NCBI RefSeq assembly: GCF_900188205.1
Contig: NZ_FZOH01000009.1
Location: forward strand, 1-64,000
Direction: 5' to 3'
DNA: 64,000 bases
Origin: Geodermatophilus saharensis
GTDB lineage: Bacteria; Actinomycetota; Actinomycetes; Mycobacteriales; Geodermatophilaceae
Position 1 is the stretch's first letter. Each line of letters opens with the position of its first letter. The notes under the pieces are model-generated. The model was given only the letters and a program-made list of their open reading frames with translations, did no database searches and had not been told where the DNA came from. The position numbers and the translations under genes were made by a program. Positions 1-64,000 of this stretch are shown one piece after another.

Positions 1-238
1 CGGCGATGATGCGCGCGACCGTCTCCGGTGAGGTCCGCCGGGGCATCCGATGCGGCCGCGAGGAGCGATCGGCCAGCCCGGCCGCACCCTCGGTCCGCCA
101 GCGGCGCACCCACTTGTAGACCGTCTGCCGGCTGATCCCCAGCTGCTTGGCCACCTCACCGGGCCGATGACCAGCCAGGACACGAGCGATGATCAGCTTG
201 CGGGCGTAGACGGTGGTGCGGGCATTAGCGTGAGCCAC
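1..238 (-). CDS. IS481 family transposase, N-terminal 79 residues (cut by window edge)
   Basis: Start GTG at 238 is preceded by a GGAGG ribosome site with 5-nt spacing. The visible protein begins MAHANARTTVYARKL and carries a helix-turn-helix (about residues 24-45, GEVAKQLGISRQTVYKWVRR), followed by the usual GLADRSSRPHRMPRRT linker seen before the DDE core of IS481 transposases. The catalytic core lies beyond the left edge, so whether the element is intact is unknown. The ribosome site sits in one arm of an inverted repeat (239-296) that may limit translation from outside transcripts. Confidence 0.85.
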   Translation of the reverse strand, partial: MAHANARTTVYARKLIIARVLAGHRPGEVAKQLGISRQTVYKWVRRWRTEGAAGLADRSSRPHRMPRRTSPETVARIIA

Positions 239-296
239 GGAGACCTCCGGTTGGCGATGGTGACGTCAAGCACCACCACTCCTCCCGGAGGTCTCC
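239..296 (-). promoter_or_regulatory. Inverted repeat covering the transposase ribosome binding site
   Basis: GGAGACCTCCGG (239-250) and CCGGAGGTCTCC (285-296) are perfect 12-bp complements separated by 34 nt. The inner arm contains the transposase Shine-Dalgarno GGAGG. A transcript entering from outside the element would contain both arms and could hide the site. A transcript starting in the loop would lack the distal arm. Other insertion sequences use such hairpins to block read-through expression; that role here is inference. Confidence 0.6.
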
Positions 297-347
297 TTCA
301 TGATCAAGCCGACGCGCCGAACGTCAACAACGTCCCTGGTTGCGACA

Positions 348-353
348 GCTAGC
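348..353. repeat. Probable IS481 target site GCTAGC
   Basis: GCTAGC directly flanks the element end and matches the NCTAGN preference of IS481. It contains the TAG stop codon (349-351 on the minus strand) of the adjacent HDOD gene. The matching copy on the far side of the element is outside the window. Confidence 0.55.
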
Positions 354-1200
354 AGACGAGGGCGCGGCGCAGGTCCTCGGCCGCGGCGGCGACCTGCTCG
401 AGCACCGCCGCGACGCCGTCCTCGCGCAGCAGCCCGCCGCCGAGCCGCTCCACCGGCACCGGCTCGTGCGCGGGGTCGGCGTGGCGGGCGCCGATCTCCG
501 ACGCGACGCGCAGCAGCGCGCCGTCGGGCGCGGCGGGGTCGTCCGCGGCGGCCAGCGGGCCGACCATCACCGGCGGGAAGCCCCACTGCTCCAGCGCGAC
601 GGCCGACAGCCGCGTGGCCGAGATGCCGTAGCGGCACACCTCGGCGGTGCGCCGCGCGGCCGGAGAGCGGTGCGCGGCGGCCAGCGCGCGGTAGCCCGCC
701 GGGTCCTCGCCGTGCAGCAGCGCCGCGCCCACCTGGGCCAGCAGCCCGAGGCACAGGGCGTCCTGCGGCCGGGTCCCCGACCGCGGCGCGAGCACCGAGG
801 CGGCCAGCGCCACGCCGGTGCTGCGCTCCCAGAACCCCTCGGGCAGGTGCTCCTCGTCGTCGAGGCAGGTCAGCGCGACCGTCGCCATGGTCCGCACCGC
901 GGTGAAGCCGACGACGGTGACGGCGAACTGCAGCGTCGTCGCCCGGCCGGTCATGCCGAAGTAGGCGGAGTTGGCCAGCTTCATCACCCGGCCGGCCAGG
1001 GCGACGTCGCCTGCGAGCACCTCGGCCAGCCGGGCCGCGCTGGCGTCGTCGGTGCTGGCGACGGCGACCACCTGGGCGGCCACCGGGCGCTGGCCGGCCA
1101 TCGTGTCCATCCCCGCCAGCAGCCGGTCGAGGTCGACCGCCGGGGGGGTGCCCAGCGACAGCCCGCCGGCGGCCGGCACGATCGGCGACACCGCGGTCAC
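349..1200 (-). CDS. HDOD domain signalling protein
   Basis: 283 residues, starting at GTG 1200, which overlaps the TGA of the upstream GGDEF-EAL gene (GTGA), so translation is probably coupled. The HDOD domain fills most of the chain (about residues 35-235), with the typical helix RVMKLANSAYFG near 72-83. HDOD proteins are catalytically degenerate HD relatives found with cyclic-di-GMP and other signalling proteins; I see no other domain. Its place in one operon with a c-di-GMP enzyme suggests an output or accessory role. The TAG stop lies in the IS481 target site, but the reading frame is complete. Confidence 0.85.
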   Translation of the reverse strand: MTAVSPIVPAAGGLSLGTPPAVDLDRLLAGMDTMAGQRPVAAQVVAVASTDDASAARLAEVLAGDVALAGRVMKLANSAYFGMTGRATTLQFAVTVVGFTAVRTMATVALTCLDDEEHLPEGFWERSTGVALAASVLAPRSGTRPQDALCLGLLAQVGAALLHGEDPAGYRALAAAHRSPAARRTAEVCRYGISATRLSAVALEQWGFPPVMVGPLAAADDPAAPDGALLRVASEIGARHADPAHEPVPVERLGGGLLREDGVAAVLEQVAAAAEDLRRALVC

Positions 1201-3233
1201 CGGGCACCGACCCAGGCGGCCGTGGCGGCGCCGTCCATCGGCCGGGCCAGCGAGAAGCCCTGCAGGTAGGTGGCCCCCAGGTCGGTCAGCGCCGCGACCT
1301 GCGCGGGGGTGGCGACCCCCTCGGCGACGGTGGACAGCCCCAGGCTGCGGGCCATCGCGATGACGGCGGTGGCGATCTCGGCGTGGCCGTCGGCGAGCTC
1401 GGCGACGAAGGAGCGGTCGACCTTCAGGCAGGTCACCGGCAGGTGCCGCAGCGAGGCGAGCGAGGAGTAGCCGGTGCCGAAGTCGTCGATCGCGACCGCC
1501 ACGCCCAGGTCGCGCAGGCCCTGCAGCACCGCGCGGGCGGCGGCGGGGTCGGTCATCAGCGCCGACTCGGTGATCTCCACCGACAGCCGGGCGGGGGCGA
1601 GGCCGTGCCGGTCCAGCGCGGCGACCACCGCGTCGCGCAGGCCGCCGTCGAGCTGTAGCGCCGAGACGTTGACGTTGACCCGGGGCGGGGCGGCCGGGCC
1701 CAGCTCGCGGTCCCACACCGCCACCTGCCGGCAGGCCTCGTCGAGCACCAGCAGGCCCAGCGCGCCGATCAGGCCGCTCTCCTCCGCCAGGGCCACGAAC
1801 GTCGCCGGGCTGATCGGCCCGTGCTCGGGGTGCACCCAGCGGGCGAGCGCCTCGACGGCGTCGAGCGACCCGTCACCGGCGGCGAGGATCGGCTGGTAGT
1901 GCAGGCCCACCTCGCGCCGCTCGATCGCGTCGCGCAGGTCGGCGACCAGCCGCAGCTTCGCGCGGGCCTCGGCGCGGCCGGCGCGGTCGAGCACCCGCAC
2001 CCGGCCCTTGCCGCCGGCCTTGGCCTGGTACATGGCGATGTCGCAGTCGCGCACCAGGTCGGCGGCGTCGGCGTGCTCGGGCGCCTGCACGGTGACGCCG
2101 ATGCTGGCGTGCGGCCGCAGCAGCACCCCGGCCAGGGACACCGGCGCGGCGAGCGCGGTGCCGATCCGCCCGGCCAGCGCGGTGGCGGCCGCCTCGTCGA
2201 CGCCGTCGCAGACGACCACGAACTCGTCGCCGCCGAAGCGGGCCACGAGGTCGCCGGGGCGGACGGTGGCCCGCAGCCGGGCGGCGACCACCACCAGCAG
2301 CTCGTCGCCGGCCTCGTGGCCGAGGGAGTCGTTGACCACCTTGAAGTCGTCGAGGTCGAGGAACAGGCAGGCCAACCCGCGGCCCCCGGCGGTGAAGCGG
2401 GCGGCGAGGTGCTGGTCGAGCAGGGTGCGGTTGGGCAGGCCGGTCAGCGGGTCGTGGGAGGCCTGGTGGGCCAGCCGCGCCTCGAAGGCCAGCCGCTCGG
2501 TGACGTCCTCGACGGTGCCGAGGAAGCCGGCGCCGGAGCCCGGGGTGAACACGTGGCCCAGCCGCAGCAGCGCCGACCGCTCGGCGCCGTCGGCGCGCAC
2601 CAGCCGGGCCCGCACCTCGCCCTCCGCGCCCGGGCCCTCCCCGCTGCCGAGGACGGCGGCCACGGCCTCGACGACGGCGCCGAGGTCCTCGGGGTGCACG
2701 CAGCCGGTCCAGCCGGTGCCGAGCAGGTCCTCGGCGGGCCGGCCGACGAGCCGGCAGAAGGCGTCGTTGACGTGCGCCAGCCGCATGCCCTGCTCGGAGA
2801 GCACGGTCGGCACCGGCGAGCGCGCGGTGAGGGTGGCGAACCGGCGCTCGGCCGCCTCGGCGGTGGCCCGCGAGGCCCGCTCGGCGTCGGCGGCCCCGGT
2901 GGTCACCGCCAGCGTCCACGACCGCCCGGAGGGAGCCGGGGTGGCCCGGACAACGGCGTCGACGAGCCGCCCGTCGGCGGCGCGCACCGGCAGCGCCAGC
3001 CGCGCGGTGCGGCCGCGGCGGAGCAGCACGGGCAGCTCCCCGACCGGCAGGGTCGGCAGCAGCGCGGGGACCGGCGTGCCGCCCGGCACGGGCCCCAGCA
3101 GCGCGGTCGCGCTCGCGTTGGCCCAGGTGACCCGCGGCGGGCCGTCGGCGGCCCCGACGACGACCAGCGCGGGCCCGTCGCTGCCGGCCGCCGCGGCGAA
3201 CACGGCGGCCACCACCTCCGGGCTGGCGGGCAC
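1197..3233 (-). CDS. PAS-GGDEF-EAL cyclic-di-GMP synthase/phosphodiesterase
   Basis: 678 residues from GTG 3233, chosen because AGGAGG lies 4 nt upstream; a longer in-frame extension to 3371 lacks such a site. A degenerate PAS-like region (about 20-115) is followed by a PAS domain (about 130-250, [18 protein letters not shown]). The GGDEF domain (about 258-425) has intact GGDEF at 334-338 and an RxxD inhibitory site (RPGD, 325-328). The EAL domain (about 430-675) has VEALARW at 460-466 and [10 protein letters not shown]. Both catalytic signatures are intact, so it could make and degrade c-di-GMP. No transmembrane segment is evident. It is the first gene of an operon with the HDOD protein. Confidence 0.93.
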
Positions 3234-3507
3234 GGTTCCTCCTGCTGTCGGTGCGGCTGCCTGGCGGGGTCCCGGCGCGGGACTCCCCGGCACCCTCGGC
3301 ACGCGGCGGGCCGGACTCCACCCGCCGGGCGCGGCCCTCACCCGGGAGGGTGGGGATGCGATCCAGGTCACGAATCCGGACGGGGTCGCCCGGTTCGGTA
3401 CCGGCTCCTGTCACCATGCACCACCGGGGTCGGCCGCCCGCCCACCCCGCGCAGCACCACCCGGTCCGCCGGCGGGGTCGCCGGCCCGAGCTGTCGATGG
3501 AGTGCGC

Positions 3508-5055
3508 GTGCTGATCGGTGTGCCGGCCGAGACCCGACGGAACGAGACGCGGGTGGCCGCGACGCCGGTGAGCGTCGGGCGGCTGCGCGCGCTCGGGTAC
3601 GAGGTCCTGGTCGAGGCCGGTGCCGGGGAGGCGGCCAGCTGCCCGGACGAGGCCTACGTCGCCGCGGGTGCGCGGATCGGCCGGGCGGCCGACGCGTGGG
3701 GCGCCGACGTCGTCCTGCACGTCAACGCCCCCACCCTCGACGAGGTCGCGCTGCTGCGCCCGGACGCCGTGCTGGTCAGCCTGCTCGCCCCCGCACTCTC
3801 CCCCGACCTGCTCGACGCGCTGGTCGCCCGCGGGGTCACCGCGCTGGCGATGGACGCCGTGCCCCGGATCTCGCGGGCGCAGTCGCTGGACGTGCTGTCG
3901 TCGATGGCCAACATCGCCGGCTACCGCGCCGTCGTCGAGGCCGCGCACGCCTTCGGCCGGTTCTTCACCGGCCAGGTCACCGCCGCGGGCAAGGTGCCCC
4001 CCGCCAAGGTGTTCGTCGCCGGCGCCGGCGTCGCGGGGCTGGCCGCCATCGGCACCGCCAGCAGCCTGGGCGCGGTCGTGCGGGCCACCGACGTCCGCCC
4101 CGAGGTGGCCGAGCAGGTGCGCTCGCTGGGCGGGGAGTACGTCGGCGTGCCCGCCGACGAGAGCGAGCAGGCCGCCGGGTCGGGCACCGGGTACGCGTCG
4201 GTCACGTCCGAGAGCTTCGACGCCCGCGCCGCCGTCATGTACGCCGAGCAGGCCCGCGACGTCGACGTCGTCGTCACCACCGCGCTGATCCCCGGCCGCC
4301 CCGCGCCCCGGCTGCTCACCGAGGAGATGGTGGCGAGCATGAAGCCCGGCTCGGTGGTGGTGGACATGGCCGCCGCGCAGGGCGGCAACGTGGCCGGCTC
4401 GGTGCCCGACGAGGTGGTGGTGACGCCGAACGGGGTCACGATCATCGGCTACACCGACCTGCCCGCGCGGCTGCCGGCGCAGGCCTCGCAGCTGTTCGCC
4501 ACCAACCTGGTCAACCTGCTGACGCTGCTCACCCCGGGCAGGGACGGGCGGCCGGTGTTCGACCTCGACGACGTCGTCGTGCGGGGCATGACCGTGGCGC
4601 GGGCCGGCGAGAAGCTGTGGCCGCCACCCCCGGTGCCGGTCTCGGCCGCGCCGGCACCGGCCGCCGATCCCCCGCCGGCGCCGCTGCCGCCACCGGCGGA
4701 CGGTCCGCCCGCGCCCGGCCGGCGGGCCGCGCTGGTCGGCCTCGGCGCGGCTCTGCTGTTCCTGCTCGCCGCCTTCTCCCCCGACCAGCTCATCGGCAAC
4801 CTGACGGTGTTCGCCCTGGCCGTCGTCGTCGGTTTCTACGTCATCGGGCACGTGCACCACGCGCTGCACACCCCGCTGATGAGCGTGACCAACGCGATCT
4901 CCGGGATCATCGTGGTCGGCGCGCTGCTGCAGCTCGGGCACACCAGCACGGTGGTGACCGTGCTGGCCTTCCTCGCGGTGCTGCTGGCCAGCATCAACGT
5001 CTTCGGCGGCTTCGCGGTGACCCGCCGCATGCTCGGCATGTTCCGGAGGGCCTGA
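3508..5055 (+). CDS. pntA: NAD(P) transhydrogenase subunit alpha
   Basis: 515 residues. GTG 3508 ([17 protein letters not shown]) is chosen because it matches the PntA N-terminus and has GGAG just upstream; GTG 3502 is an alternative. The N-terminal domain I (about 1-375) binds NAD(H): [18 protein letters not shown], and the Rossmann stretch [11 protein letters not shown] followed by RATDVRPE. A proline/alanine-rich linker (about 377-408) leads to three or four transmembrane helices (about 412-505). This is therefore the long, E. coli-like PntA with soluble and membrane parts fused. With PntB it couples hydride transfer between NADH and NADP+ to proton movement across the membrane. Confidence 0.95.
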
Positions 5056-5058
5056 CCC

Positions 5059-6468
5059 GTGAGTGCCACCACCGCCGCGTCCGCGGCCTACATCGTCGCC
5101 GCCCTGCTGTTCGTGCTGAGCCTGGCCGGGCTGTCGCGGCACGAGACCGCCAAGGCGGGCAACGCCTACGGCATCGCCGGCATGGCGGTCGCGCTGGTCG
5201 CCACCATCGGGCTGGCCGCCCGCGACGGCGACGCGCTGTCGATCGGCCTCATCGCCGTCGCGATGGTGATCGGCGCCGCGATCGGCATCTGGCGGGCCCG
5301 GATCGTCGAGATGACCGGCATGCCCGAGCTCATCGCGCTGCTGCACAGCTTCGTCGGCCTGGCCGCGGTGCTGGTCGGCTGGAACGGCTACCTCTCGGTG
5401 GAGGGCGCACCGGCCGGCGAGGCCGAGGTGCTCGACCTGCCCGTGGGCATCCACTCCGCCGAGGTGGCGATCGGCGTCTTCATCGGGGCGGTCACCTTCA
5501 CCGGCTCGGTCGTGGCCTACCTGAAGCTGTCGGGGCGGATCCGCAGCAACCCGCTGGTGCTGCCGGGCAAGAACGCGCTCAACCTCGGTGCGCTGGCGGC
5601 CTTCGCCGTCCTGACCGTCGTGTTCGTCGTCTCGCCGGGGCTGGGCGTGCTGGCGGGCCTGACCGCGCTGGCGCTGGCGCTGGGCTGGCACCTGGTCGCC
5701 TCGATCGGCGGCGGCGACATGCCCGTCGTCGTCTCGATGCTCAACAGCTACTCGGGCTGGGCGGCCGCGGCCTCGGGCTTCCTGCTCGACAACGACCTGC
5801 TGATCGTCACCGGCGCGCTGGTCGGCTCCTCCGGCGCCTACCTGTCCTACATCATGTGCCAGGCGATGAACCGCTCGTTCCTGTCGGTCATCGCCGGCGG
5901 GTTCGGCAACGAGGGCGCCACCGCCGCCTCCGGCGACGTCGACGGCGAGCACACCGAGACCACCGCCGAGGAGGTCGCGCAGCTGCTGCGCGACGCCGAC
6001 AGCGTCGTCATCACCCCCGGCTACGGCATGGCCGTCGCGCACGCGCAGAACGCCGTCGCCGAGCTGACCCGCACGCTCACCGACAAGGGCGTGCTGGTCC
6101 GCTTCGGCATCCACCCGGTCGCGGGGCGCCTGCCCGGGCACATGAACGTGCTGCTGGCCGAGGCCAAGGTGCCCTACGACGTCGTCCTGGAGATGGACGA
6201 GATCAACGACGACCTGGCCAAGACGTCGGTGGTGCTGGTGATCGGCGCCAACGACACGGTCAACCCGGCCGCCGCCGAGGACCCGGCCAGCCCGATCGCC
6301 GGCATGCCGGTGCTGCACGTGTGGGAGGCCGAGCACGTGGTGGTGTTCAAGCGGTCCATGAGCACCGGATACGCCGGCGTGCAGAACCCCCTGTTCTTCC
6401 GCGAGAACACCCGGATGCTGTTCGGCGACGCGCGCGAGCGCGTCGAGGACATCCTGCGGGCCCTGTAG
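5059..6468 (+). CDS. pntB: NAD(P) transhydrogenase subunit beta
   Basis: 469 residues from GTG 5059, three bases after pntA, with GGAGGG about 10 nt upstream. The first about 265 residues hold roughly eight to nine membrane helices (domain II). The last about 180 residues are the NADP(H)-binding domain III, with [44 protein letters not shown] and the C-terminal [16 protein letters not shown]. All expected PntB landmarks are present. It forms the proton-translocating transhydrogenase with PntA and is co-transcribed with it. Confidence 0.96.
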
Positions 6469-6489
6469 GGCCCCCGCGAGAGGAGCACC

Positions 6490-6891
6490 GTGACCACTCA
6501 CCCCACCGCCGCCGCGCTGGTCAGCCCGGCCTGGCTGATCGGGGGCCTGCGCAACGTCCCCGGCTACCTGGCCACCGCCCAGGGCGGGCTGACCTTCGTC
6601 AGCGACACCCCGGTCTTCGACGTACCGCTGACCCAGGTCAGCGACGTGTCGTGGCCGTGGTGGTGGTTCGGCGGCGGGCTGAAGCTGACCGCGGCCGGGC
6701 AGCGGTGGAAGATCACGTTCGTCCGGCCGAACGGGATGCCGCCGCCGCACCCGTCGATGCTCGACACCGGGGTCGGGGTGTTCGGGCTGCTCACCGGCAC
6801 CTGGCACGACATCGACGCGATGCGGGGCCTCGCCGACGTCCGCAGCGGGCGCGAGGCGGGCCGGCGGTGGCGCGAGGTGCTGCCGGGCTGA
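6490..6891 (+). CDS. Hypothetical protein, PH/GRAM-like small protein
   Basis: 133 residues, GTG start with GAGAGGAGCACC upstream, 21 bp after pntB and probably in the same transcript. It has no signal peptide or clear membrane helix. The alternating pattern of short beta-like stretches (VPGYLATAQGGLTFVSD, VPLTQVSDVSWPWWWFGGGL, WKITFVRPNG) resembles GRAM/PH-type small domains. That is a fold guess only. An aromatic cluster WPWWWF is notable. Function unknown. Confidence 0.75.
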   Translation: MTTHPTAAALVSPAWLIGGLRNVPGYLATAQGGLTFVSDTPVFDVPLTQVSDVSWPWWWFGGGLKLTAAGQRWKITFVRPNGMPPPHPSMLDTGVGVFGLLTGTWHDIDAMRGLADVRSGREAGRRWREVLPG

Positions 6892-6929
6892 GTTGCGGCG
6901 CGGTCGCCGGGGGCGCGACGGTTGCCGGT

Positions 6930-7367
6930 GTGGACCCCTTCCGCCTCGGCATGCCGAAGATCCCCGGCCTCACCGAGCTGCTGACCGCGCTGCAGGCGCA
7001 GACCGAGGCGCTGGCCCAGCTGCCGCGCACCCTCACCGACCTCAACGGCGCCGTCCGCGAGCTCATCGCCGCGACGACGACCGCGACGTCGGCGATCGCC
7101 TCGGCGCAGCGCACCGCCGAGCGGCTGGAGGACCTCGTCGGTGAGCTCGAGGAGCCGGTGCGGGCGCTCAAGCCGGGGCTGGAGCGGGTGGGCCGGGTCC
7201 TCGACGACCCCGCGGTCGACGCGGTGCCCGACATCATCCGCACCATCGACGAGGACCTCATGCCGATGATCGCGACGATCCGTCAGGCGCAGAACCGGGT
7301 CGCCGGCGTCACCGGCCTGCTGCGCCGCCGCGGCCGCCCGGACGACGACGGGGACGCCGTGCCGTGA
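6930..7367 (+). CDS. Hypothetical coiled-coil protein
   Basis: 145 residues from GTG 6930 ([21 protein letters not shown]). After a short head the protein is almost entirely helical with heptad-like spacing (about residues 15-80, then 95-130) and ends in a basic-acidic tail ([11 protein letters not shown]). It has no enzyme motif or signal peptide. It follows the pnt genes and the 6490 gene on the same strand with a 38-bp gap. Its last 59 bp overlap the 3' end of the opposite-strand pentapeptide gene. Function unknown; a scaffold or surface-binding protein is possible. Confidence 0.75.
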
Positions 7368-8187
7368 CCGGCGCGGCGGTCCAGTGCGCGGGGCGGTCGA
7401 GCGCGGCCGGCAGCCGGGTGGCGCCGTCGCCGCGGGCCGCGGCCACCTGCGGGCGGGTGAGGAACAGCGCGCCGGAGAGGTCGGCGCCGCGCAGGTCGGC
7501 CGCGCGCAGGTCGGCGCCGAGCAGGTCGACGGCGGTGAGGTCGGCGCCCCGCAGGTCCGCGCCGATCAGGTAGGCGCCGCGCAGGCTGCTGCCGCGCAGG
7601 TCGGTGCGGCGCAGGTCGGCGCCGATCAGGTCGGCGTCGCGCCGGTCGCGGCCGCCGGGGCGGACCGCGGCGCTGACCCGGCCGAGCAGCTGCCCGGCCT
7701 CGGCCCGCAGGGCGGCCGCGTCGACGGCGGCCAGCTCCGCCGGGTCGCCGGCGGCCAGCCGCTCGGTGCGCCCGGTGAGAGCGGCGACGTCGGCGCGCAG
7801 CGGCGCCGGCAGCGGCAGGGCGGCGGACTCGGCGAGGTACCACAGCAGCTCGTGCAGCTGCCGCAGGACGGGGAAGGCCGCGGCCACGCCCGGGTCGGCG
7901 GCCGGGCGCTCGACGGCGGCGACCTGCACCAGCCGCTGGCCGGCGCCGAAGCAGTCGAAGACCGTGCAGCCGGGGAACCCGCGCTGCCGCAGGTCGGCGT
8001 GGATGCCGCAGCGGGCGTCGGTGGTGAGGTGCACGCAGGCCCGCCCGGCGGGCTTGTCGATCGCGAAGTCGGCCGAGGCGGCGAAGGCCGGCAGCACGCA
8101 GCACAGGCCGGCGCAGGCGGAGCAGTCGGCGCGCAGCTCCCGCCGCCGGTCGACGGGAGCCGCCGCCGGGGAGGCGGGAGGGGTCAC
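7309..8187 (-). CDS. Pentapeptide repeat protein with N-terminal cysteine cluster
   Basis: 292 residues, GTG start at 8187. The N-terminal part has a cysteine pattern CSACAGLCC (about 22-30), then CxxH, CGIH, and [12 protein letters not shown], suggesting metal or Fe-S binding. A helical middle follows. About residues 185-245 are tandem A(D/N)LxX pentapeptides ([20 protein letters not shown] and so on), which form a right-handed beta helix. The strand codes for antisense overlap with the 6930-7367 gene over its last 59 bp. Such Cys-plus-pentapeptide proteins recur in Actinobacteria without an assigned role. No clear ribosome site; the start is less certain. Confidence 0.85.
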
Positions 8188-8230
8188 CGGTCGAGGGTAT
8201 GCGCGGGGACGGTCCGGCCCAGTTCCCCGT

Positions 8231-8291
8231 CGAGATCACGTGATCTCGGCGCTCCAGCGGCCCTGAGGCGTCGAGATCCCGTGATCTCGAC
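8231..8291. repeat. Two GAGATCACGTGATCTC-type palindromes
   Basis: CGAGATCACGTGATCTCG at 8231-8248 is a perfect 18-bp palindrome. A 22-bp near-copy with one mismatch, core GAGATCCCGTGATCTC, lies at 8270-8291. They are about 40 bp apart, between divergent genes (pentapeptide protein and a VOC protein). They may be a paired operator or copies of a dispersed palindromic repeat; the sequence alone does not decide. Confidence 0.7.
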
Positions 8292-8317
8292 GCGACGGCC
8301 GGGCCAGGATGGGCGGC

Positions 8318-8710
8318 GTGGACGTGCTCAGCAGCCGCGTGCTCCTGCGGCCCACCGACCCCGACCGCTCGCAGGCGTTCTACCGCGACGTGCTCGGGCT
8401 GGCCGTCTACCGCGAGTTCGGCCCGCCCGGGCACCGCGGGCTGGTGTTCTTCCTCGGCAACGGCCTGCTCGAGGTCTCCGGCCGGGCCGACGAGCGCCCG
8501 CGCGGCCTGGCGCTGTGGGTGCAGGTGCGCGACCTCACCGCCGCGGTCGACCGGCTGGCCGAGGCGGGCGTCCCCGTCGTCGACCGGCCGGAGCGCAAGC
8601 CGTGGGGGCTGCTCGAGGCGACGGTCAGCGACCCCGATGGCGTGGCGATCGTGCTGGTCGAGGTCCCTGCCGACCACCCGCTGCGGGTGGACGTGCGCCC
8701 GCCCGGGTGA
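8318..8710 (+). CDS. VOC (glyoxalase/dioxygenase fold) family protein
   Basis: 130 residues from GTG 8318 (VDVLSSRVLLRPTDPDRS); ATG 8309 is an in-frame alternative. The single VOC module has paired beta-alpha-beta-beta-beta units: SRVLLRPTDPDRSQAFYRDVLGLAVYRE and LALWVQVRDLTAAVDRLAEAG, then SDPDGVAIVLVEV. Candidate metal ligands of the fold are only partly conserved, so the activity (glyoxalase-like, resistance protein or binding protein) is unclear. The next gene encodes a second VOC protein 25 bp downstream, so the two are probably co-transcribed from a promoter near the 8231-8291 palindromes. Confidence 0.85.
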   Translation: MDVLSSRVLLRPTDPDRSQAFYRDVLGLAVYREFGPPGHRGLVFFLGNGLLEVSGRADERPRGLALWVQVRDLTAAVDRLAEAGVPVVDRPERKPWGLLEATVSDPDGVAIVLVEVPADHPLRVDVRPPG

Positions 8711-8735
8711 CCCTGCACGGGGGGATGACCCACCC

Positions 8736-9173
8736 ATGGCGATCCGGCGGATGGACCACGTCAGCGTCGTCGTCGACGACCTCGAGGCGGCCACGGCGTT
8801 CTTCACCGCGCTCGGCATGGAGCTGGAGGGCGAGGCGCCGATCGAGGGGCCGTCGGTGGACCGCCTCAGCGGGCTCGACGGCGTCCGGGTCGACATCGCG
8901 ATGATGCGGACGCCGGACGGCCACGGCCGGCTCGAGCTGACGAGGTTCCACAGCCCGCAGGCGGTGAGCGCCGAGCCGGCGAACGCACCGGCGAACACGC
9001 TGGGCCTGCGCAGCGTGTTCGCCGTCGACGACCTCGACGCCACCCTCGCCGGCCTGCGGGCCCACGGCGGGCACCCCATCGGCGAGGTGGTGCAGTACCA
9101 GGACAGCCACCGGCTCTGCTCCGTCCGCGGCCCCGCCGGGATCATCGTTGCGCTGGCCGAGCAGCTCGGCTGA
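8736..9173 (+). CDS. VOC family protein
   Basis: 145 residues, ATG 8736. It opens with the classic VOC start MAIRRMDHVSVVVDDLEAA and has a second repeat from about residue 85 (RSVFAVDDLDATLAGLRAHGG) ending SVRGPAGIIVALAEQLG. His8 and Glu-type positions (RLELTRF; GIIVALAEQ) are compatible with a metal-binding glyoxalase or epimerase-like enzyme. The substrate cannot be told from the sequence. It forms a short operon with the preceding VOC gene. Confidence 0.88.
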   Translation: MAIRRMDHVSVVVDDLEAATAFFTALGMELEGEAPIEGPSVDRLSGLDGVRVDIAMMRTPDGHGRLELTRFHSPQAVSAEPANAPANTLGLRSVFAVDDLDATLAGLRAHGGHPIGEVVQYQDSHRLCSVRGPAGIIVALAEQLG

Positions 9174-9284
9174 CCCCGGGCCCAGCGTGCACTCCGCTGT
9201 CCCGGTGGTCCGCAGAGGACTTGTGCTCTGTCCACGATCGGTTGGCCGAGGCAATCTCCCTGCACCGACCACGGGGAGGCTGAC

Positions 9285-9668
9285 ATGACGAGTCGACTGG
9301 CCCGGGCCACGGTGATCGGCGGTGTCGCGCTGGTGCTGGCAGCGGCGGTGCCTGCCTCCGCGCAGGCCGCAGCGGTGGTCGTCCGCGAGCGGGGCGCGGA
9401 CGAGTGCTGGAGCGAACCCGGCAACCTCCCGTTTCTGCCGGACTCGGTGCAGCAGGTCCCGATCGAGAACGTCACGGTGGTCATCACGCCGAAGGGCGGC
9501 GTGAACGCCACCTGCTTCGGACAGCTACCCGAGGGGATCGCCCTGCCGGAGCACACCTTCGCGGCCTGGGTGCCCTGTCACAGCGACGAGGTCACCGTCA
9601 CCCAGGGACACATCGTCGTCACCACCAGCGGCCGCATCACCATGACCTGCCACTTCCCTCCACCGTGA
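9285..9668 (+). CDS. Secreted hypothetical protein
   Basis: 127 residues, ATG 9285 with GGGGAGG upstream. The first about 28 residues are a Sec signal peptide (basic MTSRLARA, hydrophobic GGVALVLAAAV, cleavage near PASAQA-A). The mature part is about 100 residues with four cysteines (ECW, TCF, PCH, TCH), possibly two disulfides, and beta-rich alternation. I do not recognise a family. Its last 32 bp overlap the 3' end of the convergent membrane-protein gene. Confidence 0.8.
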   Translation: MTSRLARATVIGGVALVLAAAVPASAQAAAVVVRERGADECWSEPGNLPFLPDSVQQVPIENVTVVITPKGGVNATCFGQLPEGIALPEHTFAAWVPCHSDEVTVTQGHIVVTTSGRITMTCHFPPP

Positions 9669-10338
9669 GCCGCTGACCCGCGAGGCGCGACGCACACCGT
9701 GGGACCGGCCGACGTACCGCCTCCACGAGCACGCACGCCCCGGCTCCGCACGTCAGCAGGCCGGAGATCGCCTCCCACCACGGCTGGGCGTCCCAGGGAC
9801 CGATGGCGTAGGTGGAGGAGGCGACCAGTGGTGACGCCAGCACCAGCAGCCCCGCCGCCGCGCCGCTCGCCCAGCCGCAGGACAGCACCGCCAGGCACCC
9901 GTAGAGGAACGTGGGCACCAGGACCCAGAGCACGACGGTGACGTCCGCGCCCACAGGACCGACGACGACGCCGTCGAACCCCGAGCGCAGGGTCGCCAGT
10001 CCGACGTCGAGCACGATCAGCGTGATCGCGAGGAGCACCCCGGCGGAGGCAAGGCCCGGCTTCCGTCCGGTCAGCGCCCAGGGCAGGGGGAGGACGGCGA
10101 CCGCGAGGACGAGGAGCGACGCCCCCGCCAGTTGGGCGGCCACCCCCGCGGGCATCCACGGCTCCAGGGGTGGGAGGAAGTCGTAGAGGTGGTCCATCCG
10201 TGTCTCGCACGGCCGGGCCTCCTGGTTCCCGCCCCACGGACACGCACCGGCCCAGCGCTGCCAGGACGCGGCGAACAGGAGACCTCCGGACGCCATCAGC
10301 GCCGCTGCCACCCACACCCGCACGACCCTCGGCACCAT
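9637..10338 (-). CDS. Hypothetical membrane protein
   Basis: 233 residues, ATG 10338 with GGTGAGGGGGAGCC upstream. About five hydrophobic segments are visible (residues about 5-25, 65-85, 95-113, 125-150, 155-175, and a weaker one near 190-205). An extracytoplasmic loop with CPWGGNQEARPCETR could form a disulfide. No transporter or enzyme motif is visible. It is convergent with and overlaps the secreted protein gene by 32 bp. Confidence 0.78.
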   Translation of the reverse strand: MVPRVVRVWVAAALMASGGLLFAASWQRWAGACPWGGNQEARPCETRMDHLYDFLPPLEPWMPAGVAAQLAGASLLVLAVAVLPLPWALTGRKPGLASAGVLLAITLIVLDVGLATLRSGFDGVVVGPVGADVTVVLWVLVPTFLYGCLAVLSCGWASGAAAGLLVLASPLVASSTYAIGPWDAQPWWEAISGLLTCGAGACVLVEAVRRPVPRCASRLAGQRLTVEGSGRSW

Positions 10339-10376
10339 GGCTCCCCCTCACCGCCGAGTGTGGCGCCTCGGCAGGC

Positions 10377-10408
10377 GGCACGGCCGGGCGGACACCACCG
10401 GCCGTGCC
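10377..10408. terminator. Hairpin, 11-bp stem
   Basis: GGCACGGCCGG (10377-10387) pairs with CCGGCCGTGCC (10398-10408) around a 10-nt loop. It lies between argG and the 10338 gene, both on the minus strand. There is no T-run. It may end argG transcription together with the second hairpin at 10462-10499. Confidence 0.45.
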
Positions 10409-10461
10409 GTCGTGGGGTCTCAGCCACCGGCGACCTCGAGGGGCGCGCACGACCCCTCCGG

Positions 10462-10499
10462 CCACCGACCGTCCCGTGGGCCGCCTCCAGGGACGGTGG
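10462..10499 (-). terminator. Hairpin downstream of argG
   Basis: CCGTCCC and GGGACGG, with further CCACC/GGTGG pairing outside, form a stem-loop about 30 bp after the argG stop codon. No U-tract is present, as is usual for terminator-like hairpins in high-GC Actinobacteria. Confidence 0.45.
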
Positions 10500-10529
10500 C
10501 CGACGGGGTAGGCGCCCGCAGGACGGGCG

Positions 10530-12023
<1,494 letters not shown>

Positions 12024-12413
12024 TCAGGGCGGCGGCGGTTCCCGGTCGGTCGGTGCCCGGCGCACGATGTCGGCGAAGGACTCCTCCAGCCGCGCCCACG
12101 TGGAGCTCCACTCCACCAGCGGCTCGAGGATCCGCTCGAAGACGGCGAGCTGCTCGTCGAAGGCCTGCAGCTGCGCGACCAGACCCTCGACCAGCTGGCG
12201 CTGGGCCTTCACCGACGCGGCGACCGACCGGACCTGCGCCGCCGACATCGCCCCGGGCGGTGAGGGCAGCCGAGGCAGCGACAGTCCCGCCGGCATCGCG
12301 CCGGCGGCCAGCCGGGTGGCCCGGTCGGTGAAGCCGCGCAGCTGCGCGACGAACTCCTCGACCGAGCGCGCCACCAGCCCGCCGTCGCGGGGCCTGTCCT
12401 CCGGCTCGCTCAC
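12024..12413 (-). CDS. Hypothetical helical protein
   Basis: 129 residues, GTG 12413 with GGAGG and 5-nt spacing. It has no signal peptide. A central stretch GLSLPRLPSPPGAMSAAQ is flanked by amphipathic helices (about 17-36 and 60-115), with frequent Q, E and L giving coiled-coil character. The C-terminus is basic then proline-rich. Comparable small helical proteins accompany polymer-granule or membrane surfaces in Actinobacteria, but nothing here fixes a role. Confidence 0.75.
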   Translation of the reverse strand: MSEPEDRPRDGGLVARSVEEFVAQLRGFTDRATRLAAGAMPAGLSLPRLPSPPGAMSAAQVRSVAASVKAQRQLVEGLVAQLQAFDEQLAVFERILEPLVEWSSTWARLEESFADIVRRAPTDREPPPP

Positions 12414-12489
12414 GCAGACCTCCCCCGACCCGGCCCGCCGCCGTCCCGGCGGGTCCGCGCCCAGTCTCGCGTCCCCGGCGCCGGCCCGC

Positions 12490-13215
12490 TCAGCCGACCA
12501 GCGTGCGCAGGGTCTCGGCGTTGCGGACGGCGTGGCCGTGGCCGTCGTTGTTGAAGTAGGCGTAGACGTCGCGGCCCTGCGCCGTCCACTCCCCCACCCG
12601 GTCGGCCCACCAGCGCAGGTCGGCGTCGGCGTAGGAGCCGGCGTAGAGGTGCGCGGGGTCGGGGCCGTGCAGCCGGACGTAGACGAACGGCGCCGTGGCC
12701 CGCAGCACGCACGGCAGGCCCGCGCCGCTCATGACGCAGTAGGCCGCGCCGTGCCGCTCCAGCAGCGCGAACACGCCCTCGTCGTGCCAGCTGGGGTGGC
12801 GGAACTCGACGGCCACCCGCATCCAGTCCGGCAGCTGGGACAGGAAGAAGTCCAGCCGGGCGTCGTCGCGGGCGGCGGCCGGGTGCAGCTGCACCAGCAG
12901 CACCGCCCGCCGCGGGCCCAGCTCGTGCCAGGCCGCCGTCATCCGCTCCACCCACGCCTCGGGGGCGTAGAGCCGCTTGGCGTGGGTCAGGCCGCGGGGG
13001 GCCTTGACCGACAGCGCGAACCCCTCGGGCAGCCGCCGCCGCCAGGAGGCGAAGGTGGCGGTGCGCGGCCAGCGGTAGAAGCTGGCGTTGAGCTCGACGG
13101 TGTCGAAGCGGCGCACGTAGTGGGCCAGCCGGTCCCGGGGCGGCGTCCCCGGCGGGTAGAGGACGCCGTCCCAGTGGTCGTAGCTCCAGCCGGAGGTGCC
13201 GACGTGGACGGCCAT
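12490..13215 (-). CDS. DUF72 family protein
   Basis: 241 residues, ATG 13215, 16 bp after the SDR gene. The start (MAVHVGTSGWSYDHWDGVLYP) is the hallmark of DUF72. It is followed by FDTVELNASFYRWP, GFALSVKAPRGLTH, VAVEFRHPSWHDEGVFALL and the ending VYAYFNNDGHGHAVRNAETL. The family adopts a TIM-barrel fold related to sugar isomerases/endonucleases, but its substrate is not established. The conserved Glu and His residues are all present. Confidence 0.92.
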   Translation of the reverse strand: MAVHVGTSGWSYDHWDGVLYPPGTPPRDRLAHYVRRFDTVELNASFYRWPRTATFASWRRRLPEGFALSVKAPRGLTHAKRLYAPEAWVERMTAAWHELGPRRAVLLVQLHPAAARDDARLDFFLSQLPDWMRVAVEFRHPSWHDEGVFALLERHGAAYCVMSGAGLPCVLRATAPFVYVRLHGPDPAHLYAGSYADADLRWWADRVGEWTAQGRDVYAYFNNDGHGHAVRNAETLRTLVG

Positions 13216-13231
13216 CACCCGGCGCGGGCCC

Positions 13232-14071
13232 TCAGGCCCGGCGCAGCCCCGCCAGCCGGGTGGCCCCGGCGAGGAGGCGGCCGTAGGAGCCGGGTGCCAG
13301 CCGCACCAGGACGTCGGGGACGGCGGCGCTGGCGCCGATGAGCAGCCGCGGACGGCGCCGCTCGACCGCCGTGACGATCCGCGCCGCGGCCCGGTCGGCC
13401 GGGTAGCGCAGCATCTTGGAGAACTCCCGCTTGCCCTGCTCGGCCTCCGCCGGGTCCACGCCACTGGCCACCCGGGCGGTCTCGGCGATGCGGGTGGCGA
13501 TGCCGCCGGGGTGCACGCTGGTGACCCCGACCCCGTCCTCGGCCAGCTCGTGCCGCAGCGCCTCGGTGAAGCCGCGGATCGCGAACTTGCTGGAGGAGTA
13601 CGCGGCCTGCCCGGCCGGGGCCATGATGCCGAAGATGCTCGACACGTTGACCAGGTGCGCGCCGGGGTGGGCCTTGAGCGTGGGCAGCAGCGCGTGGGTG
13701 AGCCGGACGGCGGCGCGGAAGTTGATGTCGAGGACCCAGTCGAACTCCTCGAGGGTCACCTGGTCGAAGCGCCCGCCCAGCGCGACGCCGGCGTTGTTGA
13801 CCAGCAGCGTCGTCCCGGGGTGGCCGGCGACGATCGCCTCGCCGGCCTCGCGCACCTGCCCGGCGTCGGCGAGGTCGACGACGACGGTGTCGACCGACCG
13901 GGCGGGGAAGGCCGACCGCACCGCGGCCGCGACGCCGGCGAGCCGCTCGGCGTCGCGGTCGAGCAGCAGCAGGTCGTTGCCGCGCGCGGCGAGCGCCGGC
14001 GCCAGCGCGGCACCGATGCCGCTGGCCGCGCCGGTGACGACGGCGGTGCCGGTGAAGTCGTAGGGCCGCAT
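13232..14071 (-). CDS. Short-chain dehydrogenase/reductase
   Basis: 279 residues, ATG 14071 overlapping the ethA stop in TGATG, so translation is coupled. The cofactor motif TGAASGIG (about 13-20), NNAGVALGG, and the catalytic Ser (NVSS), YSSSK (Tyr-x-x-x-Lys) are intact; VHPGGIATRI follows. An extended C-terminus carries ERRRPRLLIGASA, seen in SDRs that sit next to flavin monooxygenases. It probably oxidises or reduces an alcohol/ketone related to the EthA substrate. That pathway link is inference. Confidence 0.92.
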   Translation of the reverse strand: MRPYDFTGTAVVTGAASGIGAALAPALAARGNDLLLLDRDAERLAGVAAAVRSAFPARSVDTVVVDLADAGQVREAGEAIVAGHPGTTLLVNNAGVALGGRFDQVTLEEFDWVLDINFRAAVRLTHALLPTLKAHPGAHLVNVSSIFGIMAPAGQAAYSSSKFAIRGFTEALRHELAEDGVGVTSVHPGGIATRIAETARVASGVDPAEAEQGKREFSKMLRYPADRAAARIVTAVERRRPRLLIGASAAVPDVLVRLAPGSYGRLLAGATRLAGLRRA

Positions 14072-15579
14072 CACGCCGCCACCTCGCCGACGCCCGCGGT
14101 GGCGCGCTCGTCGACCGGGCGGGTGAACCGGATGCCCTCGTCCTCCAGCGGCCCGCGGCGCATGAGCAGCACGTCGCGGACGTAGTTCTGGTACAGCTTC
14201 CACGGCGCCCGGGACCCCTGCTTCGGCAGCGCCGCGAGGCTGCGCTGCACGTAGCCGGAGGACAGCCCGATGAACGGCGCGGTGCCGCCGTCGGCCGGGG
14301 CGAGCGGGGTGGCCGCGGCGTAGCCGTTGCGGTCGAGGTGGTCCAGCAGCCGGCAGACGTAGCGGGCGACCAGGTCGGCCTTCAGCGTCCAGGAGGCGTT
14401 GGTGTAGCCGATCGTCATGGCGAAGTTCGGCACGCCGGAGACCATGAAGCCCTTGTAGGACACGGTGCGCGACAGGTCGACGTCCTCGCCGTCCACGGTC
14501 AGCCGCATGCCGCCGATGGGCAGCAGGTTCAGGCCGGTGGCGGTCACGACGACGTCGGCGTCGAGGTGCTCCCCCGACTCCAGCGCGATGCCGGTCTCGT
14601 CGAAGCCGGCGATCCGGTCGGTGACGATCGACGCCCGGCCCTCGCGCAGCACCCGGAACAGGTCGCCGTCGGGCACCACGCACAGCCGCTGGTCCCACGG
14701 GTCGTACGGGGGGTTGAAGTGCGTGCCGACGTCGACGCTGCCGGGCAGCTCCTTGGCCGCCGCCTTCGCGAGCACCTTCCTCATCAGCTCGGGCCGGCGC
14801 CGGCTGAGCTGGAAGGACGCCATCGAGACCAGCACGTTCTTCCACCGGACCACCGGGTAGACGACGCGGTCGGGCAGCCGGCGGCGCAGCTTCTCGGCGA
14901 GCGCGTCGCGGCCGGGCAGGCTCACGACGTAGGTGGGGGTGCGCTGCAGCATGGTCACGTGCGCGGCCTGCTCGGCCAGGCTGGGCACCAGGGTGACGGC
15001 GGTGGCGCCGCTGCCGATGACGACCACCCGCTTGCCGGCCCAGTCGAGGTCGTCGGGCCAGTGCTGCGGGTGCACCACCCGCCCGCCGAAGCGCTCCTCG
15101 CCGGGGAACCGCGGGCGGTGGCCCTCGTCGTAGCGGTAGTAGCCGGAGCAGACCGACAGCCACGAGCAGGTCCACGTCTCGGTCTCGCCGGTGCCGGTGC
15201 GCTCGGCGGTGACCGTCCACCGCGAGTCCTCGGTGGACCAGGAGGCGGCGACGACGCGGGTGCCGAAGCGGATGTGCCGGTCGACGCCGTACTCGCGGGC
15301 GGTGTCCTGCACGTACTCGCGGATCGAGGCGCCGTCGGCGATCGCCTTCGGGTCGGTCCACGGCCGGAAGGAGTAGCCGAGGGTGAACATGTCCGAGTCC
15401 GACCGCACGCCGGGGTAGCGGAACAGGTCCCAGGTGCCGCCGATGGCCTCGCGGGCCTCGAGGACGGCGTAGGTCCGGCCCGGGGACTCGCGCTGCAGGT
15501 GGCAGGCCGCACCGATGCCGGAGAGGCCGGCACCGACGATCAGCACGTCGACGTGGCGGGCGGTGCTGGGCTCGGTCAT
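14071..15579 (-). CDS. ethA: EthA-like FAD monooxygenase (Baeyer-Villiger type)
   Basis: 502 residues from ATG 15579, with GAGGAG upstream; the frame extends to 15627 but without a better site. It has an FAD Rossmann motif GAGLSG (16-21), the Baeyer-Villiger fingerprint FGGRVVHPQHWP (164-175), an NADPH motif GSGATA (189-194), and the EthA-like blocks EAREAIGGTWDLFRYPGVRS, TATGLNL and GYTNASWTLKADL. The mycobacterial homologue oxidises ketones and activates ethionamide. The natural substrate here is unknown. An EthR-like repressor gene lies immediately upstream and an SDR is coupled downstream, giving a likely ketone/alcohol-processing operon. Confidence 0.94.
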   Translation of the reverse strand: MTEPSTARHVDVLIVGAGLSGIGAACHLQRESPGRTYAVLEAREAIGGTWDLFRYPGVRSDSDMFTLGYSFRPWTDPKAIADGASIREYVQDTAREYGVDRHIRFGTRVVAASWSTEDSRWTVTAERTGTGETETWTCSWLSVCSGYYRYDEGHRPRFPGEERFGGRVVHPQHWPDDLDWAGKRVVVIGSGATAVTLVPSLAEQAAHVTMLQRTPTYVVSLPGRDALAEKLRRRLPDRVVYPVVRWKNVLVSMASFQLSRRRPELMRKVLAKAAAKELPGSVDVGTHFNPPYDPWDQRLCVVPDGDLFRVLREGRASIVTDRIAGFDETGIALESGEHLDADVVVTATGLNLLPIGGMRLTVDGEDVDLSRTVSYKGFMVSGVPNFAMTIGYTNASWTLKADLVARYVCRLLDHLDRNGYAAATPLAPADGGTAPFIGLSSGYVQRSLAALPKQGSRAPWKLYQNYVRDVLLMRRGPLEDEGIRFTRPVDERATAGVGEVAA

Positions 15580-15618
15580 GGCGCTCCTCGGGACGGCCGG
15601 GGTGACCTGCACGACGGT

Positions 15619-15645
15619 ACTCGACACCCTGTCGAGTTGGTCGAC
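15619..15645. promoter_or_regulatory. Candidate EthR operator
   Basis: ACTCGACA (15619-15626) and TGTCGAGT (15630-15637) form a perfect inverted repeat around CCC. A further half site TCGAC lies at 15641-15645. TGTCGA half sites are also a feature of the mycobacterial ethA-ethR operator. The site is between the ethR stop and the ethA start, about 40-60 bp upstream of ethA, a good position to repress ethA. Confidence 0.6.
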
Positions 15646-15655
15646 GGCGCGTCGG

Positions 15656-16321
15656 TCAGCCGGGGGCGGCGGCCGGGCCGTCGCCGCCGTAGACGGTGCG
15701 CAGCCACACGGTGAGCAGTACGTCGAGCAGGTCGTCCTCGGCCAGCGCCGGCGTCGTCCCGGTGGCGGTCGCGTGGATCACCCGCTCGTCCATCCAGTTC
15801 AGCGCGACGGCGAGGTCGCGGGCGGGCGGCCCGGGCGGGGCGGCGCCGCGGGCCCGCTCGCCCTCGATGGCCGCGGCGGTCTCGGCGACGAACTGCTCCA
15901 TCACCTGCGACCACAGCGCCCGCACCTCGACGCTGGTGGGCAGCAGCGAGGCCGCCGCGGTGGTGAGCGCGCGGTGGGCGAGGAAGGTGTCGCGGACCGC
16001 CTCGAGCGCGCCCCGCCAGCCGGCGCGGACGTCGTCGCCGGCCCGCCGCAGCGCCGCCGCCCGGGAGGCGCGGGCCTCCTCGACCACGCGGTCGAGCAGC
16101 GCCAGCACGACGGCGTCCTTGGACGGGAAGTAGAAGTAGAAGGTGGGCCGGGAGATGCCCGCTCCCCGCGCGAGGTCGTCGACGGAGATGTCGGCGAGCG
16201 CACGGCGGCCGAGCAGCTCCTCGGCGGTGGCGAGGATGGCCCGCTCGCGGTCGTCGCCGGAGGGGCGGCGGGCGCGGCGTCCGCGGCTGCCGCCGGGCGG
16301 GACGGGGAGCGGTGCGGCCAC
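15656..16321 (-). CDS. ethR: EthR-like TetR family repressor
   Basis: 221 residues from GTG 16321, close to the 216 residues of mycobacterial EthR; the frame runs on to 16378 but would overlap the upstream gene. The N-terminal block RRPSGDDRERAILATAEELL and helix-turn-helix ISVDDLARGAGISRPTFYFY (45-64), FPSKDAV, then the ligand domain with TSVEVRALWSQ and [20 protein letters not shown], follow EthR throughout. It probably represses ethA and releases on a hydrophobic ligand. In mycobacteria ethR and ethA are divergent. Here they run in the same direction with ethR first. Confidence 0.92.
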   Translation of the reverse strand: MAAPLPVPPGGSRGRRARRPSGDDRERAILATAEELLGRRALADISVDDLARGAGISRPTFYFYFPSKDAVVLALLDRVVEEARASRAAALRRAGDDVRAGWRGALEAVRDTFLAHRALTTAAASLLPTSVEVRALWSQVMEQFVAETAAAIEGERARGAAPPGPPARDLAVALNWMDERVIHATATGTTPALAEDDLLDVLLTVWLRTVYGGDGPAAAPG

Positions 16322-16362
16322 GGCGGCGACCCTACCCAGCGCGGATCGGCGGCCGGGTGTGC

Positions 16363-17004
16363 TCAGGGCAGCTGCCACACCGTGGTGCGGCGGCTGCCCG
16401 GGCCCTCGGTCTCGGGCACGTCGAGGACGGTGACCGGCTCGAGCCGCTCGTGCGGCAGGTAGGGCCGGCCCGGGTCCCCGACGAGGACGGAGCAGCCGCG
16501 GGCGCGGGCCCGGTCGAGGAAGGGCAGCACCCGCTCGGTCATCACGCGGTCGTAGCAGACGTCCCCGGCCAGGACGACGTCGACGTCCGGGGGCTCGCGG
16601 TGCAGGACGTCGCCGATGACGCTGATGCCGGTGACGCCGTTGAGGACGGCGTTGACCGCCACCGCCGTCCGGGAGAACGGGTCGACGTCGCTGGCCAGCA
16701 CGTGGTGGGCCCCGGCGAGGACGGCGGCGACGGCGACCAGCCCGCTGCCCGACCCGAGGTCGAGGACGCGACGGCCGGCCACCGGGACGGCGCCGTCGAG
16801 CACGGCCCGGGCCAGCGCCTGCCCGCCGGGCCAGGCCGCCGCCCAGAACGGCGGGTCCTCACCGGCGCCACCGGCGGCGTCCTCCATCGCCTCCCACAGG
16901 GCGACGACGTCGTCGGCGACGTGCAGCCGCACCTCCGGGACGAGGGAGGGCCGGCGGACCTGGGTGTGCGCGCGGACGAACGCCGCGGGCACCACCCTGG
17001 TCAC
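16363..17004 (-). CDS. Class I SAM-dependent methyltransferase (ETFB-KMT / Nnt1-like)
   Basis: 213 residues, GTG 17004 with AGGAGGGG upstream. The SAM-binding motif VLDLGSGSGLVAVAAV is at about 80-95, after the characteristic PPFWAAAWPGGQALARAVL. ASDVDPFS is motif II and VVLAGDVCYDRVMTERVLPFL is motif IV. This layout matches lysine methyltransferase-like proteins of the ETFB-KMT/PrmA group, which modify proteins. It is upstream of ethR by 41 bp, but I see no functional link. Confidence 0.85.
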   Translation of the reverse strand: MTRVVPAAFVRAHTQVRRPSLVPEVRLHVADDVVALWEAMEDAAGGAGEDPPFWAAAWPGGQALARAVLDGAVPVAGRRVLDLGSGSGLVAVAAVLAGAHHVLASDVDPFSRTAVAVNAVLNGVTGISVIGDVLHREPPDVDVVLAGDVCYDRVMTERVLPFLDRARARGCSVLVGDPGRPYLPHERLEPVTVLDVPETEGPGSRRTTVWQLP

Positions 17005-17026
17005 GCCGGCCCCTCCTGGTGACGAT

Positions 17027-17084
17027 CTGGAACGGCCTGGTCACCGCCCGGCACGGCCCCGCTGCAGGGTCCCGCGCCGAGCAG
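17027..17084 (+). repeat. Structured intergenic repeat, copy A (disrupted)
   Basis: CTGGAACGGCC (17027) and later CGGCCCCGCTGCAGGGTCCC (about 17053-17072) plus GCGCCGAGC match the family consensus, but a duplicated/inserted stretch of about 20 nt separates the first part, and the 3' half is missing where copy B begins at 17088. It seems to be a nested or partial copy. Confidence 0.55.
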
Positions 17085-17087
17085 GTG

Positions 17088-17157
17088 ACGTGCTGGAACG
17101 GCCCTCCTGCAGGGTCCCACCCTGAGCGTGCGAAGGGTGGGGGACGGGAGGGTCCTG
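17088..17157 (+). repeat. Structured intergenic repeat, copy B
   Basis: Starts GTGCTGGAACGGCC and ends GGGTCCTG directly against the stop codon (17158-17160) of the minus-strand transglycosylase gene. Inner stem CCCACCC/GGGTGGG surrounds the loop TGAGCGTGCGA. Outer stem CCCTCC/GGGAGG. Other copies keep the pairing with different bases (see findings). Confidence 0.75.
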
Positions 17158-18078
17158 TCAGTACCAGCCGGTGGCCTGCGAGTGCGCCCAGGCCTCGCAC
17201 GGGGAGCCGTAGCGGTCCTCGATGTAGATCAGGCCGGCGTCGATCTGCAGGTAGCCGTCGGAGGTCTTGGCGATGCCGGTGCTGGCCCAGGTGGAGTCGA
17301 GGAACTGCGCGATGCCGTACGCGGTGCTGGTGGGGTTCTGCGCGGTGGGGTCCCAGCCGCTCTCCTTGCCCCACAGCTTCTCCAGGCAGGAGAACTGCTC
17401 GGCGCCCACGAGGCTGAGCGCGTAGTCCTTGAAGGACCCGCTCTTGGCCGTGCCCGAGCTCGCGCTGCTGGCGGCCGGCGCCTCGGTGGCCGCGGCGGCC
17501 GGCTGGGCGGCGGCGGCCTGCTCGGCCGCGGCGGCCTCGGCGGCGGCCTGCTCGGCCGCGGCGGCCTGCTCGGCCGCGGCGGCCTCGGCGGCGGCCTGGG
17601 CCTCGGCGGCGGCGCGCGCGGCCTCCTCCTCGGCGGCGACGCGGGCGGCCTCCTCGGCGGCGGCCTGCTCCGCGGCGGCCTGCTCGGCGGCCGCCTGCGC
17701 CTGGACGGCGGCGGCGTCCACCGCGGTGCGCTGGTTGCGCGAGGCGGCGAGGTCCTCCAGGGAGGCGAGGGTGTCGTCCCCGATGGCGCTGGTGGTGGCG
17801 GCGTCCTCGGTCTGCTGCGGGATGCCCAGCGCCTCGGCGACGCCCACCGAGGCGCTCGCGGTGTCGGTGTCGGTGTCGGCGGGCGAGGCGGCGCCGGTGG
17901 TGGTCAGCACGCCGACCAGCAGCGCGCCGGCGGTGGCGGTGCCGAGCAGCAGCGCGGGACGGCGCGAGCGGAGGAAGCCGCCGCGGCGGGCGGGGGCCTC
18001 GTCGACGTCGGCGACCTCGACGGCGGTGGCCTCGACGCTCTCCGGCGTGTCGGGGGCGGTGTGGCGGGTACGGGGCAT
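17158..18078 (-). CDS. Lytic transglycosylase-like cell-wall protein (riboswitch-controlled)
   Basis: 306 residues, ATG 18078. A basic cytoplasmic N-terminus is followed by one membrane/signal segment (about 43-62, RPALLLGTATAGALLVGVL). Then comes a long alanine/glutamate-rich helix (about 110-205) with repeated AAAEQAAAE units, and a C-terminal lysozyme-like domain (about 225-306). The domain has CLEKLWGKESGWDP, with a candidate catalytic Glu, and AYGIAQFLDSTWAST, as in transglycosylase/Rpf-like enzymes. Two cysteines (CLEK, PCEAW) may form a disulfide. It probably cleaves peptidoglycan outside the membrane. A c-di-AMP riboswitch lies in its leader, the usual actinobacterial setting for wall hydrolases. 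Confidence 0.88.
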   Translation of the reverse strand: MPRTRHTAPDTPESVEATAVEVADVDEAPARRGGFLRSRRPALLLGTATAGALLVGVLTTTGAASPADTDTDTASASVGVAEALGIPQQTEDAATTSAIGDDTLASLEDLAASRNQRTAVDAAAVQAQAAAEQAAAEQAAAEEAARVAAEEEAARAAAEAQAAAEAAAAEQAAAAEQAAAEAAAAEQAAAAQPAAAATEAPAASSASSGTAKSGSFKDYALSLVGAEQFSCLEKLWGKESGWDPTAQNPTSTAYGIAQFLDSTWASTGIAKTSDGYLQIDAGLIYIEDRYGSPCEAWAHSQATGWY

Positions 18079-18320
18079 GAGGGTGGGGGCTCCGAGGGAG
18101 AGTGCACGCGGCGGCCCGGGGCACGGGCGCGCGCACGCGGCGCGGTCTACGGGGTCTGGCGGAGTGCGGGTCTCCGGCGGCTCCGGTCGGTGCCGGGCGC
18201 GGCGGGGCAGGGTCGAGCCGGCGTCAGGAGGACGCGAGGGCGCGCTGCGCGCACCGGCGGCTGCACCTGCGGGCCACGGGGGCCCGGAGGCGGGGCATGC
18301 GGGAGACTCCGTTCCTTCCG

Positions 18321-18468
18321 TGAGCCGCCTACCGAGTTAGCTGACGGGTTCGGGCGGGAAGCAGCCCTACGCGCCGGCGAGCGGAGCTCGCCGGGTGCGA
18401 TTCACCCCGGCACTGCGGTGGGTCCCCGGCTCGCGTCCGCGGGGACGGACACGACTCGGCGGCGTCCG
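18321..18468 (-). promoter_or_regulatory. ydaO/yuaA c-di-AMP riboswitch
   Basis: Read on the minus strand, the leader carries the conserved blocks of the ydaO riboswitch in order: GACGCCGCCGAGTC, GCCGGGGACCCACCG, CCGGGGTGAATCGC, GTAGGGCTGCTTCC, CGCCCGAACCCGTCAGCTAA and CTCGGTAGGCGG. A variable GCGAGCTCCGCTCGCC hairpin sits between blocks. This RNA class binds c-di-AMP and usually turns off wall hydrolase or potassium/osmolyte genes. The aptamer ends about 240 nt before the transglycosylase start, a rather long expression platform. Confidence 0.93.
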
Positions 18469-18513
18469 GCCAGGCTCCCCGGACGGGGAAGGACGACCAA
18501 CCGGACGCCCGCC

Positions 18514-18543
18514 ACGGTAGAGGCCGTTACCGGTCCGTGACAA
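18514..18543 (-). promoter_or_regulatory. Probable promoter of the riboswitch transcript
   Basis: On the minus strand TTGTCA (18543-18538) and TACCGT (18519-18514), spaced 18 bp, resemble a housekeeping promoter. Transcription would begin near 18507, about 40 nt before the riboswitch aptamer, giving a leader of about 430 nt. Confidence 0.5.
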
Positions 18544-18587
18544 CACGGGGACCGGAGGGACAGGTGGGACCGCTGGGGTCCGGCCGG

Positions 18588-18619
18588 GGCGGACGCCGAC
18601 CGCCCGGCCGGCGTCCGCC
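18588..18619 (-). terminator. Hairpin after the DivIVA-like gene
   Basis: GGCGGACGCCG (18588-18598) pairs with CGGCGTCCGCC (18609-18619), an 11-bp perfect stem with a 10-nt loop, about 17 bp past the minus-strand stop codon at 18636. There is no T-run. Confidence 0.5.
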
Positions 18620-18635
18620 CTGCTCAGCGGGCCGG

Positions 18636-19586
18636 TCAGGAGGCCGCGGCGACCTCGGGACGGCCGGCGCCGTGCAGCACCGTGAGCTGCGACGCATCGC
18701 CCGGGACGACCGGCTCGCGGTCGTCCGGCGCCCCGGCGGCGGCCTCCGCGGCCTCCCGGCGCTCGGCGAGGACGGGGACGTCGTCGGGGAGCACCCCGGC
18801 GACGACCGCGAGGGCCCGGTCGATCTGCCCGGTCAGCCCGAGCAGCCACTCGCGGGCCTGGTCGCGCTCGTCGCGCAGCGGCGCGAGCTCGGCCTCGGCG
18901 GCCAGCCGGCGCTCGAGCGCCTCGGCGTCGGCCCGGGCGCGCACCTCGGCGGCCTCCCGGTCCAGCCGGGCGCGGACCTCGACGGCCTCCTGGTCGAGCC
19001 GCTCGCGCGCCTCCGCGGCCGCGCGGTCGAGCCGGGCGCGCTCCTCGGCCGCCGCCCGGCCCACCTCCGCGGCCTGGCGGCGGGCCGCCTCCAGCACCGC
19101 CGCGGCCTCGCTGCGGGTCTGCTCGCGCAGCGCGATGACCGCCTCGCGCATCTCGGCGACCCCGCGGAGCCGCGCCTCGGCCTCGGTGCGGGCCTCGGCG
19201 AGCAGCCGCCGGGCCTCCTCCTCGGCCGTGGCGGTCACGGCGGCGGCCTCCTGCTCGGCCCGGGCCACCAGCGCCCTGGCCTCCTCCGGGCCGGGCAGCG
19301 ACTGCCGCTCGCGGACCAGCGCCGCGAGCCGGCGCCGCGCGTTCTGCAACTCGGTCGAGCAGGCGGCGTAGCGGCTGAGCAGGTGGTCGTTCTCCCGCCG
19401 CAGGACCATGACCTCGGTCTCGGCCCAGTCCACGTAGGTGTCCACCTGCGCGCGGTCGTAGCCGCGCACCGCCGTCTTGAACACCGGCCCCGTGCCCAGC
19501 AGGCCGTCGAGCCCGCTCGGCGCCCGTCTCGTGTCGTCGTCCCCGGCCGCTGCGTGCCGCGCGTGCCCGTCCCCCACCTGCGACAT
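18636..19586 (-). CDS. DivIVA-domain coiled-coil protein
   Basis: 316 residues from ATG 19586, with GAGGGGG upstream. After a short polar head, residues about 34-65 (GPVFKTAVRGYDRAQVDTYV, then DWAETEV) match the DivIVA N-terminal membrane/curvature-binding motif. About 70-265 are a continuous coiled coil rich in A, E and R (repeating RLDRAAAEARERLDQEAVE). The tail is acidic and flexible. Actinobacterial relatives organise polar growth, division or cytoskeletal assemblies. It is shorter than the Streptomyces giant Scy proteins. No membrane segment. Confidence 0.85.
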   Translation of the reverse strand: MSQVGDGHARHAAAGDDDTRRAPSGLDGLLGTGPVFKTAVRGYDRAQVDTYVDWAETEVMVLRRENDHLLSRYAACSTELQNARRRLAALVRERQSLPGPEEARALVARAEQEAAAVTATAEEEARRLLAEARTEAEARLRGVAEMREAVIALREQTRSEAAAVLEAARRQAAEVGRAAAEERARLDRAAAEARERLDQEAVEVRARLDREAAEVRARADAEALERRLAAEAELAPLRDERDQAREWLLGLTGQIDRALAVVAGVLPDDVPVLAERREAAEAAAGAPDDREPVVPGDASQLTVLHGAGRPEVAAAS

Positions 19587-19821
19587 CCCGGTCCCCCTCG
19601 GTACGCCGTCCGATCCGGTTCCCCGCTGGCCGGTCGGAGTGATCACAATCTCCCACCCCGGGGACCCGGCCGGACCGGCCCGACGGGCGGCTCGGGGAGC
19701 CGTCGGAGTGGGGTCGTCACGACGTGCCGGGACGATCACACAGCGCAGTCGCAGTGTCTCGGCACGGTCACGAGAGCCTGGGAATGGATCCGGGCGCCGG
19801 GGAGTTCGGCGGAGTGCAGTA

Positions 19822-19835
19822 GTTGCACGCTCAAC
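19822..19835. promoter_or_regulatory. Candidate operator GTTG-N6-CAAC
   Basis: An inverted repeat GTTG (19822-19825) and CAAC (19832-19835) lies 16-29 bp before the monooxygenase start. Its position over the translation start region suits a repressor of the MarR or TetR type, but no regulator gene is adjacent. This is suggestive only. Confidence 0.35.
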
Positions 19836-19850
19836 CACATGGAGCACGAG

Positions 19851-20996
19851 ATGCAGTTCGGCGTCTTCTCGGTCAGCGACATCACGACCGACCCCACGAC
19901 CGGCCGCACGCCGAGCGAGGCGGAGCGGATCCAGGCCATCGTCCGGATCGCGGAGAAGGCCGAGGAGGTCGGTCTGGACGTCTTCGCCCTCGGCGAGCAC
20001 CACAACCCGCCGTTCTTCTCGTCCTCGCCCACCACGACGCTGGCCTACGTCGCCGCGCGGACGCAGCGGCTGCAGCTGTCGACGGCGACCACGCTGATCA
20101 CCACCAACGACCCGGTGAAGATCGCCGAGGACTACGCGATGCTGCAGCACCTCGCCGGCGGCCGCGTCGACCTCATGATGGGCCGCGGCAACACCGGCCC
20201 GGTCTACCCCTGGTTCGGCCAGGACATCCGCGACGGGCTCCCGCTGGCGGTGGAGAACTACGCGCTGCTGCGCCGGCTGTGGGACGAGGAGGTCGTCGAC
20301 TGGTCGGGCCGCTTCCGCACGCCGCTGCAGGGCTTCACCTCCACCCCCCGCCCGCTCGACGGCGTCGCGCCGTTCGTGTGGCACGGGTCGATCCGCAGCC
20401 CGCAGATCGCCGAGCAGGCCGCCTACTACGGCGACGGGTTCTTCTCCAACCACATCTTCTGGCCGAAGGAGCACACGCAGCGGATGGTGGAGTTCTACCG
20501 CCGCCGCTTCGAGCACCACGGCCACGGCAGCGCCGACCAGGCCATCGTCGGCCTCGGCGGGCAGGTGTTCGTGCGGAGGAACAGCCAGGACGCCGTCCGC
20601 GAGTTCCGGCCCTACTTCGACAACGCGCCGGTCTACGGCCACGGCCCGTCGCTGGAGGACTTCTCCCGCGAGACCCCGCTGACCGTCGGCTCCCCGCAGC
20701 AGGTCATCGAGCGCACCCTCGGGTTCCGCGAGTACGTCGGCGACTACCAGCGCCAGCTCTTCCTGATCGACCACGCCGGCCTGCCGCTGAAGACCGTGCT
20801 CGAGCAGCTCGACGTGCTCGGCGAGGAGGTCGTGCCCGTGCTGCGGAAGGAGTTCGCCGCGCTCAAGCCCGCGCACGTCCCCGACGCGCCCACCCACGCC
20901 TCCCTGGTGGCGGCCCGCGGCGGCGCGGTCGACCCCACCGTCCACGCCGCCGGCGACGACGTCACCGGGCGCACCGCCGAGGAGGTCTCCGCGTGA
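19851..20996 (+). CDS. LLM-class FMN-dependent monooxygenase (CE1758 family)
   Basis: 381 residues. ATG 19851 (MQFGVFSVSDITTDP) is chosen because GGAG lies 6 nt upstream; ATG 19839 is an alternative. Luciferase-like TIM barrel: VFALGEHHNPPFF, TTLITTNDPVKIAEDYAMLQ, GGRVDLMMGRGNTGPVYPWF, VGSPQQVIERTL. Its gene overlaps by 4 bp (GTGA) with a gene for an FMN reductase that can supply reduced flavin, the standard two-component arrangement. Substrate unknown. Confidence 0.92.
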   Translation: MQFGVFSVSDITTDPTTGRTPSEAERIQAIVRIAEKAEEVGLDVFALGEHHNPPFFSSSPTTTLAYVAARTQRLQLSTATTLITTNDPVKIAEDYAMLQHLAGGRVDLMMGRGNTGPVYPWFGQDIRDGLPLAVENYALLRRLWDEEVVDWSGRFRTPLQGFTSTPRPLDGVAPFVWHGSIRSPQIAEQAAYYGDGFFSNHIFWPKEHTQRMVEFYRRRFEHHGHGSADQAIVGLGGQVFVRRNSQDAVREFRPYFDNAPVYGHGPSLEDFSRETPLTVGSPQQVIERTLGFREYVGDYQRQLFLIDHAGLPLKTVLEQLDVLGEEVVPVLRKEFAALKPAHVPDAPTHASLVAARGGAVDPTVHAAGDDVTGRTAEEVSA

Positions 20997-21616
20997 CCAC
21001 CCGCACCCTGGCCGTGGTCAGCGCCGGGCTGTCGACGCCGTCGTCGACCCGGCTGCTGGCCGACCGGCTGACTGCCGCGACGGTGGCCGCCCTGCGCGAG
21101 CGGGGCCAGGACGCCGTCGTCGAGGTCGTCGAGCTGCGCGAGCACGCGCGCGACCTCGCCGACGCCTTCGTCACCGGCTTCCCGAACGCCGCACTGCGCG
21201 CGGCGATCGAGACGGTGACCGGCGCCGACGCCGTCATCGCGGTGACCCCGGTGTTCACCGCCTCCTACAGCGGGCTGTTCAAGTCCTTCGTCGACGTGCT
21301 CGAGAAGGACGCGCTGACCGGCAAGCCGGTCCTCCTGGGGGCCACCGCCGGCACCGCCCGGCACTCCCTGGTGCTCGAGCACGCCATGCGGCCGCTGTTC
21401 GCCTACCTGCGCGCGGTGACCGTGCCGACCGCGGTGTTCGCGGCGAGCGAGGACTGGGCCGGCGGCGAGGGTGCCGGCGGGGAGCTGGCGGCGCGGGTCG
21501 ACCGCGCGGCCGGCGAGCTGGCCGACGTCGTCACCGGACGGCCGGCGTCGGCCCGCCCGGCCGACCCGTTCGCCGACGTCCCCTCCTTCGAGCAGCTCCT
21601 CCGGGGCGAGGCCTGA
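20993..21616 (+). CDS. NADPH-dependent FMN reductase (CE1759 family)
   Basis: 207 residues, GTG 20993 inside the stop of the monooxygenase gene, with GAGGAGG upstream. It is a flavodoxin-like reductase: VVSAGLSTPSSTRLLADRL (phosphate loop), DAVIAVTPVFTASYSGLFKSF (flavin-binding), LLGATAGTARHSL. The pair forms a two-component flavin monooxygenase. Gene end is followed at once by a 24-bp palindrome (21618-21641). Confidence 0.92.
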   Translation: MTTRTLAVVSAGLSTPSSTRLLADRLTAATVAALRERGQDAVVEVVELREHARDLADAFVTGFPNAALRAAIETVTGADAVIAVTPVFTASYSGLFKSFVDVLEKDALTGKPVLLGATAGTARHSLVLEHAMRPLFAYLRAVTVPTAVFAASEDWAGGEGAGGELAARVDRAAGELADVVTGRPASARPADPFADVPSFEQLLRGEA

Positions 21617-21617
21617 C

Positions 21618-21641
21618 CGGGCACTTCCGCGGAAGTGCCCG
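21618..21641. repeat. Palindrome with core CACTTCCGCGGAAGTG
   Basis: A perfect 24-bp palindrome (21618-21641) between the convergent FMN reductase and glutamate-synthase-like genes. The same 16-bp core occurs in the 34-bp palindrome at 58547-58580, also between convergent genes. It may act as a bidirectional terminator or be a dispersed repeat. Confidence 0.75.
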
Positions 21642-21649
21642 CCCTGGTG

Positions 21650-23221
21650 TCAGACGGCGTCCTCCGACGGAGGTGCCGAGCCGCCCTGGGGCGCCTCGGC
21701 CGTCATGACCGCGACGATCTGCTCGCGGTCGGCGGCCGAGGGCAGCCCCCAGCCGGGCTCGTAGCCGTAGACCTCCCCGAGCGGGGTCGACGCCGTCCGC
21801 CCGGTCAGCACCTCCACCGAGCCGGTGTCGATCAGCCCCGGGTGCTCGACGCCGCAGGCCTCGGCCACCTTGAGCAGGTCGCGGCGCAGCGTGGCGACGT
21901 AGTTGGCCAGCCGCACCGACTTCAGCGCCGGGTCCAGGCCGTGCGCCAGCCACGCGTTCTGCGTGGCGACGCCGGTCGGGCAGGTGTCGGTGTGGCACTT
22001 CTGCGCCTGGATGCAGCCGATCGCCAGCATCGCCTCGCGGGCGATGTTGACCATGTCGCAGCCGAGCGCGAACGCCACGATCGCGTTGTCGGGGAGCCCC
22101 AGCTTGCCCGCGCCGACGAAGGTGACCTGCTCGGCCAGCCCCCGCCGGGCGAAGGTCGAGTAGACCCGGGCGAAGCCGAGCTGGAACGGCAGCGACACCG
22201 AGTCGGTGAAGATCAGCGGCGCGGCGCCGGTGCCGCCCTCGCCGCCGTCCACCGTCACGAAGTCCACCCCGCGGCCGGTGCCGGCCATGAGGTCGGTCAG
22301 CTCGTCCCAGAAGGCCATGTCCCCGACGGCGGACTTGATGCCCACCGGCAGCCCCGTCTCGGCGGCCAGCAGCTCCACCCAGTCGAGCAGGCCGTCGACG
22401 TCGGCGAACTCGGCGTGCCGGGACGGGCTGACGCAGTCGACGCCCTCGGGCACCCCGCGGGCGGCGGCGATCTCGGCGGTCACCTTCGCCCCCGGCAGCA
22501 CCCCGCCCAGGCCGGGCTTGGCGCCCTGGCTGAGCTTGACCTCCAGCGCGCGCACCGGCGCGGACGCCACCAGGTCCTTGAGCCGCTGCAGGTCGAAGCG
22601 GCCCCGCTCGTCGCGGCAGCCGAAGTAGGCGGTGCCGATCTGGAACACCAGCTCCCCGCCGTGCCGGTGGTGCACCGACAGCCCGCCCTCGCCGGTGTTG
22701 TGCAGGCACCCGGCCAGCGCCGCGCCCCGGTTGAGCGCCTCGACCGCCGCACCCGACAGCGAGCCGAAGCTCATCGCCGACACGTTGACCACCGACGCCG
22801 GCCGGAACGCCAGGCGCCGCCCGCGCGGACCGCCGAGCACCTTCGCCGAGGGCAGCGCGACGTCGGAGGCCGAGTGCGGGTGCGACGGCGGGACGGCGCG
22901 GCCGAAGGTGCGGTGGTTGATGACCGGGTACCCGGCCGTGTACTCGAGGTCGTTGTCGGTGCCGAACCCGAAGTAGTTGTTCTGGCCCTTGGCCGAGGCG
23001 TAGACCCACCGGCGCTGGTCGCGGGTGAAGGGCCGCTCCTCGTTGTTGCCCGCGACCAGGTACTGCCGCAGCTCCGGCCCCATCGACTCCAGCAGGTAGC
23101 GGGCGTGCCCGATCACCGGGAAGTTGCGCAGCAGGGTGTGCTCCCGCTGCAGCAGGTCCCGGGCGGCCACCGCCGCCACCGCGCCCAGTCCGGCCACCGC
23201 GGCCCGCGCCGCACCCCTCAT
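21650..23221 (-). CDS. FMN-binding glutamate synthase family protein
   Basis: 523 residues, ATG 23221. An N-terminal hydrophobic stretch (about 5-22) may anchor it to the membrane. Residues about 95-480 are the glutamate synthase large-subunit FMN barrel: VNVSAMSFGSLSGAAVEALNRGA, GEGGLS, KLSQGAKPGLGG, VDGGEGGTGAAPL and the Cys block CIQAQKCHTDTCPTGVATQ, which in GltS binds a 3Fe-4S cluster. The glutaminase domain is absent, as in archaeal-type GltB2/stand-alone relatives. The reaction is not established for this subgroup. Confidence 0.9.
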   Translation of the reverse strand: MRGAARAAVAGLGAVAAVAARDLLQREHTLLRNFPVIGHARYLLESMGPELRQYLVAGNNEERPFTRDQRRWVYASAKGQNNYFGFGTDNDLEYTAGYPVINHRTFGRAVPPSHPHSASDVALPSAKVLGGPRGRRLAFRPASVVNVSAMSFGSLSGAAVEALNRGAALAGCLHNTGEGGLSVHHRHGGELVFQIGTAYFGCRDERGRFDLQRLKDLVASAPVRALEVKLSQGAKPGLGGVLPGAKVTAEIAAARGVPEGVDCVSPSRHAEFADVDGLLDWVELLAAETGLPVGIKSAVGDMAFWDELTDLMAGTGRGVDFVTVDGGEGGTGAAPLIFTDSVSLPFQLGFARVYSTFARRGLAEQVTFVGAGKLGLPDNAIVAFALGCDMVNIAREAMLAIGCIQAQKCHTDTCPTGVATQNAWLAHGLDPALKSVRLANYVATLRRDLLKVAEACGVEHPGLIDTGSVEVLTGRTASTPLGEVYGYEPGWGLPSAADREQIVAVMTAEAPQGGSAPPSEDAV

Positions 23222-23278
23222 GTCGCACCTCCGCTCGCGGTCAGGGCGTCATCCTGGCGCGGAACGGCGGCGTCCGCC

Positions 23279-24742
23279 CTACAGGAACAGGCTGAGCACG
23301 AACGCCAGGACGAAGCCGATGCTGCCGAGCAGCGTCTCCATGACCGTCCAGGTCTTCAGCGTGGTCTTCTCGTCCATCTGGAAGAACCGGCTGACCAGCC
23401 AGAACCCCGAGTCGTTGACGTGCGAGAGAACCGTCGCGCCGGCGGCGATGGCGATGACGATCAGCGCGAGGTCGATCGAGGACAGCCCGTCGGTGGCCTC
23501 GATCACCGGCGCCATGAGGCCGGCGGTGGTGGTGAGGGCGACCGTCGCCGACCCCTGCGCCACCCGCAGCAGGACCGAGATGACGAACGCCGCGACGATC
23601 ACCGGCAACCCGATGTCCCCCAGCACGTCGGCCAGCGCGGTGCCGATGCCGCTGGCCCGCAGCACGCCACCGAACATGCCGCCGGCACCGGTGATGAGGA
23701 TGATCGCGCAGACCGGGCCCAGCGCGCTGTTGACGATCGACTCGACCTGCGCGCCGCTTTCCCCGCGGCGCCGCCCGAGCACCACGATCGCCACCAGCAC
23801 GGTGATGAGCAGCGCGATCGGGGTGGCGCCGATCAGCTGGCCGGCGCGCACGACGAACGAGGTCTCGTCCACCGCCCCCGCGGAGGCCAGCGTGGTCAGC
23901 CCCGTGTTGAGGAAGATCAGCACCAGCGGCAACAGCAGGAGCGCGAGCACGGTGCCGAACCGGGGCGGGGCCGGGCGGGTCGCGGTCTGCGTGCGCCGCC
24001 CACCCGAGGCGCCCGCGATCCCCGGCGCCGTACCGGCCACGGTCCCGTCGGGTTCCTCCGGCGCCGGCCGGTCCTCGTCGTGCAACAGGTCGGGCACCGC
24101 GACGTCGTAGCGCCGGCCGGCCCACAGGCCGAACAGGTACCCGCCCAGGTACCAGGTCGGCAGGCCGACGAGCAGGCCGAAGACCAGGGTCAGCCCGATG
24201 TCGGCCCCGACGAGCTCGGCCGCGGCGACCGGCCCGGGGTGCGGCGGCACGAAGGCGTGCATGACCGCGAAGGCACCGGCGACCGGGAGGCCGTAGGTGA
24301 GCAGCGACCCGCCCAGCCGGCGGGCGATGGTGAACACGATCGGGAGGAAGACCACGAGCCCGGCGTCGAAGAAGATCGGGAACCCGAACAGCAGCGCGGC
24401 CACGCCCAACGCCAGCGGGGCGCGCTTCTCCCCGAACCGGCCGACCAGGCTGTCGGCGAGCACCTGTGCCCCGCCGCTGTGCTCGAGCAGCCGCCCGAGC
24501 ATCGCGCCGAGGCCGACGAGGAGGGCGACGTTGGCGAGCGTGGCGCCGAAGCCCTCGGTCAGCGTGCTGACGACGTCCTCGAGCGGGATCCGCGTGGCCA
24601 GCGCCGTCAGCAGGCTAACCAGGATCAGCGCGAGGAAGGCGTGCAGCTTCAGCTTCATGATCAGGAAGAGCAGGACACCCACCGCGGCGGCGGCGATGAG
24701 CAGCAGCGGGCCGGCACCCAGCGCCGGTTCGACCTCGGGCAT
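23279..24742 (-). CDS. gntP: GntP family gluconate:H+ symporter
   Basis: 487 residues, ATG 24742 with AGGAGG upstream. About 12-14 membrane helices are visible. GntP signature stretches include FGFPIFFDAGLVVFLPIVF, MHAFVPPHPGPVAAAELVGA, LITGAGGMFGGVL, GSATVALTTTAGLMAP and SHVNDSGFWLVSRFF. A long polar loop about 225-265 separates the halves. It lies 17 bp downstream of the gluconokinase-type gene on the same strand, so the pair imports and phosphorylates gluconate or a similar aldonate. Confidence 0.93.
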   Translation of the reverse strand: MPEVEPALGAGPLLLIAAAAVGVLLFLIMKLKLHAFLALILVSLLTALATRIPLEDVVSTLTEGFGATLANVALLVGLGAMLGRLLEHSGGAQVLADSLVGRFGEKRAPLALGVAALLFGFPIFFDAGLVVFLPIVFTIARRLGGSLLTYGLPVAGAFAVMHAFVPPHPGPVAAAELVGADIGLTLVFGLLVGLPTWYLGGYLFGLWAGRRYDVAVPDLLHDEDRPAPEEPDGTVAGTAPGIAGASGGRRTQTATRPAPPRFGTVLALLLLPLVLIFLNTGLTTLASAGAVDETSFVVRAGQLIGATPIALLITVLVAIVVLGRRRGESGAQVESIVNSALGPVCAIILITGAGGMFGGVLRASGIGTALADVLGDIGLPVIVAAFVISVLLRVAQGSATVALTTTAGLMAPVIEATDGLSSIDLALIVIAIAAGATVLSHVNDSGFWLVSRFFQMDEKTTLKTWTVMETLLGSIGFVLAFVLSLFL

Positions 24743-24759
24743 GGCGGTTCCTCCTGGGT

Positions 24760-26304
24760 TCAGACGGGGTTCTCCGAGAGGGTGTCGTCGAGCTCGTCGA
24801 GCGTGGCGAGGATGTCGGTCAGCGCGTCGGTCGAGCGCTCGACCAGCGGGCGCATGCCCCGGTAGAGGTCCGCGGCCGCCGGGTCGGGCTCGACGGGGTC
24901 GGAGACGCCGATCAGCGCGGTTGCCTCGTCGAGGTCGGGCAGCGCACCGAGGGCGTGCAGCCCGAGCAGCGCCGCGCCCAGGCCGGTGCCCTCGGGTGAG
25001 TCGGCCACCCGCACCGGCAGGTCCAGCGCGGCCGACAGCGTCCGCACCCACAGCGCGGAGGCCACCGCGCCACCGGTCGCGCGGACCTCGGTGACCGGCA
25101 GGCCGGTGGCGGAGAACGCGTCGCGGACCAGCGCGAGCTGCTGGCACACCCCCTCGACGGCGGCGCGGACCAGGTGCGGCCGGCGGTGCTCGCGGCGCAG
25201 GCCGACGTAGGCGCCGCGCAGCCCCGACCGCCACCACGGCGCCCGCTCGCCGAGCAGGTAGGGCAGGCACAGCAGCCCGGCGCTGCCGGGCGGCACGCCC
25301 GCGGCCTCCTCCAGCAGCCGGGCGTCGAGGGCGTCGGCGTCCTCCTCCGTGACCGCCTCCCCGCCGGCCAGCGCCTGCGCCGCCCAGCGCACCACCGAGC
25401 CGCCGTTGTTCACCGCGCCGCCGACCACCCAGTGGTCGTCGGTGAGGGCGTAGCAGAACAGCCGGTGGGCGGGGTCGACGGTCGGCTGGGGGACGACGAC
25501 GCGCATCGCGCCGCTGGTGCCCAGCGACACCGCGGCGACCTGCGGGCGGACCGCGCCGATGCCGAGGTTGGCCAGCACGCCGTCGGAGGCCCCGATGACC
25601 ACGGGGGTGTCCCCGGGCAGCCCGGCCGCCGCGGCCACCCCCGGGCGCAGGCCCGGTAGCACCGCCGTCGTCGGCAGGACCTCCCCCAGCTGGTCGGCGC
25701 GCACGCCGGCGACCAGCAGCGCCTCGGCGTCCCAGGTGCCGGCGCGCAGGCCGTAGAGGCCGGTGGCCGAGGCGCACGAGCGGTCGAGCACCTGCGGGCC
25801 GCCGTGCAGCGCGGAGACGACGAGCTCCTTCACCCCGCCCCAGCGCGGCACGGCGGCCAGCCGGTCGGGGTCGTCGGCGCGCAGCCAGGCGAGCTTGAGC
25901 AGCGGCGACATCGGGTGCACCGGCGTGCCGGTGCGGGCGTGCAGCCCGGCGGCGCGACCGTCGGCCCGCAGCGCCGCGGCGAACCCCGCGGCGCGGTCGT
26001 CGGCCCAGGTGACCAGCGGGCCCAGCGGGCGGCCGTCGCCGTCCATGGGCACCAGGCCGTGCATCGCCGCCGACAGGCTGACGCCGACCACCCGGTCACC
26101 GCGCTCCCGGGCGGCGGCGCTGACGGCGGCCAGCGCCGTCACCGCGGCCTCGGCCAGGCGCCGCGCGTCGAGCTCGGCGCGGCCGGGCGCCGGCACCGAC
26201 AGCGGGTAGCCGACGCTGACGAGGTCGCGGACCCGCCCGTCGGTGCCCGCGGTGACCGCCTTGGTGGCCGTCGTCCCGCTGTCCAGCCCGACCACCACGT
26301 CCAT
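24760..26304 (-). CDS. gntK: FGGY-family gluconokinase
   Basis: 514 residues from ATG 26304 (MDVVVGLDSGTTATKAV), the family start; an upstream in-frame extension to 26400 has no support. The ASKHA fold has phosphate loop GLDSGTTATK (6-15), VSLSAAMHGLVPMD, TWADDRA, GASDGVLANLG, SLGTSGAMR and GGAVASALWVRTLSAALD. These point to the FGGY gluconate/xylulose kinase group. The neighbouring GntP permease makes gluconate the best guess, giving 6-phosphogluconate. No GntR regulator is next to it. Confidence 0.88.
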   Translation of the reverse strand: MDVVVGLDSGTTATKAVTAGTDGRVRDLVSVGYPLSVPAPGRAELDARRLAEAAVTALAAVSAAARERGDRVVGVSLSAAMHGLVPMDGDGRPLGPLVTWADDRAAGFAAALRADGRAAGLHARTGTPVHPMSPLLKLAWLRADDPDRLAAVPRWGGVKELVVSALHGGPQVLDRSCASATGLYGLRAGTWDAEALLVAGVRADQLGEVLPTTAVLPGLRPGVAAAAGLPGDTPVVIGASDGVLANLGIGAVRPQVAAVSLGTSGAMRVVVPQPTVDPAHRLFCYALTDDHWVVGGAVNNGGSVVRWAAQALAGGEAVTEEDADALDARLLEEAAGVPPGSAGLLCLPYLLGERAPWWRSGLRGAYVGLRREHRRPHLVRAAVEGVCQQLALVRDAFSATGLPVTEVRATGGAVASALWVRTLSAALDLPVRVADSPEGTGLGAALLGLHALGALPDLDEATALIGVSDPVEPDPAAADLYRGMRPLVERSTDALTDILATLDELDDTLSENPV

Positions 26305-26357
26305 GCGCGCGATCCTGCCCGGGGCCGCGGCCCGGACGCGAGGCCGGCGCCGGATCG

Positions 26358-26591
26358 TCAGCGCCGGATCTCCACCAGCAGCACCCAGGCGTTCGGGCAC
26401 GCCGCCGCGATCCCCAGCCCCAGCGTGGCCGCGGCCCGGCGGGGCAGTGTCGGGAACGCGAGGATCCGGTCGAGGTTGGTCGAGACGGCGACGAACAGCA
26501 GCCCGGTCAGGGCCGCGGTCGCACCGACCGCCGCCACCGCCAGGTCGTGCCAGGCCTCGGGGCGGTGGGCGTCGGTGCCGCCGGCCTCCAC
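26358..26591 (-). pseudogene. Truncated membrane protein fragment
   Basis: 77 residues from GTG 26591. The start EAWHDLAVAAVGATAALTGL, then LFVAVSTNLDRIL and LPRRAAATLGLGIAA resemble the first half of small actinobacterial membrane proteins of about 150-180 residues that begin in this way. Here the frame stops after one membrane segment and part of a second. It starts 22 bp after the MFS gene. A shortened but living gene cannot be excluded; decay is inferred from the missing half. Confidence 0.5.
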
Positions 26592-26613
26592 GCCGGCCGA
26601 TCCTGCCGCACGC

Positions 26614-27945
26614 TCAGCGGTAGGCCGAGCCTCCACGCAGCCGCGCGCTGACGGCGGCGTGCAGCGGCGCGAGGACGACGCCGTCGCGGGCCAGCCGGGC
26701 GCGCAGCACGCGGCGGTGGCGCAGCACGCCGACCAGCCCGACCGCCCAGAACACGTACTGGACGGCGAACGCGGCGCGGAAGGCGCCCAGGTCGTAGGCG
26801 GTGGAGCCGCCCGGGGTGAGCGCGTCGAGGACCGCGCCGATGGCGAGGATCGTCAGCAGCGAGGCGACGAACCCGCCGACGTTGACCACGCCGCTGGCGC
26901 TGCCCTGGCGCTCGGCGGGGTTCCAGGTGCGGGCGAAGTCGAAGCCGATCATCGAGCCCGGGCCGTTGGTGCCCAGGACCACGACCAGCACCACCAGCAG
27001 CCACAGCGGCGCGCGGCCGGGCCACAGCAGCACCGCCGTCCAGGTGGTCGCGGTGAGGCAGAGGATGGTGAGCACGAGGACCGAGCGGCGCAGCGGCCAC
27101 CGCCCGCACAGCCGGCCCAGCAGCGGGCCGACGGCCATGCCGACGACCACGAGCAGGCTGAGCAGCCCGGCCGCCGTCGCCGGGGCCAGGCCCTGGCCGA
27201 CGACGAGGAAGGGATAGCCCCACAGCAGCGCGAAGACGGTGCCGGAGAACTGAGTGACCAGGTGCGTGTAGAGGCCGATGCGGGTGCCCGGCTCGCGCCA
27301 GGTGAGCGTCAGGCTGCGGCGCACCTCGGCCAGCCCGGCGGCGCCGGTCGCCGTCGTCCCGGGCGGGGCGTCGCGCAGCGTGGCCGACGCCAGGACGACG
27401 ACGAGCACGCCGACCGCGGCGGCGCCGAGGAAGGTGCTGCGCCAGCCGGCGGCGTGCAGCAGCGCGACCAGCGGGTAGGCGGCCACGATCTGCCCGACCT
27501 GCCCGAGGATGCCGGTGAGCTGGGTGACCACCGGGACGGTGGGGCCGGGGAACCAGAACCCGATCACCCGCAGCACGCTGATGAAGGTCATGGCGTCCCC
27601 GGCGCCGACGAGCACCCGGGCGGCGACGGCGGTGGGGACGTCGGTGGCCAGCGCCAGCACCAGCTGGCCGGCGGCCATCGTCAGCCCGCCGGCGAGGATC
27701 AGCCGGCGCGAGCCGAACCGGTCCAGCGCCACCCCGACCGGCACCTGCAGCCCGGCGTAGACGGCCAGCTGCAGCACGAGGAACAGCGACACCGCCGAGG
27801 CGCCGGCGGAGAACCGCTCCTGCGCCTCCACGCCCGCCACGCCGAGGGAGGCGCGGTGGAAGACCGCCACGACGTAGGCGGCCAGCGCGGTCAGCCAGAC
27901 GGCGTAGGCGCGCAGCGGCGCACGGGCAGGCGTCGGGGGCGTCAC
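26614..27945 (-). CDS. MFS transporter
   Basis: 443 residues, GTG 27945. Twelve predicted helices. The MFS loop 2-3 motif is VGVALDRFGSRRLILAGG (about 69-86), and RVLVGAGDAMTFISVLRVIGFW is typical of the nitrate/hexuronate-like or oxalate/formate-like porters that pair with RFFP-type sequences. A second-half motif is LLGRLCGRWPLRR. The gene has no enzyme partner nearby, so the substrate cannot be named. It diverges from the TetR remnant at 28069. Confidence 0.88.
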   Translation of the reverse strand: MTPPTPARAPLRAYAVWLTALAAYVVAVFHRASLGVAGVEAQERFSAGASAVSLFLVLQLAVYAGLQVPVGVALDRFGSRRLILAGGLTMAAGQLVLALATDVPTAVAARVLVGAGDAMTFISVLRVIGFWFPGPTVPVVTQLTGILGQVGQIVAAYPLVALLHAAGWRSTFLGAAAVGVLVVVLASATLRDAPPGTTATGAAGLAEVRRSLTLTWREPGTRIGLYTHLVTQFSGTVFALLWGYPFLVVGQGLAPATAAGLLSLLVVVGMAVGPLLGRLCGRWPLRRSVLVLTILCLTATTWTAVLLWPGRAPLWLLVVLVVVLGTNGPGSMIGFDFARTWNPAERQGSASGVVNVGGFVASLLTILAIGAVLDALTPGGSTAYDLGAFRAAFAVQYVFWAVGLVGVLRHRRVLRARLARDGVVLAPLHAAVSARLRGGSAYR

Positions 27946-28068
27946 CCAGAGGACGACAGCACCCGGCCGCGATGTGTTCCCGCCGCGGCCGGTGAAGCGC
28001 CTCACCGCCGCCGTCGGCCGCGGCGTCGCAGGCCGGTCCGCGGGCCCGGCGGCCGCAGCCTCCCGCCC

Positions 28069-28514
28069 GTGGAAGCCCTGGTCTCGCCGGCCGACCTCAC
28101 CGAGGACGACGCGGCCCGCCGGGTGCGCATCGTGCTGGCGCTGGCCACCTGCACGGCGGCCAGGGGCTGCCGCGCCACGACGATCTCCGACATCGCCCGC
28201 GAGGGCCGGGTGTCCGAGACCGTCGTCTGCGCGCACTTCCGCGACGAGGAGCACTGCCTGCTCGAGCTCCACACCCGGGCCGGCGACAAGATGCTCGCCA
28301 CGGTGCGGACCGCCCAGGCGAGCGCGGCGAGGCCGCGGCGCTCGCCGAGGACACCGACGTCGCCACCGAGGTGCTCGTCCAGCTCGTCGCCCGCACCGCC
28401 CGAGCCGGCTCACCCGGCGTCCCCGGCGAGTCGCCCGCCGGCGTCGTCCCGGCCCGGCGGGCTGGAGACCGCCGCGGTCCTGCGCCTGGACCGAGGCGGA
28501 GGTGGCGGCCGTGA
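28069..28514 (+). pseudogene. Frameshifted TetR-type regulator remnant
   Basis: From GTG 28069 the frame reads LVSPADLTEDDAARRVRIVL and then a TetR helix-turn-helix, TTISDIAREGRVSETVVCAH, FRDEEHCLLELHTRAGDK. Near 28320 the coding pattern jumps to another frame (GEAAALAEDTDVATEVLVQ, then LVARTARAG), ending at TGA 28512-28514. The ligand-binding domain is too short and out of frame. It lies between two MFS genes and may once have controlled one of them. Confidence 0.7.
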
Positions 28515-28517
28515 CGG

Positions 28518-29918
28518 TCAGCGGCGCGCCGGTCGCAGTGACAGCACCGCCAGCGCCCCGGCGGCGCTGAGGCCCGCCGCGGCCAGGGCGGCGGTGTCCC
28601 AGCCGGCGACCAGGCCGGCCGCGGTGCCCGCCGGGGTCCCGGCGGTGACCAGCAGCACGACGAGGGTGACCCCGACCGCGGCGCCGAGGTAGCGGGCGGT
28701 GTTGTTGGCGCCGCTGCCCATCCCGGCCCGCTCCGGCGGCACGTGCGCCACCGCCTCCTGGCCCAGCGCGGCATTCACGGCGCCGTAGCCGACGCCCAGG
28801 ACGACCAGCCCGGGCAGCAGCCGCAGGCCCGACCCGCCGGCGTCGAGGACCGCCAGCGCGGCCAGCCCGGCCGCCGACACCCCGAGTCCGGTGGCCAGGA
28901 GCAGCCGCCCGTCGACGCCGGGCAGCCAGCGCAGCCCGACCGAGGTCGCCGTGGCCACCGCCGACCAGACCAGCACCAGCACCGTGGTGGCCAGCAGGCT
29001 TTCCCCGAGCGCTCGCTGCAGCACGGTGGCGAGGAACGACAGCAGCCCGACGGTGGCCGCGCCGGTGACCAGCGCGCCGACCAGGGCGGCGTCGAAGCCG
29101 CGGACGCGGAACAGCGCGAGGTCGACCATCGGCGCGGCGACCCGCGACTCGGCGAGGACGAACGCCGCGCCCAGCAGCACGCCGCCGACCAGCAGCGCCG
29201 CCGTCGTCGCCGCGCCCGCGCCGGAGCGGGGAGCGACCAGGCCGACCAGCAGGCAGGTGACCGCGGCGACCAGCAGCACCGGACCGGCGACGTCGACCCG
29301 CGGCCGGCGCCCGGGCGCGGACCCCGGCAGCAGCAGCCGCGCCGCGACGGCGAGCAGCACCGCGACGACGGCGGTGGCGAGGTGCGTGGCGCGCCAGCCG
29401 GTGTCGCCGTCGAGGACGACGGCGGCCAGCCCGCCCACGCCGGTCCCCGCCCCGATCGCCGCGCCCCACACCGCGGCGGCCCGCGCCCGCGCCGGACCCA
29501 GCGGGAAGACCTGCGCGACCAGGCCCAGCGAGCAGGCCAGCACGGCCGCGCCGCCCACCCCCTCGACCAGCCGCCCGGCGACGAAGACGCCGGTGCCCGG
29601 GGCCGCGCCGGACACCGCCGCGCCGGCGGCCAGCAGGACCAGCCCGGCGGTGAACACCCGCCGCCGGCCGAGGGAGTCGGCGGCCGCGCCGGTGACCAGC
29701 AGCGCCGCGGCCAGGCCGACGCTCATCGCCGACAGCAGCCAGGCCTGCCCGCCCGGGCCGGTGCCCAGTTCGCGGGCCGTGGCGACCGAGGTGGCCAGCG
29801 GCGTGACGAAGGCGGCGAGGACCACCAGCGTGCTGGTGGCGACGACGGCCAGCGTCCGCGACTGCAACGGCGCCGCGGCGTCGGCGGCGGGTGGGCGGGA
29901 CCGGACCGAGCTGGACAC
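28518..29918 (-). CDS. MFS drug/solute efflux transporter (DHA2-like)
   Basis: 466 residues from GTG 29918, with a G-rich upstream site. About 14 hydrophobic segments. The DHA motif A region is GAAADSLGRRRVFTAGLVLL. GRLVEGVGGAAVLACSLGLV corresponds to motif B, and GLAAVVLDGDTGWRATHL to motif C/WRW-type loop. The second half has VPPERAGMGSGANNTARYLGAAVG, typical of drug:H+ antiporter-2 proteins. The probable regulator beside it is broken. Confidence 0.88.
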   Translation of the reverse strand: MSSSVRSRPPAADAAAPLQSRTLAVVATSTLVVLAAFVTPLATSVATARELGTGPGGQAWLLSAMSVGLAAALLVTGAAADSLGRRRVFTAGLVLLAAGAAVSGAAPGTGVFVAGRLVEGVGGAAVLACSLGLVAQVFPLGPARARAAAVWGAAIGAGTGVGGLAAVVLDGDTGWRATHLATAVVAVLLAVAARLLLPGSAPGRRPRVDVAGPVLLVAAVTCLLVGLVAPRSGAGAATTAALLVGGVLLGAAFVLAESRVAAPMVDLALFRVRGFDAALVGALVTGAATVGLLSFLATVLQRALGESLLATTVLVLVWSAVATATSVGLRWLPGVDGRLLLATGLGVSAAGLAALAVLDAGGSGLRLLPGLVVLGVGYGAVNAALGQEAVAHVPPERAGMGSGANNTARYLGAAVGVTLVVLLVTAGTPAGTAAGLVAGWDTAALAAAGLSAAGALAVLSLRPARR

Positions 29919-30091
29919 GCGTGCCCCCAGGGGATCGACGTCGTCAGTTGGACTTCCGAACCGACGAGGAGTCACGGTAGCAGGTGACCGCCGCCGGGCG
30001 CACCGGTCGCGCATGGTCTGCGCGGGGCGCGGGCAGGAGAGCCGCCGGAGGGCACCGCCCGGGTGCCGCAGGATCAGGGAGGAGCGCGCCG

Positions 30092-30496
30092 ATGGCGTCC
30101 GTCATCCACTTCACGATCGCGACCGTCGCCGAGGAGAGCCCGGACTTCCGCCGGGTGCTGTGGACCGGGAAGAACACCCAGCTCGTCGTCATGACCATCC
30201 CGGCGGGTGGGGAGATCGGCGAGGAGGTCCACGAGGACATCGACCAGATCCTGACCTTCGTCAGCGGCGTCGGTGAGGCGAAGGTCGGGGGCGCGACCAA
30301 GAAGGTGGCGCAGGGCGACCTCGTCGTCGTCCCGGCCGGGACCAAGCACAACTTCGTCAACACCGGCGAGAACCCGCTGATCCTCTACACGGTCTACGGC
30401 CCGCCAGAGCACGCCGACGGCGCGGTGCACCACACCAAGGAGGAGGCCGACGCGGCCGAGGAGTCCGGCGACGACGAGCCGCCCGGCCAGGACTGA
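30092..30496 (+). CDS. Cupin domain protein
   Basis: 134 residues from ATG 30092, with AGGGAGGAG upstream. A small beta-barrel cupin: GGEIGEEVHEDIDQILTFVSGVGEA (motif 1; the usual HxH is replaced by EEVHED) and GDLVVVPAGTKHNFVN (motif 2 with Pro-Ala-Gly-x-x-His). The metal site could be His/Glu/His. An acidic tail EEADAAEESGDDE follows. A hairpin terminator lies directly after it. Enzymatic role unknown. Confidence 0.9.
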   Translation: MASVIHFTIATVAEESPDFRRVLWTGKNTQLVVMTIPAGGEIGEEVHEDIDQILTFVSGVGEAKVGGATKKVAQGDLVVVPAGTKHNFVNTGENPLILYTVYGPPEHADGAVHHTKEEADAAEESGDDEPPGQD

Positions 30497-30516
30497 GCGG
30501 CAGGACTGACGCCACA

Positions 30517-30551
30517 CCCCGGTGTCGCCGCACCGACCGGCGGCACCGGGG
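30517..30551 (+). terminator. Terminator-like hairpin after the cupin gene
   Basis: CCCCGGTG-TC-GCCG (30517-30530) pairs with CGGC-GG-CACCGGGG (30538-30551) around CACCGAC: two stem blocks of 8 and 4 bp. It ends 11 bp before the start of the next gene. Confidence 0.6.
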
Positions 30552-30562
30552 ACACTGGCCCG

Positions 30563-33394
30563 GTGACCGCCGTCGACGCCGCCACCACCGACGCCGCCAC
30601 CGGGGAGGTCTCGGCAGCTCTCCGCCGGGCCGGGATCGGCGACGTCGACGACTCCGGCCTGGCCCGCGCGCTGTACTCCTCCGACGGGTCGCTGTACCGG
30701 GTGCTGCCCCGCGCCGTCGTCCGCCCGCGCGACGCCGACGAGGTGGTCGCCGCGCTGGAGGTGTGCCGGCAGCTCGGTGTCCCGCTGACGATGCGCGGGG
30801 CGGGCACCTCCATCGCCGGCAACGCGGTGGGCACCGGCGTCGTCGTCGACACCAGCCGGCACCTGACCCGGGTGCGCGCCATCGACGGCGAGGCGCGGAC
30901 GGCGGTCGTCGACCCCGGCGTGGTGCAGGCCGCGCTGCAGGTCGCCGCCCGCCCGCACGGGCTGCGCTTCGGGCCCGACCCGAGCACCGCCAACCGCTGC
31001 ACGATCGGCGGGATGATCGGCAACAACGCCTGCGGCTCGCGGGCGCTGGGCTACGGCCGCACGTCGGACAACGTGGTCGGCCTCGACGTCGTCACCGGGA
31101 CCGGCCGGCGGCTGCAGCTCGTCTCCGGCGCCGAGCCGTCCGGGCTGGACGAGCTGCGCGCCCTGGTCGCCGCCGAGCTGGCCACCGTCCGCACCGAGCT
31201 GGGCCGCTTCGGCCGCCAGGTGTCGGGCTACTCCCTGGAGCACCTGCTGCCCGAGCACGGCTTCGACGTCGCCCGGGCCCTGGTGGGCAGCGAGGGCACG
31301 CTCGCCGTCGTCCTCGGCGCCACCGTGCGGCTGGTCGCCGACGCCCCGCACCGCGGGCTGGTGGTGCTCGGCTACCCCTCGATGGCCGACGCCGCCGACG
31401 CCACGCCCGGGCTGCTGCGGCACGGGCCGACGGCGGTGGAGGGCCTCGACGAGCGGATCGTGCAGCGGCTGCGCGACGTGCCGGCCGCCGTCGTCCCCGA
31501 CCTGCCCCGGGGCGCGGGCTGGCTGATCGTGGAGGTCACCGGCGACACCGTCGCGGAGGTGCAGGCGAAGGGCGCCGCCGTCGTCGCCGACGCCGGCGCG
31601 GTGGACTCCCTGGTGGTCACCGACGTCGCGCACGCCGCGGCGATCTGGCGGATCCGGGAGGACGGCGCGGGGCTGGCCGCGCGCACCTCCGACGGGCGGC
31701 CAGCGCACGCCGGCTGGGAGGACGCCGCGGTCCCGGTGACCTCGCTGGGCGCCTACCTGCGCGAGTTCGAGGCGCTGCTGGACGGGCACGGGCTGCAGGG
31801 GGTGCCCTACGGGCACTTCGGCGACGGCTGCGTGCACGTGCGCATCGACTTCCCCTTCGGCCGGGAGCCCGACCGCGGCCGGGCGGCCTACCGCGCCTTC
31901 GTCGAGGACGCCGCCCGGCTGGTCGCCCGCTACGGCGGGTCGGTGTCGGGCGAGCACGGCGACGGCCGCGCCCGCAGCGAGCTGCTCGGCACCATGTACT
32001 CCCCCGCCGCGCTCGACCTCTTCGCCCGGGTCAAGGGCCTGTTCGACCCCGGCGACGTGCTCAACCCCGGCGTGCTGGTGCGTCCGGCACCGCTCGACGA
32101 CGACGTCCGCGTGGCCGCCGCCCCCCGGCGGCGCGAGGGCCTGGCGCTGGCGTACCGGCACGACGGCGGCGACTTCTCCAACGCCGTCCACCGCTGCACC
32201 GGCGTCGGCAAGTGCCGGGCCGAGCCCTCAGGGGTCGGCGTCATGTGCCCGTCGTGGCCGGCGACCCGGGAGGAGAAGGACAGCACCCGCGGCCGCGCCC
32301 GGGTGCTGCAGGAGATGCTCGCGCCCGGCGGCCCGGTGCGCGACTGGCGCTCGCCGGAGGTGCACGCCGCGCTGGACCTGTGCCTGTCGTGCAAGGGCTG
32401 CTCGCGCGACTGCCCGACCGGCGTGGACATGGCCAGCTACAAGTCCGAGGTGCTGCACCAGAGCTACCGGCGTCGGGTCCGGCCGCTGTCGCACTACACG
32501 CTCGGCCGGCTGCCGATGTGGTCCGACCTCGCCGCCCGGGCGCCGCGGGTGGTCAACGCGGTGCTGCGCAACCGGCTCGGCGGACGGCTGGCGAAGTGGG
32601 GCGCCGGCGTGGACCGGCGGCGCGACCTGCCGGCCTTCGCGCCGCGCACGTTCCGGCAGCAGTTCACGCCCCGTCCGGGCGGCGGCGCTCCGGTGGCGCT
32701 GTGGGTGGACTCGTTCACCGACCACTTCGCGCCGGAGGCCGCGCGCGCCGCAGTGCGGGTGCTCGAGGCCGCCGGCTACACGGTGCAGGTGCCCGGCGAC
32801 GACACGTGCTGCGGGCTGACCTGGATCACCACCGGCCAGCTCGACACCGCGAAGCGGGTGCTCGGCGACACGGTGCGGCGGCTGGTCCCGCTGGCCGACG
32901 CCGGCATCCCGATCGTCGGCGTGGAGCCCTCCTGCACCGCGGCGCTGCGCAGCGACGCCGTCGAGCTGCTCGACGACCCGGCCGCCGCTCGGGTCGCCGC
33001 GGCCACCCGCACGCTGGCGGAGCTGCTGACCGCCACCGAGGGCTGGGCGCCGCCGTCGCTGGCCGGCGTCGAGGTGGTCGCCCAGCCGCACTGCCACCAC
33101 CACGCCGTCATGGGGTGGGCGGCCGACGAGCGGCTGCTGCGGCGGGCCGGGGCGACGGTGACACGGCTGGGCGGGTGCTGCGGGCTGGCCGGCAACTGGG
33201 GCGTCGAGCGCGGCCACCACGACGTGTCGGTGGCGATCGCCGAGCAGCAGCTGCTGCCCGCCGTCCGCGCCGCCGGTCCCGACGCCGTCGTGCTGGCCGA
33301 CGGGTTCTCCTGCCGCACCCAGCTCGACCAGCTGGCCGGCCGGCGCGGTCGCCACCTCGCCGAGCTGCTCGCCGACGCCCTCGACCAGGCATAG
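30563..33394 (+). CDS. FAD-linked oxidase fused to Fe-S and CCG domains (D-2-hydroxyacid dehydrogenase type)
   Basis: 943 residues, GTG 30563. Order: FAD-binding PCMH domain (about 40-235; RGAGTSIAGNAVG, GMIGNNACGSRALGYG), FAD-oxidase C-terminal domain (about 240-505; YGHFGDGCVHVRIDFPF, GSVSGEHGDGRAR), two 4Fe-4S sites (CTGVGKC and CLSCKGCSRDCPTGVD, about 550-625), and a CCG domain (about 710-940; DDTCCGLTW, LGGCCGLAGNWG). It is thus a GlcD-GlcF-like fusion of the YdiJ/D-lactate dehydrogenase type, oxidising a D-2-hydroxyacid and passing electrons to a membrane acceptor. Which acid cannot be told. The stop codon lies in one arm of the 33388-33446 inverted repeat. Confidence 0.93.
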   Translation: MTAVDAATTDAATGEVSAALRRAGIGDVDDSGLARALYSSDGSLYRVLPRAVVRPRDADEVVAALEVCRQLGVPLTMRGAGTSIAGNAVGTGVVVDTSRHLTRVRAIDGEARTAVVDPGVVQAALQVAARPHGLRFGPDPSTANRCTIGGMIGNNACGSRALGYGRTSDNVVGLDVVTGTGRRLQLVSGAEPSGLDELRALVAAELATVRTELGRFGRQVSGYSLEHLLPEHGFDVARALVGSEGTLAVVLGATVRLVADAPHRGLVVLGYPSMADAADATPGLLRHGPTAVEGLDERIVQRLRDVPAAVVPDLPRGAGWLIVEVTGDTVAEVQAKGAAVVADAGAVDSLVVTDVAHAAAIWRIREDGAGLAARTSDGRPAHAGWEDAAVPVTSLGAYLREFEALLDGHGLQGVPYGHFGDGCVHVRIDFPFGREPDRGRAAYRAFVEDAARLVARYGGSVSGEHGDGRARSELLGTMYSPAALDLFARVKGLFDPGDVLNPGVLVRPAPLDDDVRVAAAPRRREGLALAYRHDGGDFSNAVHRCTGVGKCRAEPSGVGVMCPSWPATREEKDSTRGRARVLQEMLAPGGPVRDWRSPEVHAALDLCLSCKGCSRDCPTGVDMASYKSEVLHQSYRRRVRPLSHYTLGRLPMWSDLAARAPRVVNAVLRNRLGGRLAKWGAGVDRRRDLPAFAPRTFRQQFTPRPGGGAPVALWVDSFTDHFAPEAARAAVRVLEAAGYTVQVPGDDTCCGLTWITTGQLDTAKRVLGDTVRRLVPLADAGIPIVGVEPSCTAALRSDAVELLDDPAAARVAAATRTLAELLTATEGWAPPSLAGVEVVAQPHCHHHAVMGWAADERLLRRAGATVTRLGGCCGLAGNWGVERGHHDVSVAIAEQQLLPAVRAAGPDAVVLADGFSCRTQLDQLAGRRGRHLAELLADALDQA

Positions 33395-33446
33395 GAAGCA
33401 ATCCCCACGTTCTCGGGCTCGACACGTGCGGAGAGCTTCCTATGCC
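33388..33446. repeat. Long hairpin: GGCATAGGAAGC / GCTTCCTATGCC
   Basis: Perfect 12-bp arms at 33388-33399 and 33435-33446 with a 35-nt loop. The loop holds a second stem CACGT/ACGTG. The left arm includes the TAG stop of the dehydrogenase gene. It could be a terminator or a small mobile palindromic element; there is no T-run. Confidence 0.65.
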
Positions 33447-33491
33447 GCGACGGGTGGGAATGGGCGGCCGGGTGCGGTGTTGGCGCCGGGC

Positions 33492-34148
33492 ATGACGACC
33501 ATCGGCATCATCGGCGCCGGCCACATCGGCACGGCGCTCACCCAGGCGGCCACCGACACCGGCCACGACGTCGTGCTGGCCAACTCGCGCGGTCCCGAGA
33601 CGCTCACCGACCTGGTCGAGGCGATCACCGCCCGCCCGTCGCGGACCGGGTCGGTGCGGGCGGCCACCGCCGCCGAGGCCGGCGCCGCCGGCGACCTGGT
33701 CGTGGTGACCGTGCCGCTCAAGGCGATCGGTGACCTGCCGGTCGAGCCGCTGGCCGGCAAGGTCGTGCTCGACACGAACAACTACTACCCGCAGCGTGAC
33801 GGGCAGATCGCCGAGCTCGACGACGGGTCGACGACCTCCTCGGAGCTGCTGCAGCGGCACCTGCCGACCTCGCGGGTGGTCAAGGCCTTCAACCACATCC
33901 TGGCCGCGGACATCACCGCCCGGCGGACGCCGCCCGGCACCCCGCACCGGCGGGCCCTGGCGATCGCCGGGGACGACGCCTCGGCGAAGGAGACGGCGAC
34001 CTCGCTCATCGACGGGCTCGGGTTCGACGTCCTCGACCTCGGCCCGCTGTCGGAGAGCCGGCGGATCGAGCCGGGCACCCCCGGCTACGGCCCCGACCTC
34101 GACCTCGACGGCCTGCGCCGGGCGACCGCGGAGGCCTCCCGCAGCTGA
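33492..34148 (+). CDS. NADPH-dependent F420 reductase-like protein
   Basis: 218 residues, ATG 33492. The N-terminal Rossmann motif TIGIIGAGHIGTALTQAA is followed by VVLANSRGPETL, a pattern (NSRGP) that favours NADP, and LVVVTVPLKAIGDLP, VVLDTNNYYP, RVVKAFNHILA. This is the NADP oxidoreductase/F420 reductase (Fno-like) fold, also used by other dinucleotide reductases. F420 use fits the phylum, but the second substrate is not proven. Confidence 0.87.
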   Translation: MTTIGIIGAGHIGTALTQAATDTGHDVVLANSRGPETLTDLVEAITARPSRTGSVRAATAAEAGAAGDLVVVTVPLKAIGDLPVEPLAGKVVLDTNNYYPQRDGQIAELDDGSTTSSELLQRHLPTSRVVKAFNHILAADITARRTPPGTPHRRALAIAGDDASAKETATSLIDGLGFDVLDLGPLSESRRIEPGTPGYGPDLDLDGLRRATAEASRS

Positions 34149-34152
34149 GGGC

Positions 34153-34773
34153 TCAGGCCGCCCGGCGGGCCAGCCGGTCGCGGGCCGCGCCGAGGACGGT
34201 GGGCGCCAGCGCCGCGGCGATGCGGGCGTAGCCGGCCGAGGACGGGTGGAAGCGGTCGGCGGAGAACAGCGCCGGGTCCGCGGTGAAGGCACGGCCGACC
34301 TCGGCGGCCACCGGCGCGACGACGGCGCCGTGCGCCCGCGCGACCGCGGCCTGGCGCTCCTGCAGCACGGCGCACGCGGCCCGCACGGCCGGCCGCAGCG
34401 CCGGCGGCACGAACGGGACGCTGGACATGTCCGGCGCCGGCACCACGACGACGTCGGTGCCGGCGGCGCGCAGGTCGGCCACGGCGGCACCGAGCGCGGC
34501 GGCGGCCGCCTCGGCCGGCAGGAACCGGGCGAGGTCGTTGGCGCCGATCACCACGACGGCGAGGTCGGCGCCCAGCGGCGCGACCCGGCGGACCTGGGCG
34601 GCGAGGTCCCGGGAGACCGCACCGGGGACGGCGAGCACGGTGAGGTCGGTGTCGATGCCGTCGCCGCGCAGCACCTGCGCCAGGCGCGGGCCGAGGCCCT
34701 CCTCGACCCGGGCGGCACCGGTGCCGTACGCGATGGAGTCACCGAGGACGACGAGGCGGAGCGGAGCGGTCAC
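34153..34773 (-). CDS. SGNH/GDSL hydrolase
   Basis: 206 residues from GTG 34773. The four SGNH blocks are present: VVLGDSIAYGTGA (Ser nucleophile), a Gly in block II (VPGAVSRDL), GANDLARF (Asn, block III), and DRFHPSSAGYARIA (Asp-x-x-His, block V). No signal peptide is visible, so it is probably intracellular. It is an esterase or lipase-like enzyme of unknown substrate. Its gene is convergent with the F420-reductase-like gene, 4 bp apart. Confidence 0.92.
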   Translation of the reverse strand: MTAPLRLVVLGDSIAYGTGAARVEEGLGPRLAQVLRGDGIDTDLTVLAVPGAVSRDLAAQVRRVAPLGADLAVVVIGANDLARFLPAEAAAAALGAAVADLRAAGTDVVVVPAPDMSSVPFVPPALRPAVRAACAVLQERQAAVARAHGAVVAPVAAEVGRAFTADPALFSADRFHPSSAGYARIAAALAPTVLGAARDRLARRAA

Positions 34774-34881
34774 GCCAGGGACAACGCCGGCCGGCGGGGC
34801 GCTCTGCCCGGCGTGCGGGCCTCCCGGCGGTGACCCCCGCCACCGGCCGCGCGGACCCGGGCGGCCTGCCACGATGCCCGC

Positions 34882-35370
34882 GTGGTGGACCTCGAGGAGA
34901 CCCTGCTGCCCGGCGTCGGCGTGCGCTACGGACTCACGACGCGCGACGGTGACCGCCTGGCCGTCGTCGTCCGCCGCGAGGGAGGCGTGGAGGTCGCGGT
35001 CTACGACCGGCGCGACCCCGACCGCACCCGCGGGGTCATCCGGCTCGACGCCGACGAGACCGGCGTGCTGGCCGAGCTGCTCGGCGCGCCCCGGCTGACG
35101 CAGCGCTTCGTGGACCTCTCCCGCGAGGTCCCGGGGCTGGAGTCGGGCCGCTTCACCGTGCGGCCCGGCTCTCCCTTCGACGGCCGCCCGCTGGGCGAGA
35201 CCCGGGCCCGGACGCTGACCGGCTGCTCGATCGTGGCCCTGGTCCGGGCGGCCGACGTCGTCCCCTCCCCCGGGCCGGCCGACGTGCTGCACGCCGGGGA
35301 CGTGCTGGTCGCCATCGGGTCCGCGAGCGGGCTGGGTCAGCTGGCCGCCCGGCTCGACGGCGGGTCGTAG
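34882..35370 (+). CDS. KhtT-like antiporter regulatory subunit (TrkA-C domain)
   Basis: 162 residues, GTG 34882 (or GTG 34885). The N-terminal half (about 1-75) is the beta-rich domain found in KhtT-type proteins. The C-terminal half (about 80-160; FTVRPGSPFDGRPLGE, GCSIVALVRAADV, LHAGDVLVAIGS) is a TrkA-C (RCK-C) ligand-binding domain. Such subunits gate the partner antiporter, in some species through c-di-AMP. It lies 9 bp upstream of the antiporter gene. Confidence 0.88.
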   Translation: MVDLEETLLPGVGVRYGLTTRDGDRLAVVVRREGGVEVAVYDRRDPDRTRGVIRLDADETGVLAELLGAPRLTQRFVDLSREVPGLESGRFTVRPGSPFDGRPLGETRARTLTGCSIVALVRAADVVPSPGPADVLHAGDVLVAIGSASGLGQLAARLDGGS

Positions 35371-35379
35371 GCCGGCGGC

Positions 35380-36543
35380 GTGCACGACACGGAGGCGCTG
35401 CTGGTCGAGCTGGGCCTGCTCTTCCTCGGCCTGGCCGCCCTCGGCCTGCTCGCCCGCCGCCTGGACCTCTCCCCCATCCCCTTCGTCCTCGTGGCCGCCC
35501 TGGCGGTGGGCGAGGGCGGGCTGGCGCCCCTGGGCACCGCCACCCCGTTCCTCGAGGCGGCGGCCGAGATCGGCGTCGTGCTGCTGCTGCTCGCCCTCGG
35601 CCTGGAGTTCTCCCCGGACGAGCTGTTCACCTCGCTGCGCCACCACGGCCGCTCCGGGCTCGTGGACCTGCTGCTCAACGCACCGCCGGGCCTGGTGGCC
35701 GGCCTGCTGCTGGGCCTGCCGTGGCAGGGCGCGCTCGCGCTGGCGGGCATCACCTACATCTCCTCGTCCGGCATCGTGGCGCGGCTGCTGGCCGACCTCG
35801 GCCGGCTGGCCAACCGGGAGACGCCGGCGGTGCTGTCGGTGCTGGTCCTCGAGGACCTGGCGATGGCGCTGGTGCTGCCGCTGCTCGCGGTGGCGCTGGC
35901 CGGCGGTGGTCCGGTGGCGGCCGGCGGCGGGCTGGCGCTGGCCGCCGGCACGGTCGTGCTGGTCCTGGCCGCCGCCCGGCGGCACGGTCACCACCTCGGG
36001 CGGCTGCTCACCTCGCCCGACGACGAGCAGGTCCTGCTGCGCCTGGTCGGGCTGACGCTGCTGGTGGCCGGCGCGGCGCAGGCGCTGGGCGTGTCGGCCG
36101 CGGTCGGGGCGTTCCTCGTCGGGCTTGCGCTGCCCACGCCGTTCGCCGAGCGGGTGCGGCGGATCCTCACCCCGCTGCGCGACCTGTTCGCGGCCACGTT
36201 CTTCGTCGCCTTCGGGCTGGCCACCGATCCCGCCGACATCGTGCCCGTGCTGCCGGCGGCGCTGCTGCTGGCCGCCGTGACCGCGGCGACCAAGGTCGCG
36301 ACCGGCTGGTACGCCGCCGGCCGGGACGGCGTGGGCACGCCGGGACGCTGGCGGGCCGGGACCGCGCTGGTCGCCCGCGGGGAGTTCTCCGTCGTCATCG
36401 CCGGTCTCGCCGTGGCCGCCGGGCTGCCCGAGCTCGGCCCGCTGGCCACCGCGTACGTGCTCGTGCTCGCCGTGGCCGGTCCCCTGCTCGCCCGGCTGCC
36501 GGTGCCGCGCCTCGCGCGCCCGGAGCGCCCGGCGACCGCCTGA
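35380..36543 (+). CDS. KhtU-like cation/proton antiporter (CPA2 family)
   Basis: 387 residues, GTG 35380. About 12 membrane helices. Landmarks of the Kef/CPA2 family: EIGVVLLLLALGLEFSPDEL, GITYISSSGIVARLLADLG, VLEDLAMALVLPLLAV, GAFLVGLALPTPFAERV, LRDLFAATFFVAFGL, and a C-terminal ARGEFSVVIAGLA. It lacks a cytosolic RCK domain, which is supplied by the preceding KhtT-like gene. It probably exports K+ (or another monovalent cation) for H+. A strong hairpin (36564-36592) follows. Confidence 0.9.
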   Translation: MHDTEALLVELGLLFLGLAALGLLARRLDLSPIPFVLVAALAVGEGGLAPLGTATPFLEAAAEIGVVLLLLALGLEFSPDELFTSLRHHGRSGLVDLLLNAPPGLVAGLLLGLPWQGALALAGITYISSSGIVARLLADLGRLANRETPAVLSVLVLEDLAMALVLPLLAVALAGGGPVAAGGGLALAAGTVVLVLAAARRHGHHLGRLLTSPDDEQVLLRLVGLTLLVAGAAQALGVSAAVGAFLVGLALPTPFAERVRRILTPLRDLFAATFFVAFGLATDPADIVPVLPAALLLAAVTAATKVATGWYAAGRDGVGTPGRWRAGTALVARGEFSVVIAGLAVAAGLPELGPLATAYVLVLAVAGPLLARLPVPRLARPERPATA

Positions 36544-36563
36544 GGGGCCCCCGACGCGACGGA

Positions 36564-36592
36564 GCCCGGCCGGGGAGTCCTCCCGGCCGGGC
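36564..36592 (+). terminator. Terminator-like hairpin after the antiporter gene
   Basis: GCCCGGCCGGG (36564-36574) pairs perfectly with CCCGGCCGGGC (36582-36592) around GAGTCCT. No T-run. Confidence 0.6.
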
Positions 36593-36606
36593 CCTGTCAC
36601 GTCGAG

Positions 36607-36677
36607 GTGCTGGAACGGCCTCGCTGCAGGGGCCCGCCGCGAGCGTGCGAGTGGCGGGCGGCAGCGGGGTCCTCCTA
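36607..36677 (+). repeat. Structured intergenic repeat, copy C
   Basis: Starts GTGCTGGAACGGCC and ends GGGTCCTCCTA, running into the TAG stop (36675-36677) of the minus-strand SDR gene. Inner stem CCCGCC/GGCGGG with loop containing GAGCGTGCGA. Outer pairing CGCTGC/GCAGCG, where copy B instead has CCCTCC/GGGAGG. Confidence 0.75.
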
Positions 36678-37436
36678 GGCCCTGGGACCGCCCGCGGCGT
36701 ACACGACCTGGCCGGAGACGAAGCCGGCGCCCTCGCTGACGAAGAACGACACCAGGTGCGCGATGTCCTCGGGCTGGCCCACCCGCGCGACCGGGATCTG
36801 CGAGGCCGCGCCCTTGACGAAGTCCTCGAAGGGGATGCCCATGCGCTCGGCGGTCGCCTTGGTCATCTCGGTCTGGATGAAGCCCGGGGCGATGGCGTTG
36901 GCGGTGACGCCGAACTTGCCCAGCTCGATCGCCAGGGTCTTGGTGAAGCCCTGCAGGCCGGCCTTCGCCGCCGAGTAGTTGGCCTGGCCGCGGTTGCCCA
37001 GCGCCGAGGTCGAGGACAGGTTGACCACGCGCCCCCACTTGGCCTCGACCATGTGCTTCTGGCAGGCGCGGGTCATGAGGAACGAGCCCCGCAGGTGCAC
37101 GTTCATCACGACGTCCCAGTCGACCTCGGTCATCTTGAACAGCATGTTGTCGCGGGTGACCCCGGCGTTGTTGACCAGCACGACCGGCGCGCCGAGCTCG
37201 GCGGCGATCCGGTCGACGGCGGCCTGCACCTGCTCGGCGTCGCTGACGTCGGCCCCGACGCCCAGCGCGCGCCCGCCGGCGCCCTCGATCTCCTGCACGG
37301 TGTCCTTGGTGGCGGCCTCGTCGAGGTCGACCACGGCCACGGCGAAGCCGTCGGCGGCCAGCCGCTTGGCGGTGGCCGCGCCGATGCCGCGCGCGGCGCC
37401 GGTCACGATGGCCACGCGGGGGGTTGCCTCGCTCAT
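36675..37436 (-). CDS. fabG: 3-oxoacyl-ACP/acetoacetyl-CoA reductase-type SDR
   Basis: 253 residues from ATG 37436, with GAGAGGAAC upstream. TGAARGIG cofactor motif (about 12-19), NNAGVTRDN, NLSSTSALGNRGQANYSAAK (Ser-Tyr-Lys triad), GFIQTEMT and an ending VSGQVVYAAGGPRA. This is the classical FabG/PhaB group. Being separated from other fatty-acid genes, it could serve fatty-acid synthesis, degradation or polyhydroxybutyrate synthesis. Confidence 0.88.
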   Translation of the reverse strand: MSEATPRVAIVTGAARGIGAATAKRLAADGFAVAVVDLDEAATKDTVQEIEGAGGRALGVGADVSDAEQVQAAVDRIAAELGAPVVLVNNAGVTRDNMLFKMTEVDWDVVMNVHLRGSFLMTRACQKHMVEAKWGRVVNLSSTSALGNRGQANYSAAKAGLQGFTKTLAIELGKFGVTANAIAPGFIQTEMTKATAERMGIPFEDFVKGAASQIPVARVGQPEDIAHLVSFFVSEGAGFVSGQVVYAAGGPRA

Positions 37437-37585
37437 CGCTGTTCCTCTCGCTGGTGGGCGCGGCGTCGGTGCCGGCCGTCCGTGTGGGGGCCACCCGACG
37501 GGGAGTACCGGCGAGTAGCCCACGCTGCGCCGGACACGTTACGTCGGGCCCGTGGCGATCCTCCGGAGGCCCCGCCGGGCCGTGA

Positions 37586-38005
37586 TCAGGGCCAGATCGA
37601 GGCCACGACGATCGCGGCGACCGACAGCTGCGCGGCGGCGCTGACCAGGCTGGCGGGGTGGAAGCCGACCTCGGTGACGAGGTGGCCCATCTTCCCGGGC
37701 GTGAGCAGGTCGAGCGCCACGAACGCCACCGCCTGCAGCAGCACGCCCAGCACGCCGAAGACGACGGTGTAGAGCAGCGCCTGCCCGAACCCGGCGGTGG
37801 CGTTGGTCCAGATGGTGGTGAAGATGATCGCGCCCTGGGCGAGGAAGCCGGCCGAGAGCACGATCGCCGCGCTCACCGACCGCTCGTGGTAGATGCGGCG
37901 GCCCAGGTGACCGGGGGTCAGCAGGTCGAGGGCGAGGTAGCCCAGGGCCAGCAGCACGAGGCCGACGGCGGTGTAGGCGACGGCGTAACCGATGCTGGCC
38001 AGCAC
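37586..38005 (-). CDS. DUF350 membrane protein
   Basis: 139 residues, GTG 38005 with GGAGG upstream. Four membrane helices in two similar halves: YTAVGLVLLALGYLALDLLTPG, then FGVLGVLLQAVAFVALDLLTPG. The repeated ALDLLTPG shows the internal duplication of DUF350. These proteins are small, often stress-associated membrane proteins of unknown function. Confidence 0.9.
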   Translation of the reverse strand: MLASIGYAVAYTAVGLVLLALGYLALDLLTPGHLGRRIYHERSVSAAIVLSAGFLAQGAIIFTTIWTNATAGFGQALLYTVVFGVLGVLLQAVAFVALDLLTPGKMGHLVTEVGFHPASLVSAAAQLSVAAIVVASIWP

Positions 38006-38083
38006 GGGTGGGACCTCCGGGGAGCGACGACGGGGCGGACGGCCTGCAAGGTCTACCGCACCGCTCCCCGCGCCGGCACGCCG

Positions 38084-38186
38084 CGTGCCCCAGCCGGCGT
38101 GCCCCAGCCGGCGTTGCTCAGCCGGCAGGCGCTCAGCCGGCGTTGCTCAGCCGGCAGGCGCTCAGCCGGCGTCGCTCAGCCGGCAG
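38084..38186. repeat. Tandem repeat, 14-15 nt units with CAGCCGGC core
   Basis: Seven CAGCCGGC units begin at 38091, 38105, 38119, 38134, 38148, 38163 and 38177. Alternating 14- and 15-nt spacers give a 29-nt higher-order unit (GTTGCTCAGCCGGCAGGCGC, then TCAGCCGGC). The last unit overlaps the stop codon of the minus-strand kinase gene (38176-38178), so it seems the gene end was multiplied downstream. Confidence 0.85.
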
Positions 38187-38601
38187 GGGGCGTCCCGCCG
38201 GGCCGGACGACGTCGACCCGGTCGAAGCCCTCCGCCGTCGACGGCGGGAGTAGCCGGGCCCGGGTGGCGTGCACCCCGACGAGGGGGACCCGCGCCCGCC
38301 CCTCGCGGGCGTCGTTGCGGGCCAGGCAGGTGGCCGGCGGGGTGTCCACCCACACGGCGCGCACCGGGACGCCGGCGGTGCGGGCCGCGGCCACGAGCGC
38401 CGCGCGCTCGGCCGGTGAGGGGTTGGTGTTGTCGACGACCACGCTGCGCCCGGCGGCGAGGAGCTCGGCCACCACCCGCTGCTGCCGGGCCTCGCGGCGG
38501 CGCGCCCGCGGCCAGTGGTCCTTGCTGACCACCGCGTGCGTCGCGGCCAGGTGCTCGCGGACGTGGGTGGACTTGCCCGCGCCCTGCAGGCCCACCATCA
38601 C
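38176..38601 (-). CDS. Small P-loop ATPase/kinase (polynucleotide kinase-like)
   Basis: 141 residues from GTG 38601 (MMVGLQGAGKSTHVREHL), with AGGAG 6 nt upstream. Walker A GLQGAGKST is at 4-12. VVSKDHWPRARRREARQQRV, VVVDNTNPSPAERAALV (DNTNP is typical of PNK-like kinases) and ATCLARNDAREG follow. It probably phosphorylates a nucleic acid end or small molecule. The 3' end runs into the tandem repeat. Confidence 0.85.
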   Translation of the reverse strand: MMVGLQGAGKSTHVREHLAATHAVVSKDHWPRARRREARQQRVVAELLAAGRSVVVDNTNPSPAERAALVAAARTAGVPVRAVWVDTPPATCLARNDAREGRARVPLVGVHATRARLLPPSTAEGFDRVDVVRPGGTPPAG

Positions 38602-38621
38602 GACCAGCTCCTGACCGGCGT

Positions 38622-38885
38622 TCAGGCGCTCCGCCGCAGCGGCGTCACCGGCTCGTCGTCGTCGAGGCCGGGACGGGCCGCGGGGTGCTCGACGAGGGCG
38701 AGCACCCGCCCGGACATGAACCGCGCGGTGCGCACCGGGGTGCCGCCGCGGGTGGTCTCGGTGACCTCCACCAGGCCGCGCCCGTGGGTCACGTCGACCC
38801 GGCGCCCGGCCCGGGTGGCCTCGATCTCGTAGGTTCGGGTAGCGCCACCGGCGTCGATGACGACCTCGACACGATCACCCTTCAC
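38622..38885 (-). CDS. Hypothetical small protein
   Basis: 87 residues, GTG 38885 with GAGGAGG upstream. Beta-rich N-terminal half (VEVVIDAGGATRTYEIEATR, RRVDVTHGRGLVEVTE) and an acidic/basic tail. It is 20 bp before the kinase gene on the same strand. No family recognised. Confidence 0.7.
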   Translation of the reverse strand: MKGDRVEVVIDAGGATRTYEIEATRAGRRVDVTHGRGLVEVTETTRGGTPVRTARFMSGRVLALVEHPAARPGLDDDEPVTPLRRSA

Positions 38886-38972
38886 GGGGTCCTCCTCAGG
38901 GGTCTCGCCGGGTACTGCACCCGACGTGTGGACAACGTCCCGCGGACCCCTGACATTCCTCGAACGCGCAGG

Positions 38973-40313
38973 TCAGTCCGGGTGTCCGCGACGTCCGGGC
39001 CAGTGCGGGTGCAGCGTCCGGACCGACGCCAGCGCGGCCCGCCGGGTCTGCGCGCGCTGCCGAGCACGGCTCGTGCGCGCCGCCCGCGGCTCCTCGCGCA
39101 GCAGGGCGTCGAGCCAGTGCCCGCGCGGGTCGACGTCGACCAGCAGCGCCTTGACCAGCAGGGTGAGCGGGATGGCCAGCAACGCCCCGAGCGCGCCCAG
39201 CACCCAGCCCCAGAACAGCAGGGCGAGGAAGGTGACGGTCATCGACAGGCCGACCGAGTCGCCGACGAAACGGGGCTGGATCAGCGTCTGGACGACGAAG
39301 TTCAGCAGCGAGTAGACGCCGAGGACCACCCAGAACTCGGTCCAGCCGCCGTCGAGCAGCCCGAGCAGCGCCGGCGGGATGACGCCGAGCACGAACCCGA
39401 TGTTGGGCACGTAGTTGGTGATGAACGACAGCAGGCCCCACAGCACCGGCAGCGGCACGTCGAGGACCGCCAGCGCGATCCCGTCGCCGACCGCGACGAT
39501 CGCCCCGAAGACCGTGCTGACCAGCAGGTAGGAGCGGGTGCCGCGGGCGAACAGGCCCAGCGCGATGGGCAGGTGCGGCCGCTCCTCGGCGACCAGCGCG
39601 AGCCGCCGGCCGAACCCGCCGGACTCGATGGCGAGGAAGACCATCGCCGACAGCAGCAGCACCAGCGTGCTGGCGGTGTCGGTGACGCGGGCGAGCAGGC
39701 CGGTGGCCAGGCCCACGAGCTGCCCGTAGTCGATCCGGTCGACCAGGCCCTCGATCTGCGTGGAGGACAGGCCGGCCTCGTCGAGGCGCCGCACCGCGTC
39801 GTCGAGGAGCTCGGCGAACTGAGGGGCGTAGTCGGGCAGCAGGACGGCGAACTGGGCGATCGCCACCACCAGCAGCGACCCGAACCCCAGCAGGACGCTC
39901 CACACCAGCAGCAGCAGGACCGACGCCGCGGCCCAGCGCGGCACCCGGTGGCGCAGCAGCCAGCGCTGCACCGGCATGAGCGCGACGACGACGACCAGCG
40001 CCAGGAGCACCGGCGCGACCAGCCAGGCGATCTCGCGGACCCCGGCGACGGCGATGGTGGCGGCCGCGGCGCCGACGAGCAGCACCAGCCAGCGGGGCAG
40101 CCCACCCGGCTCGGCCGGGACCGCGGCGGACGCGGCGGGGAGGAACTGCCCCTCGCCGGCCGGGTGGCGCTGGTCGGCGGTCGCGTCGGCGGTGGGGTCG
40201 GCGGCGTCCAGCACGGCCGCGACGACGTCCTCCTCGTCGACCGGCGGCAGCCGCGTGCTCCCGGTCGGCGACCGCTCCGCGCCCGGGCCGGGCACGTGCT
40301 GCTGCGTGGCCAT
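38973..40313 (-). CDS. AI-2E family transporter
   Basis: 446 residues, ATG 40313 with GGGGAGGGGG upstream. A polar N-terminal 70 residues are followed by about seven to eight membrane helices. AI-2E/UPF0118 landmarks are FITNYVPNIGFVLGVIPPALLGLL and LIQPRFVGDSVGLSMTVTFLALLFWGWVLGALGALLAIPL. The name reflects an early guess at autoinducer-2 export; members also act as Na+/H+ exchangers or have unknown substrates. A basic tail (RRAARTSRARQRAQTRR-like) is cytoplasmic. A second member is at 43374. Confidence 0.9.
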   Translation of the reverse strand: MATQQHVPGPGAERSPTGSTRLPPVDEEDVVAAVLDAADPTADATADQRHPAGEGQFLPAASAAVPAEPGGLPRWLVLLVGAAAATIAVAGVREIAWLVAPVLLALVVVVALMPVQRWLLRHRVPRWAAASVLLLLVWSVLLGFGSLLVVAIAQFAVLLPDYAPQFAELLDDAVRRLDEAGLSSTQIEGLVDRIDYGQLVGLATGLLARVTDTASTLVLLLSAMVFLAIESGGFGRRLALVAEERPHLPIALGLFARGTRSYLLVSTVFGAIVAVGDGIALAVLDVPLPVLWGLLSFITNYVPNIGFVLGVIPPALLGLLDGGWTEFWVVLGVYSLLNFVVQTLIQPRFVGDSVGLSMTVTFLALLFWGWVLGALGALLAIPLTLLVKALLVDVDPRGHWLDALLREEPRAARTSRARQRAQTRRAALASVRTLHPHWPGRRGHPD

Positions 40314-40417
40314 GCGGTCCCCCTCCCCGTCCGGCGCCCCTCGCGGGTGCCCAGGGTGTCACGGCACACACCGGGCGCCGGGGCGGGTGCCGCCGGGTGT
40401 CGCGGCCGCCGCGCCGC

Positions 40418-41185
40418 TCAGCCGGACGCGGCGGCACCCACCCGGTCGGTCAGCGCGAGGACCCGGCGCCAGGCGTCCTGACAGGCCTCGGCCCACTCGG
40501 TCGCGGCCCGGTCGAAGAACGAGTGCGGCGCACCGTCGTAGACCGCGGTCTCGACGTCGGCACCGGCGGCCCGCATCCGCCCGGCGAGGGCGAGCTGGTC
40601 CTCGACGGGCGTGGCGGCGTCGGCACCGGCGATGACCATCAGCGTCGGGCGGGAGGCGCGCGACGCGGCCTCGCCGACCATCGCCGGCCGGCCGTAGAAG
40701 CCCACGCAGGCGGCGACGTCGAGGTCGCCGCCGGACTGCCGCCAGGAGTGGCTGCCGCCGAAGCAGAACCCGACGGTGACCACCGGCAGGCCGGGGCGGG
40801 TGCGGCGGCGCAGCTCGGCGACGGCCGCGGTGAGGTCGGCGTCGACCCCCGCCGGCGTCGTCCGCGGGACGTGGGCCTGCCAGTCGAACCCGGCGTCGCG
40901 GGTGCCGCCCTCGGCGACCCCGGCGGTCCGCCCGAACCAGTCCATCGCGACGGCGGGCACCCCTGCCTCGGCGAACCGCTCGGCCAGCGCGACGTAGTAG
41001 GAGTGCAGGCCGCGGATGTCCGGGAGGACGACGACGCCGGCGCCGGCCGCGGCGACGTCGGCGGGCAGGGCCCAGGCGGCGGAGAACCGGGTGCCGTCCG
41101 CGGCGGTGAGCGTGGTCAGCCCGGTGTCGCCGACCGCCGCGCTGCGCGGCGGTGCGGGGGGCCGGCCGGCGGGGTCGTGGCACAC
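40418..41185 (-). CDS. Dienelactone hydrolase family protein
   Basis: 255 residues, GTG 41185. Alpha/beta hydrolase with the Cys-type nucleophile elbow GFCFGG (about 143-148) and catalytic His in DGAPHSFF, with an Asp in AGADAATP. DIRGL and VAMDWFGRTAG are family blocks. It could hydrolyse dienelactones or other small esters. No aromatic-degradation genes are adjacent, so the role is open. Confidence 0.9.
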   Translation of the reverse strand: MCHDPAGRPPAPPRSAAVGDTGLTTLTAADGTRFSAAWALPADVAAAGAGVVVLPDIRGLHSYYVALAERFAEAGVPAVAMDWFGRTAGVAEGGTRDAGFDWQAHVPRTTPAGVDADLTAAVAELRRRTRPGLPVVTVGFCFGGSHSWRQSGGDLDVAACVGFYGRPAMVGEAASRASRPTLMVIAGADAATPVEDQLALAGRMRAAGADVETAVYDGAPHSFFDRAATEWAEACQDAWRRVLALTDRVGAAASG

Positions 41186-41225
41186 GCCGTCGTTGCTACC
41201 AGGGACGGCCGTCGGCCGCGCGGGC

Positions 41226-41759
41226 TCAGTCGACGTCGCTGGGCACGGCGGCCTCGGGCCGGCCCCCGAACACCTCGGCGGCCACCTCGCGGCGGGCGTC
41301 GGTGAGCCACTCGTACTGGCGGTGGGCCTGGTCGATGAGGCGGTCGAGCTCGCCGCGGTCGAGGCGGTCGTCGACCTCGCTGACGATCCGCAGCGTCTCG
41401 AAACCGCTGCGCTTGCCGCGCACCGCCGAGGCGAGGAACTCGAACTCGACGAGGTCCGACAGCGGCGAGCGGGACAGCAGCCGCCCGTTGAGCTTGGCGC
41501 GGGTCACCTTCTCCGCCACCCACACGCCGATCTGCTTGTACTGCCGCACCGGGACGCCGAGGGCCGCGGCGACCCGCAGCAGGGCGGCGCGCTCCTCGAG
41601 CAGCTGGCCCCGCAGCTCCTCCAGTGGCTGCTGCCAGCGGCTGCCGCGGTGCACGCGGGTCATGCGGCCGACCAGCTCGATGCCGCCGGTGGCCGCGGCC
41701 AGGTGGTCGTTGAGGTAGACGCCGAGGAGCTCGGCGTTGCGCTGGGGCTGCTCGGGCAC
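41226..41759 (-). CDS. Hypothetical helical protein
   Basis: 177 residues from GTG 41759 with AGGAGG upstream; an in-frame extension to 41795 lacks support. Four or more long amphipathic helices (NAELLGVYLNDHLAAATGG, LEELRGQLLEERAALLRVAA, RKLNG-like region, ELDRLIDQAHRQYEWL) suggest a four-helix bundle of ferritin-like type. The acidic/His pattern is incomplete for a di-iron site. Similar proteins are widespread in Actinobacteria, with no known function. Confidence 0.78.
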   Translation of the reverse strand: MPEQPQRNAELLGVYLNDHLAAATGGIELVGRMTRVHRGSRWQQPLEELRGQLLEERAALLRVAAALGVPVRQYKQIGVWVAEKVTRAKLNGRLLSRSPLSDLVEFEFLASAVRGKRSGFETLRIVSEVDDRLDRGELDRLIDQAHRQYEWLTDARREVAAEVFGGRPEAAVPSDVD

Positions 41760-41846
41760 GGCGGACCTCCTGGAGGGGCTTTCCGGACGGTCCATCCTCG
41801 CCGACCCCGGATCCGGCGCGCGCGGCGGCGTCCCCCGGGCGGGCGC

Positions 41847-42383
41847 TCACCCGGCGGTGCGGGCGAGCAGCCGGGCCGCGGCGGGCCGCAGCTCGTGCTC
41901 GAGGTCGAAACCGCCGGCGGCCAGCCGCTGGGCCACCGCCTGGCGGGACACCCCGAGCGCCGCGGCGGCCGCCGAGCGGGTGGCGCCGGCGGCGACCAGG
42001 TCGGCGGCGGCCCAGGCCGCGGGGCTGCGCCGGGTGAGCAGGACGGCGAGCGCGGTGAGCACCGCCTGCGCGTCGGCCGCGGCCTCGGCGTCGCCGCCGC
42101 GCACGGCCAGCCGGGCCGGCCGGCGGGAGGCGGCCTCGAGCGCGCGCCGGGCCGCAAGCGCGACCGGCCCGCCGCCGTCGGCGGCGTCCTGGCCCGGGGT
42201 GGCGGCCACCCCGATCCGCCAGCCGCCCGCCCGCACCAGACCCACGACGGCGTCGACGGCGGCGGGGGCGTCCGCGACCACGGCGGCCCAGCCCTCCCCC
42301 AGCGGGCGCGCATCCGGCCCGAGGACCGAGGGCGGCCCCGCGGCGGCCGCGGTCAGCGGAGCGCAGGCGACGGCCAGGGACAC
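41847..42383 (-). CDS. Hypothetical protein with C-terminal helix-turn-helix
   Basis: 178 residues from GTG 42383. The N-terminal about 60 residues (SLAVACAPLTAAAAGPPSVLG and WAAVVADAPAAVDAVVGLVRAGGWRIGVA) form an alpha/beta region. The C-terminus (about 125-165, AADLVAAGATRSAAAAALGV, then SRQAVAQRLAAG) is a helix-turn-helix. The layout recalls SatD-like proteins, which I can only suggest. It is 62 bp after the F420-dependent enzyme gene. Confidence 0.7.
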   Translation of the reverse strand: MSLAVACAPLTAAAAGPPSVLGPDARPLGEGWAAVVADAPAAVDAVVGLVRAGGWRIGVAATPGQDAADGGGPVALAARRALEAASRRPARLAVRGGDAEAAADAQAVLTALAVLLTRRSPAAWAAADLVAAGATRSAAAAALGVSRQAVAQRLAAGGFDLEHELRPAAARLLARTAG

Positions 42384-42412
42384 ACGACGGAGCGTCGCCG
42401 TCCCCGCCGACC

Positions 42413-42436
42413 GGGGCAAGCTCCTGGGCTTGCTCC
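42413..42436 (-). terminator. Hairpin after the PPOX gene
   Basis: GGGGCAAGC (42413-42421) pairs with GCTTGCTCC (42428-42436), one G-U pair, with a 6-nt loop. It lies just after the stop of the minus-strand PPOX gene. Confidence 0.45.
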
Positions 42437-42445
42437 GCGCGCCGG

Positions 42446-42910
42446 TCAGTCCTGCACGAGCTCCGGGGGGAAGCCGCCGGTGGCCACCGGCCCCCAGGAG
42501 TCGACGGTGATCCGCAGCAGGGACTTGCCCTGCCGGAGCATCGCCGCGCGGTACTCCGCCCAGTCGGGGTGCTCGCCGCTGATGGAGCGGAAGTACTCGA
42601 CCAGGGGCTCCAGGGCCTCGGGCAGGTCCAGCACCTCCGCGCGCCCGTCGACCTGCACCCAGGGGCCTTCGAAGTCGTCGGAGAGCGCGCACAGCGAGAC
42701 CGCGGGGTCGCGGCGGGCGTTGCGCACCTTCGCCCGCTGTGGGTAGGTGGAGACGACCACCCGACCCTCGGCGTCGACGCCGTAGGTCACCGGGGAGAGC
42801 TGCGCCCCGCCCTCGCGGCGGCGGGTCAGCAGCACCGCGCGGTGGCGCGGGCGGAGGAAGTCGAGCAGCGCGGCGCGGTCGACACGGTCGGCGGTGGCGG
42901 TCCTGGGCAC
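42446..42910 (-). CDS. PPOX-class F420-dependent oxidoreductase
   Basis: 154 residues, GTG 42910. Split-barrel fold: HRAVLLTRRREGGAQLSPVT, VSTYPQRAKVRNARRDPAVSL, WVQVDGRAEVLDLPEALEPL, and a C-terminal ITVDSWGPVATGGFPPE. These match F420-dependent (rather than FMN) PPOX-class enzymes of Actinobacteria, probably a reductase of small unsaturated compounds. No strong ribosome site is visible. Confidence 0.87.
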   Translation of the reverse strand: MPRTATADRVDRAALLDFLRPRHRAVLLTRRREGGAQLSPVTYGVDAEGRVVVSTYPQRAKVRNARRDPAVSLCALSDDFEGPWVQVDGRAEVLDLPEALEPLVEYFRSISGEHPDWAEYRAAMLRQGKSLLRITVDSWGPVATGGFPPELVQD

Positions 42911-42970
42911 GGCCCCGACGCTAGCGGCGCCGCCGCCCGCCGGCGCCGGGGCCGTGCCCTCGGGACGGGG

Positions 42971-43240
42971 TCAGCCCCCGGCCTTCTTGACCCCGAACAT
43001 GAGCACCCGGCGGTCGACGTCGTAGTGCACGGTGTCGTTGTCGACGAGCAGGTCCTGCAGGTTGTCGGCGTCGTCGGGGTCGAGGGTGAGGACCTCCTCC
43101 CACGCACCCTGGTCGAGGACGAGCTGCAGCGTGTACGTCCCCGGCTTGCCGGGCTCCCCGGCGACCCAGCTGAACTGGTAGTGCGACAGCTGCCGGACCT
43201 TGATGCTGTTGTCGGTGACCGGCTGCGGGACCTCGGGCAT
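42971..43240 (-). CDS. Hypothetical small protein
   Basis: 89 residues, ATG 43240 with AGGGGAGACC upstream. Compact, beta-rich with many Asp (LTLDPDDADNLQDLLVDNDT). It is soluble with no motif. Closely spaced on the same strand as the PPOX gene. Function unknown; the good ribosome site and codon pattern support expression. Confidence 0.75.
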   Translation of the reverse strand: MPEVPQPVTDNSIKVRQLSHYQFSWVAGEPGKPGTYTLQLVLDQGAWEEVLTLDPDDADNLQDLLVDNDTVHYDVDRRVLMFGVKKAGG

Positions 43241-43373
43241 GGTCTCCCCTTCGGACGGACGTCCCCGGGGCGGTTCCCCGGGTCGACTCCCTACCCGGGC
43301 ACGCCGCTCCCGACCCGGGACGGCCGACCGGGTTCCGGCGGTGGGGACCGCGGAACTGTGGTGCGATCACCGC

Positions 43374-44780
43374 ATGAGGTTCCGCCTGCCCGGACGCCCG
43401 GACGCGCCCGCCGGTGGCGCCGCCCCCGGGGCCGGTGACGTACCCGGCGGGGCGTCGGCCGCCTCCGCGGGGGCGTCCACGTCGGCGTCCGCTGCGGCAT
43501 CCACGTCGGCGCCCGGCGCCGCCCGGGAGCAGGGTCCCGGGCCGGCGCCGTCGTTGTCGGGCGAGGGCGGGGAGGGCGACCCGCGCGGCGCCGACCACCG
43601 GGCCACGTCCGCCCCGGCCCCGACGTGGGAGCGCGGCCGGCGTGCGATGTCGGCGATGAGCACCCTGGCCATCGGCTCGGCCCAGCTGCTGCTCATCAGC
43701 GGGGCGGTCGTCGTCGTCTTCTGGGTGCTGGGCAAGCTGTGGGTGATCCTGCTGCCGGTCATCCTCGGCCTGCTGTTCGCCACCGTGCTGTGGCCGCCGA
43801 CCCGCTTCCTGCGCCGGCACCGCTGGCCTCCCGCGCTGGCCGCCGCGGTCGTGCTGCTGGTGTTCCTCGGCCTGATCGGCGGCCTCATCGCCGTCATCGC
43901 CCCGCAGGTGGCCGACCAGGTCACCGACCTCGCCGACCAGTTCGCCAGCGGCCTGCAGCAGGTCCAGCAGTGGCTGCAGGGGCCGCCGCTCGACATCGAC
44001 GAGGACCAGCTCGGCCAGTACGTCGACCAGGCGATCGACTCGGTGCAGTCCAACGCGTCGAACATCGCCGGCTACGCCGCCACCGGCGCCTCCGCCGTCG
44101 GCAACGGCCTGCTCAACCTGGTGCTCGCCCTCGTGCTGGCGTTCTTCTTCATCAAGGACGGCCCGCGCTGGGTGCCGTGGCTGGCCGCGCAGACGGGCCC
44201 GCGCGCCGCCCCCCACGTGGCCGCCCTGTCGCAGAAGACCTGGAGCACGCTGTCGGAGTTCATCAAGCAGCAGGCGCTGGTCGGCTTCATCGACGCCTTC
44301 TTCATCGGCCTGGGCCTGTGGATCCTCGACGTCCCGCTGGTCATCCCGCTGGCGGTGCTCACGTTCTTCGGCGCCTTCATCCCGATCATCGGCGCCTTCG
44401 TGGCCGGCGCCTTCGCGGTGCTGATCGCGCTGGTCGACGAGGGCCTCACCGTGGCGCTGATCGTCTTCGGCATCGTGCTGCTGGTGCAGCAGATCGAGGG
44501 CAACGTGCTGCAGCCGATCATCCAGGGCCGCGGGTTCAACCTGCACGCCGCGGTGGTCATCCTCGCCGTCACCGCCGGCGGCAGCCTGGCCGGGATCATC
44601 GGCGCCTTCCTCGGGGTGCCGGTGGCCGCACTCATCGCCGTCGTCTACCGGTACACCCGGGACGCCATGGACGGCCGCCACCCGGAGGTGGCCGGCGACG
44701 GCACGCGGACCCAGGTCGCCGGGGACGACGACGGCGCCGTGCTGACCCGCGACGCGGCCCCCGGGACGGCCGCCCGCTGA
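43374..44780 (+). CDS. AI-2E family transporter
   Basis: 468 residues from ATG 43374. A long disordered N-terminal part (about 1-90) rich in A, G, P and S precedes about eight membrane helices. Landmarks: VVVFWVLGKLWVILLPVILG, FFFIKDGPRWVPWLAAQTGP, FGAFIPIIGAFVAGAFAVLIAL, and VLQPIIQGRGFNLHAAVVIL. It is paralogous to the 38973 gene, but the N-terminus and tail differ. Substrate unknown. Confidence 0.9.
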   Translation: MRFRLPGRPDAPAGGAAPGAGDVPGGASAASAGASTSASAAASTSAPGAAREQGPGPAPSLSGEGGEGDPRGADHRATSAPAPTWERGRRAMSAMSTLAIGSAQLLLISGAVVVVFWVLGKLWVILLPVILGLLFATVLWPPTRFLRRHRWPPALAAAVVLLVFLGLIGGLIAVIAPQVADQVTDLADQFASGLQQVQQWLQGPPLDIDEDQLGQYVDQAIDSVQSNASNIAGYAATGASAVGNGLLNLVLALVLAFFFIKDGPRWVPWLAAQTGPRAAPHVAALSQKTWSTLSEFIKQQALVGFIDAFFIGLGLWILDVPLVIPLAVLTFFGAFIPIIGAFVAGAFAVLIALVDEGLTVALIVFGIVLLVQQIEGNVLQPIIQGRGFNLHAAVVILAVTAGGSLAGIIGAFLGVPVAALIAVVYRYTRDAMDGRHPEVAGDGTRTQVAGDDDGAVLTRDAAPGTAAR

Positions 44781-44850
44781 CCCGGGCGGGAATGCCGCCG
44801 CGCCCGCCGGCGCTGACCCCTGCGGACGTCGACCAGCAGGAGGTGCCGTC

Positions 44851-45801
44851 GTGGCGCAGCGACCGGAGGAGCTCGTCGAGCTGCTCCCCGAGGCCGAGCC
44901 GTTCCTGACCGCGGAGGCCGCGGTGGCCGCTCCGGGGGACCGGCGCGGGCTGGTGCTGGTGCACGCCCTCACCGGTGACTTCGACGCCGCCGACTCCGCG
45001 GAGTCCGCCGCCGCGCACCTGCTGGCCGGCCTGCCGCACCGGCCGGTGGCGCGCTTCGACGCCGACCTGCTGGTCGACTACCGCGCCCGCCGGCCGCGGA
45101 TGTCCTTCGCCGGCGACCGCTACCAGTCCTACACCGCGCCGGAGATCGTGCTCTCCGCGCTGGAGGACGACTCCGGCGAGCCGTTCCTGCTGCTGCACGG
45201 TCCCGAGCCGGACTACCGGTGGGAGGGCTTCGTCGCGGCGGTCGCCGGACTGGTCGAGCGGCTCGGCGTCACCTCGGTGGTGGCGCTGCAGGCCATCCCC
45301 ATGCCGGTGCCGCACACCCGGCCGGTGACGGTCACCGCGCACGCCACCCGCCGCGCGCTCATCGGGTCCTACCCGGTGTACTGGGGCGACCTGGTGGTCC
45401 CGGGCAGTGTCCCGGCCCTGCTCGAGCTGCGGCTGGGCGAGGCCGGCGTCGACGCGCTCGGCGTGGCCGCGCACGTGCCGCACTACCTGGCGCAGGCCAC
45501 CTACCCGGCGGCGACGTTGACCCTGCTCGAGCACCTCGGCCGGCTGACCGGCCTGCTGCTGCCCACCGAGACGCTGCGCGAGGCGGCCCAGCAGCACCGC
45601 ACCGACGTCGACGAGCAGATCGCCCGCTCGGCGGACAACACCGCCGTCGTCGCGGCGCTGGAGCAGCAGTACGACCAGTTCACCGCCGCCCGCGCGAGCA
45701 GCGACCTGCTCGGCAGCGTCGGCGAGGTGCCCAGCGGCGAGGAGCTCGGCGCGGAGTTCGAGCGGTTCCTCGCCGAGCAGGACCGCCACCGGGGCGAGTG
45801 A
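44851..45801 (+). CDS. PAC2 family protein
   Basis: 316 residues, GTG 44851 with GGAGG upstream. PAC2 (proteasome assembly chaperone 2-like) fold: VLVHALTGDFDAADSAESAA, FDADLLVDYRARRPRMSF, FLLLHGPEPDYRWEGFVAAV, VPHTRPVTVTAHATRRAL, and HVPHYLAQATYPAATLTLLE. These proteins are conserved in Actinobacteria, often linked to the proteasome, but the role is unproven. It overlaps the pabBC-type gene by 4 bp (GTGA). Confidence 0.9.
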   Translation: MAQRPEELVELLPEAEPFLTAEAAVAAPGDRRGLVLVHALTGDFDAADSAESAAAHLLAGLPHRPVARFDADLLVDYRARRPRMSFAGDRYQSYTAPEIVLSALEDDSGEPFLLLHGPEPDYRWEGFVAAVAGLVERLGVTSVVALQAIPMPVPHTRPVTVTAHATRRALIGSYPVYWGDLVVPGSVPALLELRLGEAGVDALGVAAHVPHYLAQATYPAATLTLLEHLGRLTGLLLPTETLREAAQQHRTDVDEQIARSADNTAVVAALEQQYDQFTAARASSDLLGSVGEVPSGEELGAEFERFLAEQDRHRGE

Positions 45802-47546
45802 GGCTCCGGGGGCGCTTCGACGACGTCGCCGGCGGCACGGCGCGGTCCTTCCCCGGGACCTCCCGGGTGCTGGTCGCCACCACCCCGGCCGACGTCGTCC
45901 CGGTGCTCGCCGAGGTCGACCGCGCCACCGCCGCCGGCTGCTGGGCCTTCGGCTACCTCGCCTACGAGGCCGCGGCCGGGCTCGACCCCGGCCTGACCGT
46001 CGCCGCCCGGCCCGACGGCGACCCGCTGCCGCTGGCCGTCTTCGGGTTGGCCGACCGGCCGCTCGAGGTGCCCGTCGTGACCCCCGCCGGCGGCCGCGGG
46101 TACGCGGTCGGCCCGTGGGCCCGGGGCTGGACCGAGGCCGGTCACCGCGCCGCCGTCGAGGCGGTGCGCGAGCACATCGCCGCCGGCGACACCTACCAGC
46201 TCAACCTGACCGTGCGGATGCGCGCGCCGGTGTCCGGCGACCTGGAGCGGCTCTACGCCGACCTCGCCTGCGCCCAGGCCGGGTCGCACGCCGCCCTCCT
46301 CGACCTCGGCCGGCACGCCGTCGTCTCCGCCAGCCCGGAGCTGTTCTTCCGCTGGTCCGGCGGCGAGCTGCTGACCCGGCCGATGAAGGGGACCGCGCGC
46401 CGCGGCGCCACGCCCGGCGAGGACGCCGCGGCCCGCGCGCGGCTGCTGGCCAGCGACAAGGAGCGCGCCGAGAACCTGATGATCGTGGACCTGCTGCGCA
46501 ACGACCTGGGCCGGGTGGCGCAGGTCGGCAGCGTCGCCGTCCCCGCGCTGTTCACCGCCGAGCGGTACGGGACGGTGTGGCAGCTGACCTCCGACGTCAC
46601 CGCGCGCACCGGCCCGGACACCGGGCTGGTCGACGTCCTCCGGGCGCTGTTCCCCTCCGGCTCGGTCACCGGCGCGCCCAAGCGGCGGTCGATGGAGCTC
46701 ATCGCCGCGCTCGAGGACGGCCCGCGCGGGGTCTACTGCGGCGCGATCGGCTGGGTCGCCCCGCCGGGAGCCGGCGACCGGGCGGTGTTCAGCGTCGCCA
46801 TCCGGACGGTGACCGTGGACCGGGCGACCGGCACCGCCGAGTACGGCACCGGCGGCGGCATCACGTGGTCCTCCGACCCCGCGGCCGAGCACGCGGAGCT
46901 GCTGGCCAAGGCCGCGATCCTCGAGCCGGGCCCCGGCCCGTTCGGGCTGCTGGAGACGATGGCGGCCGAGCCCGACGGCCGGGTCCGCGACCTCGACCGG
47001 CACCTGGCGCGGCTGGCCGCCTCCGCCGCCGAGCTCGGCTTCCCCCTCCGCGAGGCCGAGGCCCGGCGGCGGCTGGCGGCCGCCGTCCCGCCGGGCGCGC
47101 CCGCGCGGCTGCGCCTGGTGCTGCACCGCGACGGGCGGCTCGACGTCGAGGCGCACCCGCTGCCGCCGCCGGCAGACGGGCCGGTGCGGCTGGCGGTCGA
47201 CGACGAGCCGGTCGACCCGGCGTCGGTCTGGCTGCGGCACAAGACCACCCGCCGCGACGTCTACACCGCGGCCGCCGCCCGCCACCCGGACGCCGACGAC
47301 GTGGTCCTCGTCAACACCGCCGGCTCCGTCACCGAGACCACGATCGCCTCCCTCGCCGTCCGGCTCGGCGGCGCGTGGTGGACCCCGCCGCTGTCGGCGG
47401 GCTGCCTCCCCGGCGTGGCGCGCGGCCGCCTGGTGGAGGAGGGCCGGCTGCGCGAGCGCGACCTCACCCCGGACGACCTGCGCCGCGCCCAGGCGCTCGC
47501 CGTCGTCAGCTCCCTGCGCGGCTGGCGCCCCGCCGTCCTGGTGTAG
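45798..47546 (+). CDS. pabB: Aminodeoxychorismate synthase component I fused to aminodeoxychorismate lyase (PabB-PabC)
   Basis: 582 residues, GTG 45798 inside the PAC2 stop. The chorismate-binding domain (about 60-375) has AGDTYQLNLTVRM, RPMKGTARRG, ENLMIVDLLRNDLGRV, GSVTGAPKRRSMELIA, GTGGGITWSSDP. The C-terminal PLP lyase domain (about 380-582) has FGLLETMAA, RLRLVLHRDGRLD, KTTRRDVYTAA (PLP lysine), TETTIASLAVRL. It makes p-aminobenzoate for folate in one chain, but the glutaminase (PabA) must come from elsewhere. An overlapping PAC2 gene upstream suggests co-transcription. Confidence 0.93.
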   Translation: MRLRGRFDDVAGGTARSFPGTSRVLVATTPADVVPVLAEVDRATAAGCWAFGYLAYEAAAGLDPGLTVAARPDGDPLPLAVFGLADRPLEVPVVTPAGGRGYAVGPWARGWTEAGHRAAVEAVREHIAAGDTYQLNLTVRMRAPVSGDLERLYADLACAQAGSHAALLDLGRHAVVSASPELFFRWSGGELLTRPMKGTARRGATPGEDAAARARLLASDKERAENLMIVDLLRNDLGRVAQVGSVAVPALFTAERYGTVWQLTSDVTARTGPDTGLVDVLRALFPSGSVTGAPKRRSMELIAALEDGPRGVYCGAIGWVAPPGAGDRAVFSVAIRTVTVDRATGTAEYGTGGGITWSSDPAAEHAELLAKAAILEPGPGPFGLLETMAAEPDGRVRDLDRHLARLAASAAELGFPLREAEARRRLAAAVPPGAPARLRLVLHRDGRLDVEAHPLPPPADGPVRLAVDDEPVDPASVWLRHKTTRRDVYTAAAARHPDADDVVLVNTAGSVTETTIASLAVRLGGAWWTPPLSAGCLPGVARGRLVEEGRLRERDLTPDDLRRAQALAVVSSLRGWRPAVLV

Positions 47547-47557
47547 AGCCGGCTGTC

Positions 47558-47630
47558 GTGCTGGGACGGCCCCTCTGCACGGGCCCGCGCCGAGCGGAGC
47601 GAGGCGTGGGGGGGCGGCGGGGTCCTCCTT
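47558..47630 (+). repeat. Structured intergenic repeat, copy D
   Basis: Starts GTGCTGGGACGGCC and ends GGGTCCTCCTT, 1 bp from the stop codon of minus-strand purU. Inner stem GCGCC/GGCGT with loop GAGCGGAGCGA. Outer pairing is weaker than in copies B, C and E. Confidence 0.7.
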
Positions 47631-47631
47631 C

Positions 47632-48516
47632 TCAGGCGAAGACGATCGTCCGGTCGCCCTCGACGATCACGCGGTCCTCCACGTGCCAGGTCACCGCCTG
47701 CGCGAGCACCTGCCGCTCGACGTAGCGGCCCACCCGGCGCATGTCCTCGACGGTGGCGCGGTGGTCGACCCGGGCCACCTCCTGCTCGATGATCGGGCCG
47801 GCGTCGAGCTCGGGGGTCACGTAGTGCGCCGTCGCGCCGATCAGCTTCACCCCGCGGTCGTGGGCGGCCTGGTAGGGGTTGGCGCCGACGAACGCCGGCA
47901 GGAAGCTGTGGTGGATGTTGATCAGCCGCTCGGGGAACCGGCTGCAGAAGTCGGCCGACACGATCTGCATGTACCGGGCGAGCACCACCAGGTCGACGTC
48001 GCCGACGAGCTCCAGCGCCCGGGCCTCGGCCTGCGCCTTGGTCTCCGGCGTCACCGGCACGTGGTGGAAGGGCACCCCGGCCGCGGCCGCCACCGGCTCC
48101 AGGTCGGGGTGGTTGGAGACGACGGCGACGATGTCGGCGTGCAGGTCACCGGCGCGCACCCGGTAGAGCAGCTCCTGCAGCACGTGGTCGGTCCTCGACA
48201 CGAAGACCGCCACCCGCGGCCGGTACGAGGCCTCGGTGAGCCGCCAGGTGAGCTGCCACTGCTGGGCCAGGAGCTCCAGCGCCCCCTCGAGCTGGGTGCG
48301 CCGCGCCGACAGGCCGGGCAGCACGAACTCCAGCCGCAGTGTGAACACCCCGCCGGTCGGGTCCGAGGAGTGCTGCTGCGACTCGGTGATGTTCGCCCCG
48401 ACGTCGGCGAGCAGCCGGGAGAGCACCGCGACGATGCCCGGGCGGTCGGGGCAGCGCACCACCAGCCGACCGGTGTCGGCGGTGTTCACGGCAGAGGCGA
48501 CGGGCGCGGCGGACAC
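47632..48516 (-). CDS. purU: Formyltetrahydrofolate deformylase
   Basis: 294 residues, GTG 48516. An ACT domain (about 17-95; RCPDRPGIVAVLSRLLADVG, SQQHSSD) precedes the formyltransferase-like hydrolase domain: VAVFVSRTDHVLQELLYR, IVAVVSNHPDL, LVVLARYMQIVS, INIHHSFLPAFVGANPY (catalytic His) and LIGATAHYVTPELDAGPIIEQ. It releases formate from 10-formyl-THF to balance one-carbon pools. It follows repeat copy D, convergent with pabBC. Confidence 0.96.
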   Translation of the reverse strand: MSAAPVASAVNTADTGRLVVRCPDRPGIVAVLSRLLADVGANITESQQHSSDPTGGVFTLRLEFVLPGLSARRTQLEGALELLAQQWQLTWRLTEASYRPRVAVFVSRTDHVLQELLYRVRAGDLHADIVAVVSNHPDLEPVAAAAGVPFHHVPVTPETKAQAEARALELVGDVDLVVLARYMQIVSADFCSRFPERLINIHHSFLPAFVGANPYQAAHDRGVKLIGATAHYVTPELDAGPIIEQEVARVDHRATVEDMRRVGRYVERQVLAQAVTWHVEDRVIVEGDRTIVFA

Positions 48517-48567
48517 GATCAGCCATGGTGGCAGAGGCCGGCGCCGGCGCCGCCGCGGTCTCCTCCC

Positions 48568-49488
48568 TCAGAGGGAGGGCAGCCGGGCGCGGGTGCGGCC
48601 GGCGACGTCGAACAGGTCGCCGTACTCCTCCACCCGCGCCAGCACCTCCTCGGTGCGGAACCGCAGCTCACCGGGGTCGGCGCCGTCCCGCACGGCGTCC
48701 ACCTCGTCCCACCCGACCGGGGCGGACACCGGGGCGTCGGGCCGGGCGCGCAGCGAGTAGGGCGCCACCGTCGTCTTGGCCGGGTTGTTCTGGCTCCAGT
48801 CGATGAGCACCTTCCCGGGGCGCAGCACCTTCTCCATCCGCCAGACGACGCGGTCGGGCGTCTGCGCCGAGAGCTCCTGGGCCAGCGCCTTGGCGTACCG
48901 GGACGGGTGGTCGCGGTCGGCGACCCGGATCGGGGCGTAGACCTGCATGCCCTTGGAGCCGGAGGTCTTGACCACCGGGTCGAGCCCGTCGTCGACCAGC
49001 CGCACCCGCAGCCGCTCGGCCACCTCGCAGCACTCGGCGATGCCGGCCTGCGGACCGGGGTCGAGGTCGAGCACCAGCAGGTCCGGCAGGGCCGGCTGCA
49101 GCTTGCTGCCCACCTGCCACTGCGGCACGTGCAGCTCCAGCGCGGCCAGGTTGGCCGCCCAGGCCAGGTCGGCGACGGTCTCGAGGACCACCATCTCCAG
49201 CACCTCGCGGTCCTTGGCGCTGCCGGGGCTGGGCACGGTGACCTTGCGAACCCAGTCGGGCGCGTGCCGGGCGCTGTTCTTCTCGAAGAACGCCTGCCCC
49301 TCGACGCCGTCGGGCCAGCGGGTGAAGGTCACCGGCCGGCCGGACAGGTGCGGCAGCAGCACCGGCGCGATGCGCACGTAGTAGTCGATGACCTGCGCCT
49401 TGGTGAACGAGACCTCGGGGAAGAGGACCTTGTCGAGGTTGGACACCGACAGCTGCCGGCCCTCGACGCGCACCCGCTGGCGGCTCAC
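48568..49488 (-). CDS. LigD-type polymerase/primase domain protein (NHEJ)
   Basis: 306 residues from GTG 49488. Archaeo-eukaryotic primase fold as in the LigD polymerase domain: LSNLDKVLFPE-like start (VSNLDKVLFPEVSFTKAQVI), TFTRWPDGVEGQAFFEKN, LLVLDLDPGPQ (metal-binding Asp-x-Asp), VKTSGSKGMQVYAPI and VLIDWSQNNPAKTTVAPYSLR. It fills gaps at double-strand breaks. Here it is a free-standing protein, next to separate ligase and Ku genes. No nuclease (phosphoesterase) domain accompanies it. Confidence 0.93.
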   Translation of the reverse strand: MSRQRVRVEGRQLSVSNLDKVLFPEVSFTKAQVIDYYVRIAPVLLPHLSGRPVTFTRWPDGVEGQAFFEKNSARHAPDWVRKVTVPSPGSAKDREVLEMVVLETVADLAWAANLAALELHVPQWQVGSKLQPALPDLLVLDLDPGPQAGIAECCEVAERLRVRLVDDGLDPVVKTSGSKGMQVYAPIRVADRDHPSRYAKALAQELSAQTPDRVVWRMEKVLRPGKVLIDWSQNNPAKTTVAPYSLRARPDAPVSAPVGWDEVDAVRDGADPGELRFRTEEVLARVEEYGDLFDVAGRTRARLPSL

Positions 49489-49511
49489 CGGCCCATCCCA
49501 CCGCGCCGGGC

Positions 49512-50501
49512 CTACGGCGACCACTCCACGACGACCTCGTCGACGTCGAGGTCCTCGCGCAGCCCGCGCCACGCCGGGTGGCGCAGCCGGCCGTCGGCCG
49601 TCCACGCGGCGAAGGCCACCTCGCCGACCAGCTCGGGCTCGGCCCACCGCGCATCGCGGGCGACCTCGCGCGGCAGCGCGTCGGCGAACGGCGGAGTGCG
49701 GCGCGGGGTGAGCAGCGCCCCGAGCTCGCGCAGCGCCGCGTCGGGGAAGCCGGTGCCCACGTGCCCGGCGTAGACCAGCCGGCCGTCGTCGTCGTGGACG
49801 CCGACCAGCAGCGAGCCCACTCCCCCGGCGCGCCGCCCCTTGCCCGGCCGCCAGCCGCCGACGACGACGCTCTGCGTGCGCAGGTGCTTGACCTTGCGCC
49901 ACTCCGGCGCCCGCACGCCAGGCCGGTAGGGCGAGTCCAGCCGCTTGGCGACGACGCCCTCGAGGCCGTTGTCGCGGCTGGCGGCGTGGACGTCGGCGCC
50001 GCCGCCCCGGAACCACGGGGTGGTCACCCAGCGCCGCCCCTCGGCGCCCAGGCCGTCGAGCCGCTCCCGCCGCTGGTCGTAGGGCAGGTCGAGCAGGCTG
50101 CGCCCGTCCAGGCTCAGCACGTCGAAGACCAGGTAGGTCACCGGCGCCGCGGCGGCCAGCCGGGCGACCTCGGCCCCGCCGGTGCGGTGCATCCGGTTCT
50201 GCAGCAGGCCGAAGTCGGGCCGGCCCAGCCGGTCGAGGGCCACCACCTCGCCGTCGACGACAACGTCGGCGCGCCCGAGCGCCGCAGGCAGCTGACCCAT
50301 TTCGGGATAACGGTCGGTGAGCGGGGTGCCGCTGCGCGCCCACAGCTCGACCCGGCCCCGGCGGACGGCGGCCAGCGCGCGGACGCCGTCCCACTTGAAC
50401 TCGTAACCCCACGCGGCGTCCTGGCCGCGCGGCGGCAGCTCGCCGGCGACGGCGAGCATGGGCGCCGGCACCGGCGGCGCGGGGAGGACGGCGGGGCGCA
50501 C
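49512..50501 (-). CDS. ATP-dependent DNA ligase (NHEJ)
   Basis: 329 residues, GTG 50501, 3 bp after ku. Adenylation domain with the lysine motif YEFKWDGVRALA (KxDG), VVDGEVVALD, YLVFDVLSLDG, EGVVAKRLDSPYRPG, and the OB-fold with WRKVKHLRTQSVVVGGWRPG and VGTGFPDAALREL. It lacks fused polymerase and nuclease domains, so it corresponds to the ligase part of LigD as an independent protein. It seals ends brought together by Ku. Confidence 0.94.
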   Translation of the reverse strand: MRPAVLPAPPVPAPMLAVAGELPPRGQDAAWGYEFKWDGVRALAAVRRGRVELWARSGTPLTDRYPEMGQLPAALGRADVVVDGEVVALDRLGRPDFGLLQNRMHRTGGAEVARLAAAAPVTYLVFDVLSLDGRSLLDLPYDQRRERLDGLGAEGRRWVTTPWFRGGGADVHAASRDNGLEGVVAKRLDSPYRPGVRAPEWRKVKHLRTQSVVVGGWRPGKGRRAGGVGSLLVGVHDDDGRLVYAGHVGTGFPDAALRELGALLTPRRTPPFADALPREVARDARWAEPELVGEVAFAAWTADGRLRHPAWRGLREDLDVDEVVVEWSP

Positions 50502-50504
50502 GGG

Positions 50505-51563
50505 TCAGGCGCTGCGCCGCGACGTGCGCTTGGCCGGCTCCTTCTTCGCCGCGGTGACCTTGCGCGCGCGGGTGGTGCGCACCGGCGGCTCCTCCGCGGC
50601 GACCGCGGCCGTGCGCGCCGGGGCCTCGCGGGCCGCCGTCCTCTCCGCCGGCGCCTTCTCCGCCGCCGGGGCCCGCTTCGCCGCGGCCCGCTTCGCCGGA
50701 GCCCGCTTCGCCGGGGCCCGCTTCGCCGCGGCCGTCGCGGCCGGGGCACGGCGGGCGGGGGCGGGGGCCTCGTCCTCCTCGTCGGCGCCTCCCCCGCGGG
50801 CGCGCTCGACGCTGCGGCGCAGCGCGCTCATCAGGTCGACCACGGCCGCGCCCGGGTCGGCGGTCTCGGGCACCGGCTGCACCTCGCCGCCGGTCTGCTT
50901 GGCCTCCAGCAGCGCGGTCATGGCCTCGCGGTAGTCGTCGGTGAACCCGGCGGGGTCGAAGTCGCCGGCCATCGAAGTGATCAGCGCCTCGGCCATCTGC
51001 AGCTCCTGCGGCCGGACCGAGACGTCCTCGTCGAGGAAGCCGAAGTCCGGACGGCGGATCTCGTCGGGCCAGCGCATCGTGTGCAGCACCAGGACGCCGT
51101 CGCGGACGCGCATCGCGGCCAGCGACTCCCGCTGCCGCAGCGCGATCTTGGTGATGGCGACCTGGCCGGTGTTCTCCAGCGCGTCGCGCAGCAGCACGTA
51201 CGGGCGGGTCGCCGGGCCGTCGGGCTCGAGGTAGTAGGTCTTCTCGAAGTGGATGGGGTCGATCTCGGCCTGGTCGACGAACTGCAGGACCTCGATCTCC
51301 CGCCGGGTGGCCAGCGGCAGCTCGGCGAGGTCGTCGTCGGTGAGGACCACCAGCTGCCCGTCGGGGAGCTCGTAGCCCTTGGCGATGTCGCCGTACTCGA
51401 CCTCCTCGCCGTCGATCGAGCAGACCCGCTTGTACTTGACCCGCCCGCCGTCGGCGGCGTGCACCTGGTGGAAGCGGACGTCCCTGTCCTCCGTGGCCGT
51501 GTACAGCTTCACCCCGATGCTGACCAGGCCGAACGAGACCGCGCCGCGCCAGATCGAGCGCAT
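50505..51563 (-). CDS. ku: Ku protein (NHEJ end binding)
   Basis: 352 residues. ATG 51563 (MRSIWRGAVSFGLVSIGVKL) is favoured by GGGGAG upstream; GTG 51569 is in frame too. The Ku core covers about 1-255 with KRVCSIDGEEVEYGDIAKGYE, FVDQAEIDPIHFEKTYYLEP, and a C-terminal region. Residues about 270-352 are an unusual Lys/Ala/Pro tail with AKRAPAKRA repeats, resembling histone H1-type tails and probably DNA-binding. It starts the ku-ligase-polymerase operon. Confidence 0.96.
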   Translation of the reverse strand: MRSIWRGAVSFGLVSIGVKLYTATEDRDVRFHQVHAADGGRVKYKRVCSIDGEEVEYGDIAKGYELPDGQLVVLTDDDLAELPLATRREIEVLQFVDQAEIDPIHFEKTYYLEPDGPATRPYVLLRDALENTGQVAITKIALRQRESLAAMRVRDGVLVLHTMRWPDEIRRPDFGFLDEDVSVRPQELQMAEALITSMAGDFDPAGFTDDYREAMTALLEAKQTGGEVQPVPETADPGAAVVDLMSALRRSVERARGGGADEEDEAPAPARRAPAATAAAKRAPAKRAPAKRAAAKRAPAAEKAPAERTAAREAPARTAAVAAEEPPVRTTRARKVTAAKKEPAKRTSRRSA

Positions 51564-51689
51564 GTCCACTCCCCTTCCCCGGGCTCCGCGACCATCGGCG
51601 GCGCGGCCCGCAGGATAGGTGCGGGCCGGCGCCCCGGCAGCGTCGTCGCTGCTGGTCTCCTCCGCCCGGGGGAAGCGGGCGTCCTCCTG

Positions 51690-52328
51690 TCAGGCCTGCT
51701 CGGCGTGCCGGCCGGCCGTGTCCTCGTCGTCGTCGCTGCCGTCACCGCGGCTGCCGCCGCCGCCCTGATCCTCCTCCGGTCCGCCGCCGGTGACACTGCT
51801 CTGCAGCGCGTCGTAGGCGAACTGCAGGACGTCGGAGCCGGCCACCATCGTCATCGTCAGCGCCGCCAGCCGGGTGGCCCGCGGCGCGGCGACGTAACTG
51901 AACACGAAGCCGGTGCCCACCCACTGCGCGAGGCAGAACGGGCAGGTCACCAGCTCGCCGACCGCGTGCTTCCAGCCGTGCTCCACGCGCAGGTCCTCGG
52001 CCAGCTCGGCCTCGCCCGAGGCGCCCTGGAAGCGGGCGAACGGCGCCCGCAGCGGACTGGTGACCGGGTCCTTGGCGATCCGGCGGGCGAGCCGGAAGGT
52101 GCCCACGGTGAGCAGGACGGCGTCGCCGAGCGGGATCCGCGAGGGCAGCTCGCGCCCGGTCGCCCGGACGACGGCGGCACCGGTGGCCACCGCGGCGCTG
52201 TAGACGCTCATCGCACCCAGGAAGCCGCCCAGCGGCCGGCCCTCCCCGCCGTCGTAGCCGCGGGCCTGCTCGGTCGCCCAGCGGCGGACCGGTTGCCCGA
52301 TGCGCGCCACCTCGTCCTGGATCGCCAT
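51690..52328 (-). CDS. DUF1360 membrane-associated protein
   Basis: 212 residues, ATG 52328. The DUF1360 signature TCPFCLAQWVG is near 133-143, within a membrane-embedded C-terminal half. RLARRIAKDPVTSPLRAPF precedes it. Two or three hydrophobic segments are visible. A Gly/Asp-rich tail ends the protein. Function is unknown in this family. It is upstream of the NHEJ genes on the same strand with a 126-bp gap, so may or may not be co-transcribed. Confidence 0.88.
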   Translation of the reverse strand: MAIQDEVARIGQPVRRWATEQARGYDGGEGRPLGGFLGAMSVYSAAVATGAAVVRATGRELPSRIPLGDAVLLTVGTFRLARRIAKDPVTSPLRAPFARFQGASGEAELAEDLRVEHGWKHAVGELVTCPFCLAQWVGTGFVFSYVAAPRATRLAALTMTMVAGSDVLQFAYDALQSSVTGGGPEEDQGGGGSRGDGSDDDEDTAGRHAEQA

Positions 52329-52484
52329 GGCGGCTGCGCTACCCGGGGGGCCGGTGCGCCATGCGGTCGTGCGCGACCCGTTCCGCCCGGGACTCCTGCC
52401 GCATGGGCCGCGGGGAGCCGGGTAGGCGCAGGAGCAGTCCGCCGCCGGGTGCACCGTCCCGGCGGCCCGAGAGGGAGGAAGCCG

Positions 52485-53009
52485 ATGACCCAGCCCGACC
52501 CCGGAGCCGTCCACTCCGCGCTCAACGACGCCGAGTTCCCCGACGACGAGCGGGGCCTGACCGGGGTGGCCGAGGACGCCGGCAGCGACGCCGGCGCGAC
52601 GCGCCCGGAGGGGCAGACCGCCCGCGACGTGTTCCCCGAGGACGAGGGCATCCCGGAGGTCTCGCAGGACGACTCCCCCGGCATCGCGGCCTCCGAGGAC
52701 CCCGAGTTCGCGCCGCTGCCGCGGGAGGACCCCGGCGCCTCGATCGACTTCGGCACCACCGCCGCCGAGCAGTCCGAGGGCGAGTCGCTCAGCGGCCGCC
52801 TGGAGCGCGAGGTGCCCGACGTGCAGCCCGGTGTGCGTCCGGCGGAGGACCCGCAGGCGGCGTCGATGCAGCTCGAGCAGGACACCTCGACGACGTTCGA
52901 CAGCGACTCGGGCACGAACAAGACCGCCGACGACGTCGAGGCCACCGCCGACCGCCGCGCCGGGGGCGAGGGCCCGGAGGAGGCCGCCGTCCACGTGCTC
53001 GACACCTGA
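52485..53009 (+). CDS. DUF5709 family protein
   Basis: 174 residues from ATG 52485, with GAGGGAGGAA upstream. Strongly acidic and probably disordered (DAEFPDDERGLTGVAEDAGS, EDEGIPEVSQDD, SLSGRLEREVPDVQ). It has no membrane segment. These small acidic proteins occur across Actinobacteria and are often stress-induced; the role is unknown. Neighbouring genes are stress regulators. Confidence 0.82.
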   Translation: MTQPDPGAVHSALNDAEFPDDERGLTGVAEDAGSDAGATRPEGQTARDVFPEDEGIPEVSQDDSPGIAASEDPEFAPLPREDPGASIDFGTTAAEQSEGESLSGRLEREVPDVQPGVRPAEDPQAASMQLEQDTSTTFDSDSGTNKTADDVEATADRRAGGEGPEEAAVHVLDT

Positions 53010-53269
53010 TCCCCCGGCTCCCCCGGTTCCCCGACCGGCCCGGCAGGTCACCCGCTGAGGGGGTCCTGCCGGGCTGGTTGGCGTGCGGCCATCCGGTTGT
53101 CTACGTTGTAAATGCGGTTGAGCAGGCAGCCGCGCGCGCCGGCCGACCGTTCCCGGCGTGTTCCCCACGACCGACCGCCCACCCGGGGTACCGACGTCCC
53201 CGGTCTCCGCGGCGGTAGATTGACCGGTGGCCGTTCCGTTCGGCGCGGCCACTGAGAGGAGCTGCGTCC

Positions 53270-53668
53270 GTGACCGCATCCGACCTGCCCGCCGGGGGGC
53301 AGCCCGACGTGTCCACCGAGGGCACGGAGGCTCCCTTCGACGACGTGATCACGCTCTCGACCTCCACCGGTGAGGACGGCGCGGTCACGGTGACGGTCGT
53401 CGGCGAGGTCGACACCTTCACCGCGCCGGTGCTCCGCTCCTCGTTGGACACCCAGCTCGAGCAGCAGCCCCGCGAACTGGTCATCGACCTGTCCGGCGTC
53501 CAGTTCCTGGGGTCGGCCGGCCTGGCCGTCCTCGTCGAGACGCAGAAGTCGGCCCGCGCCCGCGACGTCGGCCTGCGCCTGGTCGCCACCACCCGGGCCG
53601 TCACCCGCCCGCTGGAGGTCACCGGCCTGATCGACCTGTTCACCATCGTGGACAGCAGCGCCCGCTGA
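53270..53668 (+). CDS. STAS-domain anti-sigma factor antagonist
   Basis: 132 residues, GTG 53270 with GAGAGGAG upstream. STAS fold with VGEVDTFTAPVLRSSLD and LVIDLSGVQFLGSAGLAVLVE, where the Ser in GSAGLAV is the usual phosphorylation site. It probably binds an RsbW-type kinase and frees SigF when unphosphorylated. An acidic N-terminal extension (about 25 residues) precedes the domain. It is followed by a strong terminator. Confidence 0.92.
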   Translation: MTASDLPAGGQPDVSTEGTEAPFDDVITLSTSTGEDGAVTVTVVGEVDTFTAPVLRSSLDTQLEQQPRELVIDLSGVQFLGSAGLAVLVETQKSARARDVGLRLVATTRAVTRPLEVTGLIDLFTIVDSSAR

Positions 53669-53687
53669 CCGTCCGCCGCACCATCCC

Positions 53688-53723
53688 CGACGAGGCCCCG
53701 CTCCGGCGGGGCCTCGTCGCTTT
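53688..53723 (+). terminator. Intrinsic terminator after the STAS gene
   Basis: CGACGAGGCCCCGC (53688-53701) pairs perfectly with GCGGGGCCTCGTCG (53706-53719), 14 bp, loop TCCG, followed by CTTT. It is the best intrinsic terminator in the window. Confidence 0.85.
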
Positions 53724-53757
53724 CCGGGACCCGGTTCAGGCGGACGGCAAGCGGCAC

Positions 53758-53823
53758 TGGAAGGACCCGCCTGCCCCCCACCGCTCACAGGCTCACGGCG
53801 GGCCCCTGCAGGCGGGCCGCCTA
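53758..53823 (-). repeat. Structured intergenic repeat, copy E (inverted orientation)
   Basis: On the minus strand it follows the topoisomerase stop directly: TAG-GCGGCCCGCCTGCAGGG and ends GGGTCCTTCC. Outer stem CCCGCCTGC/GCAGGCGGG is a perfect 9-bp pair. Inner stem CCGCC-type/GGTGGGG with a loop containing GAGCCTGTGAG. Relative to its neighbouring stop codon it lies in the opposite orientation to copies B, C and D. Confidence 0.75.
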
Positions 53824-54831
53824 AGCGGACAACAAGCGGCACACTGCTTGCTCGAGCACCTTCTGGGCCTCGCGGTCGTCGTCGGTCTGCGTCAGCTCAC
53901 CGAGCGCGTCGGCGACGGTCTCGCCGTGCTCGTACCGGTCGACCACCCGCGGGTCGACGTAGCTGGCCTTGCAGACCGCGGGGGTGTTGCCCAGCTGCTC
54001 CGACACCCGCACGTAGGCGTCCCGGATGGTCTTGTCCCGCTCGGTCTTGGTCCTGGGGAAGGGCCGCTCGGCCAGCGCGGCGGCCATCATCACCGTGGCG
54101 TTCCACGTCCGGAAGTCCTTGGCGGTGATCTCCGCGCCGCTGACCTCCTTGAGGTAGGCGTTGATCTCGTCGCTGGTGACGTCGCGCCAGCTGCCGTCCT
54201 CCAGCTGGTAGGCCAGCAGCTCCTCCCCCGCGTCGTCGGGGCGTTCGAGCAGCTGCCGGACGACGGTCGCCGTCGGCCGGTCGGTGATCTCCACCTCGCG
54301 CTCGATGCTTCCCTTGGCGGTGTACCGGAAGTAGGTGCGCTCGCCGCGGACCGTGACGTGCTCCCGGCGCAGCGTGGCCAGGCCGTAGGTGCCGTTCTCC
54401 TCGGCGTACTCCTCGCTGCCGATCCGGAAGGTGCCCAGGTCCAGCAGCCGCAGCGCGCAGGCGAGCACCCGCTCGCGGTTGGGCCCGCGGGTCCGCAGCG
54501 CCGCGGCGACGCGGTCGCGGACGTCGGGCAGCTCGGAGGCGATCGCCAGGACCCGCTCGTGCTTCTCCGCGTCGCGCCGGGCCCGCCAGGCGTCGTGGTA
54601 GCGGTACTGCCGCCGTCCCGCGGCGTCGAGGCCGGTGGCCTGGATGTGACCGTTGGGCCACGGGCAGATCCAGACGTCCTTCCACGCCGGGGGGATGGCG
54701 ATGCCCTTGATCCGGTCGAGCCGCTCGGGGTCGCGGATGAGCGCGCCGGTCTCGTCGCGGTAGGCGAAGCCGCGCCCGGCGCGGCGCCGGGTCCAGCCGG
54801 GGCCGTGCACGTTGCTGCGCCGCAGTCTCAC
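53821..54831 (-). CDS. DNA topoisomerase IB (poxvirus/bacterial type)
   Basis: 336 residues from GTG 54831. The small bacterial topoisomerase IB: GFAYRDETGALI, IKGIAIPPAWKDVWICPWPN, GHIQATGLDAAGRRQYRYHD, RIGSEEYAEENGTYGLATL (catalytic Arg region), GSIEREVEITD, ITAKDFRTWNATVM (Lys/Arg-His region), and PAVCKASYVDPRVV (active-site Tyr). It relaxes supercoils by nicking one strand. It is convergent with the STAS gene. Confidence 0.95.
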   Translation of the reverse strand: MRLRRSNVHGPGWTRRRAGRGFAYRDETGALIRDPERLDRIKGIAIPPAWKDVWICPWPNGHIQATGLDAAGRRQYRYHDAWRARRDAEKHERVLAIASELPDVRDRVAAALRTRGPNRERVLACALRLLDLGTFRIGSEEYAEENGTYGLATLRREHVTVRGERTYFRYTAKGSIEREVEITDRPTATVVRQLLERPDDAGEELLAYQLEDGSWRDVTSDEINAYLKEVSGAEITAKDFRTWNATVMMAAALAERPFPRTKTERDKTIRDAYVRVSEQLGNTPAVCKASYVDPRVVDRYEHGETVADALGELTQTDDDREAQKVLEQAVCRLLSA

Positions 54832-54878
54832 GCCCCGTGGATGGGCAACCGGCCGGTCCGGTAAACCGGGCCCGCGGG

Positions 54879-56753
54879 TCAGCGCAGCTCGACCAGCCGC
54901 TGCAGCCCGCTGACCTCGAGGATGTGCCGGGTGACGCCGCCGTCCGGCGCGTGCACCACCAGCCGCCAGCCCTCGGACTCGGCGATGGCCGCCACGGCCA
55001 GCACCACCCGCACCGCGGCGCTGCTGAACAGGGTGACGGCGGTCAGGTCGAGCTCGACGCGGACGGTGCCGCCGTGGCTGGCCTCCAGCAGCCGGATCCG
55101 CAGCTGCTCGGCGCCGACCAGGTCGACGTCGCCGGCCGCGCGCACCACGGGGCTGCCGCCCGCCCGGTCGACGACGACCGTGGCCCCGGTGCCGCCCACC
55201 GGGTGCTCGGGCTCCTCGACGGGGCTCTGCCGCAGCCGGGTGCGCAGCGTGACCGTGGTGCCGTGCTCGCCGCGGACGACCATGCCGTCGACGAGCTGCC
55301 GCATGATCAGCAGGCCACGGCCGCGGTCGCCGGGGTCGCGGTCGGGCGGGCGCCAGGTGCCCTCGTCGTGCACGGTCACGGTGAGCACGCCGTCGACGTC
55401 GACCGCGGCGGTGACCCGCATCGGGCCGGGCTCGGTGTCGCGGTAGGCGTGCTCGGCGGCGTTGGCGCAGGCCTCGCCCACGGCCACCATCACGCCGACG
55501 CGGTCCTGCTCGCCCATGCCCAGCGCCGTCAGCCACGCCCCGAGGCGGCGGCGGACCGCGGGCAGCGCCGAGGGCACCGCCACCAGGTCCAGCTGCAGCG
55601 GCTCCACCGACCGGGAGCGGCGGTGCGCGACCAGGACGGCGACGTCGTCGGGGCGCCCGTCGGCGGTGAGCAGCCCGGCGGCGATCCGGGAGGCGAGCCC
55701 GGCCACGGCCTCGCCGTCGAGGGCGGCCGGGTCGGTGAGCGCGGTGCGGGCGACCTCGCTGAGCCGCCCCAGTCCCATGGAGGGCGGCGGGCCCGCGGCC
55801 GCCACCGCGCCGTCGGAGTAGAGGACCAGCGTGGCGCCGGGCTCGAGCTGCGCGCGGGACACCGGGGTGGCCGCGCCCGGGAGCGTGCCCAGCGGCGGGC
55901 GGGCGGCCACCGGCAGGTAGGTGGTGCGGCCGTCGGCGTGCACCAGCAGCGGCGGCGGGTGCCCGGCCGCGGCGAAGGCCAGCGCGCCGGTGGCGGCGTC
56001 GAGGACGGCGTAGAACACCGACGCGCCCTGGACGTCGTCCATCTGGGCGGCGAAGTCGTCGAGCGCCCCCAGGACGGCGGCCGGGGCGGGGTCGTGCAGC
56101 GCGCTGGAGCGCATCGCGCCGCGCAACCGGCTCATCGCGGCCGCGGCCGGCACCCCGTGGCCGACGGCGTCGCCGATGACCAGCGCCAGCCGGCCGTGCC
56201 CGAGCGGCACCGCGTCGTACCAGTCGCCGCCGGCGGCGCGCGCGGAGGTGGCGGGGTGGTAGCTGCCCGACAGGCGCACGTCGGGCAGCAGCGGCAGGGA
56301 CGGCGGCAGCAGCGAGAGCTGGGCCTCCCCGACGACGTCCGGGAGCGGCCCGGGCGGCGGGGCGTCGCCGACCCGGTCCTCGGCGCCGTCGGGCACCAGG
56401 CCGCCCTCGAGCACGAGCACCGCCCCGGGGTCGGGCCCCGCGGCCAGCGGGCGGACCGCCACCGTCACCGGCGGCCCCTCCTCGTCGAGGACGCCGGTGA
56501 GGGTCTGCGGACGGCCGGTGCGCAGCACGCTGGCGACCAGGTCGGCCACCGGCCGGCCCCCCACCACCGGCAGGTCGTACGGCGCGGCCCCCAGCTCACG
56601 GGCGCGGGCGTTGGCCCACACGGTGCGCTGCTCCGGACCGGTGACGAACCAGAGGGCCGAGGGCGCCTCCTCCAGGGCGGCGACCAACGCGGCCGGGCCC
56701 TCGTCCACGACGGGACGGGGCCCCGGCGGCGAGCTGCCCTGGCTGGTGTTCAT
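54879..56753 (-). CDS. PAS-PP2C(SpoIIE)-ATPase-STAS regulatory phosphatase
   Basis: 624 residues from ATG 56753. Order: PAS (about 22-110; APSALWFVTGPEQRTVWANA), PP2C/SpoIIE phosphatase (about 150-375; AGGDWYDAVPL, VIGDAVGHGVPAAAAMSRL, LVLYSDGAV, PDDVAVLV), HATPase anti-sigma-like kinase (about 390-510; VGEACANAAEHAYRD, DRGRGLLIMRQLVDGM), STAS (about 525-620; DVDLVGAEQLRIRLLE, LDLTAVTLFSSAAVRVVL, Ser-Ser at the phosphorylation position). It unites sensor, phosphatase, kinase and antagonist. It faces the anti-sigma/sigF operon and probably feeds signals into SigF. Confidence 0.93.
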   Translation of the reverse strand: MNTSQGSSPPGPRPVVDEGPAALVAALEEAPSALWFVTGPEQRTVWANARARELGAAPYDLPVVGGRPVADLVASVLRTGRPQTLTGVLDEEGPPVTVAVRPLAAGPDPGAVLVLEGGLVPDGAEDRVGDAPPPGPLPDVVGEAQLSLLPPSLPLLPDVRLSGSYHPATSARAAGGDWYDAVPLGHGRLALVIGDAVGHGVPAAAAMSRLRGAMRSSALHDPAPAAVLGALDDFAAQMDDVQGASVFYAVLDAATGALAFAAAGHPPPLLVHADGRTTYLPVAARPPLGTLPGAATPVSRAQLEPGATLVLYSDGAVAAAGPPPSMGLGRLSEVARTALTDPAALDGEAVAGLASRIAAGLLTADGRPDDVAVLVAHRRSRSVEPLQLDLVAVPSALPAVRRRLGAWLTALGMGEQDRVGVMVAVGEACANAAEHAYRDTEPGPMRVTAAVDVDGVLTVTVHDEGTWRPPDRDPGDRGRGLLIMRQLVDGMVVRGEHGTTVTLRTRLRQSPVEEPEHPVGGTGATVVVDRAGGSPVVRAAGDVDLVGAEQLRIRLLEASHGGTVRVELDLTAVTLFSSAAVRVVLAVAAIAESEGWRLVVHAPDGGVTRHILEVSGLQRLVELR

Positions 56754-56816
56754 CCGGCACAAGCACACAACAGCGCCTGCGGCCCGGCAACCGCGCACCG
56801 GGTCCGTCCGGCGCGC

Positions 56817-56842
56817 GTTTGACCTGCTCGGCCGCGGGGTAG
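56817..56842 (+). promoter_or_regulatory. SigF-type promoter of the anti-sigma/sigF operon
   Basis: GTTT (56817-56820), 16-bp spacer, GGGTAG (56837-56842). This fits the actinobacterial SigF consensus (GTTT-N15-17-GGGTA). It lies 150 bp upstream of the RsbW-type gene. Transcription would start near 56850. It implies that SigF drives its own operon. Confidence 0.8.
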
Positions 56843-56991
56843 CCCCCCGCGCTGGCGTGCGGCCGGGCGAGAGCCCCGGCCCCGCGCGGAGCGCACCACG
56901 ACCCGGCGGGCAGGATGGAGCCGGGTGCCCGCGGGCCCGCCCACGCGGGCGGCGCGGGAACCGAGCAGAACGGATGAGGAGCGGACGACGG

Positions 56992-57501
56992 ATGGCGGAC
57001 TCGAGCAGTGCCCTCGCCCAGGACGGGCGACGCGCCGAACGACTGGAACTGCGGGTGCCCACCACGCCGACCCAGCTCCCCGCGGTGCGCGCGATGGCCG
57101 GTGACCTGGCGATCCGCATGGACTACGACCTCGACTCGGTCGAGGACCTGCGCCTCGCGGTCGACGAGGCGTGCGCGACCCTGTCGGCCATCGCGCTGGG
57201 CGACGCGCCGCTGACGGTGGTGTTCGAGACCACCCGCGCCGGGCTGCACATCGACGCGTGGGTGCCCACCGCCGAGGGCACCGACGTCCCCCGCGACGGC
57301 TTCGGCTGGGCGGTGCTGCAGACCCTGGCCGACAACGTCGACGGCCACCGCGCCACCCAGGCGACGGTGCCCGGCGGTGACGGCAGCGGCGCGGCGGTGG
57401 CCGTGATCAGCATGGACAAGTACCTGCCCGGGCAGCGACCGGGCGAGCTCGTCGGCCGCGCGGGCAGCGGCATGGGCAGCGACCTCTCGGTCGCCCCGTG
57501 A
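56992..57501 (+). CDS. RsbW-type anti-sigma factor / serine kinase
   Basis: 169 residues from ATG 56992, with GAGGAG upstream; ATG 56974 is an in-frame alternative. HATPase fold: VEDLRLAVDEACATLSAIAL (N-box with E-A-C), GLHIDAWVPTAEG, DGFGWAVLQTLADNV (G box). The G2 region is degenerate but overall it matches SigF-type anti-sigma kinases. It binds SigF and is released when a STAS partner is dephosphorylated. It overlaps sigF by 4 bp (GTGA), so the pair is translated together. Confidence 0.9.
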   Translation: MADSSSALAQDGRRAERLELRVPTTPTQLPAVRAMAGDLAIRMDYDLDSVEDLRLAVDEACATLSAIALGDAPLTVVFETTRAGLHIDAWVPTAEGTDVPRDGFGWAVLQTLADNVDGHRATQATVPGGDGSGAAVAVISMDKYLPGQRPGELVGRAGSGMGSDLSVAP

Positions 57502-58547
57502 CGTCGGCGGCCGCCAGCAGCCGGGCCGTCGAGGAGGACACCCTGGACGACGTGCCGGAGACCACGCCCGACCCCGCGGAGGAGACCGTCCTGCCCCGCG
57601 ACGACGACGAGAGCACCGACGACGTCACCGACAGCGACACCGCCTCGGACGAGGACACCGAGGACACCGAGGACACCGAGGACACCGAGGACACCGAGGC
57701 CGACACGGACACGGAGGACGCCGACACCGAGGACGGCGACCGGACCGCGGACGCCGCCCGCGAGCCCGACAGCGCCCCGGTCTCGGACAACCGCCGCCGC
57801 GCCGAGCGCACCGCGCCGCTGTTCGCCGAGCTCGCGACGCTGGAGAAGGACGACCCCCGCCGCGAGCGGCTGCGCGAGATCCTGGTCGAGGAGCACCTGC
57901 CCCTGGTCCGGCACTTCGCCCGCCGGTTCAGCAACCGCGGCGAGCCCTTCGACGACCTGCTGCAGGTCGGCACGCTCGGCCTCATCGCGGCGATCGACCG
58001 GTTCGACCCCAACCGCGGCGTGGAGTTCCTCTCCTTCGCCGTCCCCACGATCACCGGTGAGATCAAGCGGCACTTCCGCGACCAGGGCTGGTCGGTGCGG
58101 GTGCCGCGCCGGCTGCAGGAGCTGCACCTGTCGCTGAACTCCGCCGTCGGGGAGCTCGCGCAGAAGAACGGGCGGGCGCCGACGCCGTCGGAGCTGGCCG
58201 AGCACCTGGGCATCCCGCGCGAGGAGGTCCTCGAGGGCCTCGCGGTGGCCAACGCCTACCGCAGCAGCTCCCTCGACGAGCGGCTCTCCGGCGAGGACGA
58301 CTCCCCCACGCTGGCCGCCACCCTCGGCGAGGAGGACGCCGCGCTCGAGGGCGTGGAGTACCGCGAGTCGCTGCAGCCGCTGCTGGCCACCATCCCGGCC
58401 CGGGAGCGGCGGATCCTCATCCTGCGGTTCTTCGGCAACATGACCCAGTCGCAGATCGCCGCCGACATCGGCATCTCGCAGATGCACGTCTCCCGGCTGC
58501 TGTCCCAGACGCTGGCCAAGCTCCGCGAGGGCCTCCTCAAGGACTAG
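57498..58547 (+). CDS. sigF: SigF-type alternative sigma factor with acidic N-terminal extension
   Basis: 349 residues from GTG 57498 (overlapping the anti-sigma stop). Residues 1-98 are a disordered acidic extension with (DTE) repeats (52-66, encoded by five GAGGACACC units). Region 2 (about 120-200) has LVRHFARRFSNRGEPFDDLL, QVGTLGLIAAIDRFDP and GVEFLSFAVPTITGEIKRHF. Region 3 and region 4 (about 300-345; IPARERRILILRFFGNMTQS, QIAADIGISQMHVSRLLS) follow. SigF of mycobacteria is near 260 residues, so the extension accounts for the extra length. It directs stress and stationary-phase genes. Confidence 0.94.
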   Translation: MTSAAASSRAVEEDTLDDVPETTPDPAEETVLPRDDDESTDDVTDSDTASDEDTEDTEDTEDTEDTEADTDTEDADTEDGDRTADAAREPDSAPVSDNRRRAERTAPLFAELATLEKDDPRRERLREILVEEHLPLVRHFARRFSNRGEPFDDLLQVGTLGLIAAIDRFDPNRGVEFLSFAVPTITGEIKRHFRDQGWSVRVPRRLQELHLSLNSAVGELAQKNGRAPTPSELAEHLGIPREEVLEGLAVANAYRSSSLDERLSGEDDSPTLAATLGEEDAALEGVEYRESLQPLLATIPARERRILILRFFGNMTQSQIAADIGISQMHVSRLLSQTLAKLREGLLKD

Positions 58548-58606
58548 AGCCCGTGCACTTCCGCGGAAGTGCACGGGCTCCGGGTCGGCCGCACGGGCTC
58601 CGGGTC
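58547..58606. repeat. 34-bp palindrome with CACTTCCGCGGAAGTG core and 16-nt direct repeat
   Basis: A perfect 34-bp palindrome runs 58547-58580 from the last base of the sigF stop. It shares its 16-bp core with the 21618-21641 palindrome. GCACGGGCTCCGGGTC then occurs twice (58571-58586 and 58591-58606, 20-bp period). Located between convergent sigF and the stomatin gene. Confidence 0.8.
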
Positions 58607-58612
58607 CGCTCC

Positions 58613-59800
58613 TCAGGCGCCCGGGGGCGTCCCGTCCTGCCGGGCGACGCCGTTCTCGGCGACCCGCGCCATGTCCGTCGTCGGTGGCAGCTGCGGAGAG
58701 GGCACGGCCGGGCCGGCGTCGGCGATGCTCGACATCTCGATCCGCGCCTCGGGCTGCGCGGCGGCCGGGGGCAGCTGCGACTCGAACCAGCCGCTGGTGT
58801 CGATCGGGTCGGTCGCGGCCGTCCCGTCGACCGACGGCGGGACGTCGAGGAACGACCGGCTCTCGCCGTCGCCCCCGCCGAGCCGGGACAGGCCCTCCAG
58901 CGCCTTGCTGAACTCGCTGGGGACGATCCACATCTTGTTCGCGTCGCCCTGGGCGATCTGCGGCAGCGTCTGCAGGTACTGGTAGGCCAGCAGGCCCTGG
59001 TCGGGCTTGCCGTCGTGGATGGCGCGGAACACCGTCTCGATGGACTTGGCCTGGCCCTGCGCCTGCAGGAACAGCGCCGCCCGCTCGCCCTCGGCCCGCA
59101 GGATCCGGCTCTGCCGCTCGGCCTCGGCGTCGAGGATCGCCGCCTGCTTGCGGCCCTCCGCCGAGAGGATCGCCGCCGCCTTCTGACCCTCGGCGCTGGT
59201 GATCGCCGACTGCCGCTGCCCCTCGGCCTGCAGGATGACCGCGCGCTTGTCGCGGTCGGCGCGCATCTGCTTCTCCATGGAGTCGCGGATGGTCGGCGGC
59301 GGGTCGATCGCCTTGATCTCGACGCGGGCCACCCGCAGGCCCCAGGGCCCGGTGGTGCCGTCGAGGACCTCGCGCAGCTGGCTGTTGATGCCGTCGCGGC
59401 CGGTGAGGGTGCCCTCGAGGTTGAGCCCGCCCACCACGTTGCGCAGCGTCGTGGTGGTCAGCTGCTCCATGCCGGTGATGTAGTTCGCGATCCCGTAGGT
59501 GGCCAGCCGCGGGTCGGTCACCTGGAAGTAGACGACGGTGTCGATGCCCACCTGCAGGTTGTCGGAGGTGATCACCGGCTGCGGCGGGAAGGAGACGACC
59601 TGCTCGCGCAGGTCGATGGTGGCCCGCACCCGGTCGACGAAGGGCAGCAGGAACGACAGGCCCGGCGAGAGCGTGCGGCTGTAACGACCCAGCCGCTCCA
59701 CCACCTTCGCCTGGGCCTGCGGGACGATCGTCACGCTCCTGGCCGCCACCAGCACGAACAGCACGACGACGACGATGAGTGCGATCAGGGCGGGGGTCAC
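58613..59800 (-). CDS. SPFH/stomatin family membrane protein
   Basis: 395 residues, GTG 59800 with GGAGG upstream. An N-terminal membrane anchor (about 3-20, ALIALIVVVVLFVLVA) precedes the SPFH domain (about 22-195; IVPQAQAKVVERLGRYSRTL, LDGTTGPWGLRVARVEIKAI) and a coiled-coil with repeated AEGxKxAAILxAEG units (about 200-260). A proline-rich tail follows. Stomatins form membrane platforms. It lies downstream of an NfeD gene, the conserved pairing. Confidence 0.93.
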   Translation of the reverse strand: MTPALIALIVVVVLFVLVAARSVTIVPQAQAKVVERLGRYSRTLSPGLSFLLPFVDRVRATIDLREQVVSFPPQPVITSDNLQVGIDTVVYFQVTDPRLATYGIANYITGMEQLTTTTLRNVVGGLNLEGTLTGRDGINSQLREVLDGTTGPWGLRVARVEIKAIDPPPTIRDSMEKQMRADRDKRAVILQAEGQRQSAITSAEGQKAAAILSAEGRKQAAILDAEAERQSRILRAEGERAALFLQAQGQAKSIETVFRAIHDGKPDQGLLAYQYLQTLPQIAQGDANKMWIVPSEFSKALEGLSRLGGGDGESRSFLDVPPSVDGTAATDPIDTSGWFESQLPPAAAQPEARIEMSSIADAGPAVPSPQLPPTTDMARVAENGVARQDGTPPGA

Positions 59801-59882
59801 GGGGGCCTCCAGGGGGTCGGTGCCTGACCGTGATCATCCCCCACCCGCCGCCGCGGGTCACCGGCCCGCGCGGCGGTTCGGG

Positions 59883-60323
59883 TCAGTGCTCCCCGAACGA
59901 CTCGCCCACCACGGCGGTGGCGCCGTCGACCTGCAGGATGCGCACGGTCGTGCCGACCTCGAAGGTCTCGTCGAACCCCGACCGCGCGGTCCACTCGTCG
60001 GCGCCCACCTGGATGCGGCCACCGGAGCGACCCACCTCGCGGGTGACCATGGCGGTGCGTCCGACCAGCGCCTGGACGCCGTCGAGGTGCCGCGGCGTCC
60101 GGTTCTCCAGGTGCGCCTTGGCCACCGGCCGGACGGCGGCGATGAGGAACGCCGAGACGGCGAGGAAGGCGATCAGCTGGACGGGCACGCCGCCCCCGGC
60201 GAGGGCGACCACCATGCCACCCAGCGCCCCGCCGGCGAACATCAGCAGGACCAGGTCGAGGCTGACCACCTCGCCGGCGGTGAACAGCCCCGCGGCCACC
60301 AGCCAGAGCACCCACGCAGCCAT
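59883..60323 (-). CDS. NfeD family membrane protein
   Basis: 146 residues from ATG 60323, with GGGAGG upstream. Two or three N-terminal helices (LWLVAAGLFTAGEVVSLDLV; LIAFLAVSAFLIAAV) and a C-terminal OB-fold (about 80-146; LVGRTAMVTREVGRSGGRIQ, GADEWTARS, VGTTVRILQVDGATAVV). It is the short NfeD1b-type without the protease domain. It forms a membrane partner of the stomatin encoded 82 bp downstream. Confidence 0.92.
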   Translation of the reverse strand: MAAWVLWLVAAGLFTAGEVVSLDLVLLMFAGGALGGMVVALAGGGVPVQLIAFLAVSAFLIAAVRPVAKAHLENRTPRHLDGVQALVGRTAMVTREVGRSGGRIQVGADEWTARSGFDETFEVGTTVRILQVDGATAVVGESFGEH

Positions 60324-60411
60324 GCCTGCATCCTCCCAGACGGCGGCACCGGCGAGTGCCGCTCTCGCGCCGGCTGCGCGCCCGGCCGGCCGCCCGACGT
60401 AGCCTCGCGGG

Positions 60412-61146
60412 GTGCACGACCTCCTCGCCGGCCGGTTCGCGGTGTGGGCCACCGCCTGGCTCTCCGGCCGCGTCTCCACCGACGCCGCGCTCGACGCGCT
60501 CGCCGACGACCGCGCGCACCGGGTGACCGGCGTGCCCGGTGCGCCCGGCGCGGTGCCGCTGGGCTGGGCGCTGACCGCGCTGCGCGGGCTCGGGGAGCGC
60601 CGGGTCAAGCTGGTGCTGCCGGTGCCCGGCGACGTCCGGGGGCTGCCGCCGGCACCCGGGCTGGGCGCGCTGGCGCTGGAGGCCGGTCAGGCCGCGGTGG
60701 GCGACCGGGTCGCGCTGGTGCCCGAGGCCGCGGGGCCGGAGGTCGTGACCTGGACGGCGGTCGACCTCGACGGCGTGCCACCCGCTCCGCCGGCGGCGGA
60801 GGGGTCGCTGCGCGCGCTGTCGGGGTCGCTGGACCTCGCCGTCGGCGACGCGGCCCGCACGCTGGCCCGCCTCGACCTCGCCCGCTGGCACCCCGAGGTG
60901 CCGGCGCTGCTGACCGGCCTGGCCGGGGCTCAGGCGCCGGAGCTGCCGCCGGACACCGACCCGCTGGCGGTATCGGTCCTCGCCCGCGCCCGGCGGCTGG
61001 CGCGGGTGCTCGACCTCGCGACGGCCGACGCCCCCGGCGGCGCGGTCACCGGCGGTCAGGCCGCCGCCCGCGACGACGCGCTGCGCCCGCTGGCCGCCGC
61101 CGTCCGCGAGGCGACCGTCGCCGCGTACAACGCCGTCCCCCGCTGA
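60412..61146 (+). CDS. Hypothetical protein
   Basis: 244 residues, GTG 60412. It starts LLAGRFAVWATAWLSGRVST and is rich in A, L, G and V with no membrane segment. A mainly alpha/beta body (RRVKLVLPVPGDVRGLPP, ALEAGQAAVGDRVALVPEAA) ends in helical DDALRPLAAAVREATVAAYN. I recognise no family, though the pattern of a TAGCCT box six bases upstream of GTG suggests a leaderless mRNA. Confidence 0.75.
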   Translation: MHDLLAGRFAVWATAWLSGRVSTDAALDALADDRAHRVTGVPGAPGAVPLGWALTALRGLGERRVKLVLPVPGDVRGLPPAPGLGALALEAGQAAVGDRVALVPEAAGPEVVTWTAVDLDGVPPAPPAAEGSLRALSGSLDLAVGDAARTLARLDLARWHPEVPALLTGLAGAQAPELPPDTDPLAVSVLARARRLARVLDLATADAPGGAVTGGQAAARDDALRPLAAAVREATVAAYNAVPR

Positions 61147-61200
61147 CCGGCCTCCTCGCGTGCGCCCTTCTCGCGTGCGCCGTTGCGGCCGCCGCAGCAG

Positions 61201-62055
<855 letters not shown>

Positions 62056-62191
62056 GGCACACCGTCCTCGTCCGGCCCCCGGAGCTCCGAGGGTCCGCTC
62101 CCGGCCCGGGCCCGTCAACGGGCGCGGGCGGTCGCGGTCGGTGGCCGGAGGGGCTCCCGTGCGGGCAGCGGCGCCGCTACGGTCGGCCGCC

Positions 62192-62848
62192 ATGACAGCG
62201 CCGACGATGAACGGGCTGATCCACAACGCCGTGCGCCGGGACCTCGCCCGCCTGTCGGCGGCCCTCGACCCGTGGCAGGACGGCGACCGCGCCCGGGCGG
62301 CCGGCCTCGAGCGGGCCTTCGCCAACGTGCACCGCGAGCTGACCCACCACCACGAGGGCGAGGACGAGTACGTCTGGCCCTTCCTCGCCGGCACCGGGGT
62401 CGCCGCGGACCTGCTGACCGAGATGGAGGAGGAGCACGCGGCGATGTCGGCCGCGCTGGCCGGCACCGCCGGCGCGCTGCGCACGCTGGCCCGGACCGGT
62501 TCCGGGGCCGACGCCGCGGCCGCCCGCACCAGCGTGGAGCACACCCGCGCGGTGGTGGTCGGCCACCTCGACCACGAGGAGGAGGCGCTCGAGCCGCTGC
62601 TGCGCGCGCACGAGGGCAGCGCCGAGTGGCGGGCCGTCACCGGCCGGCTCCGGCACCGCGACCCCCGCGCGGCCGGCTCCTTCTTCGCCTGGCTCACCGA
62701 CGGCATCAGCGCCGGCGACCGGGCGGTGCTGCGCGCCACGGTGCCGGCGCCGGTCACCGCCGTGCTGTCCCGGGTGTTCGGCCGGCGCTACACCCGCGGG
62801 GTCGCGCCGGTGTGGCGCGCCGCGGTCCGCCCGCCCGTCGGCGGCTAG
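62192..62848 (+). CDS. Hemerythrin-like protein
   Basis: 218 residues from ATG 62192. The N-terminal 140 residues form a hemerythrin HHE bundle with candidate iron ligands in LIHNAVRRDL, VHRELTHHHEGEDEYVWP, EMEEEHAAM and VVGHLDHEEEALEPLL. The C-terminal part (about 150-218) is basic. It could bind O2, NO or act in iron handling. A TACGGT box eight bases upstream of the start hints at a leaderless transcript. Its stop shares a CTAG with the ferrochelatase stop. Confidence 0.87.
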   Translation: MTAPTMNGLIHNAVRRDLARLSAALDPWQDGDRARAAGLERAFANVHRELTHHHEGEDEYVWPFLAGTGVAADLLTEMEEEHAAMSAALAGTAGALRTLARTGSGADAAAARTSVEHTRAVVVGHLDHEEEALEPLLRAHEGSAEWRAVTGRLRHRDPRAAGSFFAWLTDGISAGDRAVLRATVPAPVTAVLSRVFGRRYTRGVAPVWRAAVRPPVGG

Positions 62849-63960
62849 CGGCCCGCCGGCCGCGGGACGTGGCAGCAGGCGGCGGGGCAGTTGGTGCCCA
62901 GCCGCGGCTGCCCGCCGGCGCGGCGCTCCTCCAGCAGCTCGCGGACCATCGCCACGAACGCCGGGTGGGTGCCGGCGGTACCGGCCCGCACGAACACCAG
63001 CCCGAGCTCCTCGGCGGTCCCCTCCGCCTCGTTGTCGAGGTCCCAGACGACCTCGAGGTGGTCGCTGACGAACCCGACCGGGAACACCACGACCGCGCGC
63101 TCGCCGCTCCCGGCCAGCGCGCGCAGGTGGTCGTTGACGTCGGGCTCGAGCCACGGCACCGACGGCGGGCCGCTGCGGCTCTGCCAGACCAGGTCGAACT
63201 CCCGGCCGGGGTCGACGGCGTCGACGACGGCCCGCGCGGCGGCGGTCAGCTCGGTCTCGTAGGCGTGCCCGTCGGGCCCGGCGACGGCGGCCATCGCGTC
63301 GGGGATGGAGTGCGCCGTGGCCACCAGGCGGGCGGTGCCGCGGTGCTCCTCGGGCAGCCGCGCCAGCGCCGCGGCGAGGGCGTCGGCGTTGGCCCGCACG
63401 AAGCCGGGGGTGTCGAAGTAGTGCGGCAGCTTCTCGGCGGTGGGGCCGCCCCCGGTCGCGATGCGGGCCCGGGCGACGTCCTCGTGGTACTGCCGGCACC
63501 CGGAGTAGGAGGCGTAGGCCGAGGTCGCCAGGACGTAGACGTGCTCGACGCCGTCGTCGGTCATCTGCTGCCAGACGTCCTCGACGTAGGGGTCCCAGTT
63601 GCGGTTGCCCCAGTACACCGGCAGCTCCACGCCGTTGGCGGCGAGGTCCTCGCGGATCGCGGCCACCAGCGCCTCGTTCTGCTCGTTGATCGGGCTCACG
63701 CCGCCGAAGTGGTGGTAGTGCTCGGCGACGTCGAGCAGCCGCTCGCGGGGCACGCCCCGCCCGCGGGTGACGTTCTCCAGGAACGGCATGACGTCGTCGT
63801 GACCGCGGGGCCCGCCGAAGGAGAGCACCAGCAGCGCCTCGCGGCGGCCGGGCGGGGCGGGCGTGGCCGCGGGCGGGACCCCGCCGTTGTTGCGGACGGC
63901 CAGGGAGGGGTCCTCGTCGGGACGCTGGCCGGGGTGCAGGTCGACGGTGGCGCGGGGCAC
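62845..63960 (-). CDS. hemH: Ferrochelatase (coproporphyrin-type)
   Basis: 371 residues, GTG 63960 with GGAAGAGAG upstream. LLVLSFGGPRGHDDVMPFLE, YHHFGGVSPINEQNEALVAA, SGCRQYHEDV, LVATAHSIPDAMA (active-site His) and LEVVWDLDNEA. The C-terminus TNCPAACCH together with Cys of SGCRQY provides [2Fe-2S] ligands, as in actinobacterial enzymes, which insert iron into coproporphyrin III (CpfC route). A polar N-terminal extension (about 38 residues) precedes the domain. Confidence 0.94.
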   Translation of the reverse strand: MPRATVDLHPGQRPDEDPSLAVRNNGGVPPAATPAPPGRREALLVLSFGGPRGHDDVMPFLENVTRGRGVPRERLLDVAEHYHHFGGVSPINEQNEALVAAIREDLAANGVELPVYWGNRNWDPYVEDVWQQMTDDGVEHVYVLATSAYASYSGCRQYHEDVARARIATGGGPTAEKLPHYFDTPGFVRANADALAAALARLPEEHRGTARLVATAHSIPDAMAAVAGPDGHAYETELTAAARAVVDAVDPGREFDLVWQSRSGPPSVPWLEPDVNDHLRALAGSGERAVVVFPVGFVSDHLEVVWDLDNEAEGTAEELGLVFVRAGTAGTHPAFVAMVRELLEERRAGGQPRLGTNCPAACCHVPRPAGR

Positions 63961-64000
63961 GGACTCTCTTCCGGGGACGGTGCGGGGACGGATGCGCTCA

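Follow-up and report, generated by a model that had tools for sequence, protein, structure and literature searches.

An element of about 80 nt in Geodermatophilus saharensis and its relatives is a dispersed, non-coding, REP-like hairpin repeat, and on balance we favour, as an explanation of the whole, a new family that is REP-like, probably mobile and inclined towards stop codons. Read along the strand that folds, the element opens with an unpaired 5' tail, GTGACGTGCTG, and continues into an outer stem made of GGAACGGCC plus a variable arm on one side and a variable arm plus GGTCCTTC on the other. Its interior consists of a purine-rich internal loop (AGGG/GG), then an inner stem and the loop GAGC..GCGA, within which tandem G.A pairs could form on the folded strand. 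The copies in the window, that is, the whole 64,000-nt stretch of DNA that was analysed, and the gene beside one of them are as follows.

17019-17084, plus strand: remnants directly 5' of a full copy, consisting of a tail at 17019-17037 and a left half unit cut off 2 nt after GAGC; the same geometry occurs in 47 of 49 half-unit joins.
17082-17161, plus strand: full element that shares bases, at its GGTCCT end, with the stop codon of gene 17158-18078 (minus strand); the next gene, 16363-16995, is also on the minus strand, and the setting is co-directional.
17158-18078, minus strand: gene abutted by the copy at 17082-17161, with no Pfam match at E 0.001.
36599-36678, plus strand: full element in a convergent slot between 35380-36543 (plus strand, Na_H_Exchanger) and 36675-37436 (minus strand, short-chain dehydrogenase), at the TAG of the latter.
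47550-47631, plus strand: full element in a convergent slot between 45867-47546 (plus strand, Chorismate_bind and Aminotran_4) and 47632-48516 (minus strand, Formyl_trans_N and ACT).
53757-53836, minus strand: full element with a degenerate tail; its 5' part holds the stop codon of gene 53821-54810 (minus strand, topoisomerase IB).

Reading the sequence confirmed the copies that a first-pass annotation of this DNA had placed at 17088, 36607, 47558 and, inverted, 53758, and the 'broken' copy that it placed at 17027 proved to be a tail and a left half unit ending at GAGC before the copy at 17082-17161. The four full copies score 70-89 bits against the family covariance model, which was built with them. 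At the gathering score, the only Rfam match in the window is a c-di-AMP riboswitch away from the repeat, and the repeat itself has none (the best sub-threshold values at 17000-17200 are E 0.68-0.69), so a known RNA family was rejected as its identity. The riboswitch (ydaO/yuaA; 18310-18471, minus strand, 55.9 bits) lies upstream of gene 17158-18078.

Covariation confirms a conserved hairpin, and it is strong both in copies chosen by BLAST and in copies chosen by their tail. Alignment A1 comprises 33 full copies from the own genome, chosen by BLAST with the 17088 copy among the places fetched by then; 95.5% of its cells are paired and 11 of the 23 pairs show a double-sided change, and the paired arm changes described in the first-pass annotation are thus real. 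Double-changed cells number 70 in A1 against 19.7 +/- 5.2 in shuffles, the covariation score is 0.321 against 0.151, and 0 of 500 shuffles reach any of the five covariation measures. Alignment A3 was chosen by the unpaired tail alone, with no selection on structure: 80 listed loci gave 90 tails, 86 after removal of 4 too near a locus end, and 63 single elements after removal of 23 more (14 tandem or half, 7 without a recognisable right end and 2 with N), before four rearranged rows (L183, L186, L196 and L198) were also left out to give 59 sequences. Here, 93.1% of cells are paired, double-changed cells number 130 against 43.6 +/- 5.6, the score is 0.294 against 0.128, and none of 500 shuffles matches the observed values on these three measures; the weaker measures are equalled by 24 of 500 shuffles (pairs with a double change) and 8 of 500 (pair types). 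When the partners are displaced by 1-3 columns, pairing falls to 50-61% in A1 and A3 alike. The earlier proposal of a conserved RNA or DNA hairpin is therefore borne out as far as the hairpin goes, and a lack of significant covariation, which had been named beforehand as an outcome that would speak against it, did not occur.

The family is large in its own genome and bounded in its taxonomic range. The covariance model, of 80 positions, finds at least 148 matches on 15 of the 20 contigs, a few of them partial and nearly all of those listed full-length; BLAST of the genome with the 17088 copy finds 49 places. Stretches from relatives hold 26 model matches in 390.5 kb and, in a second set, 28 in 400 kb, and the absence of further copies from related genomes, another outcome listed in advance as adverse, was thus not encountered. 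The covariance-model scan of family genomes proposed in the first-pass annotation was run with stricter filters and a cut-off of E 1e-4, and 34 of 61 genomes match: 26 of 26 in the genus and 8 of 11 in the rest of the family, with 0 of 24 among other genomes of the same order. A 20-base piece of the tail occurs in at least 115 stretches across species genomes; among the 80 listed, 78 belong to Geodermatophilaceae (Geodermatophilus, Blastococcus, Modestobacter and one further member), and the remaining two are single matches in unrelated MAGs, without the hairpin. One stretch of Modestobacter excelsi (L184:2217-2308) carries the tail four times, exactly and at 24-nt spacing, with a hairpin after the last. 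A literature search, conducted mostly outside subscription papers, returned no report of this repeat in Geodermatophilaceae.

Placement relative to genes was determined for 79 own-genome copies with our own gene caller (17 training ORFs), so that starts and some orientations are approximate. These 79, which also served the folding tests, come from 82 model matches in 68 own-genome sources after three partial array units were left out, and are mostly better-scoring copies, not a random draw from the at least 148. Abutment concerns one side of the element and has an orientation: a stop codon adjoins the GGTCCTTC end, and distances on the other side are scattered. Where an opposite-strand gene lies on the GGTCCTTC side (71 copies), its stop codon falls at -2 to +3 nt in 64, whereas the distance from the tail side to a gene ranges from -14 to 722 nt. 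The settings are co-directional (minus/minus) for 43 copies, in which the GGTCCTTC end faces the stop of the upstream gene, convergent for 28, plus/plus for 6 and minus/plus for 1, and a single copy overlaps a called gene; random placement inside genes, the third adverse outcome foreseen, did not appear. Two statements on placement in the first-pass annotation survive in part. That every copy abuts a stop codon holds for the GGTCCTTC end in its preferred orientation, with the 53758 copy as an exception whose plus-strand neighbour on that side has its stop codon 91 nt away, and that copies usually lie between convergent genes is true of three of the four full window copies but not beyond the window, where co-directional settings outnumber convergent ones. 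The idea that the element supplies the stop codon was rejected: TAG ends 16 of 67 abutted genes compared with 39 of 286 others, a difference that is not significant (Fisher p 0.059).

A same-strand gene lies on the GGTCCTTC side of 7 copies, and in 5 of these a TANNNT immediately follows the element, 6-7 nt ahead of the predicted start; in a sixth (L056), TANNNT is present and the predicted start lies further on. In these six (L007, L041, L055, L056, L111 and L112), the adjoining TANNNT is a possible -10 element of a leaderless gene. Two further copies (L316:5509-5572 and L330:11561-11638) seem to be placed at a gene start, not at a gene end, and the matching stretch of G024 appears to encode the N-terminus.

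The two strands of the element are not equivalent. The tail-first strand folds better than its complement in 78 of the 79 own copies (mean -41.7 against -35.0 kcal/mol) and in 61 of 63 tail-selected copies, and this better-folding strand is antisense to the abutted gene. A single pair of the inner stem, in most copies G-U, G-C or A-U and in none A.C, accounts for most of the G.U excess and for a large part of the bias; once it is left out, the G.U to A.C ratio is 26:13 in A1 and 44:34 in A3. The folding strand bears directly on the idea, also raised in the first-pass annotation, of a 3'-UTR structure of the abutted gene, an mRNA-sense stabiliser or terminator which for that reason begins right after the stop codon. 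A nearly fixed, oriented distance from the stop codon is what it predicts, and even the mRNA-sense strand exceeds random 67-mers in stability (about -30 kcal/mol on average). But that strand is the poorer folder in all copies save one, its main wobble becomes A.C, and the element is missing at the orthologous genes of sister species; we regard this reading as improbable.

A role as transcription terminator, or as a block on antisense transcription, would act along the folded strand, with recombination and selection as the means of spread; we rate it as unlikely for the primary nature of the repeat. On this explanation, RNA polymerase heading antisense toward the abutted gene halts at the hairpin before reaching the coding region, and a transcript made in that direction would indeed carry the sequence of the folded strand; the scarcity of minus/plus placements is in keeping with it. 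The best evidence for a terminator-like role is the convergent slot of L160, where hairpins as stable as the 5th percentile of random 70-mers, or more so, are present in 13 of 17 other sequences; one of these, L161, holds a family member in the opposite orientation, and the others look unrelated to the repeat. Another palindrome, of the CATAGGAGGC...GCCTCCTATG type with stop codons in both arms, occupies this slot in L157, L165 and L168. At the 17.1-kb site, too, several species with another left neighbour carry unrelated hairpins, as judged by eye. Against termination stand the right ends, which lack TTTT in all 79 own and all 63 tail-selected copies, so that of the marks of an intrinsic terminator the element has the stable hairpin and not the T-run after the stem; 0 terminator-like sites were found at 16900-18700 of the window. 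Moreover, in the 43 co-directional copies the tail-side gene runs the other way, so that ordinary transcription does not cross the hairpin in the direction in which it folds, and the empty co-directional sites L129-L131 have no strong fold in its place (-15.8, -18.4 and -11.1 kcal/mol against a random 45-mer mean of -17.2). Neither the conservation of an unpaired tail nor the exact stop-codon distance is explained by termination. The bidirectional form suggested in the first-pass annotation is the weaker for the missing TTTT and for a strand that folds better, and it has no need of a fixed end or an orientation; the hairpins of the L160 slot keep it conceivable.

Comparison of sister species, for which 14 of 26 matches from one set of relatives and 21 of 28 from the other were used, shows the element present at some sites and absent from their counterparts. 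The 17.1-kb site has a model match at E 0.1 in 14 of 26 genus loci; it is filled in L133 and empty in L129, L130 and L131 despite like neighbour sequence. A site that is 92-93% identical between G017 and G009 has the element in G017 and not in G009, and another, with flanks 92-96% identical, has one copy in G015, the same copy cut short by a second in G024 and none visible in G008. Yet another site has the element in common to G015 and G024, and L316 and L320 hold a copy at the same site in sister species, as vertical inheritance would give. At filled sites, the spacer beside the stop is replaced instead of cleanly interrupted, and no target-site duplication was seen by eye in the sites compared; gene conversion or recombination between gene ends may for these reasons also account for such differences. 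At about 16387 of L318 (G024), an insertion-sequence-like end, GAGGGTGTTGGGTAAC, sits at the junction of element and stop codon and is absent from the matching G015 site.

Elements also occur in arrays, in which 49 truncated left half units (loci L257-L291 included) are followed by another tail and, with two exceptions, end 2-3 nt after the loop GAGC. The arm of the half unit is the same as that of the next unit in 14 of the 49, differs at 1-2 positions in 9 and at 3 or more of 9 positions in 26. We read these arrays as serial addition of copies with loss of the old right half and some slippage: identical arms are what slippage would give, and the 26 divergent arms make simple slippage insufficient. 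That tandem-repeat slippage and drift of a GC-rich hairpin, with neither mobility nor function, should explain the family as a whole is scarcely credible. It could draw on those identical arms and on the one locus seen with 63-nt repeats, but the dispersal of copies over 15 contigs and three named genera with one conserved tail, together with the divergent arms, largely refutes it. A subfamily with outer arm CCCCGTCC and inner stem AGAGGCTCG...GTGAGGAGG forms nested, multi-copy stacks (L312, L317, L172, L175, L166 and L147), and comparison of L166 with L173 reveals one subfamily copy inverted within the stem of an older element. Tail-only remnants by stop codons look like hairpin deletions; in L292, L293, L306 and L308, near position 2001, the tail is perfect or nearly so and the hairpin is gone or reduced, yet a stop codon still follows within a few nt. 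The possibility that tails mark the ends of a longer, gene-carrying element was rejected, because no gene-carrying version was seen at the tail sites fetched, 17 of which lacked their own model match and 3 of which had one; some have the hairpin deleted or shortened, others are full or partial copies and about four look like chance matches.

Among the three suggestions of the first-pass annotation, a REP-like mobile element fits best. From the distribution of the copies and the sister-species differences we infer mobility. The element would be mobile but non-autonomous and would spread by transposition, with its hairpin recognised on a single DNA strand, presumably in a single-stranded intermediate and by a putative enzyme. 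Its preferred landing place would be next to TGA or TAG (TCA or CTA on the folded strand), which in practice means the stop codon of an opposite-strand gene. Older copies would serve as targets too, joined by a new one at their loop or end and left as truncated half units; in addition, the element may plausibly act secondarily as a gene-end hairpin or terminator.

As to what might move it, the usual candidates were not encountered in the genomes searched. A RAYT/Y1 transposase was rejected because PF01797 matches in none of 96 family genomes at E 0.001 and not in the own genome, while 5 of 14 controls match. Reverse-transcriptase-driven copying was rejected as well: the PF00078 cut-off is passed by 20 of 38 family genomes and not by the own genome, and the enzyme therefore does not look required. 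The attC sites of integrons are strand-specific hairpins after a stop codon, and their recombination is described as using the bottom strand of the palindromic site, so that an integron-like attC relic, used by a tyrosine recombinase, would match the repeat in position and strand. It is nevertheless a very remote prospect and largely refuted, as none of the 38 family genomes has an integron integrase over the TIGR02249 cut-off (all 38, and all 14 controls, have only weaker matches); the attC core is not apparent, no cassettes were seen and the copies are dispersed. With the mobile reading preferred, we tentatively suggest, as a bolder and rather doubtful extension, that a system other than RAYT and integron integrases moves these hairpins, recognising one folded strand and targeting stop codons as well as older copies of the element, at their loop or end.

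Repeats of the REP type shape the ends of genes, and some of them have no known dedicated transposase. An actinobacterial family with a large, structurally well-defined, stop-codon-abutting repeat, and with the usual transposase lacking in the genomes searched, opens two questions to testing: by what means such orphan repeats move, and whether the hairpins at gene ends of GC-rich genomes represent mobile DNA or evolved terminators. The elements also matter for annotation, since they can supply stop codons and mimic terminators. Were a non-RAYT, non-integron mover to be true, it would represent a further way to spread single-strand hairpins through bacterial genomes.

Several known systems resemble the repeat. 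The TRIT of Mycobacterium is a repeated terminator-like hairpin in an actinobacterium, a description that the repeat shares. MIRUs are likewise actinobacterial short repeats, apparently mobile and inserting at gene edges; however, they are described as inserting at start codons, with an ORF coupled to the gene there (PMC12548453), whereas the repeat follows stop codons and is defined by its hairpin. The likeness to REP elements of the GTAG and CGTC types goes further. According to PMC3733652, these are high-copy intergenic hairpins with an unpaired tag by the stem and G.T pairs in the stems, mostly 3' of genes near ORF ends; in the two species diagrammed there, fewer than 20 bp separate most convergent REPs from an ORF 3' end, and a TAG stop is often provided by the terminus of a GTAG REP. 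The repeat, too, consists of high-copy imperfect palindromes in intergenic space near ORF 3' ends. It differs in size and architecture, with about 80 nt and two stems against 20-40 bp for REPs and 8-9 bp for the stems of CGTC REPs (PMC3733652), and in having one end fixed at the stop codon. It also has no constant tag: GTAG lies within the first 21 nt of 1 of 79 copies, and the right end carries CGTC in 27 of the 79 own copies and in 4 of the 63 selected by their tail. Y1_Tnp is missing from all 96 family genomes, although a RAYT is expected for the GTAG type; for CGTC REPs, PMC3733652 gives no dedicated transposase as known, and the string 'actinobacteri' occurs in that text 0 times. REP elements are the closest known kind, and we file the repeat as REP-like, not as a member of a named REP family.
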